DNA from: Ardenticatenales bacterium | Lineage (GTDB): Bacteria; Chloroflexota; Anaerolineae; Epilineales; Epilineaceae | NCBI GenBank assembly: GCA_020853525.1 | Contig: JADYYS010000037.1 | Location: forward strand, 1 to 64,000 | Direction of reading: 5' to 3' | Length of the DNA stretch: 64,000 nt | Shown here: positions 1-64,000 of the stretch, piece by piece | Layout: every line of letters begins with the position of its first letter | How positions within the stretch are numbered: the first letter of the stretch is position 1 | Position numbers and translations under genes: made by a program | The notes under the pieces: model-generated | Database searches by the model: none | The model's input: the letters and a program-made list of their open reading frames with translations, nothing else | What the model was told of the DNA's origin: nothing

Positions 1-127
1 CGCCCTGGATCCCGGCCAGGCGGCTGGCGTACACCGCCGGCTGCCCGCCCTGGAACATCCCGGCCGCGGCCATCGCCACGCCCGCTACCACACCCACACC
101 GGCCGTCATTACGACGAGCTTCTTCAT
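1..127 (-). CDS. Hypothetical secreted protein, N-terminus only (partial)
   Basis: The gene starts with ATG at 127 and runs off the left edge, so only 42 codons are visible. They begin MKKLVVMTAGVG and continue with an Ala/Gly/Val-rich stretch ending near MAAAGMFQGGQPAVYAS. A short basic start, a hydrophobic core and a small-residue region make a likely Sec signal peptide or N-terminal membrane anchor. GAGG lies about 9 bases upstream of the ATG and could be its ribosome site. No domain is visible, so function cannot be assigned. Confidence 0.6.
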   Translation of the reverse strand, partial: MKKLVVMTAGVGVVAGVAMAAAGMFQGGQPAVYASRLAGIQG

Positions 128-333
128 ATGAGCCTCCACGCTTTCGCTGTTGTCGTTGCGCGCATCCGGCCATCAGAGAACCTAACTGGCCCGAGCGACG
201 CGCTGAGGATAGGGGTCGATCGGGCGGCACACCATACGCCAAGGGTGGAGTCCGCGGCGGAAAGGCGTACGACTTTCGTAGTAGTACAGGCGGAATATCG
301 CCGATTCGGCCCCCGACGCGGCCTGCGCTCCCC

Positions 334-1965
334 CTATCGGTCCGCCCCGAGGAACGGATACCCGAAGTGCCGCGGCGGGTCGAACGTCTCCTTGATCGCC
401 CGCGCCGACACCCACCGCGTGAGGTTCAGCGCCGAGCCCGCCTTGTCGTTCGTACCCGAGGCCCGCGCCCCGCCGAACGGCTGCTGGCCGACGACGGCGC
501 CGGTGGGCTTGTCGTTCACGTAGAAGTTGCCCGCGGCGTTCACGAGCGCGCGCATCGCCTGGTCGACGGCCATGCGGTCGTCGGCGAAGACGCTGCCGGT
601 CAGGGCATACGGGCTCGTGCGATCGACGATGTCCAGCGTCTCCGCCCACCGCGCTTCCGGGTAGACGTGGAGCGTCACGACCGGGCCGAACAGCTCCTCG
701 CACATCGTCCGGTAGCCGGGGTCGTCGACGCGCAGGAGCGTCGGCTCGACGTACCAGCCGTCGCGATCGGAACTCCCGCCGCCGGCGACGATCTCGACGC
801 CGTCCCGCCGGGCCTGCTCGATGTAGCCCGTGAGGTTCGTCCAGCTCTTCCGGTCGATGACGGCGTTCACGAAGTTCGTAAAGTCCTCGACCGGCCCCAT
901 CTTCACCTCGGCCAGCTGGGCGACGATGGACGCGCGCACCTTCGGCCAGAGCGTGTCCGGCACGTAGACGCGGCTCGCGGCGGAGCACTTCTGGCCCTGG
1001 TACTCGTAGCCGCCGCGCACGACGGCCGTCGCTACCGCATCCGCGTCGGCCGAGGCATGGGCGACGATGAAGTCCTTGCCGCCCGTCTCACCGACGATCC
1101 GCGGGTACGTCCGGTAGCGCTCGATGCCGCCGCCGATCGTGCGCCACATGTGCTGGAACGTGTTCGTCGACCCCGTGAAGTGGAGGCCGGCGAGGTCGGG
1201 CGAGGCCAGGACGGGGTCGCCGACGTCCGCGCCGTCGCCGGGCACCATGTTGATCACGCCGGGCGGCAGGCCGGACGCCTCGAGGAGCTTCATCGTCCAG
1301 TAGGCCGACAGGACCGCCGTGGAGGCAGGCTTCCATACGACGGTGCAGCCCATCAGCGCCGGCGCGGTCGGCAGGTTGCCGCCGATCGACGTGAAGTTGA
1401 ACGGCGTGACGGCGAAGACGAAGCCCTCGAGGCCGCGGTACTCCAGGCGGTTCCACATCCCGGGCGAGGAGATCGGCTGCTGGCCGTAGAGCTCGGCCAT
1501 GAAGTGGGCGTTGAAGCGCCAGAAGTCGATGAGCTCGCACGCCGCGTCGATCTCGGCCTGGAAGGCGTTCTTGCTCTGGCCGAGCATCGTCGAAGCGTTC
1601 AGCACCTGCCGCCACGGCCCGGTGAGGAGCGCTGCCGCCCGCAGGAACACGGCCGCGCGCTCCGTCCACGGCAGCGCCGCCCAGTCGGCCCGCGCCGCCA
1701 GCGCCGCGTCGACGGCGGCCTGCGCCTCGGCCGCACCGGCCTTGTGGTACGTGCCGAGGTTGGCCGCATGGTCGTGCGGCGCCTTCACGTCGCCCGTCCG
1801 CCCGGTCCGGACCTCCCGCCCGCCGATGATCGCCGGGATGTCGACGCGGTCGGCGCGCATCGCGGCGAGCTTGGACTTGAGCGCGGCGCGCTCGGGGGTG
1901 CCGGGGGCATAGCTGAGGACGGGCTCGTTGATGGGAGCGGGGACGGTGGATCGGGCGTTCGACAT
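334..1965 (-). CDS. pruA: L-glutamate gamma-semialdehyde dehydrogenase (1-pyrroline-5-carboxylate dehydrogenase)
   Basis: A 543-residue NAD-dependent aldehyde dehydrogenase that oxidises glutamate semialdehyde to glutamate, the last step of proline breakdown. The length and the N-terminal block (ERAALKSKL, then YHKAGAAEAQAAVDAAL) match the free-standing ALDH4-type enzyme rather than a PutA fusion. The catalytic Cys is near residue 327 in QGQKCSAASRVY, and the general-base Glu is in VGETGGKDF. The C-terminal PFGGARASGTNDKAGS block is typical of the family. I chose the ATG at 1965 because the family N-terminus (MSNARSTVPAPINEP) begins there; the upstream extension is low-complexity Pro/Ala. No proline dehydrogenase is visible in the window. 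gdhA at 11.8 kb handles the product glutamate. Confidence 0.93.
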   Translation of the reverse strand: MSNARSTVPAPINEPVLSYAPGTPERAALKSKLAAMRADRVDIPAIIGGREVRTGRTGDVKAPHDHAANLGTYHKAGAAEAQAAVDAALAARADWAALPWTERAAVFLRAAALLTGPWRQVLNASTMLGQSKNAFQAEIDAACELIDFWRFNAHFMAELYGQQPISSPGMWNRLEYRGLEGFVFAVTPFNFTSIGGNLPTAPALMGCTVVWKPASTAVLSAYWTMKLLEASGLPPGVINMVPGDGADVGDPVLASPDLAGLHFTGSTNTFQHMWRTIGGGIERYRTYPRIVGETGGKDFIVAHASADADAVATAVVRGGYEYQGQKCSAASRVYVPDTLWPKVRASIVAQLAEVKMGPVEDFTNFVNAVIDRKSWTNLTGYIEQARRDGVEIVAGGGSSDRDGWYVEPTLLRVDDPGYRTMCEELFGPVVTLHVYPEARWAETLDIVDRTSPYALTGSVFADDRMAVDQAMRALVNAAGNFYVNDKPTGAVVGQQPFGGARASGTNDKAGSALNLTRWVSARAIKETFDPPRHFGYPFLGADR

Positions 1966-2255
1966 GGCGGACCTCGGGGGTGGGAGGGCGGGTGAGAAGG
2001 CACGTGAGAAGGCGGGTGAGAGGGCTGCCGGGGAGGCTGGAGGAGCGCCGAACGCCCCGACGGGACCGCCGGCCGGGCGAGGATAGCACAGGCCGGGACG
2101 GCGGCCCGTGCGCATCCGGCAGTCGTGATCGCCGGGGCTGCGGATCAGCTGTGGTTCGGCCGACTGGCCCGCGCGGACTGGCCAGTCGGCCGAGTCCGGC
2201 GGGCGGCCCGGTCGGGTAGGCTGAGCTGGCCGCACCCCATGAACGGAGGGTCACA

Positions 2256-4052
2256 ATGCCCCGCTTCCGCTTGCCCGTCGTCGTGCTCGCCGGCCTCGCC
2301 GCGTTCATCGGCGGGACGGCCGAGGGCGCCGCTCCGTCGCCGCTCGACCGATCCATCCACGTCGCGACGCAGGGTCAGGTCGTGGCGGAGCGCTTCAGCT
2401 ACCAGGGTCGGCTCACCGACGGCGGCGGTCAGCCGCTGACGGGTGCCCACGACCTCAGCTTCCAGTTCTGGGACGACGCGACCGCCGGCAGCCAGATCGG
2501 CACCGACCTCGCCGTTCCCGGCACGGCGCTTTCGGACGGGGTCTTCAGCGTCGAGCTCGACGCGCCGGCCGGCGCGGTCGACGGGCGCGCGCTCTGGCTG
2601 CGGATCGGGGTCGACGGCCAGTGGATGGCGCCGCGGCAGGCCGTGCTGGCGGTGCCGTACGCGCTGTCGTTGCGTCCGGGCGCGCGGATCGTGGCCGACG
2701 GGATGGCGCCGCTGCTGGCGGTGACGAACCAGGGCGGTGGGGACGGCCTCGCCGGTGAAAGCAATTCCGGCGCCGGCGTCCGCGGCACCAGCCAGATGGA
2801 GGACGGCGTCTTCGGTCAGACCAGCGGCGGGTTCGGCGCCGGCGTCAGGGGTCAGGGGCCGACCGGCGTCTTCGGGTCCGGCGCGCTCGTCGGCGTCTCG
2901 GGCTACAGCGAGGTCGGCGATATCGGCGTCCTGGGCACCACATCCGCCGACGGCGCCAAGGGCGTGAGCGGCGTCGCGACCGGCCTCGGCGGCACCGGCG
3001 TCGTCGGGACGTCCGATCGGGGTACGGGCATGCACGGCACGGGCGAGGTCGGGGTGCGCGCCGACGGCTCGGTCGGGCCCGGCCTGATCGCCCAGGGCAC
3101 GATCGGCCTCTCGGCCAACGGCACCAGCGGCGACGGGGTCTTCGCCAGCAGCGCCGGTACCGCCCCGAGTGCCGCCGTGCACGGCATCGGCACCGGCGAC
3201 GCGTACGGCGGGCGGTTCAGCAGCAGTGGCGGCGTCGGCCTCTGGGTCAGCGGTGCGGAGGGGATCCATGCCGAGGACAGCTCAGGCACCGCCCATGCAG
3301 TGCACGGCGTCGCGACGACGTCGGATGCGATCAAGGGCGAGAGCACGGACGGCGCAGGCGTCGTCGGCCAGAGCACGACGTACAACGCCGTGATCGCCGC
3401 CGGCGGGGGCAGCGGGCCGGAGCGGGCTGCCTTGCGGTCCATCAGCACGCACAACGCCTCCGGGATGGCGGCCTACTTCACGAACAACAGCGGCTACGGC
3501 AACACCCACCTGAACAACAGCGGCAGCGGCGAGGTCCTGGTGCTCCAGGACAACGGCGGCCGCTTCCTGCGCGCCGTCGACCAGAGCTGGGACGCCAAGT
3601 TCCGCCTCGAGGGCAACGGCCAGGCCTACGCCGACGGCGCCTGGAACGCGGGCGGCGCCGACTTCGCCGAGCTGCTGCCGGCGGCCGCCGGGCTCGCGCC
3701 AGGGGACGTGCTGGCGATCGGCGCCGACGGACGGCTCGTGCGGACGACGACCGCCTACGCGGCGACGGTCGCCGGCGTGTATTCCACCGCCCCCGGCTTC
3801 GTCGGCGGGCAGGACGCGGACGAAGGCGTGCCGGCGGGAACCGTTCCGTTGGCCGTCGTCGGGGTCGTGCCGGTGAAGGCCTCGGCCGAGAACGGCCCGA
3901 TCAAGCCCGGCGACCTGCTCGTCAGCGCAGCGACGGCCGGGCACGCGATGCGGGCAGGTCCCGATGCGCCGCAGGGCACCGTCATCGGCAAGGCGCTGGG
4001 CAGCCTGGCGCGCGGCACCGGGACGGTGCGGATGCTGGCGTCCCTGCAGTGA
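2256..4052 (+). CDS. Secreted glycine-rich repeat protein
   Basis: A 598-residue protein with a clear signal peptide (MPRFRLPVVVLAGLAAFIGG, cut near TAEGA). A conserved N-terminal block follows, residues about 48-145 (FSYQGRLTDGGGQPLTGAHD to QAVLAVPYALSL), of a type common at the front of bacterial surface proteins. Residues 150-400 are many degenerate repeats of the form G-V-x-G-x-(S/T)-x-x-G, like the shafts of trimeric tail-fibre or adhesin proteins. The last 130 residues (ADFAELLPAAAGLAPGDVLAIG onward) resemble C-terminal domains found after such shafts. The ribosome site GGAGGG precedes the ATG by 7 bases. It overlaps the next gene by 4 bases. A surface or appendage role is inferred; no enzyme motif was seen. 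Confidence 0.7.
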   Translation: MPRFRLPVVVLAGLAAFIGGTAEGAAPSPLDRSIHVATQGQVVAERFSYQGRLTDGGGQPLTGAHDLSFQFWDDATAGSQIGTDLAVPGTALSDGVFSVELDAPAGAVDGRALWLRIGVDGQWMAPRQAVLAVPYALSLRPGARIVADGMAPLLAVTNQGGGDGLAGESNSGAGVRGTSQMEDGVFGQTSGGFGAGVRGQGPTGVFGSGALVGVSGYSEVGDIGVLGTTSADGAKGVSGVATGLGGTGVVGTSDRGTGMHGTGEVGVRADGSVGPGLIAQGTIGLSANGTSGDGVFASSAGTAPSAAVHGIGTGDAYGGRFSSSGGVGLWVSGAEGIHAEDSSGTAHAVHGVATTSDAIKGESTDGAGVVGQSTTYNAVIAAGGGSGPERAALRSISTHNASGMAAYFTNNSGYGNTHLNNSGSGEVLVLQDNGGRFLRAVDQSWDAKFRLEGNGQAYADGAWNAGGADFAELLPAAAGLAPGDVLAIGADGRLVRTTTAYAATVAGVYSTAPGFVGGQDADEGVPAGTVPLAVVGVVPVKASAENGPIKPGDLLVSAATAGHAMRAGPDAPQGTVIGKALGSLARGTGTVRMLASLQ

Positions 4053-4717
4053 CGCGCGCTGATTTGAGGAGACAGCCCGTGCGCCGCCCATGGCGGCATT
4101 CGCTCCGATGGACATTCGTCGGCGGTGGCAGGCCCTGGGCCTTCGTCGTCGTCGCCGCCGTCGCCGTGCTGCCGGCGCTGGTTGCGGCCGCCGCGGCCGC
4201 TGATGTACGCCTCGCGGCCGGTGTCGTCGGCGGGGGCGGCGGCGCGGTCGCCGGCGGAGGGCTGCGGATCGTCGGCACGCTCGGCCAGCCGGTCGTCGGG
4301 CGTTCGCGGGGTGCGGCGGGGCAGTTGGCGAGCGGCTTCTGGGCGGGCGGCGGGCATGGCGGGGCGACGCCGATCGCCACCGCCAGCGCCACCGCCGGCG
4401 CCACCGTCGGGCCCACGCCGACGCCGACGCCGACGCTGACGCCCACGTCGCCGCCGACGCTGACGCCGCCGCCCCTGACGCCTTCGCCGACACCGACGAC
4501 GACCGCGCGGGCGACACCGACCGCCGGGCCGTCGCCGACCGCCGGGCCATCCGCCACACCGACCGGCCGGCCATCGGGCACGGCCACCGGCCGGGCATCG
4601 TCCACACCGACCGTTGGGCCCTCGACAACCCCGGATCCAGCGGCCTCGACACCGCCGCCCCGACATCGGATCTGGCTGCCGATTGCGTCGCGGTCGCCTG
4701 CCGACGTGGGCGGCTGA
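4049..4717 (+). CDS. Hypothetical exported protein with a Pro/Thr-rich tail
   Basis: A 222-residue protein starting at a GTG that overlaps the previous stop (GTGA). Residues about 28-50 (AFVVVAAVAVLPALVAAAAA) form a signal peptide or membrane segment. Residues 52-105 contain GGGLRIVGTLGQPVVGRSRG and ASGFWAGGG, a short block seen in exported Chloroflexota proteins. Residues 110-210 are a TPTPTPTLTPT-type linker of Thr, Pro, Ala and Gly. The C-terminus is HRIWLPIASRSPADVGG; an I/V-x-LP-hydrophobic ending like this also closes the proteins ending at 10156 and 50807, so it may be a shared terminal signal. Overlap with the upstream repeat protein suggests co-export. Confidence 0.6.
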   Translation: MTRADLRRQPVRRPWRHSLRWTFVGGGRPWAFVVVAAVAVLPALVAAAAAADVRLAAGVVGGGGGAVAGGGLRIVGTLGQPVVGRSRGAAGQLASGFWAGGGHGGATPIATASATAGATVGPTPTPTPTLTPTSPPTLTPPPLTPSPTPTTTARATPTAGPSPTAGPSATPTGRPSGTATGRASSTPTVGPSTTPDPAASTPPPRHRIWLPIASRSPADVGG

Positions 4718-4788
4718 CTCGCGTCCCCAGGCGGTCAAAAACGCGTTGCGAACGCGATCCGGCCGGCCGGGCGCCGCCGCGGCGGCGG

Positions 4789-4794
4789 TATACT
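4789..4794 (+). promoter_or_regulatory. Candidate -10 box for the tnaA-ctaA-thiO run
   Basis: TATACT sits in an otherwise very GC-rich spacer, about 92 bases before the tnaA ATG. No convincing -35 box lies at 16-18 bases upstream, so the assignment rests on the -10 alone. Confidence 0.35.
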
Positions 4795-4885
4795 GACGAT
4801 CCCGCCGCCGCCCCGCCGTCGCCGCGCCGCGCGACGTCGCGCAGTGCGACGCCGCGATACCTGCCACCCACCCCGCGAGCCCCCC

Positions 4886-6244
4886 ATGCCCCACACGATC
4901 ATCGAGCCCTTCCGCATCAAGTCCATCGAGCCGATCCGCCGCACGACGCGCGCCGAGCGCGAGGCCCACCTGCGCGCGGCCGAGTGGAACTTGTTCCAGG
5001 TGCCGGCGGATGCCGTGCTGATCGACCTCCTGACGGACAGCGGGACCGGCGCGATGAGCGTCCAGCAGTGGGCCGGGATGATGGTCGGCGACGAGAGCTA
5101 TGCCGGCAGCCGGAGCTGGCCGGTGTTCCGCGACGCGGTGCGGGACATCTTCGGCTACGGGCACGTGATCCCGACGCACCAGGGGCGGGCGGCGGAGCGG
5201 ATCCTGTTCTCCGTCATGTGCAAGGCGGGCGACATCGTCCCGAACAACACGCACTTCGACACGACGCGGGCCAACGTCGAGTTCGTCGGCGCGCGCGCGG
5301 TGGACCTGCCGTGCGTCGAGGCGGCCGACCCGGCGGTGAGCCACCCGTTCAAGGGCAACATGGACGTCGCGGCGCTCGACCGGCTGCTGAGCGAGAACCG
5401 CGGCCGGGTGCCGCTCGTCATGCTGACGGTGACGAACAACTCGGGCGGCGGCCAGCCGGTGAGCCTGGCCAACGCGACGGCCGTCAGCGAGACGTGCCAC
5501 CGCCACGGCGTGCCGCTCTACTTCGACGCCTGCCGCTTCGCCGAGAACGCCTGGTTCATCAAGCAGCGCGAACCGGGCTACGCCGACCACGCGCCGATCG
5601 ACATCGCCCGGGCGATGATGGCCCTCGGCGACGGCTGCACGATGAGCGCCAAGAAGGACGGGATGGCGAACATCGGCGGCTTCCTGTGCACGAACGACGA
5701 TGTGCTGGCGCGCCAGGAAGAGAACCTGCTGATCCTGACGGAGGGCTACCCGACGTACGGCGGCCTGGCCGGCCGCGACCTCGAGGCGATCGCCGTCGGG
5801 TTGCACGAGGCGCTCGACGAGGACTACCTGGCCTACCGCGCCGCCAGCGTCGCCTACCTGGGCGACCACATCAGCCGTGCCGGCGTCCCGATCATCCAGC
5901 CGCCCGGCGGCCACGCCATCTACATCGATGCCAAGGCTTTCCTGCCGCACGTCCCCCCCTCCGCGCTGCCCGGCGTCGCGCTGGCGAACGCGCTGTATCT
6001 CGCGGGCGGCATCCGGTCCGTCGAGATCGGCACGCTCATGTTCGCCGACGCGGCGCGGATGGAGCTTGTCCGGCTGGCGGTGCCGCGGCGCGTGTATACG
6101 CAGAGCCACATCGACTACGTCGTCGAGACGATCCTCGAGGTCTTCGCCGAACGCGAGGCGATCGGCGGACTGCGGATCGTCGAGGCCGCGCCCTTCCTGC
6201 GCCACTTCACGGCGCGCCTCGCGCCACTGGAGACCGCCCGATGA
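4886..6244 (+). CDS. tnaA: Tryptophanase (tryptophan indole-lyase)
   Basis: A 452-residue PLP enzyme of the beta-eliminating lyase family, predicted to split L-tryptophan to indole, pyruvate and ammonia. The PLP lysine is in TMSAKKDGMANIGGF. NNTHFDTTRANVEFVGA and the YFDACRFAENAWF block are family signatures. Two positions separate tryptophanase from tyrosine phenol-lyase. RSVEIG carries Ile where phenol-lyases have Arg (RSMERG), and LRHFTARL carries His where phenol-lyases have Phe; both favour tryptophanase. The ATG at 4886 begins the family N-terminus (PHTIIEPFRIKSIEPI). It overlaps ctaA by ATGA. Why an indole-producing enzyme is coupled to heme A synthesis is not obvious. Confidence 0.88.
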   Translation: MPHTIIEPFRIKSIEPIRRTTRAEREAHLRAAEWNLFQVPADAVLIDLLTDSGTGAMSVQQWAGMMVGDESYAGSRSWPVFRDAVRDIFGYGHVIPTHQGRAAERILFSVMCKAGDIVPNNTHFDTTRANVEFVGARAVDLPCVEAADPAVSHPFKGNMDVAALDRLLSENRGRVPLVMLTVTNNSGGGQPVSLANATAVSETCHRHGVPLYFDACRFAENAWFIKQREPGYADHAPIDIARAMMALGDGCTMSAKKDGMANIGGFLCTNDDVLARQEENLLILTEGYPTYGGLAGRDLEAIAVGLHEALDEDYLAYRAASVAYLGDHISRAGVPIIQPPGGHAIYIDAKAFLPHVPPSALPGVALANALYLAGGIRSVEIGTLMFADAARMELVRLAVPRRVYTQSHIDYVVETILEVFAEREAIGGLRIVEAAPFLRHFTARLAPLETAR

Positions 6245-7338
6245 CCCCGCCGCCGACCCGTTCCGTCCGCATCTGGCTCTGGACCGTCGCCGCCCTCGTG
6301 GCCGGGATGGTCGTCGTCGGCGGCTTCGTCCGGCTGTCGCGCGCCGGGTTGTCGATCGTCGAGTGGGATGCCGTGACGGGCGTCGTGCCGCCGATGGGCG
6401 AGGCGGCGTGGCAGGAGGCGTTCGCGCAGTACAAGTTGTCGCCCGAAGGCCGGACGGTCAACGCCGACATGACGCTGGACGGCTACCGGCGGATCTTCCT
6501 GATCGAGTGGTTCCACCGGCTCGTCGCCCGCCTGGCCGGCCTGGCCGTGCTCCTGCCGCTCCTCGTCTTCCTCTTCCGCCGGACGATCCCGTGGCGGCGC
6601 AGCGGGCCCTACTGGGCGGTCGTCATCGGCTTCGGCCTCCAGGGCCTCCTCGGCTGGCTGATGGTCGCCAGCGGCCTCGTCGACCGGCCGAGCGTGAGCC
6701 ACTACCGGCTGACGGCGCACCTGATGGCGGCGCTGGCGCTGCTCGCGTTCACGATCTGGCTGGCGATGCAGCAGACGGCGGTCGCGGGACACGCGGCGTC
6801 GGTGGGCGGCGACGTCGTCGCGACGCTGGGGCGCGATGCATCGCACGAGCGGGCGGGCGACGACGGATCGGCGCGCCGGCTGCGCCGCCTGGGGTGGCTG
6901 CTCGTCGCGGTCGTCACGATCCAGATCGTGTGGGGCGGGTTGATGGCCGGGCTGAAGGCCGGCACCGCTTCCGACACCTGGCCGCGCATGCTCGGCCAAC
7001 TCGTGCCCGATGGGCTGCTCACCGCGGCGCCGACGTGGTGGCAGAGCGTGACCGAGGTGCCGCTCGGCGTGCACTGGGTCCATCGCTGGCTGGCCTGGGC
7101 GGTCCTCGCGGCGGCCGCCGCCCTCGCCCTCGCGGCGCGCCGGGCGGGCGAGGGCCGGATCGCGCGGCCGGCGGCGGCGCTCGTCGCGCTCGTGGGCGTG
7201 CAGATCGCGCTGGGTGTGACCGTCATCGTCCAGCACGTGCCGCTCTCGCTTGCGCTGCTGCACCAGGCGACCGGCGTGGCGGTGTTCGCGCTGACCGTCG
7301 TGACGTTCCATCGGCTGGCGACTGCCGGCGGCCGATGA
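6241..7338 (+). CDS. ctaA: Heme A synthase (Cox15/CtaA family)
   Basis: A 365-residue polytopic membrane protein with about eight hydrophobic segments. It is predicted to oxidise the C8 methyl of heme O to give heme A for aa3-type cytochrome oxidase. The start GGFVRLSRAGLSIVEWD is the family signature. Four conserved His-bearing segments are visible: EWFHRLVAR, YRLTAHLMAAL, VHWVHRWLAW and LLHQATGVAVF, likely heme ligands in the two pseudo-symmetric halves. A soluble loop of about 50 residues around residues 178-218 separates the halves. The gene overlaps both neighbours by ATGA. Presence of heme A synthase implies aerobic respiration; the oxidase genes lie outside the window. Confidence 0.92.
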   Translation: MTPPPTRSVRIWLWTVAALVAGMVVVGGFVRLSRAGLSIVEWDAVTGVVPPMGEAAWQEAFAQYKLSPEGRTVNADMTLDGYRRIFLIEWFHRLVARLAGLAVLLPLLVFLFRRTIPWRRSGPYWAVVIGFGLQGLLGWLMVASGLVDRPSVSHYRLTAHLMAALALLAFTIWLAMQQTAVAGHAASVGGDVVATLGRDASHERAGDDGSARRLRRLGWLLVAVVTIQIVWGGLMAGLKAGTASDTWPRMLGQLVPDGLLTAAPTWWQSVTEVPLGVHWVHRWLAWAVLAAAAALALAARRAGEGRIARPAAALVALVGVQIALGVTVIVQHVPLSLALLHQATGVAVFALTVVTFHRLATAGGR

Positions 7339-8480
7339 TCGTCATCGTCGGCGGTGGGATCATCGGCCTGGCGATCGGTTGGGAGCTGGCCAAGCGCGGC
7401 GTCCCGTCGACGATCGTTGAGCGCGGTGAAGCCGGCCGCGGCGCGTCATGGGCTGCCGCCGGAATGCTGCCGCCGCACGCCGAGGTCGAGCCGGCGGAGG
7501 AGCGGCTGCTGCCGCTGCTCCTCGCGGGGCGTGCGCTGTGGCCCGCGTACGCTGCCGAGCTGACCGCCGCGACCGGGATCGACGTCGACTACCGCACGGA
7601 CGGCGCGCTGCTCGTCGCGCTCGATCGCGACGACGCGGCGCAGCTGAAGTTCAGGCACGATCTGCAGCGGCGGCACGGCCTGACCGTCGAATGGCTGTCC
7701 GGCGGCGAGGCGCGGCAACTGGAACCGTATCTGTCGCGCGCCGTGACCGCGGCGGTGTTCAGCCCGGACGATCACTGCGTCGACAACCGCGCGGTCGTCG
7801 TCGCGCTGGCGGCGGCGTACCGGGGAGCGGGGGGGGTGGTGCGCGAGCACACCGAGGTCGTCGGGCTGCGGATCGAGCGCGGGCGGGCGGTCGGCGTCGA
7901 TGTTGCGGTCGGCGTCGCCGGTCGCGATGCGGGCGATGGGCGCGACGTCGAGACGCTGGCCGCCGACGCCGTCGTCGTCGCCGCCGGCGCGTGGTCGCGG
8001 GGTCTGCCGGGGCTGCCGGAGATCGCGCGGCCGCCGGTACGGCCGGTGAAGGGGCAGATGCTGGCGCTCCGGATGGACGCGGCCGCGCCGATCGTGACGC
8101 GGATGATCTGGGCGCCCGACGCCTACCTCGTGCCGCGCGGCGACGGGCGGCTGCTCGTCGGCGCGACGGTCGAGGAGCACGGATTCGACACGACGCTGAC
8201 GGCCGGCGGGATCCGCGGGCTGCTCGAGGGCGCGTGGGAGGCGGTGCCGGGCTGCGACGAGCTGCCGCTGATCGAGACGTGGGCCGGCCTGCGGCCGACG
8301 AGCCGCGACGACGCGCCGATCCTGGGGCCGACGGCGGTCGAGGGGTTGTGGCTGGCGACGGGGCATCATCGCAACGGCGTGCTGCTGGCGCCGATCACGG
8401 GGGCGCTGATCGCCGAGGGGTTGGTGACGGGGGGGATGCCGGAGGCGGGGCGGGGGTTCGGGGTGGAGCGGTTCGGGTGA
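7335..8480 (+). CDS. thiO: FAD-dependent glycine oxidase, ThiO type
   Basis: A 381-residue DAO-family flavoenzyme. The dinucleotide-binding motif is at the extreme N-terminus (VGGGIIGLAIGWELAKRG), followed by the acidic ribose-binding segment (IVERGEAGRGASWAAAGML). The C-terminal GLRPTSRDDAPILGPT and LWLATGHHRNGVLLAP motifs are typical of ThiO, which makes dehydroglycine for thiazole formation in thiamine synthesis. An extra glycine/valine/aspartate-rich insertion near residues 185-205 is lineage-specific. It overlaps ctaA by ATGA. No other thiamine gene is visible here, so a general D-amino-acid or glycine oxidase role is possible. Confidence 0.8.
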   Translation: MIVIVGGGIIGLAIGWELAKRGVPSTIVERGEAGRGASWAAAGMLPPHAEVEPAEERLLPLLLAGRALWPAYAAELTAATGIDVDYRTDGALLVALDRDDAAQLKFRHDLQRRHGLTVEWLSGGEARQLEPYLSRAVTAAVFSPDDHCVDNRAVVVALAAAYRGAGGVVREHTEVVGLRIERGRAVGVDVAVGVAGRDAGDGRDVETLAADAVVVAAGAWSRGLPGLPEIARPPVRPVKGQMLALRMDAAAPIVTRMIWAPDAYLVPRGDGRLLVGATVEEHGFDTTLTAGGIRGLLEGAWEAVPGCDELPLIETWAGLRPTSRDDAPILGPTAVEGLWLATGHHRNGVLLAPITGALIAEGLVTGGMPEAGRGFGVERFG

Positions 8481-8524
8481 GGGCTATAGAGCCAGGGCAT
8501 CGTTCAGCAAGGGCGATCGGCCGC

Positions 8525-10156
8525 ATGCGCACGTTCGTCGTGGACGTTCGACTGCGCGCCGTCGCGGCCGCACTCCTCGTCCTTGCTTTCGGCGCAACCG
8601 TGGCCCATCCGACGTCGGCGCAGAGGAGCGATCCGGTCGACGCCTTCCGCGCGTGCGTCCAGCGTGAGATCGCGACGGGCGGCCTGGTCGGCGCGTCCGT
8701 CGCCGTCATGCGGGACGGCGAGGTCGTGATGGCCGAGGGCTTCGGGCGGAAGCATCGGGATCGGGACGACGCGGTCGATGCGGCGACGCAGTTCCGGATC
8801 GGGTCGTCCACGAAGATGCTGACCGCGGCCGGCGTGCTGCGCCTCGTGGACCGCGGCCTCGTCGACCTCGACGCGCCGCTGTCGCGCTATGTGCCGGAGG
8901 TGCGCTTCGCCGAGCCGGGGTTCGAGGACCGGGTGACGATCCGGGACCTCTTGCAGCACTCGAGCGGCCTGCCGGACAACTCGGCGACGCAGGAATCGGA
9001 CCTCTACGGCAAGCCCGACCCGGCGGCGATGGGCCGCTGGGTGCTCGCCCAGGGTGCGACGATCCCGCACAACCCGCCCGGACGGTTCTACAACTACTCG
9101 AGCGCCAACTACATGTACCTGGGCCACGCCATCGAGCGCGTCAGCGGCCTGAGCTTCCAGGACTACATGCAGCGCGAGGTTTTCGCGCCCGCCGGCATGG
9201 CCGACACGACGATGGTGGCCGGCGAGGTCGAGGCGCGCGGCAACTTCGCGTTCGGGCACTGGAACGACATCTTCAACGGCGGCGTGGCGATCTGGCGGCC
9301 GAGCGACCAGGACAACTGGGCGCGCCACCCCACGGGCTACGCCCACAGTACGGCGAGCGACCTCGTCCGCTTCGCGACGGCGCTCATGGACGGCGGCGGC
9401 GACGTGCTGTCGCCGGCATCGGCGCGGTTGATGACGTCGCCGCACGTATCGATGCACGGCGCCGCCGGCCACGCCTACGGCTTCGGCGTGATCACGCAGC
9501 CGTACCGCAGCCTCACGCTCAAGCGCCACCCCGGCAGCGCCTGGGGCTGGATGGCCACCGTCGACTGGGTGCCCGAGCGGCGCTTCGCGGTGGCGACGCT
9601 GACGAACGGCTTCGGCGCCCTCTACGGCTCGGCGCAATGCGCGATCGACGCCTTCCTGGCGCCCGCGCCGGCGACGACGCCCGAGCCGGGCTGCCCGCAG
9701 CGGCCCGCTGAGTGGCCGGGCCTGGCGGGGCGGTACGACGGCCTCACGAACGTCGGGACGCCGTGGTCGTGGGACGTCGCGTACGACGACGGGGCGCTGG
9801 TGGCCACGGTGACCCGCGCCGACGGACGGCGCGTGAGCACCGCCATGACCCAGGACTGCGGCTTGGCGCGCGGCGAAGGGCCGCGCAGCTTCCGCGCCGA
9901 CACGGACGGCAACGCAAGCGTCGATGTGGTCGTGACGTTCATCGACGATCCGGTCGAGCCGGGGGTGGTCTGGCTGCGGCACCGGCAGTTCGTGTTGCGG
10001 CGTGGGGCGCCGGAGGGTGCCGCAACGGGCACCGCGCAGGCAACGGCGACGGCGTTCGCGACGCCTGCGCCGACGTCGCCCACGCCGCCAGCGACGCCGA
10101 CCGCGTCCGGGTGGCCGCCCGGATCGCGCCTCCACTTGCCGTACGGCATTCGTTGA
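8525..10156 (+). CDS. Secreted serine hydrolase, class C beta-lactamase / DD-peptidase-like
   Basis: A 543-residue protein with a signal peptide (residues 1-32, ending near AHPTSAQ). The hydrolase domain spans about residues 40-370. The nucleophile motif SSTK is at residues 94-97; the second motif is in FYNYSSANYMYLGHAI; the third-motif region is LKRHPGSAWGW, with HPG in place of KTG as is common in class C-like esterases and peptidases. A smaller beta-rich domain follows (residues 385-490), then a Thr/Pro/Ala linker (residues 493-530) and the ending RLHLPYGIR. Substrate is unknown; candidates are peptide esters, D-amino-acid peptides or a beta-lactam. No clear ribosome site precedes the ATG. 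Confidence 0.8.
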   Translation: MRTFVVDVRLRAVAAALLVLAFGATVAHPTSAQRSDPVDAFRACVQREIATGGLVGASVAVMRDGEVVMAEGFGRKHRDRDDAVDAATQFRIGSSTKMLTAAGVLRLVDRGLVDLDAPLSRYVPEVRFAEPGFEDRVTIRDLLQHSSGLPDNSATQESDLYGKPDPAAMGRWVLAQGATIPHNPPGRFYNYSSANYMYLGHAIERVSGLSFQDYMQREVFAPAGMADTTMVAGEVEARGNFAFGHWNDIFNGGVAIWRPSDQDNWARHPTGYAHSTASDLVRFATALMDGGGDVLSPASARLMTSPHVSMHGAAGHAYGFGVITQPYRSLTLKRHPGSAWGWMATVDWVPERRFAVATLTNGFGALYGSAQCAIDAFLAPAPATTPEPGCPQRPAEWPGLAGRYDGLTNVGTPWSWDVAYDDGALVATVTRADGRRVSTAMTQDCGLARGEGPRSFRADTDGNASVDVVVTFIDDPVEPGVVWLRHRQFVLRRGAPEGAATGTAQATATAFATPAPTSPTPPATPTASGWPPGSRLHLPYGIR

Positions 10157-10269
10157 AGCGACCGCAGGCAAGGGCCGCCGCCAGAGCGCTTGGCGGCGCG
10201 AACGGGCGCGTGGGACAATGCGGCCACGGCGCGCGCGTGCGGCGTGTCGTCGATGCGGATCATCCAATC

Positions 10270-10497
10270 ATGCTCCCTCTCCCCACCGGCACCGTCACGT
10301 TCCTCTTCACCGACATCGCCGGTTCGACGGCGCTCTGGGAGCGCGACCGCGACGCGATGCAGGCCGCCCTCGCGCAGCACGACGCGCTGCTCCGTGCAGC
10401 CATCGAATCCCGCAACGGCCACGTCTTCAAGACCGTCGGCGACGCCTTCTGCGCCGCCTTCGCCCGCGCCGACCGTCGAAGCCCACGCAGAACATAA
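10270..10497 (+). pseudogene. Truncated class III adenylate/guanylate cyclase remnant
   Basis: A 75-codon open frame that starts exactly like a class III nucleotide cyclase: TGTVTFLFTDIAGSTALWER, then GHVFKTVGDAFCAAFARA. FTDI carries the first metal-binding Asp and GDAF the conserved loop. After FARA the frame changes character (DRRSPRRT) and stops, before the second metal Asp and the transition-state Asn/Arg residues. Intact relatives carry a cyclase domain of about 160-180 residues, often followed by an ATPase/TPR region of many hundreds. The sequence right after the break is AT-rich and has no similarity to a cyclase that I can see. I read this as a 5' fragment left by a deletion. Confidence 0.7.
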
Positions 10498-10696
10498 CAG
10501 GAAGATGAGACCCGAATCGAAACCTTATACAAAGCCTTGATGTATAGGGTTTCGCGCCTTACTCTGGTCGTCACCACGGTTGGCCGCGTCCTCGAGCGGC
10601 AACCATGCATCACCCAGTGTTGAACGAATGACGTGCGGTCGTTCCGCGGCCGCCGGCCCTGCACTCGTTCGCACCATGACCAGGAGATTGCCCACT

Positions 10697-11518
10697 ATGA
10701 AGCGCTCTACCTTTGCCGTGACCGCACTGGCCGTCCTTGGAACGTGGCTGGTTGCCCAGCCGGCCGCCGCTCAAGACAACCAGGCGCGGGTGCGCGTCGT
10801 GCACGCCTCGCCGGACGGCCCCGCCGTCGACGTATGGGTGGCGGACAAGCCCGCCTTCACGAATGCATCGTTCAAGGGCATCACCGCGTATGCCGGCCTG
10901 GCCGCCGGCAAGTACGGTGTCAAGGTGGTCCCGACGGGTAAGACCGAGCCGGCGGTCATTGATGCCAACCTCGACCTGGCGGCAGGAACGGATTACACCG
11001 TGGTGGCGGTAGGCAAGCTGGCGGAGATCGCACCGTTGGTGTTGGTCGACAACAACGCCGCGCCGGCCGCGGGCAAGGCCCATGTCCGGTTCGTCCACGC
11101 TTCGCCCGACGCGCCGGCGGTGGACATCGCCGTGGCTGCCGGCGGCCCGGTGCTCTTCAAGAACATCGCCTTCAAGCAGACGGGTGACTACCTGCCCGTG
11201 GACGCCGGCAGCTATGCCCTCGATGTCCGCCCGACGGGCACGGACACGGTAGCGCTGTCGGTTCCGGGCCTGACGCTGGAGGCCGGAACGGTCTACACGA
11301 TCTTCGCCATGGGCCTTGCCGGCGGCGAGCCGGCGCTGGTGGCGGTGCCGAGCGTGGACGCCAAGGCCGCCGCGGGCCAAGCGATGCCGGCGGCGATGCC
11401 CAAGACCGGTTCCGGTGGGCCGGCCCGCCAGATGCGCACGCTGTTCCTCGTCGCGGCCGGGTTGCTGGTCATCCTGGGCCTCGGGATCCGCCGGCAGATC
11501 GCTTCGCCACAACGCTAA
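10697..11518 (+). CDS. DUF4397 surface protein with a C-terminal MPKTG sorting-like signal
   Basis: A 273-residue exported protein. The signal peptide ends near QPAAAQD. Two tandem DUF4397-type modules follow, each opening with the same phrase (VRVVHASPDGPAVDVWVA and VRFVHASPDAPAVDIAVA), together covering about residues 30-230. The tail has MPKTGSGG, then a hydrophobic segment (TLFLVAAGLLVILGLGI) and a short basic end (RRQIASPQR), which is the layout of a sortase substrate with Met in place of the usual Leu. The ribosome site CAGGAG lies 11 bases before the ATG. A strong hairpin terminator follows at 11554. Function of DUF4397 is unknown; cell-surface display is inferred. Confidence 0.85.
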   Translation: MKRSTFAVTALAVLGTWLVAQPAAAQDNQARVRVVHASPDGPAVDVWVADKPAFTNASFKGITAYAGLAAGKYGVKVVPTGKTEPAVIDANLDLAAGTDYTVVAVGKLAEIAPLVLVDNNAAPAAGKAHVRFVHASPDAPAVDIAVAAGGPVLFKNIAFKQTGDYLPVDAGSYALDVRPTGTDTVALSVPGLTLEAGTVYTIFAMGLAGGEPALVAVPSVDAKAAAGQAMPAAMPKTGSGGPARQMRTLFLVAAGLLVILGLGIRRQIASPQR

Positions 11519-11553
11519 GCGCTCGACGCGTTCCGATACTGGCGTATGCCAAC

Positions 11554-11593
11554 ACGTGCGGTGCGACCTGTCCAACGAGGTCGCACCGCACGT
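11554..11593 (+). terminator. Strong hairpin terminator after the DUF4397 gene
   Basis: A perfect 16-bp stem (11554-11569 with 11578-11593, beginning ACGTGCGGTGCGACCT) encloses an 8-base loop. It is followed by a moderately T-containing stretch rather than a pure U-tract. It lies 35 bases after the stop codon at 11518. Confidence 0.75.
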
Positions 11594-11596
11594 TCG

Positions 11597-11633
11597 GTGT
11601 TCTTGGACGCGCACAGTGTTCTTGACGCGCACA
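11597..11633 (+). repeat. Adjacent 19/18-bp direct repeat
   Basis: GTGTTCTTGGACGCGCACA is followed directly by the same sequence minus one G. The pair lies between the DUF4397 terminator and the gdhA promoter. Two adjacent copies could be a regulator site or a slippage product. Confidence 0.6.
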
Positions 11634-11643
11634 ACGGCGATGA

Positions 11644-13110
<1,467 letters not shown>

Positions 13111-13132
13111 CCGACCGGTACGACGACTTTAC

Positions 13133-16100
13133 ATGGCGACGGGGGAGGACGGCCGGAGCGGCGCGACCGCATTGCCCGGTCGTCCCGGGCCATTGCCCGG
13201 CCTCGCACCCGACCTCGAGGCGATCGTCGAGGCGTACGATGACCAGACCAGCCGGCTCCAGACGCTGCTTTCGTTCCGCGTCCGGCGGGTCCTCTTGGTC
13301 GCCAGCCTGTACGACTCGTACACGCTGTCCGAGGGCGCCCATCTGGCGGAGCTGATCTTCACGACGTACCAGAGCCTGTCGCTCGAAGGCCCGCCCGAGA
13401 TCACCCGCGTCTCGACCCGCGCCCGCGCGCTCGAGGCGCTCGCCGACCGTCCGTTCGACATCGTCATCACGATCGCCGCCGTCAACGATGTCGGCGCTTC
13501 CGAGTTCGGGCAGCAGGCCAAGGTGCTGTGCGCCGACGTGCCCGTGTTCATCATGGCCTACGAAATGCGCGAGCTGTTCGGCATCCCCGGCGGACCGGGC
13601 GCGATCCCGCACATCGACGGCGTGTTGCTCTGGCGGGGCGATGTCCGGCTGTTCCTCGCGATCATCCGCCTCCTCGAGGACAGCCGCAACGCCGAGCACG
13701 ACGCCCGCGTCGGCGGGGTGCGCAGCATCATCCTGGTGGAGGACAGCGTCCCGTTCATCTCGTCCTACCTGCCGCTTGTCTTCAGCGCGCTGACGCGCCA
13801 GACGGACCAGCTCATCGCCCAGAGCCTGAACCTCGATCAGCGGCTGCTGCGGCGCCGGCTGCGGCCGCGGCTGCTCCTGGCGACGACGTTCGAGGAGGGC
13901 TGGGCGCTCTACCAAGCGGCACAAGACCACGTCCTGGCCGTGATCAGCGACGTCCGGTTCCCGCGCGGCGGCGTCGACGACAACGAGGCCGGTCTCGAGT
14001 TGCTGCGGCAGATCCGCGCCGTCGACGCCGAGACGCCGCTCCTCCTGCAGTCGTCCCAGGACCGCTTCCGTGCGGATGCCGAAGTGCTCGGTGCGGCCTT
14101 CGTGAACAAGAACTCCCCCACGCTGCTGAACGAGTTCAACAACTTCATGCTCGACCGACTGGGCTTCGGCGATTTCGTGTTCCGCGGCCAGGACGGCGCC
14201 GAGGTCGCTCGCGCCGCCGACGTAGATGCGTTGGTGGACGTGCTGCCGACATTGCCGGACGATGTGCTGGTCGGGCACGCAAAGCGCAACGGCTTCTCGA
14301 ACTGGCTGATGGCCCGCACCGAGTTCGCGCTGGCGTCCGAGCTGCGCACGCTCCATGTGGACGACTTCGCCACCACGGGCGACATGCGGGCCTTCCTCAT
14401 CGATCGCCTGCAGCAGACCCGTGATGCGCTTCGCCGCGGCCAGGTCGTCGACTTCGCCGCCGCCCGCGCCGACGCCCGCGACACGTTTGTGCGCATCGGC
14501 AGCGGCAGCTTGGGGGGCAAGGGGCGCGGCCTGGCCTTCACGTTCGACCTGCTGTCGCGCGGCGACATCGCCCGCGACCTGCCGCGGGTCCGCCTGTTCG
14601 TGCCGACGACGGCCGTCCTGGCCACCGATGTCTTCGACGCCTTCGTCGGCGCCACCGACCTGCAAGCGTTCGCGTTGCGCGAGTCGGATGACCACGCCAT
14701 CCTCGCTCGTTTCCTGGAAACGCCGCTGCCGCCGCATGTGAGCGACGATCTGGCGGCCTTCCTCGAGCGCGCCGACCAGCCGCTGGCCGTGCGCTCCTCG
14801 AGCTTGCTCGAGGACTCGCACCACCTGCCGGCCGCGGGCGTCTACCCGACGCACATGCTGCCCAACAACGGCGCGACGCCGGGGGAGCGACAGGCGGCGC
14901 TCGAAGCGGCCATCAAGCACATCTACGCCGCGACGTATTTCACGGCGGCCAAGGCGTACTTCGCCGCCACGCCGAACCGCGTCGAGGACGAGAAGATGGC
15001 CGTCGTCATCATGCAGATCGTCGGCGACCGGTACGGCGATGTGGTGTATCCGCACTTCTCCGGTGTGGCGCAATCGCACAACTTCTATCCGGTGCGCGAC
15101 ATGCGGGCCGAGGAAGGCATCGCGACCGTCGCGCTCGGGCTCGGCAAGACGGTCGTCGACGGCGGGCGGGCGGTTCGGTTCTCACCCGCGCACCCTGAGT
15201 GGCTGCCGCAGCTCTCGCTGCCCGAGGACATCCTGGCCAACGCCCAGCGCACGTTCTGGGCGTTGGACGTGACCCGCCCGGCCAGCTTTCACAACCCGGA
15301 GCCCGAGTCGGCGCTCGTCGAGCTCGGGCTGGCGGACGCGGAGCGCCACGACACGCTCTGGCCGGTCGCCTCGGTCTACGTGCCGGACAACGACGCGGTG
15401 TACGACGGGCTGTCGCGGCCCGGCGTGCGGCTCGTGACCTTTGCGCCAATCCTGAAGCACCACCTCCTGCCGCTGTGCGAGACGCTGCAGCGGCTGCTCG
15501 AGCTCGGCACGCTCGGCATGTCCGGCCCGGTCGAAATCGAGTTCGCGGTCTGCCTGCGCCCGTCTCCCGCGCCGCACGAGTTCGCGTTCCTGCAGATCCG
15601 CCCGCTCGTCCTGGGTGCGGCGGCCCAGGCGATCGATCTGACCGTCATCGCGCCGTCGGACGCCTTCATCGCGGGCAGCAAGGCCCTCGGCGTCGGCCGG
15701 ACCGTCGATGTGACCGACATCGTCACCGTCCGGCGTGATGCGTTCGATCGGCAGCACACGGCCGCCATCGCGCTCGACATCGCGGCCGTCAACGCTGCGC
15801 TGCAGGCCGAGGGTCGACCGTACGTACTGATCGGCCCCGGCCGCTGGGGCACCGCCGACCGCTGGCTCGGCATCCCGGTGGCCTGGCGCGACATCTCCGG
15901 CGCGCGCGTCATCGTCGAATGCGATCTGGCCGGAATGCCCGTCGAGCCGTCGCAGGGGACGCACTTCTTCCACAACATGACGAGCCTGGGCATCGGCTAC
16001 TTCACCGCCAGCGAGCGCCGCGGCGCGCGGATCGACTGGGATTGGCTGGACGCGCAGCCGGTGGCGCGCGAGACGGCGTGGGTGCGGCACCATCGGCTGG

Positions 16101-16183
16101 CGGAGCCGATGGAGGTCCTCATCGACGCGCGGAGCGGCGAGGGGGCGGTGCTGAAGGCGACGAGGGAGATGGACGACGAGTGA
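13133..16183 (+). CDS. Response-regulator / PEP-pyruvate-dikinase-N fusion protein
   Basis: A 1016-residue cytoplasmic protein. Residues about 45-185 look like a degenerate receiver domain (RRVLLVASLYDSY; DIVITIAAVNDVG lacks the usual acceptor context). Residues 195-345 form a second receiver with LVEDSVPF, an acceptor Asp in VISDVRFPRGG and the conserved Lys in FVNKNS, but with an insertion rich in Leu/Arg. From about residue 455 (GSLGGKGRGLAF) a PEP/pyruvate-binding ATP-grasp-like domain follows (AVRSSSLLEDS, MAVVIMQIVG, EFAFLQIRPL). The His swivel domain and PEP-binding barrel of true dikinases are missing, so it is unlikely to make PEP. A nucleotide-dependent phosphotransfer or sensory role is inferred. 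No clear ribosome site is present, so the start is uncertain. Confidence 0.75.
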   Translation: MATGEDGRSGATALPGRPGPLPGLAPDLEAIVEAYDDQTSRLQTLLSFRVRRVLLVASLYDSYTLSEGAHLAELIFTTYQSLSLEGPPEITRVSTRARALEALADRPFDIVITIAAVNDVGASEFGQQAKVLCADVPVFIMAYEMRELFGIPGGPGAIPHIDGVLLWRGDVRLFLAIIRLLEDSRNAEHDARVGGVRSIILVEDSVPFISSYLPLVFSALTRQTDQLIAQSLNLDQRLLRRRLRPRLLLATTFEEGWALYQAAQDHVLAVISDVRFPRGGVDDNEAGLELLRQIRAVDAETPLLLQSSQDRFRADAEVLGAAFVNKNSPTLLNEFNNFMLDRLGFGDFVFRGQDGAEVARAADVDALVDVLPTLPDDVLVGHAKRNGFSNWLMARTEFALASELRTLHVDDFATTGDMRAFLIDRLQQTRDALRRGQVVDFAAARADARDTFVRIGSGSLGGKGRGLAFTFDLLSRGDIARDLPRVRLFVPTTAVLATDVFDAFVGATDLQAFALRESDDHAILARFLETPLPPHVSDDLAAFLERADQPLAVRSSSLLEDSHHLPAAGVYPTHMLPNNGATPGERQAALEAAIKHIYAATYFTAAKAYFAATPNRVEDEKMAVVIMQIVGDRYGDVVYPHFSGVAQSHNFYPVRDMRAEEGIATVALGLGKTVVDGGRAVRFSPAHPEWLPQLSLPEDILANAQRTFWALDVTRPASFHNPEPESALVELGLADAERHDTLWPVASVYVPDNDAVYDGLSRPGVRLVTFAPILKHHLLPLCETLQRLLELGTLGMSGPVEIEFAVCLRPSPAPHEFAFLQIRPLVLGAAAQAIDLTVIAPSDAFIAGSKALGVGRTVDVTDIVTVRRDAFDRQHTAAIALDIAAVNAALQAEGRPYVLIGPGRWGTADRWLGIPVAWRDISGARVIVECDLAGMPVEPSQGTHFFHNMTSLGIGYFTASERRGARIDWDWLDAQPVARETAWVRHHRLAEPMEVLIDARSGEGAVLKATREMDDE

Positions 16184-16280
16184 ACGTCGACCGTCCCGCT
16201 CTTCCGCCGTGCCCCTGCCGGCGGTTATCGGGACGATCCGTCGTGGCCGCGCATCCGGCCGATGGGATGACGCGGAGCCC

Positions 16281-16844
16281 CTAACCTCCCGGCCGCCACG
16301 CCACGTCGCCCACCCCCGCCCGCGCGTTCGCGTACCGTGCCGCCACGAACAGGTAATCGCTCAGCCGGTTCAGGTACGTGATGACCGGTGCGCCGATCAC
16401 CTCGCCCGCATCAGCCGCCGCCAGGACCCGACGCTCGGCGCGCCGGCAGACCGTGCGCGACAGGTGGAGCGCGCCGGCCAGGGGCGTGCCGCCCGGCAGG
16501 ATGAACGCCGTGAGCGGGGCGAGCGTCGCGCTCAGCGCGTCGATCTCTCCCTCGAGCTCGGTGGCCCATTCCGGCGGCACACGCTTCAGCCATTCGCCCG
16601 CGGCGGTGCCGGACGGTGTGGCGAGGTCGGCGCCCAGATCGAACAGGCGGTCCTGGATGTGGCGCAGGCCGGCGACGAGGTCGCCCGGTGCGTCCGCTCC
16701 ACCAAGGGCGAGCGCCAGGCCGATCGCGCTGTTCAGCTCGTCGACGTCGCCGTACGCCTCGACCCGCGGGTGGGTCTTGGGGACGCGGTCGCCGCCGAAG
16801 AGGCCGGTCTCGCCGGTGTCGCCGGTGCGGGTATAGATCTTCAC
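16281..16844 (-). CDS. pduO: Cob(I)alamin adenosyltransferase, PduO type
   Basis: A 187-residue enzyme that moves the adenosyl group of ATP to cob(I)alamin, giving adenosylcobalamin. The N-terminal ATP-binding motif TRTGDTGETGLFGGDRVPK and the VEAYGDVDELNSAIGLA block are diagnostic. RTVCRRAERRVLAA and YLNRLSDYLFVAARYAN are the C-terminal signatures. The GTG at 16844 is used as start because the family N-terminus (KIYTRTGD) begins directly after it. It lies 7 bases after the stress-protein-like gene on the same strand, suggesting one transcript that also includes the penicillin-binding protein gene. Confidence 0.93.
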   Translation of the reverse strand: MKIYTRTGDTGETGLFGGDRVPKTHPRVEAYGDVDELNSAIGLALALGGADAPGDLVAGLRHIQDRLFDLGADLATPSGTAAGEWLKRVPPEWATELEGEIDALSATLAPLTAFILPGGTPLAGALHLSRTVCRRAERRVLAAADAGEVIGAPVITYLNRLSDYLFVAARYANARAGVGDVAWRPGG

Positions 16845-16851
16845 CGGGACG

Positions 16852-18054
16852 TCACGTGGCGCGCTTGCGGGGCGTTCGCTTGGTCGCGGGCGTAGCCGAA
16901 GTTGCGGGGACGGTGGACGTCGCGGTCGTCGAAGCCGGGCCTTCTGCCTCGTCGATCGCGTCGAGGAGGAGGCGGGCGATCCGCTGCGTGGCGGTGCGGC
17001 CGGCGATTGCCGGCGCGGGCAATTGCGATGGGGAAGCGGGCGGCCCGGTCGCGACCGACGGATCGACGGCGGATGCCGTTGCCGCCGTGTCCGTTGCCGC
17101 CGCGTCAGTCGCCGCCGCGTCAGTCGCCGCCATATCCGCTGCCGCCGCGTCCATCGCGCGGGCGCCGTCCGCGGTCGGTGCCGTGTTGGAGGCCTGGATC
17201 GAAACCGCATCGGCCGGCGGGGCAAACGACGATGACGGTGTTGCGGGCGGCGCAACCACTGCGGCGGACGGCGACGCCGACGGCGACGGCGAAGGCGCGG
17301 GCGCGACGTCGGCCGGGTCGACGACGCCGCGGCGCCACGGCGGGGCGAAGATCGTCTCGCCGGCCGCTTGCGGCGCGGTCGTCGGACCTGCCACCGTGGG
17401 CGCGCGATCGGACTCGACCGGCGGGGCGAACTGCGCGAACTGGGCGGTCTCGGCGGCGGTCGCCGCGCCGGCGAACGACTCGCCGAGCGGCTCGGCGATC
17501 ACGCCCTCGTCGGCCACGACGGCTGCGGCGGCGGCTGCCGGGTCTTCGGCATCCGTTTGGGGCGCGGGCGGGCCGAGCGGCGAGAGCTCACGCGAGCCGG
17601 CCACGCGGAAGAGGTCGCCGACGGCACGGGCGGTCGGCAAGCTGTCGGAGCGGACGACGAGCGCCGTGGCGCCTTCGCCGATCGCCTGGAGGACCTCGGC
17701 CTGGTGGACCTTGGGCACGCGCACCGTCTCCGAGATCGCGCCGAGCGCCCCGCCGACGAGGGCGCCGATGACGGCGCCGAGGGCGAGGGCCAGCAGCCAG
17801 CCGACGGCCTCGGGCGCCAGCGCCGTGCCGGCGTAGTAGCCGAGCGCAGCGCCGATCAGCGCGCCGGCGACGACGCCGGCCATCGGACCGCGGTGGGCGG
17901 GCAGGCCGGCCTCGCGCGCCAAGCCGCGCTGCGTGTCGAGGTCGCCGTGCACGACGCTGATCTGATCGAGGTCGAGCGGCGACGCCGCCAGCTGGTTCAG
18001 CACGCGGCGGGCGGTGTCCAGGTCGTCGAACAGGCCGAGGACAACGGTCTTCAT
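16852..18054 (-). CDS. YflT-like stress protein domain with glycine-zipper membrane region and Ala/Thr/Asp tail
   Basis: A 400-residue protein in three parts. Residues 1-60 (KTVVLGLFDDLDTARRVLNQ, then VVHGDLDTQRG) resemble the small general-stress/heat-induced domain that detects or mimics ferredoxin-like folds. Residues 60-115 form a Gly/Ala-rich pair of hydrophobic helices (VVAGALIGAALGYYAGTAL, LALALGAVIGALVGGALG) of the glycine-zipper type. A second alpha/beta piece follows (AISETVRVPKVHQAEVLQAI, GATALVVRSDSL). The remaining 230 residues are low-complexity Ala, Pro, Thr and Asp with a TDAAA repeat, ending KRTPRKRAT. Function is unknown; a membrane stress role is a guess. Confidence 0.6.
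   Translation of the reverse strand: MKTVVLGLFDDLDTARRVLNQLAASPLDLDQISVVHGDLDTQRGLAREAGLPAHRGPMAGVVAGALIGAALGYYAGTALAPEAVGWLLALALGAVIGALVGGALGAISETVRVPKVHQAEVLQAIGEGATALVVRSDSLPTARAVGDLFRVAGSRELSPLGPPAPQTDAEDPAAAAAAVVADEGVIAEPLGESFAGAATAAETAQFAQFAPPVESDRAPTVAGPTTAPQAAGETIFAPPWRRGVVDPADVAPAPSPSPSASPSAAVVAPPATPSSSFAPPADAVSIQASNTAPTADGARAMDAAAADMAATDAAATDAAATDTAATASAVDPSVATGPPASPSQLPAPAIAGRTATQRIARLLLDAIDEAEGPASTTATSTVPATSATPATKRTPRKRAT
17070..17155 (-). repeat. Coding minisatellite of about 15 bp (TDAAA)
   Basis: Tandem units related to GCCGCCGCGTCAGTC encode repeated (T/D)-D-A-A-A pentapeptides in the low-complexity tail of the 16852-18054 gene. Copies differ by single bases, so the array is old or under selection for composition only. 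Confidence 0.6.
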
Positions 18055-18091
18055 GACGGTCCTTCCCCTTTGGTCGACGGCACGCGGCCGG

Positions 18092-21091
18092 TCACGGCGC
18101 TGCCCCGATGCGAATCGGGACGCTGTACGGCGGGTCGAGGAAGTTGCCGTCCTTCTTCACGAGCACCAGCCGCACAGTGTAGTCGCCTGGGGCCAGACTG
18201 GCCGCGTCCAGCACCTCGAGCTGGCCGTCGACGACGGACTGGGTGTGCGTCTGGCCGAGCGTGATCCACTCGGCCGGCACGACGTCGCGGCGGCTGAGCT
18301 CGACCTTGAAGTACTCGATCTCGGCCGGGTTGAACGTGACGGTGCCGGTCAATACGGTCCGGCTGTCGAGGCGTGTGCCGGCGACGAGGTTGAGCCGATA
18401 GACGCTCTGGCTGTACGCGGTGCGGAACGTGCCGGTGATTCCGAGCGTGCCCGAGATCGGCACGTCGGGCCCCGGCAGCGACCCTGGTGCCAGCGCCGCG
18501 TCGACGAGCGCCTGGCTGCACACCTCGGACGGCTCGATCGCCGCGAACCCGTTGTTGCGCGCCCACTCGATGGCCCCGGCGCGCTCCTGCTCCTCGGCCG
18601 GCAGCGGCAGAACCGCCACGCCCTGCACCTTGTCCGCCCCAAAACCCGTCACCGCATCCGGTGCGCACAGCACGGCCGGCGCCCACTTCAGCGGCTTCTT
18701 CTCCGCCTCGGCCTGCGCGACGAGCTCGGGCGGCGGCGGGCCCTGCGGCACGACGACCGCGCCCAGCGTCGCCCAGACGTCGCCGCCGGCGGCGGGCGCG
18801 ATGGGTTGGCCGTCGACGCCGAGCGGGACGGCGGCGGGCGGGGCGGCGGCACCATCGACGGGTGCGCCCGGGGCGACGGCACCATCGGCATTGTCGGCAC
18901 TGTCGGCGAACGCCTCGAGGAAGTACTCGCTCTTGTACTCCCGGCAGGCCGTGCCGAGGTTGTTCAGCGACGGGACGTTGCAGACGCTGCGCTCGACGAC
19001 GTTGTCCGGCTGCTCGAAGCGCGAGACCCACTCGAGGCCGAACATCGCCCGCGCCTGTTCGACGACGGCCTTGCGCTCGTCGTCGAACAGGATGCCGCGC
19101 ATGACGGCGCCCCAGATCGGCGCCGCGCCGGTCAGGCCGCTCGAGCGGTTCATCGCCGAGTTGTCGCTGTTGCCGGCCCAGACGCCGACGACGAGGCTCG
19201 GGGTGTAGCCGAGCGTCCAGTTGTCGCGGTAGTCGTTCGTGGTGCCGGTCTTGGCGGCGGCGGCCACGCCGAGGTAGAGCGGCGAGCGGCTGCCGAAGGC
19301 CGGGGCGCGGGCGTCGTTGTCCGCCAGGAACTGGGTGACGATGTAGGCGGCACCCGGGTCGACGGCGGGCTCGGGCTCGAGGGCCTTCGCATCGTCCTTC
19401 AGGCTGTAGAGGACCTTCCCGGCAGTGTCGGTGATCGTCAGGACGGTGTGGGGCCGGATCAGCTCGCCCATGTTGGCGAGCGTCCCGTAGGCCGTCGTCA
19501 GGTCGAGCAGCGTGACCTCGCCGCCGCCCAACGTGAGCGAGAGGCCGTAGTCCCACGGGTCGCGCTGCAGGCCGGTGATCCCCATCTTGTGCGCCGTCTC
19601 GACGGTCAGCTCGACGCCCGCCTTGCCCGCATCGTCCTTGTGGTCCGGGTGGGGCGTGATCCGGTCGAGGACCTTGAGGGCCGGGATGTTGTAGGAGTTC
19701 GCGAGCGCCGTTCGGAGGCGCACGGGGCCGTGGAACGTGTCGTCGTAGTTCTTGGGCTCGTAGAGCACGCCGTTCGGGTAGAGCTTCCACGGCACGTCCC
19801 AGATCATCGTCGCGGGCGACATACCGTTGGCGATGGCCGTGACGAACGTCAGCGGCTTGATGCTCGAGCCGGGCTGGCGCTCCCGGATGGCCACGTTCAC
19901 CCGCCCGTCGATCGCGTCGTTCCAGTAGTCCGCGCTGCCGACCATCGCGATGACCTGCCCGGTGCGCGGCTCCATCGCCACGACGGCGCCGTTCGTCAGG
20001 TGTTGCGCCTCCGACAGCTTGGCGACCTGCTCGCTGACCTCCGCCTGCGCCATCCGCTGCGTCTCCAGATCCAGCGTCGTGATCACGTTCAGCCCGCCGC
20101 GGGCCAGCCGGTCCGAGCCGACGAGATCCTCGATGATCTTCTCGACGTGGACGACGAAGTGCGGGGCCTCGAAGCGGTCGTTGTCCGGCTTGCGGAACGT
20201 GAGGTTCGTCTTCATCGCCCGGTCCGCCTCGGCCTGCGTGATCACCTTGCGCTCGGCCATCAGGTTCAGGACGACGCGCTGCCGGTCCTTCACGCGCTCC
20301 TGGACCTCGGGGTCCGGGTCGAGCGGGTCGTAGTAGCGGGGCGCCTGCGGCAGGCCGATGAGGAGCGCAGCCTCGGCCAGGTTCAGGTCGACGGCGCTCT
20401 TGTCGAACACGGTCAGGGCCGCCGCCTCGATGCCGTAGGCCAGATTGCCGTAGTAGATCTCGTTGAGGTACCACTCCAGGATCTGGTCTTTGCTGTACTG
20501 CCGCGTCAGCATGACCGCCAGCACGAGCTCCTTGGCCTTGCGCTTGTAGCTCCGCGCCAGGCGCTCCTCGTTCGTGAAGGCCACGTGCCGCACGAACTGC
20601 TGCGTGATCGTGCTCCCGCCCCCGCCGCTCGATGTCGCCTCGGCGTCGCCGAGCGTGCGTTCCCCGAGCGCCCGCACCTCGCCGAGCACCGCCCGCGCGA
20701 TCCCCTCGACGTCGATGCCCGGGTTCCGCTCGAACGTCTCGTCCTCGACGGCGATCGTGCCCTTCACGACGAACGACGCGATCTGCGCGAGCGGCACGTA
20801 CGTCCGCCGCCCCTCGCCGATCACCTGCCGCAGCAGCACGCCTTGCCGGTCGAGGATGTTCGTCGTCTCGAACGTCGTGCGTTCCTCGAGATTCTGGATG
20901 TGCGCCAGATTCTCTCTCAGCTCGCCCGACAGCGTCGCGTACGCGATGCCCGCCGCCGCCAACCCGACGACCGCGATGGCCGCCGGCACGCCGGCGACGG
21001 CCGCGACGAGCACGCCGAGGCGGCTCTTGCGGGCGCGCAGGCGTGTGAGGCGGCGCTCGAGGAGGATGCGCTCGAGGGGGGTGATGGACAT
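18092..21091 (-). CDS. Class A penicillin-binding protein (bifunctional transglycosylase/transpeptidase, PBP1A-like)
   Basis: A 999-residue peptidoglycan synthase. A short cytoplasmic N-terminus and one membrane helix (residues about 25-52) are followed by the glycosyltransferase domain: AVEDETFERNPGID with catalytic Glu near residue 116, GGSTITQQFVRH, and KDQILEWYLNEIYYGN. The transpeptidase has SSIK (Ser409), SYN near residue 465, and KTGTTNDY at about residue 614. The 300 C-terminal residues (from about residue 690) are extra: a Pro/Ala linker, then two beta-rich regions without recognised signature. The start is set by a -10 box only 7 bases upstream. Divergent from mazG. Confidence 0.92.
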   Translation of the reverse strand: MSITPLERILLERRLTRLRARKSRLGVLVAAVAGVPAAIAVVGLAAAGIAYATLSGELRENLAHIQNLEERTTFETTNILDRQGVLLRQVIGEGRRTYVPLAQIASFVVKGTIAVEDETFERNPGIDVEGIARAVLGEVRALGERTLGDAEATSSGGGGSTITQQFVRHVAFTNEERLARSYKRKAKELVLAVMLTRQYSKDQILEWYLNEIYYGNLAYGIEAAALTVFDKSAVDLNLAEAALLIGLPQAPRYYDPLDPDPEVQERVKDRQRVVLNLMAERKVITQAEADRAMKTNLTFRKPDNDRFEAPHFVVHVEKIIEDLVGSDRLARGGLNVITTLDLETQRMAQAEVSEQVAKLSEAQHLTNGAVVAMEPRTGQVIAMVGSADYWNDAIDGRVNVAIRERQPGSSIKPLTFVTAIANGMSPATMIWDVPWKLYPNGVLYEPKNYDDTFHGPVRLRTALANSYNIPALKVLDRITPHPDHKDDAGKAGVELTVETAHKMGITGLQRDPWDYGLSLTLGGGEVTLLDLTTAYGTLANMGELIRPHTVLTITDTAGKVLYSLKDDAKALEPEPAVDPGAAYIVTQFLADNDARAPAFGSRSPLYLGVAAAAKTGTTNDYRDNWTLGYTPSLVVGVWAGNSDNSAMNRSSGLTGAAPIWGAVMRGILFDDERKAVVEQARAMFGLEWVSRFEQPDNVVERSVCNVPSLNNLGTACREYKSEYFLEAFADSADNADGAVAPGAPVDGAAAPPAAVPLGVDGQPIAPAAGGDVWATLGAVVVPQGPPPPELVAQAEAEKKPLKWAPAVLCAPDAVTGFGADKVQGVAVLPLPAEEQERAGAIEWARNNGFAAIEPSEVCSQALVDAALAPGSLPGPDVPISGTLGITGTFRTAYSQSVYRLNLVAGTRLDSRTVLTGTVTFNPAEIEYFKVELSRRDVVPAEWITLGQTHTQSVVDGQLEVLDAASLAPGDYTVRLVLVKKDGNFLDPPYSVPIRIGAAP

Positions 21092-21098
21092 GGGGGCG

Positions 21099-21104
21099 AT
21101 TATA
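21099..21104 (-). promoter_or_regulatory. Extended -10 box of the penicillin-binding protein gene (probably leaderless)
   Basis: On the minus strand TTGGTATAAT gives a perfect TATAAT with the TGn extension. Only 7 bases separate it from the ATG at 21091, so transcription should begin at or next to the start codon. No Shine-Dalgarno sequence could fit. Confidence 0.65.
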
Positions 21105-21133
21105 CCAACGGGTTATGAGGGGATTGTGGGTGC

Positions 21134-21139
21134 TAGAAT
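21134..21139 (+). promoter_or_regulatory. Extended -10 box of mazG (probably leaderless)
   Basis: TGCTAGAAT carries the TGn extension and a good -10. The GTG start codon lies 7 bases downstream, at the expected transcription start. It faces the TATAAT box of the divergent penicillin-binding protein gene 30 bases away. Confidence 0.6.
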
Positions 21140-21146
21140 CGCCCCC

Positions 21147-25178
<4,032 letters not shown>

Positions 25179-25417
25179 GGGCGAGGAACGCGCTCGACCC
25201 GCCGGCACGGCGGAGCGCAGATCGCGACAGCCGTTCGGCCTCTTGGCGACGGTTTCGCCCCCCCCAGCGTCGGCTGCGCGGCGGTCGCGCGGCGGTTTCG
25301 CGGCGTTCGGACGGGCCGAAAGGGCGCTACGCTCTGGCCACGCCCGCTCGGCCCATCGAATCGTCGATGTCACACCGAACCTCAACCGCGGGCATCGCCA
25401 TCCAAGGAGGATCATCG

Positions 25418-25837
25418 ATGGCAACGTTGCTGCAGGCGATCGCTACGTACCGCCCCCGGATCGTGAACTCGCGGACGATGGAGCTTGGCGAGCTGGCGGA
25501 CCATCTGGCCGTCGGGACGCTCGTCACCGCGCCGATCGCGCGGATGGTGCTCGAGGAGCTCGGGCGGCAGGCGCTGCTCCAGGGGCGGGCGGGGATCAAG
25601 ATCCGGCTGCCGGGGATCGGGCTCATCTCCCAGGACCTGCGGATGGACGGGACGCCGTTCCCGGTCATCCGGCTGGACAAGGACCTCCGGGGCGGGCTGG
25701 CCGATCGCGATGCGTTCCACGCCGACATCAAGCACCGCGAGATGATCGGCGTGCCGCTGGCGGTCTACAAGGCGCGCTGGGACGCCGACCACCCGGACGA
25801 TCCCGTGATCCTGACCGACCAGGAGCGCGCGGCGTAG
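25418..25837 (+). CDS. HU-like DNA-binding-domain protein (hypothetical)
   Basis: A 139-residue protein with a perfect ribosome site AAGGAGG 7 bases before its ATG. Residues about 15-70 (SRTMELGELADHLAVG, then ARMVLEELGRQALLQGRAG and IKIRLPGIGLIS) follow the helix-helix-beta order of HU-like domains, where a PGIG/DLGTF-type turn begins the arm. The rest (VIRLDKDLRGGL, HREMIGVPLAVYKARWDAD) is not recognised. The AT-richer start region and strong ribosome site suggest high expression. A nucleoid or structural role is possible but not shown. Closed by a terminator at 25960. Confidence 0.6.
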   Translation: MATLLQAIATYRPRIVNSRTMELGELADHLAVGTLVTAPIARMVLEELGRQALLQGRAGIKIRLPGIGLISQDLRMDGTPFPVIRLDKDLRGGLADRDAFHADIKHREMIGVPLAVYKARWDADHPDDPVILTDQERAA

Positions 25838-25959
25838 CCCGCACTGGTCCGCCGGGCGGCCTGCAATCGAGCCCGTGTGGACGGGCGCATGCGCCGGACT
25901 CACCGCCCGAGAGGGCGATCCGATCGACAACCCACGATGCCATGACCGGCTCTCCGGGG

Positions 25960-25995
25960 GCGGGGCGACCTACCAAGGTCGCCCCGCTTTCGTTT
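25960..25995 (+). terminator. Rho-independent terminator of the HU-like gene
   Basis: A 12-bp perfect stem GCGGGGCGACCT (25960-25971) pairs with 25976-25987 around a 4-base loop, followed by TTTCGTTT. This is the most classical terminator in the window. Confidence 0.85.
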
Positions 25996-26400
25996 GGTCC
26001 GCCCGTCGCGCGGCGCGGAGGTGCGGATGGGGACCGATCGCTTGGCGTAGGGAGGCTGTTGGTGCTGCGAGGGAAGCGCTTCGTTTCGAGAAGTGAAGGC
26101 GTTCAACGGGGCAAGTGATGGCTTCACTTTTCGGATGCGAACGGCTCACTCGCCGGACGCGTGCGGGAGCGCGGCGCGGTATCCTATCGACCAACCGCAA
26201 ACGAGTCGCCGACGGGTCGCGCCCGTCGTTGCGACCGCCCGCAACGCCGACGTCGCTGGCCGTCGCCGTCCGCCGACAGTGACCGAATCCGAGCGCACGA
26301 AAAGGGGACCACTTGCCGATTATCGTCAAGTAGGAGGGCGGGGCGGCGAGACGTTCCGCTGCCCCATGAGGTGTAACTGGAGTATTGGCAACCCATCGCA

Positions 26401-26406
26401 TACTAT
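26401..26406 (+). promoter_or_regulatory. Candidate -10 box before the defence helicase operon
   Basis: TACTAT lies 31 bases before the helicase ATG, in a patch of lower GC. The hexamer 17 bases upstream (TGGAGT) matches the -35 consensus only weakly. GAGGGA at about 26424 could serve as ribosome site, though it is slightly far from the ATG. Confidence 0.35.
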
Positions 26407-26437
26407 CGGACGTCCAACGCACTGAGGGAATCTAGAC

Positions 26438-29400
26438 ATGAGGGTTTTCGATCTACACAAGATGCTCGTCGAGGATTATGCGAATTACATCCGCAGCTTC
26501 ATTCGCATCCGCGACGATCAGATCCGCGAGCACGTGAGTCGCGAACTCGAACGGGGCCTACTCTGGCCGCATCCGCTCATTCAGCTGAATCCGAGCTTCG
26601 AACCCGGACCGACAATTGAGGAATTGGCGCGCGACGGGATACTTCATCCGCTGTGCGCGGACATCTTTCGGGTCGGGAAGTCGAGTTCGTCCGCTGGTCG
26701 TTCGATGCAGCTCCATCAACATCAACAAGAGGCGATCGAGGCGGCACGCGCCGGTGACAACTACGTCCTGACGACGGGCACAGGATCGGGCAAGAGCCTG
26801 ACCTACATCGTGCCGATCGTGGATCATGTGTTGCGGCATGGCAGCGGACGCGGCGTCCAGGCGATTGTGGTGTATCCGATGAATGCGCTGGCGAACAGCC
26901 AGGTGAAGGAGCTCGAGAAATTCCTCGGACCGCAGGACGGCGATCCGCCGGTTCGATTCCGACGGTACACGGGGCAGGAGCGGGAAGAGGAGCGGGCGGC
27001 CGTGTTGGACGCGCCGCCGGACATCATCCTCACGAACTACGTCATGCTCGAGCTCATGCTCACGCGTCCGCGGGAGCGCTCGTTCGTTGAGGCCAGCAAG
27101 GGGTTGCGATTCCTCGTGCTCGACGAACTCCACACATATCGCGGCCGCCAGGGCGCGGACGTCGCACTCCTCATCCGCCGCCTTCGGGCACAGAGCGGTA
27201 GCGCCATGCTCCAGTACGTTGGAACTTCAGCGACGCTCACCGAGGCTGGGACGCTGGCTGAGCAACAGGATCGGATCGCTGGCATCGCGAGTCGCTTGTT
27301 CGGCGCCCCGGTGCTGCCCCACCGGGTGATCGGAGAAACGTTGGGGCGCGTGACGGAAGAACGCGATGGGACGGACCTCGGCTCGGACGCCGCGCTCCGG
27401 CAGCGCGTTGACGTCGGCGAGCAGCCGCCGGAAACGTTCGAAGCATTTCGTCGTGATGCTCTGGCGTGCTGGATCGAGGACACATTCGGCCTCAAGAGAA
27501 GTCCTGACGACGGGCGGCTATATCGCGCCGAGCCGATGAGCTTGGCGGGCAACGACGGTGCGGCAGCGCGGCTGGCGCGGCGAACCGGCGCGGACGAGGA
27601 TCGATGTGGCCAATTGATCGCTGCGACGCTGGCGGCTGGTCATCGCGTGAAACAGCCCTCAACCGGAATGCCCGCCTTTGCGTTCCGCCTTCACCAGTTC
27701 ATCGGTCGCGGGGATACGGTCTATTCATCGCTGGACGCACCGGACGCCCGCCATGTCACGACAACAGGACAGCAGTTCGTTCCCGGGGATCGTTCACGGG
27801 TGCTCTTTCCACTCGCGTTCTGTCGCGCTTGCGGTCAGGCATACTTCGTCGTGCGGAAGCAAGAAAACGAGGTGACGGGCGCTATCTCGTTCGTGCCGCG
27901 CGAGCTGCGGGAGCAGCACACGGATGAGTCCGGCGCGCCGGGCTTCCTGCACCTCGATCCTGCAGCTCCATGGCCTGACGATGAGACGGAGGCACGCGAC
28001 AGGCTGCCTGAAGACTGGCTGGAGAATAGCGCTGCCGGCATCCGAGTTAAGCGCGATCGAAGGGAGCGATGCCCTCAGAAGTACGTCGTGAATGGGGCGG
28101 GTGCGGTCAGCGAGCGTGGCGAGAGCTGTCACTACGTGCAAGCGCCGTTCGCCTTCTGCCTACATTGCGGAGTGACGTACAGCAGCCGCTCGCGCTCCGA
28201 CTTCGGCAAGTTGGCCTCGCTCTCTTCGGAGGGTCGGAGCACAGCCACAACGGTGCTCAGCCTCGCATCGCTGCGGGCCTTGCGTGCGCACGGCCCGGAC
28301 GATGCGAGCGCCCACAAACTGTTAAGCTTTACCGACAATCGCCAGGACGCGTCGCTCCAGGCCGGGCATTTCAACGACTTTGTCGAGATCGCATTGCTGC
28401 GGACGGCGCTACATTTAGCCGTCCGTAAGGCGGGCACGAGCGGGCTGTCCCATGAGCAGCTGACAGAACGGGTGGCAGAGGCGCTTGACCTGCCGCTGGC
28501 GGACTATGCTGCGAATCCCGAGGTGAAGTTTGGTGCGCTGGACGCCACCCGAGCCGCCCTGCGCGACGTGCTCGGCTACCGGCTGTATCGTGACCTTCGC
28601 CGGGGCTGGCGCATCACGGCGCCGAACTTGGAGCAGTGCGGACTGCTGGAAATTGCCTACCCCTACCTATCGGATGTCGCGTCGGACGAAGAACTCTGGC
28701 AGCACCATCCCGTGTTGGCCAGTGCGGCAAGAGTCGATCGCGAGCGGGCGGCCCGGACGTTGTTGGACTTTCTCCGCCGTGAGCTTGCTATCAAGGTACG
28801 CTATCTGGACGCGGATCATCAGGAGAAGATTCGCCTGAACAGCGAGCAGCGACTCGCCGAACCGTGGGCCCTCGATGTGAACGAGAACCTGGAACGAGCC
28901 GTGGTCGCGTTTCCGCGCTCGCGCGGAACGAACAAGGCGAGCGGCTATCACCTGTTCGTCTCGCCGCGCGGCGGGTTTGGGCAATATCTGCGCCGGGCGA
29001 CAACGCTTCCATCATGGTCGCCCGGTAAGGCCGGCAAAAGCGTCGACGAGACCCAAGCGATTATGCACGCGCTATTCCGGGCGCTCCGCCAGGGTGGGCT
29101 TGTCGATATGATCGAGGAAGGCTCGGACGGCGTGGATGGCTATCAAGTGCCGGCGGACAGCCTGCGCTGGGTGGCCAGCGACGGTCAGCGGCCCTATCGT
29201 GATCCGATCACCGTGCCCCGTCTTCCCGACACCGAGAAGACCGACGACGGAGCAAACGCCTATTTCGTGAACCTGTACAGTACCGATCACACGGACCTTG
29301 GGCGTGTCCGCGCTGGCGAGCACACGGCGCAGGTCCCGTCGCAGACGCGCGAGGCACGTGAGACCCAGTTCCGCGAGGGTTCGCTGCCGGTGCTCTTCTG

Positions 29401-31591
29401 CTCCCCGACGATGGAGCTTGGCGTGGACATCGCGCAGCTCAACGTCGTCGGCCTGCGCAACGTGCCGCCGACGCCCGCCAACTACGCGCAGCGGAGCGGT
29501 CGCGCCGGCCGGAACGGACAGCCCGCACTCGTCTTCACGTACTGCACGACAGGAAGTCCACACGACCAATACTTTTTCAAGCGGCCGAAGATGATGGTGG
29601 CTGGCAGCGTCGCTGCGCCGCGCTTGGACCTAGCCAACGAGGACCTTGTGCGATCCCATGTGCACGCTGTGTGGTTGGCGGAGTCGGGCCTCGATCTCGG
29701 CCAAACCCTGTCGGATGTCCTTGAGGTGGCGGGGGAGCGACCGTCGCTGTCGGTGTTGCCGGAGGTCACGGAGGTGCTGCACGATGCCCGGAATCGGCGA
29801 CTGGCAACGGCGCGCTTATCGCCGATGATGGACGATCTCAGTCGTGAGCTGAGCGAGTCGCGTTGGTATGACGATGGCTGGCTGGACCGACAACTGAACG
29901 CGCTACCGGACGCCTTCGACGCCGCGTGCGAGCGCTGGCGTGATCTCTATCGAGCGGCGCAGGCCCAACGCGATGCCAACAACCGGATTGCGGGTGACGC
30001 CTCAGCCAGTCAGTCCGACAAGAAGACGGCCCGTGTCCAACGGTCGGAGGCGGAAGCGCAGCTCGATCTGCTGACCGGTCCACAAGGGGCCAGCCAAGGC
30101 GACTTCTACAGTTACCGCTACTTTGCGAGCGAGGGCTTCTTGCCCGGCTACAACTTCCCCCGCCTCCCGCTTTCGGCGTTCATTCCCGGCCGCAAGGTGA
30201 AGGGGGATCGCGGCGAGGACTTCGTCTCACGTCCGCGGTTCCTGGCGATCAGTGAGTTCGGTCCGCGCAGCATCATCTACCACGAGGGGCTGCGCTACGT
30301 GGTCAACAAGGTCATGCTGGGAGCCCGGGACGACGTCCTGCAGACGACGAGCGCAAAGCTATGTCCGGGCTGCGGATACCTGCACCCGACGGTCACCGGA
30401 CGTCCTGCATCAGATCTCTGTGAGTATTGTGGCCGCCGCCTGGATGCGCCGCTGGAACCGCTATTCCGGCTTCGCAATGTGTCCACCGTCCGCCGTGAGC
30501 GAATCAGCTCGGACGAGGAAGAGCGGACGCGGATGGGGTATGAGGTCCGCAGCGGCGTGCGGTTCCGGCCGGAAGACATCCGAACTGCCGAGGCGCGTGG
30601 CCGTGATGGCCGCGTCGTCCTGCGTCTTACGTACGCTCCAGCCGCGACGATCTGGCGCCTCAACCTCGGTTGGAGTCGTCGGCGCAGGAAGGAAGCCAAG
30701 GGGTTCGTGCTCGACACGAGGCACGGCTACTGGCAGCGCAACGAGGCGGATGAAGACGCATTCCCCGCCGATCCGATGAGCCCACAGGTGCAGCGGGTCA
30801 TTCCTTACGTCGAGGACCATCGCAACGGCCTCCTCATCGAACCGGTGGAAACGGTCGGCACGGCGGAGATCGCCTCGCTCCAGCCCGCGCTCAAGTCGGC
30901 GATCCAGGTGCGGTTCCAGCTGGAGGACAACGAGCTCGCGGTCGAGGCCTTGCCGACGCCGGACGACCGTCGCGTCATCCTCTTCTACGAGGCAGCGGAA
31001 GGCGGAGCGGGCGTCCTCCGTCAGATCATCACAGATCCGAACGCGCTGCGTGCCGTGGCGGAGGAGGCGCTGCGCTTGTGTCACTTCGATCCGACGACGC
31101 TCGAGGACAGGCGGCGGGCGGAAGGCGCTGCGGAGGACTGCGAAGCCGCGTGCTATGACTGCCTGCTCAGCTACGCCAATCAGCCCGATCACCGGCTCCT
31201 GGATCGCAGGCTTGTGCTGGGCATCCTCGCTGACCTGGCTGCCGGAGACGTCGTGCTGGAGCAGCGCGCGGCACCGGCAGCCGGACGGCGGGCAACGCAG
31301 CAGTCGTCATCCGACGAAAGCGTGCGGCGCTGGGTGGAGTTCCTTGCGGGCCACGGACTGCGGCTCCCGGACGATGTCGGCACAACGATCGGTGACGACG
31401 GTCCTGCCGTCGACGCGCTGTACCGCGATCCGCCGACGGCGATCCTCACGGCGTCGGCTTCGCCCGCCACCGTCGATGCGCTGTTGGACCTCGGCTGGGA
31501 TGTGTTTCGGATTGGCGAGCCGTTGAACTGGCTGGCCGAGTGTGCAGCGCGGCCCGATCTGTTCGGGACACCGACGGAGCATGGCAGGTGA
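26438..31591 (+). CDS. Large DEAD/DEAH helicase with zinc clusters and DUF1998/MZB C-terminus (DrmA-DrmB-like or DruE-like)
   Basis: A 1717-residue superfamily 2 helicase. Motifs: [14 protein letters not shown] (Q region), TTGTGSGKS (Walker A, residues 112-120), [12 protein letters not shown] (Ia), [16 protein letters not shown] (II, DELH at 229-232), VGTSATL (III), [14 protein letters not shown] near 989, and [12 protein letters not shown] near 1018 (VI). A long insertion between the two RecA lobes carries CRACG near 462, CLHCG near 570, and [24 protein letters not shown]...CEYCG ribbon is near 1309, and the DUF1998-type end has [13 protein letters not shown] and [12 protein letters not shown] near 1568. 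In DISARM the helicase and DUF1998 parts are separate; a single long protein is also typical of Druantia DruE. The stop overlaps the next start (GTGA). Confidence 0.85.
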
Positions 31592-34458
31592 CACCCGACG
31601 TGACGGAGTCGATGGCAGCAAGGGGAGGCTTCGTCGTAAACGCCCAGCCGGGAACGATTGTGCGCGCGCGGGGGCGGGAGTGGGTTGTCCAGCCCGAGTC
31701 CGATTCCGAGTGGCTCGTCCTGCGACCGCTCGGGGGAACGGATCGTGAGACAACCGGGCTCTACCTACCCCTCGAAGGCGCCGGCGTCCAACCCGCGACC
31801 TTTGATCTGCCGGACCCGAGCGCGGTGGGGGATCATCTCTCCGGTCGACTCCTGCGGGATGCTGTGCGACTCGGCCTTCGGGCCGGCGCGGGTCCGTTCC
31901 GCTCACTCGGCCGGGTAGCGGTAGAGCCGCGGCCGTACCAGCTGGTGCCGCTCCTCATGGCCCTCAAGCTCGACCCGGTTCGGCTCCTGATCGCCGACGA
32001 CGTAGGGATCGGCAAGACGGTGGAGGCCGGGCTCGTGGCCCGGGAGCTGTTGGACCGGGGCGAGGTGACGCGCATGGCCGTCCTCTGCCCGCCCCAGCTG
32101 GCTGAGCAGTGGGCTCGCGAGCTCGCCGACAAGTTCCACATCGAGGCGCAGCTCGTGCTGCCGGCGACGATCGGCCGGCTGGAGCGGGGCCTGGGACCTA
32201 CGCAATCGATCTTCGATCGCTATCCGTTCCTTGTCGTGTCGGTGGACTTCATCAAGTCCAACCGCTATCGCGACGAGTTCATCCGGTCGTGCCCTGAGCT
32301 CGTCATCGTGGACGAAGCCCACACCTGTGCAAGCGGCGGGTCCAGCGCGGGTCCGCGGCACCTGCGACACGCCTTGGTGCGTGCGCTCGCGGCGGATGCG
32401 GCGCGGCATCTCATCCTGACCACCGCCACGCCGCACAGCGGTGACGAGGGCGCGTTCCGGACCTTGCTCGCATTGCTGCGGCCTGACTTTGCGGATCTGG
32501 CGGACGACCTATCCGGCGCCGCAAACGAGTCGACTCGCCGCACGCTGGCCCATCACTTCATCCAGCGGCGACGTCGCGACGTGCGCGCGTACCTCGGGGC
32601 GGAAACCGACTTCCCCAACCGGGAAGAAGCCGAGCGGACGTACGGCCTCACGCCAGCGTATCGAGATCTCCTCACCGCTGCCCTCACCTATGCCCGCGAG
32701 CGTGTCCAGGACGCCTCGGGCACGCGGTTCCAGCAGCGGGTGCGGTGGTGGTCCGCGCTCGCTCTGCTGCGAAGCATCGCCAGCAGTCCGGCGGCGGCGG
32801 CGGCCACGTTGCGCAGCCGGTCGAATACGGTCGAGGCGCTCGGCGAGGCGGATGCCGACGCGTTGGGTGCACGCGCCGTCCTGGATCTCGATGAAGCCGA
32901 GGGCGCCGAGTTCCCGGATGCGGCACCGGGCAGCGACGAGACGATCGAGGAAGAAGGCGGTCATCGCGCGCGGCTGCTGCACATGGCGCGACAGGCGGAG
33001 ACACTGTTCGGTGCGGACCAAGACGCCAAGTTGGGGCTGGGAATCGACCTCATACGCGGCTTGGTGAAGGATGGATTCCATCCGATCGTGTTCTGTCGCT
33101 TCATCCCGACAGCGGAGTACGTGGCGGACGCGCTGCGGAGCGCGCTCCGCGGCGTGGAGGTGAACGCGGTCACGGGCCAGCTTCCGCCGGCGGAGCGCGA
33201 GGCGCGGATCGCCGCGATCGCCGAGCATCCGAAGCGCGTGCTCGTGGCGACGGACTGCCTGAGCGAGGGCATCAACTTGCAGCACGCCTTCACGGCCGTG
33301 GTGCACTACGACCTTTCGTGGAACCCGACCCGTCACGAGCAGCGCGAGGGCCGGGTGGATCGCTACGGCCAAGCGGCGCCGGCGGTGCGGGCGGTGACGC
33401 TCTACGGCAAGGACAACCAGATCGACGGGCTTGTGCTCGATGTTCTCCTGCGCAAGCATCGTGCGATCCGCTCCGCTCTCGGCGTGTCCGTGCCGGTCCC
33501 GGCCAGCGCCTCGGACGTGGCGGAGGCGCTCATGAACGGCCTGCTGCTGCGCGGTGCGCCGCAGACCGCGGCCCAGCTGGCGCTGTTCGACCTGGGCGGC
33601 GAGACGTACGAAGGGCTGCACGGCCGCTGGGATCAAGTGGCGGAGCGGGAGAAGCGTTCGCGAACGCTCTTCGCGCAGCGGACGCTGGACGTCGAGGACG
33701 TCCGGCGCGAATGGGACGATGCCCGCCATGCGCTGGGCGCGCACGAAGACGTGGAGCGCTTCGTCACCCAGGCGATTCGGGCCCTTGGTGGCAGCGTTGC
33801 GGTCGCCGGCAGCGCGGTGGCATTGACGTTGCCGACCGCGCAGGCCGTGCAGGACGCCCTCGGCAACCCACCGGGCATGCTCCGCGCACGGTTCGAGCCG
33901 CCGGTGGACTGCGGCGTGAGCCTGCTGAACCGCACCCACCCGCTCGTAGAGGGCTTGGCGGGCCACGTCGTGGACCTCGCGCTCGACCCGCTATTGGACG
34001 GTCCGGCGCGACGAGCGGGCGCGTTCCGCACAAGCGCCGTGCGCTCGCGCACGACGCTACTCGTCCTCCGGTTGCGTCATCACCTCCACACGCGTGACGG
34101 CGCGACGGACCTGCCGCCGCTCCTGGCGGAGGAGTGTCAGGTGGTGGCGTTCCGGGGCGCTCCGGACACGGCCGACTGGCTGTTGACTGAGGAAGTGGAG
34201 CCCCTTCTTGCCGCCGAGCCGGATGCGAACACGGCGCCGGAGATGGCGACCGAAGTCGTGCGGCGCGTGGTGGATGGGTTCGACGCGCTGCTGCCTGCAC
34301 TGAATGCGATCGCAACCCAACGAGCGGAGGCGTTGGGCGACGCACATCGACGGGTGCGTTCGGCCGCACGTTGGCGGGGTGCGCGTATCCACGTGGAGCC
34401 TCATCGGCCGGTGGACGTGCTGGGGATCTACGTATTGTTACCGGTGGTGACGGCGTGA
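31588..34458 (+). CDS. SNF2/RapA-type DEAH helicase (DrmD-like)
   Basis: A 956-residue SF2 translocase. The N-terminal 130 residues contain a small beta-rich region (PGTIVRARGREWVVQ). Then come ADDVGIGKTVEAGLVARELL (Walker A, about residue 136), VDEAHTCASG (DEAH, about 241), LTTATPHSGDEGAF, and a helicase C lobe with FCRFIPTAEYVADALR, VATDCLSEGINLQHAF and REGRVDRYGQ near 551-590. The last 300 residues are unrecognised. This layout matches the SNF2-like helicase DrmD of DISARM class 1 and RapA-like proteins of other islands. GTG at 31588 overlaps the upstream stop (GTGA), pointing to coupled translation; GTG 31600 and ATG 31612 are alternatives. Confidence 0.85.
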   Translation: MTPDVTESMAARGGFVVNAQPGTIVRARGREWVVQPESDSEWLVLRPLGGTDRETTGLYLPLEGAGVQPATFDLPDPSAVGDHLSGRLLRDAVRLGLRAGAGPFRSLGRVAVEPRPYQLVPLLMALKLDPVRLLIADDVGIGKTVEAGLVARELLDRGEVTRMAVLCPPQLAEQWARELADKFHIEAQLVLPATIGRLERGLGPTQSIFDRYPFLVVSVDFIKSNRYRDEFIRSCPELVIVDEAHTCASGGSSAGPRHLRHALVRALAADAARHLILTTATPHSGDEGAFRTLLALLRPDFADLADDLSGAANESTRRTLAHHFIQRRRRDVRAYLGAETDFPNREEAERTYGLTPAYRDLLTAALTYARERVQDASGTRFQQRVRWWSALALLRSIASSPAAAAATLRSRSNTVEALGEADADALGARAVLDLDEAEGAEFPDAAPGSDETIEEEGGHRARLLHMARQAETLFGADQDAKLGLGIDLIRGLVKDGFHPIVFCRFIPTAEYVADALRSALRGVEVNAVTGQLPPAEREARIAAIAEHPKRVLVATDCLSEGINLQHAFTAVVHYDLSWNPTRHEQREGRVDRYGQAAPAVRAVTLYGKDNQIDGLVLDVLLRKHRAIRSALGVSVPVPASASDVAEALMNGLLLRGAPQTAAQLALFDLGGETYEGLHGRWDQVAEREKRSRTLFAQRTLDVEDVRREWDDARHALGAHEDVERFVTQAIRALGGSVAVAGSAVALTLPTAQAVQDALGNPPGMLRARFEPPVDCGVSLLNRTHPLVEGLAGHVVDLALDPLLDGPARRAGAFRTSAVRSRTTLLVLRLRHHLHTRDGATDLPPLLAEECQVVAFRGAPDTADWLLTEEVEPLLAAEPDANTAPEMATEVVRRVVDGFDALLPALNAIATQRAEALGDAHRRVRSAARWRGARIHVEPHRPVDVLGIYVLLPVVTA

Positions 34459-34534
34459 GGGGCGACGACGGCCGGTGGTCGGCGGTCTCCTGCCCGATTA
34501 GAATTGTCGGCCGGCGCAGCGGCGGAATCGGCGT

Positions 34535-34807
34535 GTGACGCTCGAGTGGGACGACGCCAAGGCGGCAGCGAACGTGGCCAAGCATGGGGTCTCGTTCGAG
34601 GAAGCCGCGACGGTGTTCGACGATCCGCTGTTCGTCGAGTTCTTCGACCCGGATCACGCGGAGGGCGAGGATCGCTATCTCATCGTTGGGCTGTCGGGGC
34701 AGGGACGGCTGCTCATCGTGGCGTACGCGGAGCGGGCCGATGCGGTCCGGCTGATCAGCGCGCGCACGGTGACGCGCAAGGAGAAGGAAGCATATGAAGG
34801 ACGGTGA
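34535..34807 (+). CDS. brnT: BrnT-family toxin
   Basis: A 90-residue RelE-fold ribonuclease toxin of the BrnT family. LEWDDAKAAANVAKHGVSFEEAATVFDDP is the family start, seen here in two adjoining parts; RYLIVGLSGQGRLLIVAYAER and RLISARTVTRKEKEAYE complete the fold and its catalytic basic patch. It starts at a GTG 76 bases after the SNF2 gene and overlaps the antitoxin gene by 14 bases. Placement inside a restriction-type operon suggests an addiction module or a trigger for growth arrest. The family normally autoregulates through BrnA. Confidence 0.9.
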   Translation: MTLEWDDAKAAANVAKHGVSFEEAATVFDDPLFVEFFDPDHAEGEDRYLIVGLSGQGRLLIVAYAERADAVRLISARTVTRKEKEAYEGR

Positions 34808-35027
34808 GATGGGCGAGGAGGACACCCTTCGCCCCGAGTATGACCTGACCGACCTGCGCGTGCGCCGGCTCGGACCGGATCGACAGCGCTTCGGAGACGT
34901 CATCCGCCTCGATCCCGACGTGGCAGCCGTCTTTCCGGATGCCGGCGCCGTCAATGAAGCGCTGCGCTTCCTGATCCGGATCACGCGCGACCGGGACATC
35001 GGCCTCCGGGTGCGGGACGGCGACTGA
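34794..35027 (+). CDS. brnA: BrnA-like antitoxin
   Basis: A 77-residue protein directly behind and overlapping brnT, in the usual toxin-first order. An acidic N-terminus (DGEMGEEDTLRPEYDLTD) would neutralise the toxin; the C-terminal part (GDVIRLDPDVAAVFPDAGAV, then NEALRFLIRITRD) matches the ribbon-helix-helix DNA-binding end of BrnA with its RLD-x-DV core. As in the family it is expected to bind the promoter of its own pair, here possibly an internal promoter of the defence operon. Similarity is to the pattern rather than to long stretches, so this is slightly less certain than the toxin. Confidence 0.75.
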   Translation: MKDGEMGEEDTLRPEYDLTDLRVRRLGPDRQRFGDVIRLDPDVAAVFPDAGAVNEALRFLIRITRDRDIGLRVRDGD

Positions 35028-35108
35028 ACCGCGCCGCTCGACCGCTGAGCGCGCCACGCATGGGAGGCCCGGTGTGCCGGTAGGGCCGTCGCACGGGATA
35101 GGGTGTCC

Positions 35109-38100
35109 ATGACCAGTCCGGCCCGATCGACCTTCCCGACCGTCCGCACGGAGGGCGCGCTCCTGCCGGCGGATCTCCTGTCGCGCGTGGCTGCGGCTCA
35201 GGGCATGGACGGGATGGCGACGGCCGACTACCACCTAGCGCCGAACGAGCGGCTGAACGAGATCACGAGCCGCGCGTGGAACCGCTGCCTGGGTGCGTGG
35301 ACGGCGTTCGCCGAGGTGCGCGACCGGCTGGGCGCGTCCGAGCGCGGTACGACGGAAACGCGTGAACGCTGGCTGCTCATCCTGTTCCAGGAGCTGGGCT
35401 ACGGTCGCCTCACGCCGGCCCGAGCCGTGGACGTGGACGGGACGAGCTACGCCGTGAGCCATCGGTGGGGCCACGTCCCGATCCACTTGGTGAGCTTCCG
35501 GCAGGAGATCGACAAGCGTGGGACGGGCACCGGCGCGGCGGCCCGAAGCCCGCACGGCCTGGTGCAGGAGCTGCTGAATCGGGACAAGGACAGCCAGTGG
35601 GGAATCGTGAGCAACGGCCTGCGGCTGCGGCTGCTCCGCGACAACGTCAGCCTGTCGCGCCAGGCGTACGTGGAGTTCGACCTCGAGGCGATGCTGTCCG
35701 GCGAGCAGTACGCGGACTTCGCGCTGCTCTGGCTGGTCTGCCACCAGAGCCGGGTGGAGGCAGAGGATTCGGCCCCGTGTTGGTTGGAGCGATGGCACCA
35801 GACGGCGGCCGAGCAGGGCGTGCGGGCGCTCGAGGTGCTGCGGGGCGGGGTGGAGGCGGCCATTACCGCGCTGGGGCGGGGCTTCTTGCGCCACCGGGAC
35901 AACGGGGCGCTCAAGGAAAGCTTGCGAAGCGGCGACCTCGGGACGCAGGAGTTCTATCGGCAGCTGCTGCGGCTGGTGTACCGACTGATCTTCCTGTTCG
36001 TGGCCGAGGACCGCGACCTGCTCCTGCTGCCAGACACGCCGGCGGCGGTGCGGGAACGCTATCTCACCAACTACGGCGCACGCCGACTGCGCACATTGGC
36101 CGGACAGACGCGCGGCGGGCCGCACAGCGATCTCTTCCAGGTGCTGACGCTGGTGGCAGAGCAGCTCCGCGCGGGCTATGAGCCGCTGGGATTGCCGGCC
36201 TTGGGAGGCTACCTGTTCAGCGATCGCTCCACGCCGGACCTGGACGGTGCGGCACTGGGCAACCGCGACCTGCTGTCGGCGATCTACGTGCTGACCTACA
36301 AGCAGGAGGGTGCGGTCCGACGGGGCGTGGACTTTCGGAACCTGGGCGCGGAGGAGCTGGGCAGCGTTTACGAGAGCCTGCTCGAACTCCACCCGCGGGT
36401 GGACGTGGCGGGCGGCGTGTTTGAGCTGCAGTCGGTGGCGGGCAGTGAGCGGAAGACGAGCGGGAGCTACTATACGCCTTCCTCGTTGATCCAGTGCCTG
36501 CTGGACAGCGCGCTCGAACCGGTGGTGGCCGACCGGTTGGAGGCTGCGGCGCGAGAGGGGCGGAGCGCAGAAGAGGTGGTGCTGGACATCAAGGTGGTGG
36601 ACCCGGCGTGCGGGAGCGGGCACTTTCTGATCGCGGCGGCGCATCGACTGGCGCGGCATCTGGCGCGGGTGCGCAGCGGGGAGGTGGAGCCACCGCCGAG
36701 CGAGATGCGGGCGGCGTTGCGGGACGTGGTGCGGCGGTGCATCCACGGGGTGGATATCAACGAGATGGCGGTGGAACTCTGCAAGGTGGCGCTCTGGATG
36801 GAGACGCTGGACCCGGGCAAGCCGCTGAGCTTCCTGGACGCGAACATCCGGTGCGGCAACAGCCTGCTTGGCACGACGCCGCGCCTGCTGGCGGCCGGGA
36901 TTCCGGACGCGGCGTTCGTGGCGATCGAAGGCGACGACAAGGGGCTCGTCAGCGAGCTGAAGAAACGGAACAAGCAGGAGCGCGCGGGCCAGATGCGCCT
37001 GTTCAGCAACGACGACTACGTCCCGTGGGAGCACTTGGGCAATCTGGCGACGGCGATGGTCCGGTTGGAGTCCAGCCGGGAGGACAGCTTGGCCGACGTC
37101 CAGGCGCGACAGCAGCGTTATGAAGATTTGGTGCGGAGCGACGACTACCGCTCCAACGTGCTGTTGGCGGATGCGTGGTGCGCGGCGTTCGTATGGCCTA
37201 AGGTGCAGGGTTCGGCAGCAGCCATCACCGAGACGGTGTTTCGTGCATTGGAGCGCAACCCGAATGGGGCGGTGTCGCCGGGCGTGCTGGAGGAGATCGG
37301 GCAGCTGCGGGAGCGGTACCGGTTCTTCCACTGGCACTTGGTGTTCCCACACGTGTTCAGGGTGCCAGGCCGGGGGGAGGTAGCGGAGAACGAGGGGGCG
37401 GGGTGGAGTGGGGGGTTCGATGTGGTGTTGGGGAACCCGCCGTGGGAGAGGGTGAAGATTCAGGAGAAGGAGTGGTTCGTCGTTCGCCACCCCGCCATCG
37501 CAGCTGCCCCCAACGCGGACGCGCGCCGCCGAATGATCGCCCTCCTGGCGACGGAAGACCCTCCCCTTCACGCTGCCTTCCTGGCCGACCGCCGCCAGGC
37601 AGATGGTGAGAGTCACTTAATACGGACGAGTGCAAACTTTCCGTTGTGCGGTGTGGGCGATGTGAATACGTACTCTGTGTTCGCCGAACTGGCTATAACG
37701 ATTCAGGGACCGTATGGGCGAGCGGGCATTATTGTTCCGTCGGCAATTGCCACCGACCATACGACACGACACTTCTTTGGCAATCTGATCGAGAGGCACC
37801 GAATCAGTAGTCTGTACGAATTCGAGAATGAGGGGTTCTTCCGAGGCATTGGAAGCGGGCATATGAATCGATTCTGTTTACTGACCGTTGTGGGTTCATT
37901 GCTGGCTAATGAGATAGGAGATTTCTTCTTCCAGGGTAAGCACATCACTGAGCTATCGGACAGTCAGCGCCATTTCGAGTTGACCAGCACCGAAATCAAA
38001 TTGCTAAATCCAAACACCGGCACATGCCCGATCTTCCGCACCCGCCATGATGCGGGACTGACGATTTCCGTCTATTCTCGCGTCCCCGTGCTCAATGCGC

Positions 38101-39119
38101 ACGACTCGAGTAGGTCGAGTCCATGGGGAGTATCATATTTCAGCATGCTGCACATGGCCAATGACTCAGAACGCTTTCGCACGCTCCAGCAGCTCGAATC
38201 GGATGGGTGGCACTTAGATGGAAGTGTATTCCGGCGAGGAAGAGATACATACTTACCGCTGTATGAAGCCAAGATGGTAAGCCAGTTCGATCATCGTTTT
38301 GGAGACTTTTCACTCTTGAATGGCCAACAGCGGAGTCATGTGCTGCCTGATGTCCCCGACACACTAAAGGCGAATCCTTCATACACCACTCTGCCTTTCT
38401 ACTGGATCCCAAGCAAAGATGTCGAAGCGCGCCTTGCAGATAGTTGGTCCAGGGACTGGCTCCTTGGCTGGCGTGATGTGACCGATGCGCGCGCCAGCGC
38501 ACGCACAGTACTCGCGTGCGTGATTCCCCGCGCGGGCGTGGGTCATACAGTGCCATTGGTCTTCTCTGCCAATTCGTCGGCCGCTCAGATCGCAGCACTC
38601 TCGGCGAACCTCGCATCGTTCGTCTTAGACTATCTTGCGCGACAGAAAGTTGGCGGAACGCATCTTACATTTAGCATTTTGAATCAGCTTCCTTTTATTC
38701 CACCTGACAACTACGGTGCTCAGAGTCCCTGGAAGCCCTCTGCAACACTGCTCGACTGGATCCTCTCCCGCGTACTAGAGCTCACATATACCGCCTGGGA
38801 ACTCCAACCCTTCGCCCGTGACTGCGGCTACGGCGGTCCTCCCTTTCGCTGGGATGTGGAGCGCCGTTTCATATTGCGCTGCGAACTCGACGCGGCGTAC
38901 TTTCATCTATACGGCATCGAGCGCGAAGATGCGGCGTACATCATGGACACGTTCCCCGTCGTCCGCCGGAAAGACGTTGCGACCTACAGTGAATACCGCA
39001 CGCAGCTCGTGATCCTTGAAGAGTACGACCGCATGGCGGAGGCGATGGCGGGCGGACCTGCCTATATATCGTCGCTCAATCCTGTCACATCGATACCATC
39101 GGACTCTGGTCCCGTCTGA
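35109..39119 (+). CDS. N6-adenine DNA methyltransferase, Eco57I/PglX-like (DrmMI-like)
   Basis: A 1336-residue class I methyltransferase. Residues 60-230 (LLILFQELGYGRLTPARAVD, DSQWGIVSNGLRLRLLRD) match the N-terminal domain of type IIG and PglX enzymes, but no D-(E)xK nuclease triad is visible. SAM motif I is DPACGSGHFLIAAAHRLA (about residue 500); GVDINEMAVELCKVALWMETL follows; the catalytic motif IV is NPPWERVKI (about residue 777). The last 500 residues should be the target-recognition domain. From about 37610 on, base composition falls clearly and codon use changes inside one unbroken frame. ATG 35109 is preferred to GTG 35103. It probably marks self DNA for the two helicases upstream. 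Confidence 0.88.
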   Translation: MTSPARSTFPTVRTEGALLPADLLSRVAAAQGMDGMATADYHLAPNERLNEITSRAWNRCLGAWTAFAEVRDRLGASERGTTETRERWLLILFQELGYGRLTPARAVDVDGTSYAVSHRWGHVPIHLVSFRQEIDKRGTGTGAAARSPHGLVQELLNRDKDSQWGIVSNGLRLRLLRDNVSLSRQAYVEFDLEAMLSGEQYADFALLWLVCHQSRVEAEDSAPCWLERWHQTAAEQGVRALEVLRGGVEAAITALGRGFLRHRDNGALKESLRSGDLGTQEFYRQLLRLVYRLIFLFVAEDRDLLLLPDTPAAVRERYLTNYGARRLRTLAGQTRGGPHSDLFQVLTLVAEQLRAGYEPLGLPALGGYLFSDRSTPDLDGAALGNRDLLSAIYVLTYKQEGAVRRGVDFRNLGAEELGSVYESLLELHPRVDVAGGVFELQSVAGSERKTSGSYYTPSSLIQCLLDSALEPVVADRLEAAAREGRSAEEVVLDIKVVDPACGSGHFLIAAAHRLARHLARVRSGEVEPPPSEMRAALRDVVRRCIHGVDINEMAVELCKVALWMETLDPGKPLSFLDANIRCGNSLLGTTPRLLAAGIPDAAFVAIEGDDKGLVSELKKRNKQERAGQMRLFSNDDYVPWEHLGNLATAMVRLESSREDSLADVQARQQRYEDLVRSDDYRSNVLLADAWCAAFVWPKVQGSAAAITETVFRALERNPNGAVSPGVLEEIGQLRERYRFFHWHLVFPHVFRVPGRGEVAENEGAGWSGGFDVVLGNPPWERVKIQEKEWFVVRHPAIAAAPNADARRRMIALLATEDPPLHAAFLADRRQADGESHLIRTSANFPLCGVGDVNTYSVFAELAITIQGPYGRAGIIVPSAIATDHTTRHFFGNLIERHRISSLYEFENEGFFRGIGSGHMNRFCLLTVVGSLLANEIGDFFFQGKHITELSDSQRHFELTSTEIKLLNPNTGTCPIFRTRHDAGLTISVYSRVPVLNAHDSSRSSPWGVSYFSMLHMANDSERFRTLQQLESDGWHLDGSVFRRGRDTYLPLYEAKMVSQFDHRFGDFSLLNGQQRSHVLPDVPDTLKANPSYTTLPFYWIPSKDVEARLADSWSRDWLLGWRDVTDARASARTVLACVIPRAGVGHTVPLVFSANSSAAQIAALSANLASFVLDYLARQKVGGTHLTFSILNQLPFIPPDNYGAQSPWKPSATLLDWILSRVLELTYTAWELQPFARDCGYGGPPFRWDVERRFILRCELDAAYFHLYGIEREDAAYIMDTFPVVRRKDVATYSEYRTQLVILEEYDRMAEAMAGGPAYISSLNPVTSIPSDSGPV

Positions 39120-39146
39120 ACCTCCGCATATCGCGCAGAGAGGTTC
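39118..39146. terminator. Short hairpin between the convergent methylase and nuclease/VWA genes
   Basis: GAACCTC (39118-39124) pairs with GAGGTTC (39140-39146) around a 15-base loop, touching both stop codons. With only 25 bases between the genes it may end transcription in both directions, but the stem is short and there is no U-tract. Confidence 0.35.
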
Positions 39147-41037
39147 ACGTTCGCTTTCTGCAAACTCGAATTTCGATGCGCGGCGGCGCCACCGCTTGCG
39201 CTGCGTGCGCCACTATATCGACGTGTTGAAGGGTCGCTACACCTTCCTCGTCGGTAATGACGATCACTGTTTCGTAGGTGCGCAACAGCTCTGCGACAGG
39301 CTGGCTTAGTTGGGTATAGTCTCCCTTCAAACGTGCAATCTCCTCAAATCCAGTCTCACCGGTCTCCCAGGTGCCGACAATTCGCTGGTCGGCTGCCGCG
39401 AGTACTGCCGGCAATTCGATCGTGGCGACGTGACGAACAAAGACGTTCATAGCTGCGGACCGCAAGATCTCGTTCATCGATCCTGAGACATCCACTAACA
39501 GGATTTTGGATGAGTTCAATCCCTGCGCGGCGGCTGGCCAAGGCGACATCGGCTCCCCAACGCACCTTCGAACAGCGGACGCGAGTTCGGTTCGTGATGG
39601 CCAATTCGACGATGTCAAGTGTCCAATGGCACTGCAGCGATGCTGGAGCGAAGGGGACACCTTGGACACAGTCGCTGCGACAGAGCCGTGGCTGACCAGG
39701 AAGATGTCGCCGTCCGGCAGAGCGCTGGCATAATCCTCCAACACATCAACGAACGTACCACTAGACGACTTCTTGTAATGTTTGACCTCGACAACCATCT
39801 TGCAGATTTCGCGTCCGCTATCTTCTGTCCAGAGCCCATAATCAGGTTGTACGGCTCCCTTGCGATCCTTGCCGCGCGGATTCGCCAGAGGGGTCCGTCG
39901 TTCACTGATTAGCTTGAAAGGGCCGGGTGATGAGTGAATCGTTGCCACTGTCGTCTCTTTGAAGTCGAACCCGATCCGGCCATTATCGTGATGGATTTCA
40001 ATGTCATGACCTTCAAGTGCGCGAATCATCTCCGTGGCGATCCATACAGAATAGAGTTCGAACCTCTTTTTCCAGATCGGCATTGAAAGTACCGACTCAA
40101 GATCGTCAACTGATACATCGGCCAGCATCGGCCGCAAAGGGAACCGGTCAGTGATTTCGTCGAGCTCTTCACCGATGCTTGCTAATTCGGATTCTGACAA
40201 TTGCGAAGCTGCAGAAAGTGCGACCACGAATGATTGCAGCCAATAGTCGGTCTCGTGTAGCGCAATGATCCAAAGGTTATAGCCATCGGAGGGATCGTAA
40301 GAGTCATCGACTGCGTCATATCCGACGGCCGTACGGTGCTGATCACGGAGATCCTTAAGAGTAGCCGGCGTCAACTCGTGGTCCAGCAATCGTTGCAGTA
40401 CCACCATGGCGACAGACGCGCATTTCGCCAACGCGTCCGGAAGTTCCGAAGGGTGTAGCGACGCGGGAAACGGCGAGTAGTTTCCCAGTTCGTAAGTTGA
40501 GATCCATTGCCGAGCGTCGCCAGAGATATTGAGGGGCCTGCCCTTGAAAATATTCTCGAGTTCCGTTTGGACTACCTGCCGATTCCGTAATACTCCCCAC
40601 AGTTTCCAGCAGGCTTGCGCGTCAATGGCGGGGACAGTCACTGCTGTCTTGACGATGTCATCCCAGACTGTTAGCCACTCACGAAAGTGGTCCAACCCCA
40701 GGAGTTGGTCATCAACCTGTAGGGTCCACTGAGACTGTCCGCGCGTTGCGTCGGCATGTACGAAAAAATCCAGAATATCGCGAAACATGGCGGCGTACGG
40801 ATTTAGCTCTTCAAAGAAGGCTCGTACAAACGAAGCCATGTCGGCGTCAACCAACGCCTGCTCAATCGAACTAGCTCTGGGGTTCAGACGATATAGGATG
40901 CGCCTATCGAATCCCTCGTCCGCTCCGCGGAGATCGATGCCACCGAACGTGCAAAGGTGGCTCCATGCTGACTGCGGGTCGCGATGAACTTGCGTATCCA
41001 TGTTTCGCATATCCTGACGCGTAGGTAGGGAATCCAT
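39145..41037 (-). CDS. Defence-associated PD-(D/E)XK-like nuclease fused to a von Willebrand A domain
   Basis: A 630-residue protein I do not recognise as a whole. Residues 1-320 are helical and unassigned (WKKRFELYSVWIATEMIRAL closes this part). Residues about 355-450 fit a restriction-like nuclease: QPDYGLW with D399, then MVVEVKHYKK with E417 and K419, the D-(x)n-E-x-K pattern. Residues 511-600 are a VWA-like domain with a MIDAS motif, LLVDVSGSMNEIL (D516, S518, S520) and VIVITDEEGV. Encoded against the flanking defence genes with its own promoter and much lower GC than the window average. The start ATG 41037 is 7 bases from the -10 box (leaderless); Met10 or Met13 are alternatives. Role as an effector of the island is inferred. 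Confidence 0.7.
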   Translation of the reverse strand: MDSLPTRQDMRNMDTQVHRDPQSAWSHLCTFGGIDLRGADEGFDRRILYRLNPRASSIEQALVDADMASFVRAFFEELNPYAAMFRDILDFFVHADATRGQSQWTLQVDDQLLGLDHFREWLTVWDDIVKTAVTVPAIDAQACWKLWGVLRNRQVVQTELENIFKGRPLNISGDARQWISTYELGNYSPFPASLHPSELPDALAKCASVAMVVLQRLLDHELTPATLKDLRDQHRTAVGYDAVDDSYDPSDGYNLWIIALHETDYWLQSFVVALSAASQLSESELASIGEELDEITDRFPLRPMLADVSVDDLESVLSMPIWKKRFELYSVWIATEMIRALEGHDIEIHHDNGRIGFDFKETTVATIHSSPGPFKLISERRTPLANPRGKDRKGAVQPDYGLWTEDSGREICKMVVEVKHYKKSSSGTFVDVLEDYASALPDGDIFLVSHGSVAATVSKVSPSLQHRCSAIGHLTSSNWPSRTELASAVRRCVGEPMSPWPAAAQGLNSSKILLVDVSGSMNEILRSAAMNVFVRHVATIELPAVLAAADQRIVGTWETGETGFEEIARLKGDYTQLSQPVAELLRTYETVIVITDEEGVATLQHVDIVAHAAQAVAPPRIEIRVCRKRT

Positions 41038-41043
41038 ATCTCG

Positions 41044-41073
41044 ATTCTAGTCCACCCGGCCTACCGCTGTGAA
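41044..41073 (-). promoter_or_regulatory. Promoter of the nuclease/VWA gene
   Basis: On the minus strand TTCACA (41073-41068) and TAGAAT (41049-41044) are 18 bases apart. The ATG at 41037 lies 6 bases after the -10, so a leaderless transcript is likely. Confidence 0.55.
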
Positions 41074-41158
41074 GTGCACTCTGACTGCCCGGGGCGTTAA
41101 TTGTACGGGCAGGCGGCTTCAAGGGCCTTGATACCGGTGCCGCCATAACGCAGGACCG

Positions 41159-41187
41159 TTGACGCTCGCGTCCTCCTCCCCTACCAT
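41159..41187 (+). promoter_or_regulatory. Promoter of mcrBC
   Basis: TTGACG (41159-41164) and TACCAT (41182-41187) are 17 bases apart, the best -35 match in the island. The mcrB ATG is 35 bases further on, preceded by GGGAGA. Confidence 0.6.
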
Positions 41188-41222
41188 CGCTCCTCCGTCC
41201 GCGCACGCCCGGGAGACGCCGC

Positions 41223-43451
41223 ATGGACACCGTCGATGCCCTGGAGCAGGAGCGCCGCCAGGCCAAGTTCCGGCAAGTGGAAGCCGAGTGGCGGCGCTGG
41301 CGCGAGGACCTGCCCCCGTCCGGGCCGGACAGGCCGACCGCCGCCGAGTTGACCGCGCTGCTGGACGAGCTTGCCCGGCAGCCTGACCTGGATCGCTTCC
41401 GACAGGCCTGGTCCGGCTGGGCCAGGCTGTCGGAGCCGTTTCCGAACGGGGGCCGGCGCCTTGCCCTCAACACGGCTCTGCAGCTGATGGCGAACGATCC
41501 GACCGCGTTCGAAATCCTCGTCGACGCACTGCGCCTTCCAACGGACGAGGACGAGGCTGCGGTCAAGATCCGCCGGCTCCACGAAACCGTGACCCGCCTC
41601 CGCCAGGGCAGTCAACCCGCGCCGAACATGATGCCGCTCATCCAGTCGACCTTCTGGAGCCGCCAGGCACCGGACGCGTGGCCGGCATTGTGGACGGACG
41701 GTGAGCTGATCCTGCAGCAATACGGCTGGCTCGCGTACGAGACGGAACCCGTCGCGCGCTACCTCACCTACCGCCGCGCCACGCGCGCTCTCGCGCCGTC
41801 GGCTACCCACGCAGCGGATGTACTCTCGTGGTACAGCGGCCACCACCCGTTCTGCGGATTGGATCTCTCGCTCGTCGAACGATGCCGGGAGAACGCCATT
41901 ACGCTGGGCGAGTGGCACGCGCGGAGCGGATACGCGTCCCCGGAGGACGAACGTGCGGCCGCAGGCAATGCCATCACGCTCCGCGCCGAGATGAACCTCA
42001 CCAACCTTGCCCTTCGACGGCGGATCGAGCTGGCGCTCGGGACCGATCTTCGTCAAGGGTCGATGTCCCTCGAGACGTCGACTTCGCCTGGCCGTCCGTA
42101 CCGCGCGGACGGATTCTGCGCGCTCTATTTCCCGTCGACCGGAGCGCCCGGCGCCCTGCATTCGCTGAGCTTTCGCATCTGGGTCACGCGTGACGGCGTT
42201 GCTGTGGGCCTCCACCCCAGCTGGGTGTCCGACAACTACAACCAGTCTGGTCAGGTAGCGGAGAGCCAGCTGCCGACCGATCTCTGCTTCATGCGGGTCC
42301 TCGGCCATGGCGAAGACGGTCGAATCGTGCCGGGTGATCGACGCTGGCCAGGCGGCCAGTTCCTCGTCGGCCGCTGGTTCCCCGGCACAACCGCGCTCGA
42401 CCGCGTCGACTTCGCGGATGACGTCGCAGGCGTTGCCGAGGCGCTCCGGCCAACTGCGGAGGCTCTCCTTGCCCTATCCCGCTCCGATGCTGAGCCCCCG
42501 GCCGACGTTTCGGACCCGACGTCGGACATCGATCCTGTCGCCACACTTGCCGATGACCTGCTCCTGGACCCCTCGTTCCTGGAAGACATCGTCGGCCTGC
42601 TGCGCGAGAAGCGCCAGATCATCCTCTACGGGCCCCCCGGCACCGGCAAGACGTACGTGGCCAAGCGGCTGGCCGAAGCGCTGGCGCCGGATGTGGAGCG
42701 GCGGATGATCGTGCAGTTCCATCCATCCACGAGCTATGAGGACTTCTTCGAAGGCTTCCGCCCGCAGTCGGACGGAGCAACCGGACTGAGCTACACCCTC
42801 GCACCCGGGCCACTTGCCCTCCTGTCCGAAGCTGCCCGCACACAGCCGGGCGACGAGCACGTCATGGTCATCGACGAGATCAACCGCGGCAACCTGCCCC
42901 GGATCCTCGGCGAGCTTCTCTTCCTCCTGGAGTACCGCGACGAGTCCGTCCGCACCCTCTATCGCCCGGACGCACCGTTCTCCCTGCCTCGAAACGTCCT
43001 CTTCATCGGCACGATGAACACGGCCGACCGCTCGATCGCCCTCGTGGACGCGGCGCTTCGACGGCGCTTCCACTTCATCCCGTTCTTCCCGCACGAGGGG
43101 CCGCTGGCCGACCTCCTACGCCGCTGGTTAGAACGAGAGCAGGGCCCGGTCTGGGTGGCCGATCTACTGGATATGGTGAACGCCGAGCTCCGCCAGCGCC
43201 TCGGCGGCCCGCATCTACAGGTCGGCCCAAGCCACTTCATGACCCAGAACCTGGACGAGGTGCGGCTCCGGCGCATCTGGGACTACAGCGTCTTCCCGTT
43301 CATCGAGGAACAGCTTTACGGCGATTGGGGCGCCGTTGACGCGTATCGGTTCGAAGCCGTCCACCGGCGCTTCCGCACAGAGTCCGAGATCGTAGGCGGC
43401 CCGCTCGAGGACGCGGTGTCGGGCGACCCCTGGGACAACGGCGAACCGTGA
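41223..43451 (+). CDS. mcrB: McrB-type AAA+ GTPase of a type IV restriction system
   Basis: A 742-residue protein. The N-terminal 430 residues should carry modified-DNA recognition but show no family I can name; FWSRQAPDAWPALW and LYFPSTGAPGALHSLSFRIW are notable conserved-looking segments. The AAA+ motor has LYGPPGTGKTYVAKRLAEAL (Walker A, about residue 470), QFHPSTSYEDFFEGFRP, VMVIDEINRGNLPRILGEL (Walker B, about 548), and FIGTMNTADRSIALVDAALR with RRFHF, the sensor and arginine-finger region of McrB. FHPSxxYEDF and the MNTADRS motif are specific to the McrB family. It overlaps mcrC by GTGA. Together they would cut DNA bearing a modified base, for example methylated phage DNA. Confidence 0.9.
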   Translation: MDTVDALEQERRQAKFRQVEAEWRRWREDLPPSGPDRPTAAELTALLDELARQPDLDRFRQAWSGWARLSEPFPNGGRRLALNTALQLMANDPTAFEILVDALRLPTDEDEAAVKIRRLHETVTRLRQGSQPAPNMMPLIQSTFWSRQAPDAWPALWTDGELILQQYGWLAYETEPVARYLTYRRATRALAPSATHAADVLSWYSGHHPFCGLDLSLVERCRENAITLGEWHARSGYASPEDERAAAGNAITLRAEMNLTNLALRRRIELALGTDLRQGSMSLETSTSPGRPYRADGFCALYFPSTGAPGALHSLSFRIWVTRDGVAVGLHPSWVSDNYNQSGQVAESQLPTDLCFMRVLGHGEDGRIVPGDRRWPGGQFLVGRWFPGTTALDRVDFADDVAGVAEALRPTAEALLALSRSDAEPPADVSDPTSDIDPVATLADDLLLDPSFLEDIVGLLREKRQIILYGPPGTGKTYVAKRLAEALAPDVERRMIVQFHPSTSYEDFFEGFRPQSDGATGLSYTLAPGPLALLSEAARTQPGDEHVMVIDEINRGNLPRILGELLFLLEYRDESVRTLYRPDAPFSLPRNVLFIGTMNTADRSIALVDAALRRRFHFIPFFPHEGPLADLLRRWLEREQGPVWVADLLDMVNAELRQRLGGPHLQVGPSHFMTQNLDEVRLRRIWDYSVFPFIEEQLYGDWGAVDAYRFEAVHRRFRTESEIVGGPLEDAVSGDPWDNGEP

Positions 43452-44692
43452 TCGCACCGGCGACACCTCCGGCGCCGTCCGCAGCGCCGACTGAGCGGCT
43501 CTCGCTCAGCGAGTACAACGAGCGAGAGGTTGTGCTCCGGCCCGACCAGGTGCGAGCCCTGTTGGCCGTGGGCCGTAACCGATTCGAGCTGCATCCCACA
43601 GGAGACGCCCAGACGTTTCGCCTGCGAGCGACCCAGCATGTGGGCACGGTAACCGTGCCCGGCCTCCAGATCCTCATCCGACCCAAAGTCCCGCTCGCCA
43701 ACCTCTTCTACATGCTCGCCGTTCCCGGCCCAAAGGAGACGTGGCAGGAAACGGACTTCGGCTACGGCGTCGAGCGCCAGCTCCTGCCTGCGTTCGCCAC
43801 GCTCTTCGCACGCGCTGTCGATCGAGCACTGGGGCGCGGCCCGCTGCGCGCCTATCGCCTGGAACATCAGCGCCTTTCGGCCCTCCGCGGCCGCATCGAC
43901 ATGGCCGTCCAGGTCCGCCAGCCGGCCATCGTGACACCGTTGCCATGCCGCTACGAGGACTTCACCGCCGACGTGATGGAGAACCGTGCGCTGCGCGCCG
44001 CCATCCGCCGCTTCCTGCGCCTGGCCGGCGTGCCGGATCGGGTGCGCGGCATCCTCCTTCACCAGCTTGCGCGGCTCGAGGATGTCGCCGACGAACTCGT
44101 GTCCCCGGACGCGGTCGATCGGGTCCCAATCACGCGCCTGAACCGCCACTACGCGCCTGCCCTCGGCCTAGCCTCGATCGTCCTCCGCGATACGACGCTC
44201 CTCACCGACGTTGGCCGCGCCGATGCCAGCGCGCTCCTCATCGACATGAACCGCGTGTTCGAAGCGTTCGTCGCCGACCGCCTCCGGCGGGCGTTGCAGC
44301 CAGCCCTGCGCGTCCGCGACCAGAGGCCAGGTTACCTGGACAACGAGCGTCTGGTATCCATGCGTCCCGACCTCGTATTCGAGCAGGATGGACGGCCCGT
44401 CCTCGTCGCGGACACGAAGTACAAGTTGACCGACGACGGCCGCGGCCGCGTCGGCGATTACTTCCAGCTGCTGGCATACACGACGGCCATGGGCCTTCGA
44501 GCCGGCTTGCTCATCTACTGTCATAGCGGCTCCGGGACGCCGCCGCGCGCGATCACCGTACGGCGGGGCGGGCAGCGGTTGTGGACGCAGGCGGTGAGAG
44601 TGGGGGGGACGCGGGCGGAGCTGGAGGAGGCCATGGTTCAGCTAGCGGACCTGGTTCGTGTGTTGACGCGCACCGACCGTCAGCTCGCTTGA
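43448..44692 (+). CDS. mcrC: McrC-type nuclease subunit
   Basis: A 414-residue partner of McrB. The N-terminal part (LSLSEYNEREVVLRPDQVRA, then RATQHVGTVTVPGLQILIRP and LPNLFYML-like ANLFYMLAVPG) matches the McrC family, as does EDFTADVMENRALRAAIRRF. The C-terminal PD-(D/E)XK nuclease site is visible as SMRPDLVFEQDGRPVLVADT followed by KYK, with Asp in RPDL and D-T-K as the acidic/lysine pair at about residues 308-324. It starts at a GTG inside the mcrB stop. This subunit stimulates GTP hydrolysis and makes the cut. Confidence 0.9.
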   Translation: MIAPATPPAPSAAPTERLSLSEYNEREVVLRPDQVRALLAVGRNRFELHPTGDAQTFRLRATQHVGTVTVPGLQILIRPKVPLANLFYMLAVPGPKETWQETDFGYGVERQLLPAFATLFARAVDRALGRGPLRAYRLEHQRLSALRGRIDMAVQVRQPAIVTPLPCRYEDFTADVMENRALRAAIRRFLRLAGVPDRVRGILLHQLARLEDVADELVSPDAVDRVPITRLNRHYAPALGLASIVLRDTTLLTDVGRADASALLIDMNRVFEAFVADRLRRALQPALRVRDQRPGYLDNERLVSMRPDLVFEQDGRPVLVADTKYKLTDDGRGRVGDYFQLLAYTTAMGLRAGLLIYCHSGSGTPPRAITVRRGGQRLWTQAVRVGGTRAELEEAMVQLADLVRVLTRTDRQLA

Positions 44693-44713
44693 CGCAAGCC
44701 CCCGACGGACCCC

Positions 44714-44980
44714 ATGCGCTACATCCTAACCGGCCCCGACAACCACCCCTACCCCAGCCCCACCCCCGGCCTCCTCGGCGGCAACCGCCGCGACAAGATC
44801 TACGGCCGCCTCGACTGCCCCTCCGCCGTCCGACACCTTCCCAATGGCTACGCCAAGGTCCGCGTCTTCTTCCCCGACGAAACCACCGCGATCGCCGCCG
44901 GCTACCGGCCGTGCGGGACGTGCATGCGGACGGCGTATCGGGAGTGGAAGGCATCGCAAGGCGGACGGATCATCCGCTGA
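44714..44980 (+). CDS. Small Ada-type zinc-binding domain protein
   Basis: An 88-residue protein resembling only the N-terminal metal-binding domain of the Ada DNA-repair regulator. Cys in GRLDCPSAVR and the closing CGTCM pair (GYRPCGTCMRTAY), with VRVFFPDETTAIAAGYRPC between them, follow the Ada pattern C...FF...A..AG.RPC..C. It lacks the first-pair spacing of full Ada, which normally supplies four cysteines, and it lacks the AraC and methyltransferase domains. It may bind zinc and DNA or be a small repair or regulatory protein. It lies 21 bases after mcrC and may be co-transcribed. Confidence 0.6.
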   Translation: MRYILTGPDNHPYPSPTPGLLGGNRRDKIYGRLDCPSAVRHLPNGYAKVRVFFPDETTAIAAGYRPCGTCMRTAYREWKASQGGRIIR

Positions 44981-45040
44981 TCGTCGGCTCGACCTTGCGA
45001 TGCCGCGAGTCGGTCTCGACGCGCGTCGTCGGAATGACCG

Positions 45041-45388
45041 TCACTGCGACGCTGCCCCGAGCAACAGCGCCAGCGAGTCGCGAACCTTGGCGCGATCCGA
45101 CTCGGCCAGCATACCCAACTCCCCGCGCACCAAGCGGTGGTCCAGGGTGAACAGCTTGAACCGCACCAGGGAGGCCGCCGGCAGTCCTGCCGCCGATAGA
45201 TCATCGATCGGCACGTCCAACGGCCAGGGCGGATTGCCGGCCGAGGTGATCATCGCCATCACCGAGTGTCCTGCGGGACGGTTGAAACGCATGCCGTCCG
45301 ACAGCACCAAGGCCGGCCTGTGCTTCACCGCTGCCCGGTCCGTGAACGGGAAGGGCACCCGCACCACCTGGAACCGCTCATAGCTCAC
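45041..45388 (-). CDS. mazF: MazF/PemK-family endoribonuclease toxin
   Basis: A 115-residue toxin predicted to cut mRNA at short sequences. YERFQVVRVPFPFTDRAAVK is the family start with the PFPFTD loop; RPALVLSDGMRFNRPAGHSV and VMAMITSAG follow, and ASLVRFKLFTLDHRLVRGEL ends the fold. I chose the GTG at 45388, which overlaps the antitoxin stop by 11 bases; the longer upstream frame is only the antitoxin read in another frame. The pair is on the minus strand, opposite to the island and to rplI. Confidence 0.88.
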   Translation of the reverse strand: MSYERFQVVRVPFPFTDRAAVKHRPALVLSDGMRFNRPAGHSVMAMITSAGNPPWPLDVPIDDLSAAGLPAASLVRFKLFTLDHRLVRGELGMLAESDRAKVRDSLALLLGAASQ

Positions 45389-45608
45389 GGTAGGCCGCCT
45401 CGTCCGCCGCGCTGGACCATTCGTCCAATGTGATCTCCACCGCCCGCAGGTATTCCAGGTCCAGCGCCTGCACCCGCCGGACGCGGGCCACCCCGTCCGG
45501 GCCCACATCCCAGGCCAGGAAGTCCCCCGGCCCGACCTTGAGTGCTTCGCGGATCTCGTGAGGAATCGTCGTCTGCCCTTTGGATGTAATCTTCCCGATG
45601 CCGATCAT
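45378..45608 (-). CDS. mazE: AbrB/MazE-family antitoxin
   Basis: A 76-residue swapped-hairpin DNA-binding antitoxin. IGKITSKGQTTIPHEIREAL is the AbrB signature, followed by VGPGDFLAWDVGPDG and an acidic C-terminus (ITLDEWSSAADEAAYREL) expected to wrap the toxin. The ribosome site GGAGGT lies 8 bases upstream of the ATG. Its promoter is at 45660-45689, which the complex would be expected to repress. Confidence 0.9.
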   Translation of the reverse strand: MIGIGKITSKGQTTIPHEIREALKVGPGDFLAWDVGPDGVARVRRVQALDLEYLRAVEITLDEWSSAADEAAYREL

Positions 45609-45659
45609 GCTCTACCTCCCTTGCGCAAGGACCGCATTCCGTCCTTACCGTTCCGTCAT

Positions 45660-45689
45660 ACTATAAAGGGCGGGCACACACCGCGGCAA
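45660..45689 (-). promoter_or_regulatory. Promoter of mazEF
   Basis: On the minus strand TTGCCG (45689-45684) and TATAGT (45665-45660) are 18 bases apart. The mazE ATG is about 50 bases further on. Confidence 0.5.
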
Positions 45690-45733
45690 CCAGACCCTTG
45701 GACTGCATCCGCACGGCCCCCGATCCGAATGAT

Positions 45734-45763
45734 TTGCGTGACCGCCGCCCGACACACTACAAT
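45734..45763 (+). promoter_or_regulatory. Promoter of the rplI operon
   Basis: TTGCGT (45734-45739) and TACAAT (45758-45763) are 18 bases apart. The rplI ATG follows 47 bases later with TAAGAGG as ribosome site. Confidence 0.5.
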
Positions 45764-45809
45764 CGCCCGCTGATCTATCGCTGTGAGTGGTCGCTGTAAG
45801 AGGTTCCCC

Positions 45810-46394
45810 ATGCAAGTCATCCTGAAGACGGACGTCCCGAAGCTCGGCCAAGTGGGCGACCTGTGCAAGGTCGCCGGCGGCTTCGGCCGCAACTACCTGC
45901 TCCCGCAGGGACTGGCGATCCTGGCCACGCCGGGCGCGCTCAAGCAGATCGGCGACCTGAAGCGCGCCGAGACGCGCCGCCAGGACCGGCAGCGCGCCGA
46001 GATGAACGACCTGGCCGCCCAGATCGGCCGCCAGGCCCTGACGTTCAAGGCGCGCGTCGGCGAGACCGGGCGGCTGTACGGCTCGATCACGGCCACCGAC
46101 ATCGCCGAGGCGCTCGAGGCCCAGCTCGGCTCGCCCGTCGATCGCCGCAAGATCGTTCTCGACGATACGATCCGCACGCTCGGCGACCACAACGTGCCGA
46201 TTCACCTGATGCAGGGCATCAACGCCATGATCAAGGTGACCGTCGAGGCGGACGGCGAGCTCGTGCCCGACAAGCCGACCGAGACCTCGGACGAGGACGA
46301 TGCCTGGGGCAAGGTGACCGTCACCGACCTGGGCGACGACGACGACGACGAGGACGACGAGGGCCGGGGTCGCCGGGGTCGCCGGGGTCGCTGA
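45810..46394 (+). CDS. rplI: Large-subunit ribosomal protein bL9 with charged C-terminal extension
   Basis: A 194-residue bL9. The N-terminal domain has MQVILKTDVPKLGQVGDLCK and VAGGFGRNYLLPQGLAI, followed by the long connecting helix (QDRQRAEMNDLAAQIGRQAL) and the C-terminal RNA-binding domain (LYGSITATDIAEAL, IRTLGDHNVPIHL). Normal bL9 is about 148 residues. Here about 45 extra residues follow: a Pro/Thr/Glu/Asp segment, a run of Asp and Glu (DLGDDDDDEDDEG) and a short Arg-Gly end (RGRRGRRGR). ATG 45810 is the start; the nine codons upstream are not part of the family. Confidence 0.95.
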   Translation: MQVILKTDVPKLGQVGDLCKVAGGFGRNYLLPQGLAILATPGALKQIGDLKRAETRRQDRQRAEMNDLAAQIGRQALTFKARVGETGRLYGSITATDIAEALEAQLGSPVDRRKIVLDDTIRTLGDHNVPIHLMQGINAMIKVTVEADGELVPDKPTETSDEDDAWGKVTVTDLGDDDDDEDDEGRGRRGRRGR

Positions 46395-46434
46395 CGCGGC
46401 CCCACCGCGCCGGACTTGGGTGAGGTGGGCAGCC

Positions 46435-46806
46435 ATGGACGAATCGACGTCGGAACGGGTCGTCCGCTTCCTGGTCGACCACGCGCGGTGCAACCAGTGC
46501 CGCGGCGCCTACCACGTCGAGAACGTCCACGTCCTGCACCAGAGCGGTGACCGCATCTGGGACCTGGCCGCCGTCTGCGAGCAGTGCTACGGCTTGGCGC
46601 TGATCCGCGCCGTCGTCAAGAGCGAGGACGGTCAGATCCACACCGAGCCCGTCGGCGAGCTTTCGAACGCCGAGCTGCGCCGCTTCGACCGGCTGCGGCC
46701 GATCGACCGCGACGACGTCCTCGACGCGACGGCCTTCCTGAGCGACTTCGACGGCGACTTCGAGCGCCTGTTTCAGAGCGGCGAAGCAGACGGGGTCGAC
46801 GCGTGA
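46435..46806 (+). CDS. Hypothetical zinc-ribbon protein
   Basis: A 123-residue soluble protein. Two CxxC pairs (ARCNQCRGAY near residue 18-24 and AVCEQCYGLAL near residue 47-53) separated by 28 residues form a probable zinc ribbon. The second half is charged (HTEPVGELSNAELRRFDRLR; DDVLDATAFLSDFDGDFERL) and resembles interaction segments rather than an enzyme. It lies 40 bases after rplI and its stop overlaps the next GTG start (GTGA). I do not recognise the family; a nucleic-acid or ribosome-associated role is only a guess from context. Confidence 0.7.
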   Translation: MDESTSERVVRFLVDHARCNQCRGAYHVENVHVLHQSGDRIWDLAAVCEQCYGLALIRAVVKSEDGQIHTEPVGELSNAELRRFDRLRPIDRDDVLDATAFLSDFDGDFERLFQSGEADGVDA

Positions 46807-49800
46807 CCGCGGCGCACCACCGCGCGTTCGGCGCGCTCGCCGCCGTCGGCCTTGCGCTCAGCATGGCCTCCGGCGTCGTTGCGCAGCCCGTCGCCCCTCA
46901 ACCCGGGGGCCCGACCGCGATGGGCGATCCGGGCAGCAGCCGCCTGATCGGCCGTGTCACGGACATCGTCACCGGCCGCCCGCTGGCCGGCGTGCGCGTG
47001 CGCGCCGGCGAGGCCGACGGCCGCACGGACAACGACGGCGTCTATCGCCTCAGCCTCCCGCCCGGCGCCTACCGCATCCGTGTGACATCGCCGGGCTACC
47101 AGGGCGTCACCGTCGTCGAGCGCGAGCTCGACCCGCTCATCGGCGACGGCGAGGCGCGCGTCGACGTCGCGCTGCCGCCGCTCGTGGCCGACGCGAGCGA
47201 TGCCCGCAAGGTCGTCGACACGATCCGTGGGCGCGCTGCGCTCACCGCCACCGTGCCCGTGACGACGACGAGCGTCGAGGATGTCGGAACCGAGGACGCC
47301 GACCCGCAGCGACTGGCCGCTTCGCTCGCGGTCAGCGAGGTGCCCGCCACGATCCGCGTCCTCATGCCGGAAGGCCAGATCGTCGCTCTCGACACGGATG
47401 AGTACCTCAAGGGCGTCGTCCCGGCCGAGATGGGCTGGATCTTCCGGCGCGCCTTCGAGGCGCTGAAGGCGCAGGCGATCGCCTCCCGAACGTATGCCGC
47501 CGCGCACTGCCTGCCGACCTCGGCCGGCGACCCGGCGGTCTGCGAGCGCGGCCTGGACGCCAACGTCGACACCACGACGCGCACCCAGGTCTGGCGGCCC
47601 GTCCACTACGACATCACGGACGCCGCCGTCGAAGCGACGAGCGGTCTCGCCGCCCGACTGGACGGCGCCCTCTTCAGCACGATGTACTTCGCCCGGACGG
47701 TGAACCGTACGCTCGACAGCGAGGCCAGCCCGTGCTGCGGCGGCCGCAGCGTGAGCTTCCTGCGCTCCGTCGCCTCACCCGACCCGTTCGATGCCCGCCA
47801 CGGGCACGGCGCCGGCCTCAGCCAGGAAGGCGCCGCCGTCCTGGCTGAGTGGGGCGCAACGGCCGAGGAGATCATCGCCTACTACTATACGGGCGCCTCC
47901 GTCGCCGCCGACCCGTCCGCGGCCGCCGCGGCGCGCGGCGCAGTCGAGCCGGCGGACGAAGGGTCGCCCTCGACCGACGCCGGACCCTCCGCCGACGCCG
48001 ATGCCGGGCCGACCGACGATGCGACCGACGATGCGGACGACGCCGACGGCGCTTCGCCTGCAACCCGCGCCGGCACCGCCCGCCTCGATGCCGACCGCTT
48101 CGGCGAAGTGGAGCCCGGATCGGTCACGGCCGTCGACGCGCTCGCGATCCGATCGTTGACCGCCGATGCCGACGTCTCCGCCGATGCCGACGACCCTGCG
48201 GAACGCGAGATCGTCGACAGCCCGACCGTCCGAGCCGACTTCCCGTTCATGGCCCTGGCGGTCCGCTGGACGGACAATCCGACCGCCGGCGAGGCCGTCA
48301 CGGCCACCGCCGCGGTCACGGCGGCCACGGCAACGCCGTCGACCGGTGACGTGTCGGCGCCGGAGGGGGAAGCCGATGCGTCGGACGAACCCCGCGGCGA
48401 CGTCCTCGTCCGCGTGAGCGATGACGGGGAGACGTGGTCCGACTGGCTGCCGATGCTGCCGGACGAGGACGGCCGATCGCGTTCGGCGGACAACTGGACG
48501 CGGCTCGTCGTGGCCCGTGGGCGCTATGCGCAGCTGCGGATCGTGTTCAGCGGACCGGCGGACGTCCGCGCCTTCGACCAGCTCGACCTGCACTACTTCA
48601 ATGCGGACGCCGGCCCGCGCGCGCCGATCGTGCCGGCCTCGGAAGCGCTGAACGACGTGTCGGCATCGTCCGACCGCGACCTCACCGCCGCCTCCATCGA
48701 GGACACCGTCATCAAACGCGCCGGATGGGGCGCCGACGAGCAGCTGCGCTTCCAGGGCGGCGACGAGATCTGGCCGCCCGAGTACACGATCCCGAAGGCG
48801 CTGATCATCCACCACACCGTCACGCAGAACGACCCGGTCGACCCGGCATCCGTCATGCGGGCGATCTACTACTTCCACGCCGTCACGCGCGGCTGGGGGG
48901 ACATCGGCTACAACTTCCTGATCGACCACCGCGGCAACGTGTACGAGGGCCGGTTCGGCGGCGAGCGGAACGGCCGGATCACGCAGGGCGGCCACGCATT
49001 GCAGTTCAACACGAACTCGATCGGCGTTGCGCTGCTCGGCACGTTCACCGACGTCCGGCCCCCGGCCGCCGCCGAATCGGCGCTCGTGTCGTTCTGTGCC
49101 GCCAAGGCCTTCCGCTACCGCGTCGACCCGCAGGCCGGCGTGACGCTGCTCGGAACGCGCTTTGCCCACGGCCTGATGGGCCATCGGGACGCGTTGCCCG
49201 GCCACACCGCCTGCCCCGGCAATGCAGCCTATCCCCGCATGGACGCCATCCGCATCGGTGTCGCGGCGCTCCTCGGCGAGCTGGGCGGCCAGCCGACGGC
49301 TTCGCACACGCCGCCGCCCACCGTCCGCCCGACGGCCACGCCCACCCGCCGACCCACCGCCACCGCGACGCGCGGCGCGACGACCGGCGCCACCGCGCCG
49401 CCCGCCTCGACCGGCGTGCCGACCCCGCCCGCCGGCTGCAGCGACGGGATCGCGAACGGCGGCTTCGAGGCCGAGGGGGATGCCTGGGTCTTCAACCGCT
49501 CGGCGCGCACGCGCTGGGACGTCCTCGCCGGCCTGCAGGCTGCGTTCGTCGGCCTTCGCAACGACGACCCGGACAACGGCACGACGTACGCTTCGATCGT
49601 CCAGACCGTCCCGTTGCCGGCCCGCATCGACCGCGCCACCCTTCGCTTCGCGTTCCGGTCCACGGGCGATGATGCCGATCGCCGCCTCGTACGGCTGATG
49701 GACGGCCAGGGTCGCGTCGTGGCGCTCGGTGACGTGAGCCTGCCGGCCACGACGCCGGGCTGGACCGTCCGGAGCTTCGACGTCGGCGCGGCGCTCGCCC

Positions 49801-50807
49801 CGCTCGTCGGCCAGCCGCTGCGCGTCTACTTCGGCGTCGTGAACAACGGCGACGGCCGGCGCAGCTACGTTCGGTTCGACGAGGTACGCCTCGAGATCTG
49901 CCCCGGTCCGGGCGGTCAGACCGTCGATCCGACCGCCGCGGCGTCCGCCACCACGGCGGCCACCCGAACGGCGCCGCCGTCCGCGACGCCCAGTGTCGCC
50001 CCGCCCAGTGTCGCCCCGCCTCGCCCGACCGCAACGCGCACCGCCGGCTCAGGGCCGACGCCGACACGGCCGGGAGCGGCCGTCATGTGCGCCCCGTGGT
50101 TCGCGGACGGCGGCTTCGAACCGCTGACGGCCAGTGTCGCCGGGGCGCCGCCGGCATTGTCGGCGGAGACGGCCGCGCTTTCGGCAACGTCGGCCATGTC
50201 GGCGACGATGGCCGCTTCTGCGACGACGGCCGCTTCTGCGACGACGGCCGTTTCCGCGACGACGGCCACGACTGTGACGACGGCCGTTTCCGCGACCGCC
50301 TCGGGCGAGGGCGTCCTCGGGCGCTGGCGGCCCGGCGGCGACCTGCCGGTCTCGGTCCAACGCGGCACGGCGCATGGCGGCGTTGCCGCAGCGCGGCTCG
50401 GACCGGAACCGGGTGGGGCGGACCGGTTCGGCTACGCGTCGCTCGCGCAGACCGCCACGCTGCCGCTCGGCATCACGTCGGCCGACCTCCGGCTCTGGGT
50501 CCGCCCGGATCCGCTCGCCGGCGGCGACTCCTTGTCGATCGAGATCCGCCGCCCGCACGACGGCGTGCGACAGGTGCTGGCGCTCCCGACGGGCGGGCTG
50601 CCCGCGGGTCGCTGGACGGAGCTGCACCACGCCGTCGACGCGGCATCCCTCGGGACGGCCGTCGAGGTGTACGTCGCGCTCCTCAACCGCCGCCAGTCCG
50701 AGGCGCCGGCCGCGTCGGTGGTGTGGGTCGACGACATCGGCTTCGACATCTGCTATCGCCCATCGCCGACGATCGCCGTGCCCTTCCTGGCCGTCGAACG
50801 ACCCTGA
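46803..50807 (+). CDS. Secreted multidomain wall hydrolase: CarboxypepD-reg, SpoIID, PGRP amidase, two lectin-like domains
   Basis: A 1334-residue protein with a signal peptide (residues about 5-28, ending SGVVAQ). Residues 38-105 are a carboxypeptidase regulatory-like beta domain (GRVTDIVTGRPLAGVRVRAG). Residues 175-360 are SpoIID: DEYLKGVVPAEMGWIF with its Glu, EALKAQAIASRTYAAAHC, and HGHGAGLSQEGAAVLAEWG. Residues 635-830 are a PGRP/amidase domain with zinc ligands in LIIHHTVTQ (about 667), MGHRDALPGH (about 794) and TACPG (about 802), plus WGDIGYNFLIDHRGNVYEGR. Two beta-sandwich, carbohydrate-binding-like domains start near residues 880 and 1100, separated by Thr/Pro linkers. SpoIID is a lytic transglycosylase for peptide-free glycan, and the amidase removes peptides, so both steps sit in one chain. 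Starts at GTG overlapping the previous stop. Confidence 0.88.
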   Translation: MTAAHHRAFGALAAVGLALSMASGVVAQPVAPQPGGPTAMGDPGSSRLIGRVTDIVTGRPLAGVRVRAGEADGRTDNDGVYRLSLPPGAYRIRVTSPGYQGVTVVERELDPLIGDGEARVDVALPPLVADASDARKVVDTIRGRAALTATVPVTTTSVEDVGTEDADPQRLAASLAVSEVPATIRVLMPEGQIVALDTDEYLKGVVPAEMGWIFRRAFEALKAQAIASRTYAAAHCLPTSAGDPAVCERGLDANVDTTTRTQVWRPVHYDITDAAVEATSGLAARLDGALFSTMYFARTVNRTLDSEASPCCGGRSVSFLRSVASPDPFDARHGHGAGLSQEGAAVLAEWGATAEEIIAYYYTGASVAADPSAAAAARGAVEPADEGSPSTDAGPSADADAGPTDDATDDADDADGASPATRAGTARLDADRFGEVEPGSVTAVDALAIRSLTADADVSADADDPAEREIVDSPTVRADFPFMALAVRWTDNPTAGEAVTATAAVTAATATPSTGDVSAPEGEADASDEPRGDVLVRVSDDGETWSDWLPMLPDEDGRSRSADNWTRLVVARGRYAQLRIVFSGPADVRAFDQLDLHYFNADAGPRAPIVPASEALNDVSASSDRDLTAASIEDTVIKRAGWGADEQLRFQGGDEIWPPEYTIPKALIIHHTVTQNDPVDPASVMRAIYYFHAVTRGWGDIGYNFLIDHRGNVYEGRFGGERNGRITQGGHALQFNTNSIGVALLGTFTDVRPPAAAESALVSFCAAKAFRYRVDPQAGVTLLGTRFAHGLMGHRDALPGHTACPGNAAYPRMDAIRIGVAALLGELGGQPTASHTPPPTVRPTATPTRRPTATATRGATTGATAPPASTGVPTPPAGCSDGIANGGFEAEGDAWVFNRSARTRWDVLAGLQAAFVGLRNDDPDNGTTYASIVQTVPLPARIDRATLRFAFRSTGDDADRRLVRLMDGQGRVVALGDVSLPATTPGWTVRSFDVGAALAPLVGQPLRVYFGVVNNGDGRRSYVRFDEVRLEICPGPGGQTVDPTAAASATTAATRTAPPSATPSVAPPSVAPPRPTATRTAGSGPTPTRPGAAVMCAPWFADGGFEPLTASVAGAPPALSAETAALSATSAMSATMAASATTAASATTAVSATTATTVTTAVSATASGEGVLGRWRPGGDLPVSVQRGTAHGGVAAARLGPEPGGADRFGYASLAQTATLPLGITSADLRLWVRPDPLAGGDSLSIEIRRPHDGVRQVLALPTGGLPAGRWTELHHAVDAASLGTAVEVYVALLNRRQSEAPAASVVWVDDIGFDICYRPSPTIAVPFLAVERP
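50202..50298 (+). repeat. Coding minisatellite of 18-bp units
   Basis: Tandem units related to GCGACGACGGCCGCTTCT encode SATTAA-type hexapeptides (AASATTAASATTAVSATTA). They sit inside the linker of the SpoIID/PGRP protein. Nearly identical copies suggest recent expansion. Confidence 0.7.
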
Positions 50808-50815
50808 ACGCCGGC

Positions 50816-51763
50816 GTGCCCGCACCGCTCCCGCCGGTATCGCCCCACTTCTACTCGGCCCGCCTGCTGCAGGCGATGGCCGGCGGTGATCACGCGCGGT
50901 TCCTGGCCGACGGCGGGCGCGGGCTGCGGCCGCGCCTGGCCCGCGCGCTCGAGCTCGCCGCGATCGAGCCTGGGCAGACCGTCGTCGATCTGGGCTGCGG
51001 CCGCGGCGAGGCGGCGGCGCACGCCGCCCAAATGGGCGCGGCGGTCGTCGCGCTGGACTACAGCCTCGATGCGCTCCGACTGAGCGGAACCACGGCCGCC
51101 GTCGTGGCTCCGCTCGGCGACGTCGCCCCGGCCGCCGCCGACGCATCGAACCTGCCGCTCTCCGACGGCTGCGCCGATCGGGTGCTCTGGCTCGACGTCA
51201 TCGAGCACCTCCACCCGTGGCAGGTGCGGGCGACGCTGGCCGAGGTGCGACGTATCCTGCGGCCGGGCGGCTTCGTCGTCATCCATACGCTGCCCAACCG
51301 CTGGGCGCTGCGGGTGGCCTATCCGCTGCTGCGCGCCGTCGCACCCTCCCTGCCCGCCAGCCCGCGCTCGGCGTACGAACGGGCCGTGCACGTGAACGAG
51401 CAGTCGCCGCTGTCGCTCAAGCGGGCGCTGACGGCCGCCGGATTCGCCAGCCGCGTTTGGGTCGAGGAATGGTCGACGGTACAGGCCGGGCGACAGGCTC
51501 TGGACGGTGGGCAGGTTCCGGACAGTGAGCAGGTTCCGGACAGTGGGCAGGCTGTGGACGGAGGACCGTTTCTGGAGGAAGGACTGTCGGGTGATCGCTT
51601 TCCTGACCCGCAACGGACAAGGGGCTACCCGGCGCTGCGGCGCCCGGCAGTCCGCCTTGTGGCGGCCGGCGCGATGCGGACGCCGCTGCGGTGGTGGGTC
51701 GGCAACGACATCTTCGCCGTCGCCCGGCCGGATCGGGGGCATTTCGTCAGCCCGACCCGTTGA
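50816..51763 (+). CDS. SAM-dependent methyltransferase (class I, small-molecule type)
   Basis: A 315-residue cytoplasmic protein. The SAM-binding fold is clear: QTVVDLGCGRGEAAAHAAQM (motif I), VVALDYSLDALRLS, ADASNLPLSDGCADRVLWLD (the methyltransferase-11 pattern), VIEHLHPWQVRATLAEVRRI and LRPGGFVVIHTLPNRWALR. The C-terminal part contains a hexapeptide repeat insertion (QALDGGQVPDSEQVPDSGQ) and ends with GNDIFAVARPD. The substrate is unknown; lipid or cell-envelope glycan precursors are usual for this group. The GTG at 50816 follows the wall hydrolase by 8 bases; a Met at about codon 22 is an alternative. Confidence 0.8.
   Translation: MPAPLPPVSPHFYSARLLQAMAGGDHARFLADGGRGLRPRLARALELAAIEPGQTVVDLGCGRGEAAAHAAQMGAAVVALDYSLDALRLSGTTAAVVAPLGDVAPAAADASNLPLSDGCADRVLWLDVIEHLHPWQVRATLAEVRRILRPGGFVVIHTLPNRWALRVAYPLLRAVAPSLPASPRSAYERAVHVNEQSPLSLKRALTAAGFASRVWVEEWSTVQAGRQALDGGQVPDSEQVPDSGQAVDGGPFLEEGLSGDRFPDPQRTRGYPALRRPAVRLVAAGAMRTPLRWWVGNDIFAVARPDRGHFVSPTR
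51494..51565 (+). repeat. Four 18-bp in-frame repeats in the methyltransferase gene
   Basis: Four tandem units begin CAGGCTCTGGACGGTGGG, CAGGTTCCGGACAGTGAG, CAGGTTCCGGACAGTGGG and CAGGCTGTGGACGGAGGA. They encode QALDGG, QVPDSE, QVPDSG and QAVDGG and interrupt an otherwise ordinary fold. Confidence 0.75.
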
Positions 51764-51788
51764 CGCGGCCCGGCCCGTCGGGTACGAT
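51760..51788 (+). promoter_or_regulatory. Promoter of the ECF sigma / DUF5667 operon
   Basis: TTGACG (51760-51765) and TACGAT (51783-51788) are 17 bases apart. The -35 overlaps the stop codon of the methyltransferase. About 170 bases of leader precede the sigma factor GTG. Confidence 0.65.
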
Positions 51789-51966
51789 AGGTTCGTCTCA
51801 CAGCTGCGTCGGCCGAGCGCCGGATGCCCCACCCCACCACTACCCTTCTACGGCATCACACTGCCTCGCCCGCTGCCCTTCCGCCCGCCCGGCGTTAATG
51901 CAACGTTTAGGCGGGGCCGTATCCGGGCCGAATCTCCACCCGTTAACACTTGCAAGGAACCGCGCC

Positions 51967-52515
51967 GTGCAGGATGAGCACGATCTGGTCCGTAAGGCAC
52001 AGGACTACGATCCCGAGGCCTTTGGCGAGATCTACGAGCGGTACTACAACGGTGTATACCGATATATCTACTATCGGGTCGGGGAGCAGACCTTGGCCGA
52101 GGATCTCACGATGGAGGTCTTCGTCAAGGCGATGGAGGCGATCGACACCTACACCTTCCGTGGGGTGCCCTTCTCGGCTTGGTTGTATCGGATCGCCAGC
52201 AACCTTGTGGTGGATCACTTCCGGCGTCAGCCGATGCAGGGAGCGGTCTCGCTGGAAGAGAAGCTGGTGGCGTCGATGGAGATGCCGGCCCAGGCGCTCG
52301 AAACGGAGTTTGCACACGACGCGCTCCGGCGGGCGCTGGCGGAACTCACCGACGACCAGCAGCAGGTGGTGATCCTCAAGTTCGTGGATGGGCTGAGCAA
52401 CCTGGAGGTCGCTCAGATTCTGGGAAAGACTGAGGGGGCTGTGAAGTCGCTTCAGCATCGCGCGCTTGCCTCGTTGGGGCGGGCACTGGGGGAGCAAGGT
52501 GAAATTCCAGTTTGA
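51967..52515 (+). CDS. ECF-type RNA polymerase sigma factor
   Basis: A 182-residue sigma-70 family factor. Region 2 spans about residues 8-80 (FGEIYERYYNGVYRYIYYRV, then DLTMEVFVKAMEAIDTY and FSAWLYRIASNLVVDHFRRQ, holding the -10 reading helix). Region 4 spans 120-172 (ALAELTDDQQQVVILKFVDG, LSNLEVAQILGKTEGAVKSL) with the helix-turn-helix for the -35. There is no region 1 or 3, so it is ECF type. The ribosome site AAGGAA lies 7 bases before the GTG. It overlaps the DUF5667 gene by 17 bases, the usual arrangement of an ECF factor with its membrane-linked regulator. Confidence 0.9.
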   Translation: MQDEHDLVRKAQDYDPEAFGEIYERYYNGVYRYIYYRVGEQTLAEDLTMEVFVKAMEAIDTYTFRGVPFSAWLYRIASNLVVDHFRRQPMQGAVSLEEKLVASMEMPAQALETEFAHDALRRALAELTDDQQQVVILKFVDGLSNLEVAQILGKTEGAVKSLQHRALASLGRALGEQGEIPV

Positions 52516-53836
52516 GCAGGCGCTAGACGCTTGCCTCGCTCAACTGAATACCGGCGCCGATCTCGAGGTCGTCCTTTCGGGCTTCCCCGAGTGTGCCGAC
52601 GAGCTTCGTCCGGCCCTGGCTGCGTCCGAGTGGATGCAGCGCCTTGCCCCGCCGCCCGAGCGCCGCCATGTCTCCAAGGACGCCTTCGTCGCCGTCGTCG
52701 CCGAGCGACGTCGGCTGGTCGAGCGCGTGGAAGGGTTGGTGGTCGAGGTGAAGGTGGGCGTGCCGGTCACCGAGCTCCTCTCGCGCACGGCCGCTCCGCT
52801 CAAGGGCGTGGTGTGCGCCGCGCACGCCATGCACACCGACGCCGTGCCCATGCCCTCGCCCGAGGCGTTCGCGAGCGGCAAGGCGGCATTTATGGCCCGC
52901 GTCGCCCAGCACCGCGCGATCGCGATCCGGCAGCGCGCCGCGGCGCCGCAGTCCGGGCACGCCGCGGGCACGTGGCGCAGCATCTTCGGCGGCCTGACGT
53001 CGCAGCCGACGCTCGCCCGCCGCGCCGTTTCCAGCGCTGTCGCGCTGGCCATGACCGGAATGATCGGCGTGACCGGCCTCACCCAGGTCAGCCGCGCTGC
53101 CGCAAGCAGCCTGCCCGGCGAGGCGCTGTACCAAGTCAAGATCATCGGCCAGAGCGCGCGGATGATGTTCCAGTTCGATCCGGCCGCGCGCTCGGCCCTC
53201 CAGACCGAGTATGCGCAGCGCCGTCTGGCGGACGTCGAGGCGCTCGTCGCCGCCGGCCGCACCGTGCCGGGCGAAGCCATCGAGGCGCTGCTGGCCGATG
53301 AGGCGTCGCTGAACGCGCTCACGGACACGCAGCGCGGGATGCTCAGCGGCCTGATCCGCTCGATCGCCCGCACCGATGCGGACTTGGCCGCGCGCCTGCG
53401 CGCCGTCGTCGGGGATCCGATCGACGTCGATGCGCTGCACCGCGGCACCGCCGGCCCGTCCGAGGTGATCTTGAACCGCAAGCCGATCGAGGTCCAGTTG
53501 CCGGCCGACGAGTTCACGGCCGAGCCCGCGCCGGTCCAGGCGGACGAGCCGGGCGGGGCCGCGGACTTGCCGAACGTGCCGGTGAGCGGGTCGTCCGACG
53601 AGCCGGTGCCGCCGGTTTCGGCGCCGATCGTTCGCGACGCGACGGACCGCGACGCCGACGATGTGCAGCCGGGCGACAAGAGCGGGGAGGCGCAGGCCGG
53701 CGTCGGCGCTTCGGCCGATCCCGGCAGCAGCGGTGGTGGCCAGGAGCCGCCGGAAGACGCGCCGCCGCCGCCGGTGCCGCCGCACATGCAGCCGAATGGG
53801 GATCCGGAGCCCGAGAGCCCCTCCGGCCAACCGTAG
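52499..53836 (+). CDS. DUF5667 membrane protein, likely partner of the ECF sigma factor
   Basis: A 445-residue protein starting at a GTG inside the sigma gene. The N-terminus (FEQALDACLAQLNTGADLEV, then FPECADELRPALAAS) is the cytosolic part typical of these partners. Residues about 175-200 form the single membrane helix (AVSSAVALAMTGMIGVTGLT). The outside region begins with the DUF5667 core (GEALYQVKIIGQSARMMFQF, EYAQRRLADVEALVAAGR) and ends in a long Pro/Asp/Gly-rich tail. It has no zinc-binding HxxxCxxC anti-sigma signature. It is predicted to hold or modulate the sigma factor at the membrane. Confidence 0.75.
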   Translation: MKFQFEQALDACLAQLNTGADLEVVLSGFPECADELRPALAASEWMQRLAPPPERRHVSKDAFVAVVAERRRLVERVEGLVVEVKVGVPVTELLSRTAAPLKGVVCAAHAMHTDAVPMPSPEAFASGKAAFMARVAQHRAIAIRQRAAAPQSGHAAGTWRSIFGGLTSQPTLARRAVSSAVALAMTGMIGVTGLTQVSRAAASSLPGEALYQVKIIGQSARMMFQFDPAARSALQTEYAQRRLADVEALVAAGRTVPGEAIEALLADEASLNALTDTQRGMLSGLIRSIARTDADLAARLRAVVGDPIDVDALHRGTAGPSEVILNRKPIEVQLPADEFTAEPAPVQADEPGGAADLPNVPVSGSSDEPVPPVSAPIVRDATDRDADDVQPGDKSGEAQAGVGASADPGSSGGGQEPPEDAPPPPVPPHMQPNGDPEPESPSGQP

Positions 53837-53891
53837 TCCGACGATCCCGATCGATTGGGCCGGTGTAGCCGGCGAGCAACGGAACGAACAA

Positions 53892-53917
53892 CGCGCCCGA
53901 CCGATTGGTCGGGCGCG
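53892..53917 (+). terminator. Hairpin terminator of the sigma/DUF5667 operon
   Basis: An 11-bp perfect stem CGCGCCCGACC (53892-53902) with 53907-53917 around GATT. It is followed by TGCTCTGTTGG, a weak T-containing tail. Confidence 0.7.
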
Positions 53918-53925
53918 TGCTCTGT

Positions 53926-53970
53926 TGGATCGAATCGCGTGGATCGAAATGGATCGAAGTGGATCGAACC
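53926..53970 (+). repeat. Short tandem repeat of about 10 bp (TGGATCGAAN)
   Basis: Four copies of TGGATCGAA follow one another: the first is spaced by 14 bases, the rest by 10 (endings A, G, C). It lies just after the terminator hairpin and looks like a slippage array. Confidence 0.6.
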
Positions 53971-54143
53971 GGGCGAATCACGGACGGGGAAGCCAAGTTG
54001 GACCTGACCACCCGTATCTAGACGTACGCCCCGGCCGTTATTAACTGCGCAACGGGCTGCACCGATGCCGCCCGCTTGGATACGACAACCTCAGCTCGAC
54101 GGGGACGGTGCGATTCGCACGCGCCCGACGGGGGGAAAGGAAA

Positions 54144-54196
54144 AGAGAGTCGCGCTCGCCCGGGGGACAGGGGGGATGGGTAAAGCGCGACTCTCT
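54144..54196. terminator. 13-bp perfect inverted repeat with long loop, possible terminator of ygfZ
   Basis: AGAGAGTCGCGCT (54144-54156) pairs with AGCGCGACTCTCT (54184-54196) around a purine-rich 27-base loop. It lies 50 bases beyond the ygfZ stop on the minus strand. A tract GGAAAA precedes the left arm, which would read TTTTCC on the minus strand, fitting termination from that side. Confidence 0.5.
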
Positions 54197-54246
54197 ATTC
54201 CTGTGTCGGGATTATATGGATCCATCCGACCACGTCAAGGTTTCGA

Positions 54247-55323
54247 TCACGCGCTGACGGCATCGCCCGCGGCGCGTTTGTCGTTTTCGGCGGCCCCGCG
54301 CTCGTCTGAGGGGGTGGTGTTGGCTCGCGCAACGACCTGCACCGGGTGGCCCGAAGGGTCGACGATCGTCTTGCCCGTGCCGTCTCCCCAGGCAGACGGA
54401 ACGAGAGCCATGGCCCGGAACAGGCCGCGCCCATCCGCTGCCGCAGATGTCACGCGGCCGCTGCCGTCCCGCCGTCGGGTCTCGGACGGGGTGGCGTCGG
54501 CCGGGCGCAGGACATCGCCCTGGCCGAGCGCGTGATCGCTCGTGATCATGACCAGCCGGCGCCGGACCTTCTGATAGGTGTCGAGGCGGGCGACGACTTC
54601 TTGTCCGACGTAGCAGCCCTTGGCGAAGTCGACGATGTCGATCAGCCCGAGTTCGAGCGGGTTGGCGGTGCCGTCGATCTCCGCGCCGTACATCGGCGCG
54701 CGGCTGCGGATCCGCTGCAACGTGTAGTCCGTCTCGGCGGCCGGCACCAGCCCGTGCGCGGCGCAGGCCGCGACGACGGGCTCGCTCGTGGCCGCCAGCG
54801 GCACGATGATGTCCCAGCCGTCGGCCGGCCACGGCGCGGTGTGGGCCAACGCCCAGACCATCGCGCCGCCCTCGCCGCGGCGCGCAAACGTGCCCGGAGC
54901 GGCATCGGGTGTGACGCCGGTGAGGTCCGCCGCCACCGCGCCGGCGCCGGGTCCGAACAGGCGGCCGTGGATGACCTGGTCGGTGGCATCCGTGACGCGC
55001 ACCGCTTCGCGCAGGACGTAACGCGCCAGGTGGGCGGCGACGACCGGTGCCGAGGCCGCATGCGTCGTGATGAGCACCGTGCCGTCCGCGGCATGGTGGC
55101 ACGCCACCCAGTCGACGACGCGACCGGTGTCGGTGAGGAGCAGCGTTGATCGGCCTTCGCCGGCCGCGAGGTCGGCGACGCGGTTCGTCGACATGCGCTG
55201 GAGAAAGGTGAGGCGGTCGGCGCCGGACAGCCACACGATGCCGGCCGCACCGAAGGTGAACGATCCGGGGCGGCCGTGCGCGTCGGCGTCGGAGATGGGG
55301 ACGGGGATGGGAATGGTGGTCAC
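54247..55323 (-). CDS. ygfZ: Folate-binding YgfZ/IbaG-type iron-sulfur protein assembly factor
   Basis: A 358-residue member of the GcvT-like YgfZ/CAF17 family, which uses tetrahydrofolate to help repair or assemble some iron-sulfur enzymes. The diagnostic motif KGCYVGQEVVAR carries the conserved Cys (KGCYxGQE). The N-terminal part (VWLSGADRLTFLQRMSTNRV) matches the fold and LVPSAWGDGTG closes it. It has no GcvT glycine-cleavage context here. It lies 6 bases downstream of panE on the same strand, so it is probably the last gene of the plsY-small protein-panE-ygfZ operon. Confidence 0.85.
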   Translation of the reverse strand: MTTIPIPVPISDADAHGRPGSFTFGAAGIVWLSGADRLTFLQRMSTNRVADLAAGEGRSTLLLTDTGRVVDWVACHHAADGTVLITTHAASAPVVAAHLARYVLREAVRVTDATDQVIHGRLFGPGAGAVAADLTGVTPDAAPGTFARRGEGGAMVWALAHTAPWPADGWDIIVPLAATSEPVVAACAAHGLVPAAETDYTLQRIRSRAPMYGAEIDGTANPLELGLIDIVDFAKGCYVGQEVVARLDTYQKVRRRLVMITSDHALGQGDVLRPADATPSETRRRDGSGRVTSAAADGRGLFRAMALVPSAWGDGTGKTIVDPSGHPVQVVARANTTPSDERGAAENDKRAAGDAVSA

Positions 55324-55329
55324 GGCGAC

Positions 55330-56427
55330 TCAGCCTCCCGCCGCGTGAACGGCCGCGAGCAACGCCGCCGGTCGGCCGGCGAACCGTGCCCGCTCGACCG
55401 TCCCGTTCGCCAGACCGAGCACGAGTGCGGCCAACGTGCGGCAGGCCGGGCTCGGCAGACCGCGGGCCTCGGCGACGGCCGCCACGGCGCCGTGCAGCAC
55501 CTCGATCTCGGACGACGTCCGCCCGGCGCTGAGGTCGGCGGACACGCCCGAATGCCGCCGGCCCCGCCGCTCGGCCAGGCGTCGGCCGAACAGGGCGTGC
55601 AGCCAGGGCGCCGGCAGCCGGCGCACCCCGAGGGCGAGCGATCGGACGGGGTAGCCGGGCAGGTCGGTTGGGGGTGCGCCGATCGCGCGCATGACGGCCA
55701 GCGCCTCGCGCCACGCGGCGACCTCGATGCCGAACACGTCGCGCCGGGCGAGCACGTCGGCCGGCGGCTGGTCGAGGATGGCGCACGTGGCGGCGCCGAG
55801 CATGTTCAGCAGCAGCTTCGACCATTTCAGCGCCACCGGATCATGGCCGAGGCGCACGGCGACCCCTGCGATTCTCAGCGGCTCCGCCAGCTGTTGCCCC
55901 CAGCCCTCCGCGTCGTCCTCGAGCCCGATGCCCCCGCCGCCGGACAGGACGACGCGGCCGGGCCGGTCCACCGTCAAGCCGATCGTCACCACGCCGGCGC
56001 CGACCGCGGCGCACGGTTCGGCCGCGCGCACTGCGAGCGGCGCCGGTGAGGCGTGCGCGATGGCCGCTGCCAGGACGGCCTCGTTGCCGACACCGTTCTG
56101 CAGGCTGACGACCCGACCCACCGGCCCTGCCGCCGAGGCCAGTTCGGCCCCCACGACGGCCGTGGCGTAGCTCTTGACCGTCACGAGCGTGACATCGTAC
56201 GACGACGCCGGCAGGCCGAACGCCTCGCGCACCGTGCCGACGACGGCGGGCCGCGTGCGACCCACTTCGCCCGCCGAGACGAGCTCCAACCCGTCGGCCG
56301 CCATCGCGGCGCCGTGCGGTCCTCGCGCGACGAGCGTCACGTCTGCCCCGCCGCGCTCGAGCTGCGCGCCGACCCACGAGCCCAGCGCGCCCGCTCCGAC
56401 GACGAGCACCCTCAAGGGTGCGCTCAA
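55330..56427 (-). CDS. panE: 2-dehydropantoate 2-reductase (ketopantoate reductase) family
   Basis: A 365-residue NADPH-dependent reductase of the ApbA/PanE family, which makes pantoate for coenzyme A. The start RVLVVGAGALGSWVGAQLER is the dinucleotide fold, VVSLQNGVGNEAVL the family signature, and KWSKLLLNMLGAATCAI the catalytic Lys region. The start codon is uncertain: TTG at 56427 overlaps the stop of the upstream small gene (TTGA), while TTG 56415 and GTG 56409 are alternatives. The two TTG codons lie in a perfect 12-bp tandem repeat. Ketopantoate is not certain as substrate since this family has close paralogues. Confidence 0.8.
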   Translation of the reverse strand: MSAPLRVLVVGAGALGSWVGAQLERGGADVTLVARGPHGAAMAADGLELVSAGEVGRTRPAVVGTVREAFGLPASSYDVTLVTVKSYATAVVGAELASAAGPVGRVVSLQNGVGNEAVLAAAIAHASPAPLAVRAAEPCAAVGAGVVTIGLTVDRPGRVVLSGGGGIGLEDDAEGWGQQLAEPLRIAGVAVRLGHDPVALKWSKLLLNMLGAATCAILDQPPADVLARRDVFGIEVAAWREALAVMRAIGAPPTDLPGYPVRSLALGVRRLPAPWLHALFGRRLAERRGRRHSGVSADLSAGRTSSEIEVLHGAVAAVAEARGLPSPACRTLAALVLGLANGTVERARFAGRPAALLAAVHAAGG

Positions 56428-56434
56428 GGGTGCG
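56411..56434. repeat. Tandem 12-bp repeat at the panE start
   Basis: CTCAAGGGTGCG occurs twice in a row. On the minus strand each copy carries a TTG. One is fused to the stop codon of the small membrane gene and the other is four codons later. Confidence 0.7.
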
Positions 56435-56585
56435 CCCGGCCGTGGCCGCCCCAGACGGCAACCGCCACCATGAGGAGCATGAGCAAGGCGACCGCAGCGA
56501 GGTGGCCGAAGCGGCCGTCGACCCAGACGACGGCCGCCAGGCCGAGCGTCGCGCCCAGCCAGCGGGTGACGGTGGTGGCGTTCAC
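56424..56585 (-). CDS. Small hydrophobic membrane protein
   Basis: A 53-residue reading frame with GTG at 56585 (overlapping the plsY stop, GTGA) and TGA at 56426 (overlapping a TTG start of panE). Its sequence has two hydrophobic stretches, WLGATLGLAAVVWV and LAAVALLMLLMVAVAVW, split by DGRFGH. The double overlap with its neighbours and clean two-helix layout support a real gene even though it is tiny. Function is unknown. Confidence 0.6.
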   Translation of the reverse strand: MNATTVTRWLGATLGLAAVVWVDGRFGHLAAVALLMLLMVAVAVWGGHGRAHP

Positions 56586-57244
56586 CGCGGGGTTCGGCCG
56601 GCAAGGGCGTCGCGTGACAGCTCGATGCGGCGCTCCTCACCGCGCACCAGCCGAGCGATGTTCGGGCGCAGCGCCCAGACGATCAGCACGAGCTGGCCGA
56701 AGCCGTAGAGCAGGTAGCCGGGCGAGGCGTCCGTCATCGCGACGCGATAGACCATGCTGCCGAGCGCCCAGAGGGAGATCGTGAGCGTCGCGACCGAGGC
56801 GATGCGGACCCCGAACCAGGCCAGCGCGGCCAGGACGATGCCCGGCACGAACGCCGCCGGCCAGATCGCGAGCAGCGCCCCGGCGTTGGGCGTCCCGCCC
56901 GCACCGCCGCGGAAGCCGATGTAGATCGAGTGGTTGTGGCCGAGGATCGCGGCCACCGCGGCGGCCGACATCGCCCATGCCTGCCACGCTGGCTCGGGCG
57001 CGATACGGCCGGCGATCCAGACGGCGAGCGCCGCCTTGAGGACGTCACCGATCAACGTGCCGAGAGCACCCGGCCAACCGACCGCGCGGTAGACGTTCGT
57101 CGTGCCCGTACGGCCGCTGCCGACCGCGCGCGGATCGACGCCGAGGAGGCGACCGATGACGATCCCGAAGGGAATCGACCCCAGGAGGTAGCCGATGACG
57201 GCGGCGGCGGAGGCGGCGAGAAGCGGGAACCCGGAAACCACCAC
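56582..57244 (-). CDS. plsY: PlsY-like glycerol-3-phosphate acyltransferase
   Basis: A 220-residue membrane protein with about five hydrophobic segments, matching the acyl-phosphate:glycerol-3-phosphate acyltransferase family that starts phospholipid synthesis. YLLGSIPFGIVIGRLLG and VGSGRTGTTNVYRAVGWPGA are the first signatures (typical form GSGNxGxTNVLR). The second motif reads GHNHSIYIGFRGGAGGTPNA, where canonical PlsY has GGKGVAT, so the glycine-rich loop is altered and Lys is lost. The GTG at 57244 (or 57241) starts it. Overlaps the small membrane gene. Divergent from murE. Confidence 0.8.
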   Translation of the reverse strand: MVVSGFPLLAASAAAVIGYLLGSIPFGIVIGRLLGVDPRAVGSGRTGTTNVYRAVGWPGALGTLIGDVLKAALAVWIAGRIAPEPAWQAWAMSAAAVAAILGHNHSIYIGFRGGAGGTPNAGALLAIWPAAFVPGIVLAALAWFGVRIASVATLTISLWALGSMVYRVAMTDASPGYLLYGFGQLVLIVWALRPNIARLVRGEERRIELSRDALAGRTPR

Positions 57245-57309
57245 GGTGCGTGCGACTCCGGTTGGACGGGTGGGGACGCAGGTTGGACAGCGTAGCATGG
57301 AGGGCTGGT

Positions 57310-57339
57310 GGGGGGCCAGTGATGGGGGGCGATGGGGGG
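57310..57339 (+). repeat. G-run repeat in the plsY-murE divergent spacer
   Basis: Three runs of six G are found at 57310-57315, 57324-57329 and 57334-57339; the last two are part of a direct 10-bp repeat GATGGGGGGC. The strand could fold as a G-quadruplex. Confidence 0.5.
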
Positions 57340-57457
57340 CGATGGTCTTCGGGTCAACGGCCGATGACGACTGTGCACTGGATCCGGGTACTGGATCGAG
57401 ATGCGCACGGTCCGGTTCCACTTGCCCCCGATCGCCCCTGCCTGTTACCCTCCGCCC

Positions 57458-59131
57458 ATGTCGACCCCGCACCCCCCTCCCGACGCGTCGGCCCGCCCGC
57501 TGCGCGACCTCCTCGACGACGTCGATGTCCTCGACGTCGCCGGCGACCTCGGCGTCCCGATCGACCGCGTGACGTACGACAGCCGCGACTGCCGCGAGGG
57601 GACGCTCTTTGCGGCGTACCGCGGCGTCTACCAGGACGTGCACGGCTTCCTGCCGGACGCCTTCGCCCGCGGCGCCGCGGCGGCGCTCGTCGAGCGGCCG
57701 ATCGCGGAGCTGTTGGCGACGCTGCCCATTCCCCCCGGCGCGACGCTCGTCAGGGTGGCCGACGTGCGGCTCGCGCGCGCCCAGATCGCCGCCGCGCAGC
57801 ACGGGCATCCCGGGCGGGCGATGCGGATCGTGGGGGTGACGGGGACGGACGGCAAGACGACGACGAGCACGCTGCTGCATGCGATCCTCACCGCGGCCGG
57901 CTACCGGGTGGGCCTCCTCACGACGGTGGCCGCCCGCATCGGCGACGACGAGCTCGACACCGGCCTGCACGTGACGACGCCCGAGCCCGAGGACCTGCAG
58001 GCGATCCTGGCGCGGATGCGGGACGCCGAGGTCGAGATCGCGGTCGTCGAGACGACGTCCCACGGCCTGGTGCAGCACCGCGTCGGCGCGATTCGCTTCG
58101 ACGTCGGCGTGCTGACGAACCTCACGCCCGAGGCGCTCGAGTTCCACGGGACGATGGGCGCCTACCGCGACGCCAAGGGGCTCCTCTTCGAGAAGCTCGT
58201 CACGGCCGCCGACGGCAGCGCGGCGGCCGATGAGCTGCCGCCGACTGCCGTCCTGAACGCCGACGACCCATCCTACGCCCACTACGCCGCGATCCCCGTC
58301 GCCCGCCGCTGGTCGTACAGCCGTCTCGGCGACCCCGCAGCCGACTTCCGCGCGCGGGACGTCGAATCGGACGCCACCGGCATCGCGTTCACGGCTGAAA
58401 CCCCAATGGGCGATGTCGATATCCGCTCGCCGCAGATGGGGCCGTTCAACGTCGCCAACATCCTGGCCGCCATGGCCGCCAGCCACGCCTTCGGCGCCGG
58501 CCCGGACGACTGGCGCACGGCAGTCGCGGCCGTTGCCGGCGTGCCCGGCCGCATGGAGCGGATCGAAGCCGGCCAGGCGTATACCGCCATCGTCGACTTC
58601 GCCCACACGCCGAATGCCATCGACGAGGCGCTGCGCGCGGCCCGCGGGATGACCGGCGACGGCGGGCAGGTGCTGTGCGTCTTCGGCTGCGCGGGTCTGC
58701 GCGATCCGAACAAGCGCCCGGCCATGGGCCGCCTGGCCGGCGCGCTGGCCGACGTGACGGTCATCACGGCCGAGGATCCGCGGACCGAGGACCTGGACGG
58801 CATCCTCGATGCGATAGGGGCCGGGCTGCGCGAGGCGGGGGCGGTTGAAGTCGCACCGATCCACGCGACCACCGTACGATCGGGCAGCCACATCGCCACG
58901 GACGCATCGCCGCCCTCGCGGCACCTGTTCGTCCGCTGCCCGGACCGCTACGCCGCGATCGCCGAAGCGTGCGCTCGGGCCGGTGCGGGCGACCTCGTCC
59001 TGGTGTGCGGGAAGGGACACGAGCAGAGCCTGTGCTTCGGCAACGTCGAGTACCCGTGGGACGACCGCGAGGCGGTGCGGGCGGCGATCAGCGGGCGGGC
59101 GTCGTATGGAGAGCTGCCGACGTCGCGGTGA
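57458..59131 (+). CDS. murE: Mur ligase, MurE type (UDP-MurNAc-tripeptide synthetase)
   Basis: A 557-residue ligase adding the third amino acid to the peptidoglycan stem peptide. The N-terminal UDP-MurNAc-binding domain has RVTYDSRDCREGTLFAAYRG. The ATP domain has GVTGTDGKTTTSTLLHAIL, HVTTPEPEDLQ, and VVETTSHGLVQHRVGAIRFD. The C-terminal domain has PGRMERIEAGQAYTAIVDFA and HTPNAI, CVFGCAGLRDPNKRPAMG and ITAEDPRTEDLDGIL. The residue-selecting motif reads EDPR, one letter from the DNPR of diaminopimelate-adding enzymes, so meso-DAP is likely but not proven. The ATG at 57458 begins the family length. Divergent from plsY. Confidence 0.9.
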   Translation: MSTPHPPPDASARPLRDLLDDVDVLDVAGDLGVPIDRVTYDSRDCREGTLFAAYRGVYQDVHGFLPDAFARGAAAALVERPIAELLATLPIPPGATLVRVADVRLARAQIAAAQHGHPGRAMRIVGVTGTDGKTTTSTLLHAILTAAGYRVGLLTTVAARIGDDELDTGLHVTTPEPEDLQAILARMRDAEVEIAVVETTSHGLVQHRVGAIRFDVGVLTNLTPEALEFHGTMGAYRDAKGLLFEKLVTAADGSAAADELPPTAVLNADDPSYAHYAAIPVARRWSYSRLGDPAADFRARDVESDATGIAFTAETPMGDVDIRSPQMGPFNVANILAAMAASHAFGAGPDDWRTAVAAVAGVPGRMERIEAGQAYTAIVDFAHTPNAIDEALRAARGMTGDGGQVLCVFGCAGLRDPNKRPAMGRLAGALADVTVITAEDPRTEDLDGILDAIGAGLREAGAVEVAPIHATTVRSGSHIATDASPPSRHLFVRCPDRYAAIAEACARAGAGDLVLVCGKGHEQSLCFGNVEYPWDDREAVRAAISGRASYGELPTSR

Positions 59132-59209
59132 GGGGGTCAACCCCCAGTGCGGGTTCCATTGCTGCGGAGACCCGGTGCGTGGGCGGCAGCACTCGTCAGG
59201 ACGTCCTCG

Positions 59210-60187
59210 TCACGGACGCTCAGCGACGAAGAGCGGGCTGGCCGCCGCCAGGCGTTCGATCGTGGCGCGCGTCGTCGCGGGCGTGGCGATGCCGTCGAGG
59301 ATCGCCCAGGCATCGGCCGAGCGTCCGCGGTAGAGCGCGTCGAGGGACGCCGGCAGAACGGCGCACAGGCCGGCGCTGCCGGTGCCGCCCGCTGCTGCGA
59401 CGTCGATCGGTACGTCCACCGTGGCAGGAAGGTCATCGGCGAACGCGGGGGTCGCCGGCACATAGCCCTTCCCGTCCACGAACCGCAGCACGACCGGCGG
59501 ATCGCCGCTGCCGGCGGCCGAGCACAGCGCGTCGGTGATCGTGGGGTCGCACGTCAACACTTCGTCCGCGCCGTCGCCGTCCAGGTCCTCCAGCCGGCCG
59601 CGGCAGCGCGACAGCGGCAGCGCGAGAATCGACCGCAGGGCGCGCGGGGTCGAGTCGACCTGAAAGATCTCCAGCGACCAACAGCAGCCCATGCCGCCGG
59701 TGTCGTGCTCGACGACGATCTCGGACCGCGCGTCGCCCGTCACGTCGGTTCCCGTCCGGTCGTCGAGGCGCGTCCATTCGAGGACCGTCTCCGGAACGCC
59801 GTCCGCACGGATCGTCACGATCGGCTGTTCGATTCCAAGGTCGGGCCGCGGCCGCAGCCACGCTCGGACGACATGGCCGTGCACGATGACTTCGGAGACA
59901 AAGCGGTCGCCGGCAACTTCCGACGGTCCTTGCGCGACGGGCGTAGACGCAGAACCCGTCGACACGGCAGACGTCGGCATGGCACGCGTCGGGCCGAGTG
60001 CGCTCGTGGGTGCGACGCGGATCGACATGTCCGCGTCGCGGCCATCGAAGCCGTCACGCGTGAGCAGGCGGGTGCGCGTCAGTACGACGCCGGCCAGCAC
60101 GACGACGATCCCGATGCGGCCCGCCGTCGTGAGCCGCGAGGGGGGTGCGGGGTGGCGCGGGGGGCGATGTGGGGGGCGGGGGGGCAT
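59210..60187 (-). CDS. Hypothetical membrane-anchored, VCBS/FG-GAP-like protein
   Basis: A 325-residue protein. The N-terminus is Pro/Arg/His-rich and then has one membrane segment (GRIGIVVVLAGVVLTRTRLL, residues about 23-42). The outside part contains VTGDARSEIVVEHDTGG and LEDLDGDGADEVLTCDPTIT, two copies of the D-x-(D/N)-G-D-x-x-x-E pattern of FG-GAP/VCBS calcium-binding blades, and a Cys pair in MGCCWSLEIF. The last 100 residues have no known domain. No enzymatic motif was seen; a surface or scaffolding role is inferred. It is convergent with murE. Confidence 0.6.
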   Translation of the reverse strand: MPPRPPHRPPRHPAPPSRLTTAGRIGIVVVLAGVVLTRTRLLTRDGFDGRDADMSIRVAPTSALGPTRAMPTSAVSTGSASTPVAQGPSEVAGDRFVSEVIVHGHVVRAWLRPRPDLGIEQPIVTIRADGVPETVLEWTRLDDRTGTDVTGDARSEIVVEHDTGGMGCCWSLEIFQVDSTPRALRSILALPLSRCRGRLEDLDGDGADEVLTCDPTITDALCSAAGSGDPPVVLRFVDGKGYVPATPAFADDLPATVDVPIDVAAAGGTGSAGLCAVLPASLDALYRGRSADAWAILDGIATPATTRATIERLAAASPLFVAERP

Positions 60188-60379
60188 GGCGGCGATGGTA
60201 GCACATCCGGGGTATGCAGTTTCCCGGTTCGACTGTCGGGAGAACCGGCATGGGGGCGTCGTCGCCCGGCCATATTCGATCGGATCGGTAAGGCCGATCC
60301 CAGCGGATTACGGAAGGTCAGGCGCTGACGTCTGCCGAGTCTTGTCGGCGCATCCTGTCGGGCGCCCCGTCCACAATCC

Positions 60380-61816
60380 TCAATCCGCCAGATCGCTCGT
60401 GTCCTCCGCCACCGCCGCCCCGCTCACCGGCGTCCGGTCGATCGCGACATCGGCCAGCGCCCGGTGCATCGGCCCCGGATCGCACATCGCCGCCAGCTTG
60501 CGGGTGCGGCCGACGTTCAGGCGCTCGAAGAGCAGCGTGAACTGGGCTTCCCAGGCGTCGCGGATCACGGCGCGGTCCGGCTCCGGCATCGTCCAGAGGC
60601 GCTCCTTGAAGGCGCCGAGGGCGTGCTTGCGGGTGTTGTAGAGGAACTGCTCGTCCGTCTGGTCGGGCTTGCGCTCGCCGGCCTTCGTCTCGCGCAGCCA
60701 GGCGTAGATCTCCTCGCGCAGGTCGTTCGGCAGCCGATCGAACGCCATGTTCTGGAAGTTCGTCGCCAGGTGGACCTCGCACGCGCCGGCCTCGGCGAAC
60801 TTGCTGAACGCCGCGTCCGGCAGCGTGCTCGCGCCGTGTTGGACGGCGCCCGCCAAGTGGTAGCGCTCGCGGGCGAGGAACGAGAGCGACTTGAGGCACT
60901 CGAAGTCGACGGCCACCTGGGCCAGCGTCCCGTCCGGAAGGACGACGCCGCCGTGCGACGTGCCGGTCTGGATGCTGATCTTGCTGATCCCGGCCCCGGC
61001 GTCGGCCAGCGCCGCTTCGTACTCTTCCATGAACGCGTTCAGCTCGTCGGCCGTCGAGTTGTGACCGCCGACCTCGCCGATCTCGCCGCCGACGGACACC
61101 GTGACGGTGGACGGCGACGCGTTGCGGATCAGCCGCGTCAACTCGGCGCACAACAACGCGTTCAGCCGCTGCTGTTCGCGGTGCGTCGGCAGCGAAAGGT
61201 CGACGAGCGTGCTCGTGTCGATGTCGATGTTGTAGAAACCGGCCCGGATCGCCTCGCGCGTCAGCTCGCGCACCGCGCCGAGCTCAGCCTCAGGGTCGGC
61301 GGCGTAGCGGGCGGCGCTCACCTGGAAGTGGTCGCCCTGTACGAAGAGTGGGCCGCGGAAGCCCTCCTTGATGGCGGCGGCCAGCAGGCTGCTGATGTAC
61401 TCCGCCGGCCGCTGGTCGGTATAGCCGATCTCGGAGCGGGCAATCTCGAAGATGACCGCCCCGACCTCGCCTGCGTTCGCGGCCCTGAAGATCGCCCGGC
61501 CGCAGTCGAACGCCATCGCGCGGACGTTGATCGCCGGTACCGTGAAGTTGTTCGGCGTCAGACCGCGACCGCGGGCCATGTAGAGGTCGTGGATGGACGC
61601 CGGCCGAATCCCGAGCACCTGGCCGAGCTCCCACAACAGCCAGCGCGCCGTCGCCTGCTCCGCCCCCGTGCCGAACGCCGATGCGTGGGCCAGCGCGTCG
61701 ACGTTCCGCCGCAGCGCCGCCTCGTCGACGACGGTCACGGCTTCCGACGGCGGCGCCTTCGGGGCGACGGCGACGGAGCCTTCGAGTGCGGCGAGGAGGG
61801 TGGGGAGGGCTTGCAT
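60380..61816 (-). CDS. Class II aldolase-like enzyme (fructose-bisphosphate aldolase family)
   Basis: A 478-residue barrel protein resembling class II (metal-dependent) fructose-bisphosphate aldolase and related tagatose enzymes. FVQGDHFQVS carries the likely metal-binding His, GGEIGEVGGHNSTADELN the catalytic Glu segment, and VDFECLKSLSF and LAGAVQHGASTLPDAAFS the second metal His and phosphate-binding Ser/Gly. It is about 130 residues longer than typical class II aldolases; the extra length is mostly an N-terminal helical region (residues 1-75) and a C-terminal helical region (380-478). Substrate should be treated as unproven. A TGATACAAT extended -10 box lies about 47 bases before the ATG. 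Confidence 0.75.
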   Translation of the reverse strand: MQALPTLLAALEGSVAVAPKAPPSEAVTVVDEAALRRNVDALAHASAFGTGAEQATARWLLWELGQVLGIRPASIHDLYMARGRGLTPNNFTVPAINVRAMAFDCGRAIFRAANAGEVGAVIFEIARSEIGYTDQRPAEYISSLLAAAIKEGFRGPLFVQGDHFQVSAARYAADPEAELGAVRELTREAIRAGFYNIDIDTSTLVDLSLPTHREQQRLNALLCAELTRLIRNASPSTVTVSVGGEIGEVGGHNSTADELNAFMEEYEAALADAGAGISKISIQTGTSHGGVVLPDGTLAQVAVDFECLKSLSFLARERYHLAGAVQHGASTLPDAAFSKFAEAGACEVHLATNFQNMAFDRLPNDLREEIYAWLRETKAGERKPDQTDEQFLYNTRKHALGAFKERLWTMPEPDRAVIRDAWEAQFTLLFERLNVGRTRKLAAMCDPGPMHRALADVAIDRTPVSGAAVAEDTSDLAD

Positions 61817-61862
61817 GGGTGGGCCTCGGGAGGGGGAAGCGGATCGGGTCGACAGCCGGCCG

Positions 61863-61868
61863 ATTGTA
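61863..61868 (-). promoter_or_regulatory. Candidate extended -10 box of the aldolase-like gene
   Basis: On the minus strand TGATACAAT gives TACAAT with the TGn extension, 47 bases before the ATG at 61816. No clear -35 was seen. Confidence 0.4.
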
Positions 61869-61897
61869 TCACCACCCCCCAACCCGTGATCCTCCCC

Positions 61898-64000
61898 CTA
61901 CGGCACCGGCACCCCCTGTCCATCGCAAGCCAACCGCCCCTGAATGTCCGCATAGATCGAGATCAGATCCTGATCCGTCGGCGACGCATAGAACCGGTCC
62001 ACCGTTGTCGCCACCGTCTCGAGGAGCGTGCGGTCGATCGTGCTGCCGAGGCCGATCGCGTAGACGATGACGTCGTTCAGCCGCAGGCGGGCGCCGGCCT
62101 CGAGCACGGGCGCGTTGCCGGGCGGGTTCGTCTGGAGGCCATCCGTCAGGACGATCAGCACCGGCAGCGCCGTCGCCCGGTGCGCGGCCAGCGCCCGTTC
62201 GCCTTCGCTCAGGCCGAGGTCGATCCGGGTGCCGAACTCCGTCGTGAGCGCGTCGAGCGCGGCGTCCAGGCGGGCGACGTCGGCCGTCAGGGACTGGTGC
62301 GTCGTGGCCGTCGTGTGGAAGCTGACGATCGCCACGCGGTCCTCGGGGTCGATGAGGTGGACGAACGTCCGCGCCGCGGCGCGCGCGGCGTCGAGCTTGG
62401 TGCCGCTGCCGGTCGCGCGCGGTTCGTTCATGCTGCTCGAGGCGTCGAGAACGAGCGCGACGTCGAGCGGGCGTCGCTTGATCAGGCACCCGCCGCGCAG
62501 CGCCATCGGCAGGTAGGCCCGATGGTTCAGCCCGAAGACCTCGACCTGTGGAATCGGGAACACGATCCGGCCCGGGTTGCCCAGCGCGTCGCGGTAGCGG
62601 CCGTCGGCATACACGTTCGTCGGCCAGGTGCCGACCTGCTGCGGGCGCAGGCGGTAGGTCATCTTCAGCGTGTCGGCCGCCGCCGTGACGCCGAACTGCC
62701 ACGTCAGCGTGTTCGCGGCGGCGTCGAACGCGGCCGGCGGGATTGCGCTGTTCGGCACGTACGTCATGTTCGACGGGATCTGATCGACGACCGTGATCGT
62801 CTCGAACAGCCCCTCTTCCGGCCGGTAGCCGGTCAGGCCGCGGGCGATGTCCTCGACCTGGCCTTCCGTCGGGTTCATGTGCACGCGCCCCGGCTTGTCG
62901 CCGGCGGCGTTGGCGACGACGATGTCCAGGTTGTCGCGGTGGATGTTCGTGAAGTCCCACGACGGGAACACGAGCGCGTGGATCACCACGCCGGCCGCAT
63001 CGAGCGCGTCGACGGCGTCGGTGGGCAGCGGATCGTCCTTGATGATCCCGTCCGTCACAAGGACGACGAGCTTGCGCGTCCCGGCCGGCGTCGGCGGGAC
63101 GGCCGTGTCGAACGCGAGGCGTGCGGCGTCGAGCGCGCCGCGCAGCTGGGTATCGCCGTTGGCCGTCAGCGCCGCGATCCGGGCGCGGATGCCGGCCAGG
63201 TCGTTCGTCAGCGGCGAGAGCAGCGTCGGGCCGCTGTCGAACGTGACGAGACCGACGCGGGTGTTCGCGCCGTCGAGCTCGCCCAGGAAGGCCAGCGCGC
63301 CCGACTTGCCCTGGGTCAGCGAGTCCTGGAAGCTCATCGAGCGCGACGTGTCGAACACGATGACGATGTCGGCGGCGTCGAAGCGGCCGGGGCACCAGCC
63401 GTTGACGGTCAGCGACACCTGGACGGTCTCGCCGAGCGGGATCCGCCGCGGTGCGGCCGTCTTGTCGCGGCTCGGGACGCACGCCTTGGGCGACGGCGGG
63501 GGCGAGACCGGTGCGGCACGGCGCTCGAACACCCAGACGCCGGCTCGCTCGATCGGCGAACGGCTGTCCCAACCGAGCTCGAGCGTCGGGCCGAGGCGGA
63601 CGAAGTTCACGTACACCCGCCCGTCGTCGCCGAAGGCGATGTCGCGCGGCTCGACGGCCGCGTCCGGCATCGCCCAACTGGCCACCAGGCGGCCGTCGGG
63701 GGCGTAGTGGTGGCCCCAGCCGCCGCGGCCGAGCACGACGACGTCGCCGCCCGGACCGGCCGCCATCGCCCGTGGACCGTCGTGCAGTGGCCAGTCGTTG
63801 ACGGCGCGGCCGAACAGGTCGCGGACGTACACCCGGCTGCTGGCCTGATCGGCGATGTAGACGTGGTCCTTGTACAGCGCGATGTCCGTCGGCAGCGCGA
63901 TGTCGCCGCCGGCGTCGACGGACCAGTCGCGTACCAGCGCGCCCGCCTCGTCGACGAGGACGATGCTGTTCGCGCCGAGGTCGAGCGTCGCCACGATGCC
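61898..64000 (-). CDS. Large surface protein with NHL-like repeats and two von Willebrand A domains (5' end missing)
   Basis: The 3' 701 codons of a longer gene that enters from the right edge. The visible N-terminal 160 residues are NHL/beta-propeller-like (LPTDIALYKDHVYIADQAS, MAAGPGGDVVVLGRGGWG). The first VWA domain has IVIVFDTSRSMSFQDS (MIDAS D-x-S-x-S), followed by a DUF11-like beta domain (YRPEEGLFETITVVDQIPSN, then YRLRPQQVGTWPTNVYAD). The second VWA domain has VALVLDASSSMNEPRATG. A surface adhesion role is inferred. No membrane segment or sorting signal is visible at its C-terminus (LACDGQGVPVP). Confidence 0.8.
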   Translation of the reverse strand, partial: GIVATLDLGANSIVLVDEAGALVRDWSVDAGGDIALPTDIALYKDHVYIADQASSRVYVRDLFGRAVNDWPLHDGPRAMAAGPGGDVVVLGRGGWGHHYAPDGRLVASWAMPDAAVEPRDIAFGDDGRVYVNFVRLGPTLELGWDSRSPIERAGVWVFERRAAPVSPPPSPKACVPSRDKTAAPRRIPLGETVQVSLTVNGWCPGRFDAADIVIVFDTSRSMSFQDSLTQGKSGALAFLGELDGANTRVGLVTFDSGPTLLSPLTNDLAGIRARIAALTANGDTQLRGALDAARLAFDTAVPPTPAGTRKLVVLVTDGIIKDDPLPTDAVDALDAAGVVIHALVFPSWDFTNIHRDNLDIVVANAAGDKPGRVHMNPTEGQVEDIARGLTGYRPEEGLFETITVVDQIPSNMTYVPNSAIPPAAFDAAANTLTWQFGVTAAADTLKMTYRLRPQQVGTWPTNVYADGRYRDALGNPGRIVFPIPQVEVFGLNHRAYLPMALRGGCLIKRRPLDVALVLDASSSMNEPRATGSGTKLDAARAAARTFVHLIDPEDRVAIVSFHTTATTHQSLTADVARLDAALDALTTEFGTRIDLGLSEGERALAAHRATALPVLIVLTDGLQTNPPGNAPVLEAGARLRLNDVIVYAIGLGSTIDRTLLETVATTVDRFYASPTDQDLISIYADIQGRLACDGQGVPVP

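Follow-up and report, generated by a model that had tools for sequence, protein, structure and literature searches.

A SpoIID domain and a PGRP-type amidase domain in one predicted secreted protein of a Chloroflexota bacterium, and the ftsZ neighbourhood of unfused relatives

The fusion gene and its domains

The window analysed here is a stretch of 64,000 nucleotides from the genome of an Ardenticatenales bacterium (Chloroflexota). It harbours a gene, read as one open frame from a GTG start, whose product of 1334 residues combines a SpoIID domain with a PGRP/Amidase_2 zinc amidase domain (Table 1). The GTG start is backed by a GTGA overlap, in which the stop codon of a small upstream frame and the start codon of the fusion gene lie. 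This small frame (46435-46806, +) encodes a protein with two CxxC motifs, a relative of which is also found just upstream of the fusion gene of another locus, L069.

Table 1 Features of the fusion gene in the window
Feature	Position	Strand	Basis
SpoIID-PGRP fusion gene, 1334 aa, predicted secreted	46803..50807	+	open frame; GTGA overlap
Apparent signal peptide, ~aa 1-28	46803..46886	+	by eye: hydrophobic stretch, then VVA-Q
CarboxypepD_reg-like domain, aa 49-106	46947..47120	+	PF13620 E 6e-12
SpoIID lytic transglycosylase-type domain, ~aa 181-371	47343..47915	+	PF08486, TIGR02669, model vs 5i1t
E209 codon, aligned with catalytic E101 of C. difficile SpoIID	47427..47429	+	alignment, 5txu chain numbering
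Middle beta domain before PGRP, ~aa 469-599	48207..48599	+	strands in model
PGRP/Amidase_2 zinc amidase domain, ~aa 632-819	48696..49259	+	PF01510; model vs 2rkq
H670 codon, presumed zinc ligand (IHHT)	48810..48812	+	kept in 26/26 fused proteins scored
H794 codon, presumed zinc ligand (GHRD)	49182..49184	+	17/17 Chloroflexota fusions
C804 codon, presumed zinc ligand (TACPG)	49212..49214	+	17/17 Chloroflexota fusions
First C-terminal repeat, ~aa 895-1050, possibly carbohydrate-binding	49485..49952	+	beta-rich in weak model
Second C-terminal repeat, ~aa 1105-1330, Ala/Thr-rich insert	50115..50792	+	alignment

The initial annotation had recognised a SpoIID domain and a PGRP-type amidase domain in one chain of this length, and the open frame, the profile matches and the structural model all bear this out. 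Residues 192-281 match Pfam family PF08486 with an E-value of 4e-13 (50.2 bits, cut-off 23), and the SpoIID_LytB profile TIGR02669 of NCBIfam is matched with an E-value of 1.7e-30 (106.9 bits, cut-off 83.3). The equivalog profile for stage II sporulation protein D proper, TIGR02870, gave 78.9 bits against a cut-off of 234.75. The amidase part (aa 664-807) matches Amidase_2, PF01510, with an E-value of 8e-16 (59 bits, cut-off 26), and its matches to solved animal PGRPs reach 3e-20. An AlphaFold2 model covering aa 165-832 has a mean pLDDT of 72; per block of ten residues the values are mostly 84-95 in the PGRP domain and uneven, from 45 to 95, in the SpoIID domain. The model resembles C. difficile SpoIID (5i1t; Z 23.4, rmsd 1.9, 180 aa) as well as PGRP-SD (2rkq; Z 20.6, rmsd 2.0, 159 aa). 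A chance pairing of weakly matching domains is ruled out by these profile scores and structures.

The remaining parts of the chain are less well characterized. A relative of the CarboxypepD_reg stretch precedes SpoIID in all 17 other Chloroflexota fusions listed, and a relative of the middle beta domain precedes PGRP in the unfused proteins encoded in the clusters described below. No fold match for this middle domain was found in the model-based searches, but as PGRP and SpoIID took up the results, this negative carries little weight. The linker after SpoIID is of low complexity, and that between PGRP and the C-terminal repeats is rich in Thr and Pro. Two lectin-like domains had been proposed at the C-terminus; the two repeats are indeed weakly related to each other, and a lectin-like nature is plausible for them. 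They match no Pfam family at E-values up to 1, and the model of the first repeat, mostly beta strands, is of low confidence (pLDDT 61.6). Foldseek returned weak matches for it, among which CBM4, CBM35 and CBM61 modules, and these prove little.

The host genome (4.27 Mb, 96.85% estimated completeness) contains one SpoIID match and two FtsZ matches, one of them strong and the other weak. A search for SpoIIP (PF07454), positive in the B. subtilis control, gave no match in this 96.85% complete genome. The earlier expectation that the host forms no spores is supported to this extent, SpoIIP being the one sporulation-specific gene searched. Amidase_3 also gave no match in the host genome. It is absent from 5 of the 8 genomes with the unfused cluster as well, but since all 15 other fused genomes of the host's class have at least one Amidase_3, the fusion is not a general substitute for this enzyme. 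Among the neighbours of the host fusion gene, those for McrBC, a methyltransferase and a sigma factor could be recognised. Upstream, the region 41223-44692 (+) encodes an AAA ATPase and a McrBC component, likely a McrBC-type restriction pair; on the other side, in the downstream part of 50087-52515 (+), a methyltransferase domain and a sigma-70 family factor are encoded directly 3' of the fusion gene. No relative of FtsZ or MraZ, and with it no link to division genes, was found within the window.

Active-site residues and spread of the fusion

The host protein carries H670, H794 and C804, which we take to be zinc ligands by analogy with T7 lysozyme and PGRPs, together with Y703, presumably also part of the PGRP/Amidase_2 active site. 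E209 of its SpoIID domain aligns with Glu 101 of the C. difficile chain 5txu. Residues were scored in 26 fused proteins, 17 from Chloroflexota, 8 from Patescibacteria or of unstated lineage and 1 from Actinomycetota; the protein of L070 was left out. The SpoIID Glu and Arg, and the first His and the Tyr of PGRP, are kept in all 26. The second His was found by script in 25, the exception (L154) having this position outside the aligned stretch, but the His is present in a separate alignment. The zinc Cys is kept in 24 of the 26 proteins; L128 has Tyr instead, and L154 has the Asp of a DPG motif, which we take to be an AmpD-type third ligand. The SpoIID domain of the window protein lacks the two Cys residues with which C. 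difficile SpoIID binds zinc; similar Cys residues are present in L074, L078, L082 and L084.

Loss of the SpoIID Glu or of the PGRP ligands in homologues had been named beforehand as evidence that one domain is inactive. No such loss was seen in Chloroflexota: the Glu is kept in 26/26 proteins and all PGRP zinc ligands in 17/17 Chloroflexota fusions. Exceptions among the nine proteins from elsewhere are the Cys positions of L128 and L154. Judged by these residues, inactive domains appear to be ruled out for the 17 Chloroflexota fusions scored.

Both domains occur in one frame in at least 16 of 199 genomes of the host's class, the host included, in at least 29 of 286 Patescibacteria genomes (among which G698, with a stop inside a match) and in at least 2 of 246 Actinomycetota genomes, one being the centre genome. 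The counts for the class and for Patescibacteria each also include a centre genome that was chosen because it is fused. Several frames in the host's class are incomplete. The fusion of G305 is cut at a contig end, and the frames of G304 and G323 run to the contig end. Not counted among the 16 are G306, also cut by a contig end, and G472, probably a broken fusion, in which PGRP and SpoIID lie in overlapping frames. An assembly chimera is ruled out, as fusion frames were found in at least 16 genomes of the class, with SpoIID domains that for the most part cluster according to family. No PGRP was seen in the stretch examined for about 20 of the 34 genomes in which SpoIID was matched.

In a SpoIID tree, all 18 Chloroflexota fusion rows and the fragments of G472 and G306 form one clade (91/89, below the level starred by the tool), consistent with a single SpoIID-PGRP fusion event in Chloroflexota. 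The PGRP tree places fused and clustered rows in a shared clade (92/87) with an unresolved base, and the cut, long-branched L070 falls among the clustered rows. A PGRP clade of Chloroflexota fusions of their own was thus not recovered, fused and clustered rows being mixed.

The reverse order, with PGRP first, was found in all 29 listed Patescibacteria fusions and at loci L113, L123, L126 and L154. The seven reverse-order rows of the SpoIID tree, some of unstated lineage, form a clade of their own (99/92). The opposite domain orders and the separate SpoIID clades therefore indicate independent fusions. In the Gracilibacteria locus L144 (5818-7479, +) PGRP and SpoIID read as one frame with translation table 25, in which TGA encodes Gly. 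Both matches lie within ~2 kb of each other in the Actinomycetota genomes G861, G915, G922 and G1011, among the matches listed, and at L118, L121, L127, L134 and L177 of this phylum the two genes are side by side or overlapping. SpoIID is circularly permuted in these five Actinomycetota loci, in L128 and in one Chloroflexi locus, L112, the part with GHGxGM...HYY coming before the part with the catalytic Glu. The survey of homologues suggested in the initial annotation thus did reveal conserved pairing: as a clade in Chloroflexota, in the opposite order in Patescibacteria and as neighbouring genes in some relatives.

The unfused pair and its ftsZ neighbourhood

Among the matches listed, 19 genomes of the host's class have PGRP and SpoIID on separate genes. 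In 8 of these the two genes are co-oriented and 4.5-8.2 kb apart. The others are G371, with the genes on opposite strands 7.5 kb apart, G472 with its overlapping frames, and nine genomes whose two genes lie on separate contigs. Each of the 8 co-oriented pairs has an ftsZ gene between PGRP and SpoIID, as read directly at L079, L188-L191, L193 and L194 and derived from coordinates for G364. The seven loci read also harbour MraZ (6/7), DivIVA-like (6/7), LysM (7/7) and LCP (5/7; L193 ends early) genes. The order at L188 is DivIVA-like, a match under the Pfam cut-off, followed by MraZ, PGRP, FtsZ, two LysM proteins, SpoIID, an unknown protein and LCP. The eight genomes belong to four families (f85, f88, f114 and f118) and do not represent eight independent cases. 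Six of them (G310, G336, G364, G388, G422 and G452) have another FtsZ elsewhere that scores higher; in G365 this other FtsZ is partial and in G337 none was found. The ftsZ of the cluster is thus usually a lower-scoring second copy, which means that the process it serves may be a specialised one.

No relatives of FtsZ, MraZ or LCP were found in the window or in the Chloroflexota fused loci examined, some of which were ended by contig ends. A septal role of the fusion protein consequently rests on its unfused relatives. Common neighbours scanned at the Chloroflexota fused loci are Sir2, endonuclease V, a weak cellulase match, a phosphodiesterase and a LysM-FecR protein, and those at the reverse-order loci are tetrapyrrole methylase, pilin-like, TsaD and Mur ligase proteins. 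Two of the 8 reverse-order loci, L130 and L154, have an LCP gene in common, as well as a gene that in L130 encodes a Mur ligase. L113 and L126 also share neighbours, in L113 with a prepilin-like N-terminal methylation motif.

Proposed function and comparison with known systems

The ftsZ context of the unfused relatives had been missed in the initial annotation, and it shifts the likely role of the protein to the septum or to wall remodelling. The reading that we consider somewhat favoured is that the protein is secreted, is targeted to the wall and hydrolyses peptidoglycan in two steps, most likely to remodel the septum or the wall; its activity, the order of action and a septal location are what we infer. 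The PGRP zinc amidase would remove stem peptides from MurNAc, after which the SpoIID domain would cut the bared glycan by a Glu-dependent activity. The fusion would put the second enzyme next to the product of the first, and the remaining domains probably anchor the chain on the wall. Peptidoglycan would in this way be dissolved at the septum or during wall remodelling, with one chain taking on the tasks that SpoIIP and SpoIID share in engulfment and that have been proposed for AmiA and SpoIID at the septum of chlamydiae. The initial annotation had proposed that the fusion would couple the two steps on the same glycan strand. The conserved residues and the recurrent pairing agree with coupling; action on the same strand stands as a proposal. 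For C. difficile, SpoIID is described as requiring prior activity of SpoIIP on peptidoglycan, with E101 as an essential residue (PMC6221140). Chlamydial SpoIID is described as septal, and AmiA allows its digestion of peptidoglycan in vitro, while some activity on intact peptidoglycan is reported too (PMC6635528). A partner amidase is therefore not strictly required everywhere.

General wall turnover or recycling, with no septal role, is a rather unlikely alternative that overlaps with the two-step reading. It would fit the position of the fused gene among unrelated genes in the host's class and the lack of any tie to division in the host. Against it stand the ftsZ gene found between the unfused pair in 8/8 co-oriented clusters and the septal location of the chlamydial relative (PMC6635528).

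The main rival to the reading preferred here, slightly less probable still, is that the SpoIID domain has no glycosidase function of its own and serves as an in-cis enhancer of the amidase domain, the role that LytB (CwbA), a SpoIID-domain protein, has towards wall amidases in B. subtilis. LytB is given as a protein that does not hydrolyse peptidoglycan, and in the title of a reference cited there CwbA is described as stimulating the lytic amidases of the wall (PMC10653849). An enhancer would be expected to pair with an amidase just as well. However, the catalytic Glu and Arg, kept in 26/26 proteins as aligned, would argue against such a role, though not decisively, and so would the predicted fold, which is close to that of the active C. 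difficile enzyme.

In our judgement it is improbable that the protein is exported as a weapon, or for scavenging, to lyse other bacteria, its C-terminal domains serving to bind the wall glycans of foreign cells. The large size of the secreted protein and its possible carbohydrate-binding repeats would suit this role. So would the reverse fusion in at least 29/286 genomes of Patescibacteria, cultivated members of which are described as living on other cells, and the shared neighbours of L113 and L126 with the pilin-like motif in L113. On the other hand, the unfused forms are clustered with ftsZ, mraZ and LCP genes, as would be expected of a housekeeping wall enzyme, and the 20 neighbour frames scanned, a small sample, contained none that could be recognised as immunity-like. 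The ftsZ context of the relatives makes a lytic weapon less likely, although the Patescibacteria proteins may have such a role. A phage endolysin was rejected, as seven viral contigs match the PGRP part only.

Beyond the two-step hydrolase itself, it may tentatively be speculated that PGRP amidase and SpoIID make up a recurrent septum-dissolving module of bacteria that form no endospores, and that the amidase-then-SpoIID engulfment of sporulation is a specialised descendant of a division step. If this were true, the module would be found around an ftsZ copy in some Chloroflexota, where it was fused once as SpoIID-PGRP, with a separate PGRP-SpoIID fusion in Patescibacteria and another, with a circularly permuted SpoIID, in Actinomycetota.

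Both domains and the two-step logic are already known. Among the titles and abstract openings listed by a survey with limited terms, none describes the SpoIID-PGRP fusion, the two opposite domain orders or the neighbourhood centred on ftsZ, an absence that carries little weight. One of the closest parallels is the SpoIIP-SpoIID (DMP) complex, in which an amidase is followed by SpoIID acting on denuded glycan, with a SpoIID of the same family and an aligned catalytic Glu. Unlike in that complex, the amidase here is of the PGRP/Amidase_2 type, both domains are in one secreted chain and the host has no SpoIIP match. The PGRP and T7-lysozyme-type zinc amidases share the fold and the zinc ligands with the window protein; in the latter, however, a chain of 1334 residues combines this amidase with SpoIID and other domains. 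In B. subtilis the SpoIID-domain protein LytB is likewise paired with an amidase, LytC, an Amidase_3-type enzyme. In contrast to the fusion protein, LytB and LytC are separate proteins, and hydrolysis of peptidoglycan is reported to be lacking for LytB (PMC10653849).

Chlamydial SpoIID and AmiA also combine SpoIID with an amidase in a bacterium that does not form spores, with a proposed role in division; they are separate proteins there and one chain here, and the residue tested as important in chlamydial SpoIID is an Asp (PMC6635528). The amidase fused to SpoIID provides a named partner for SpoIID outside the spore formers, and that the two were fused repeatedly, and in opposite orders, strongly suggests that they act together. 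An ancestral division role of SpoIID has been proposed in the Discussion of the chlamydial study (PMC6635528), and the PGRP-ftsZ-SpoIID cluster together with the fusions makes such a role directly testable.
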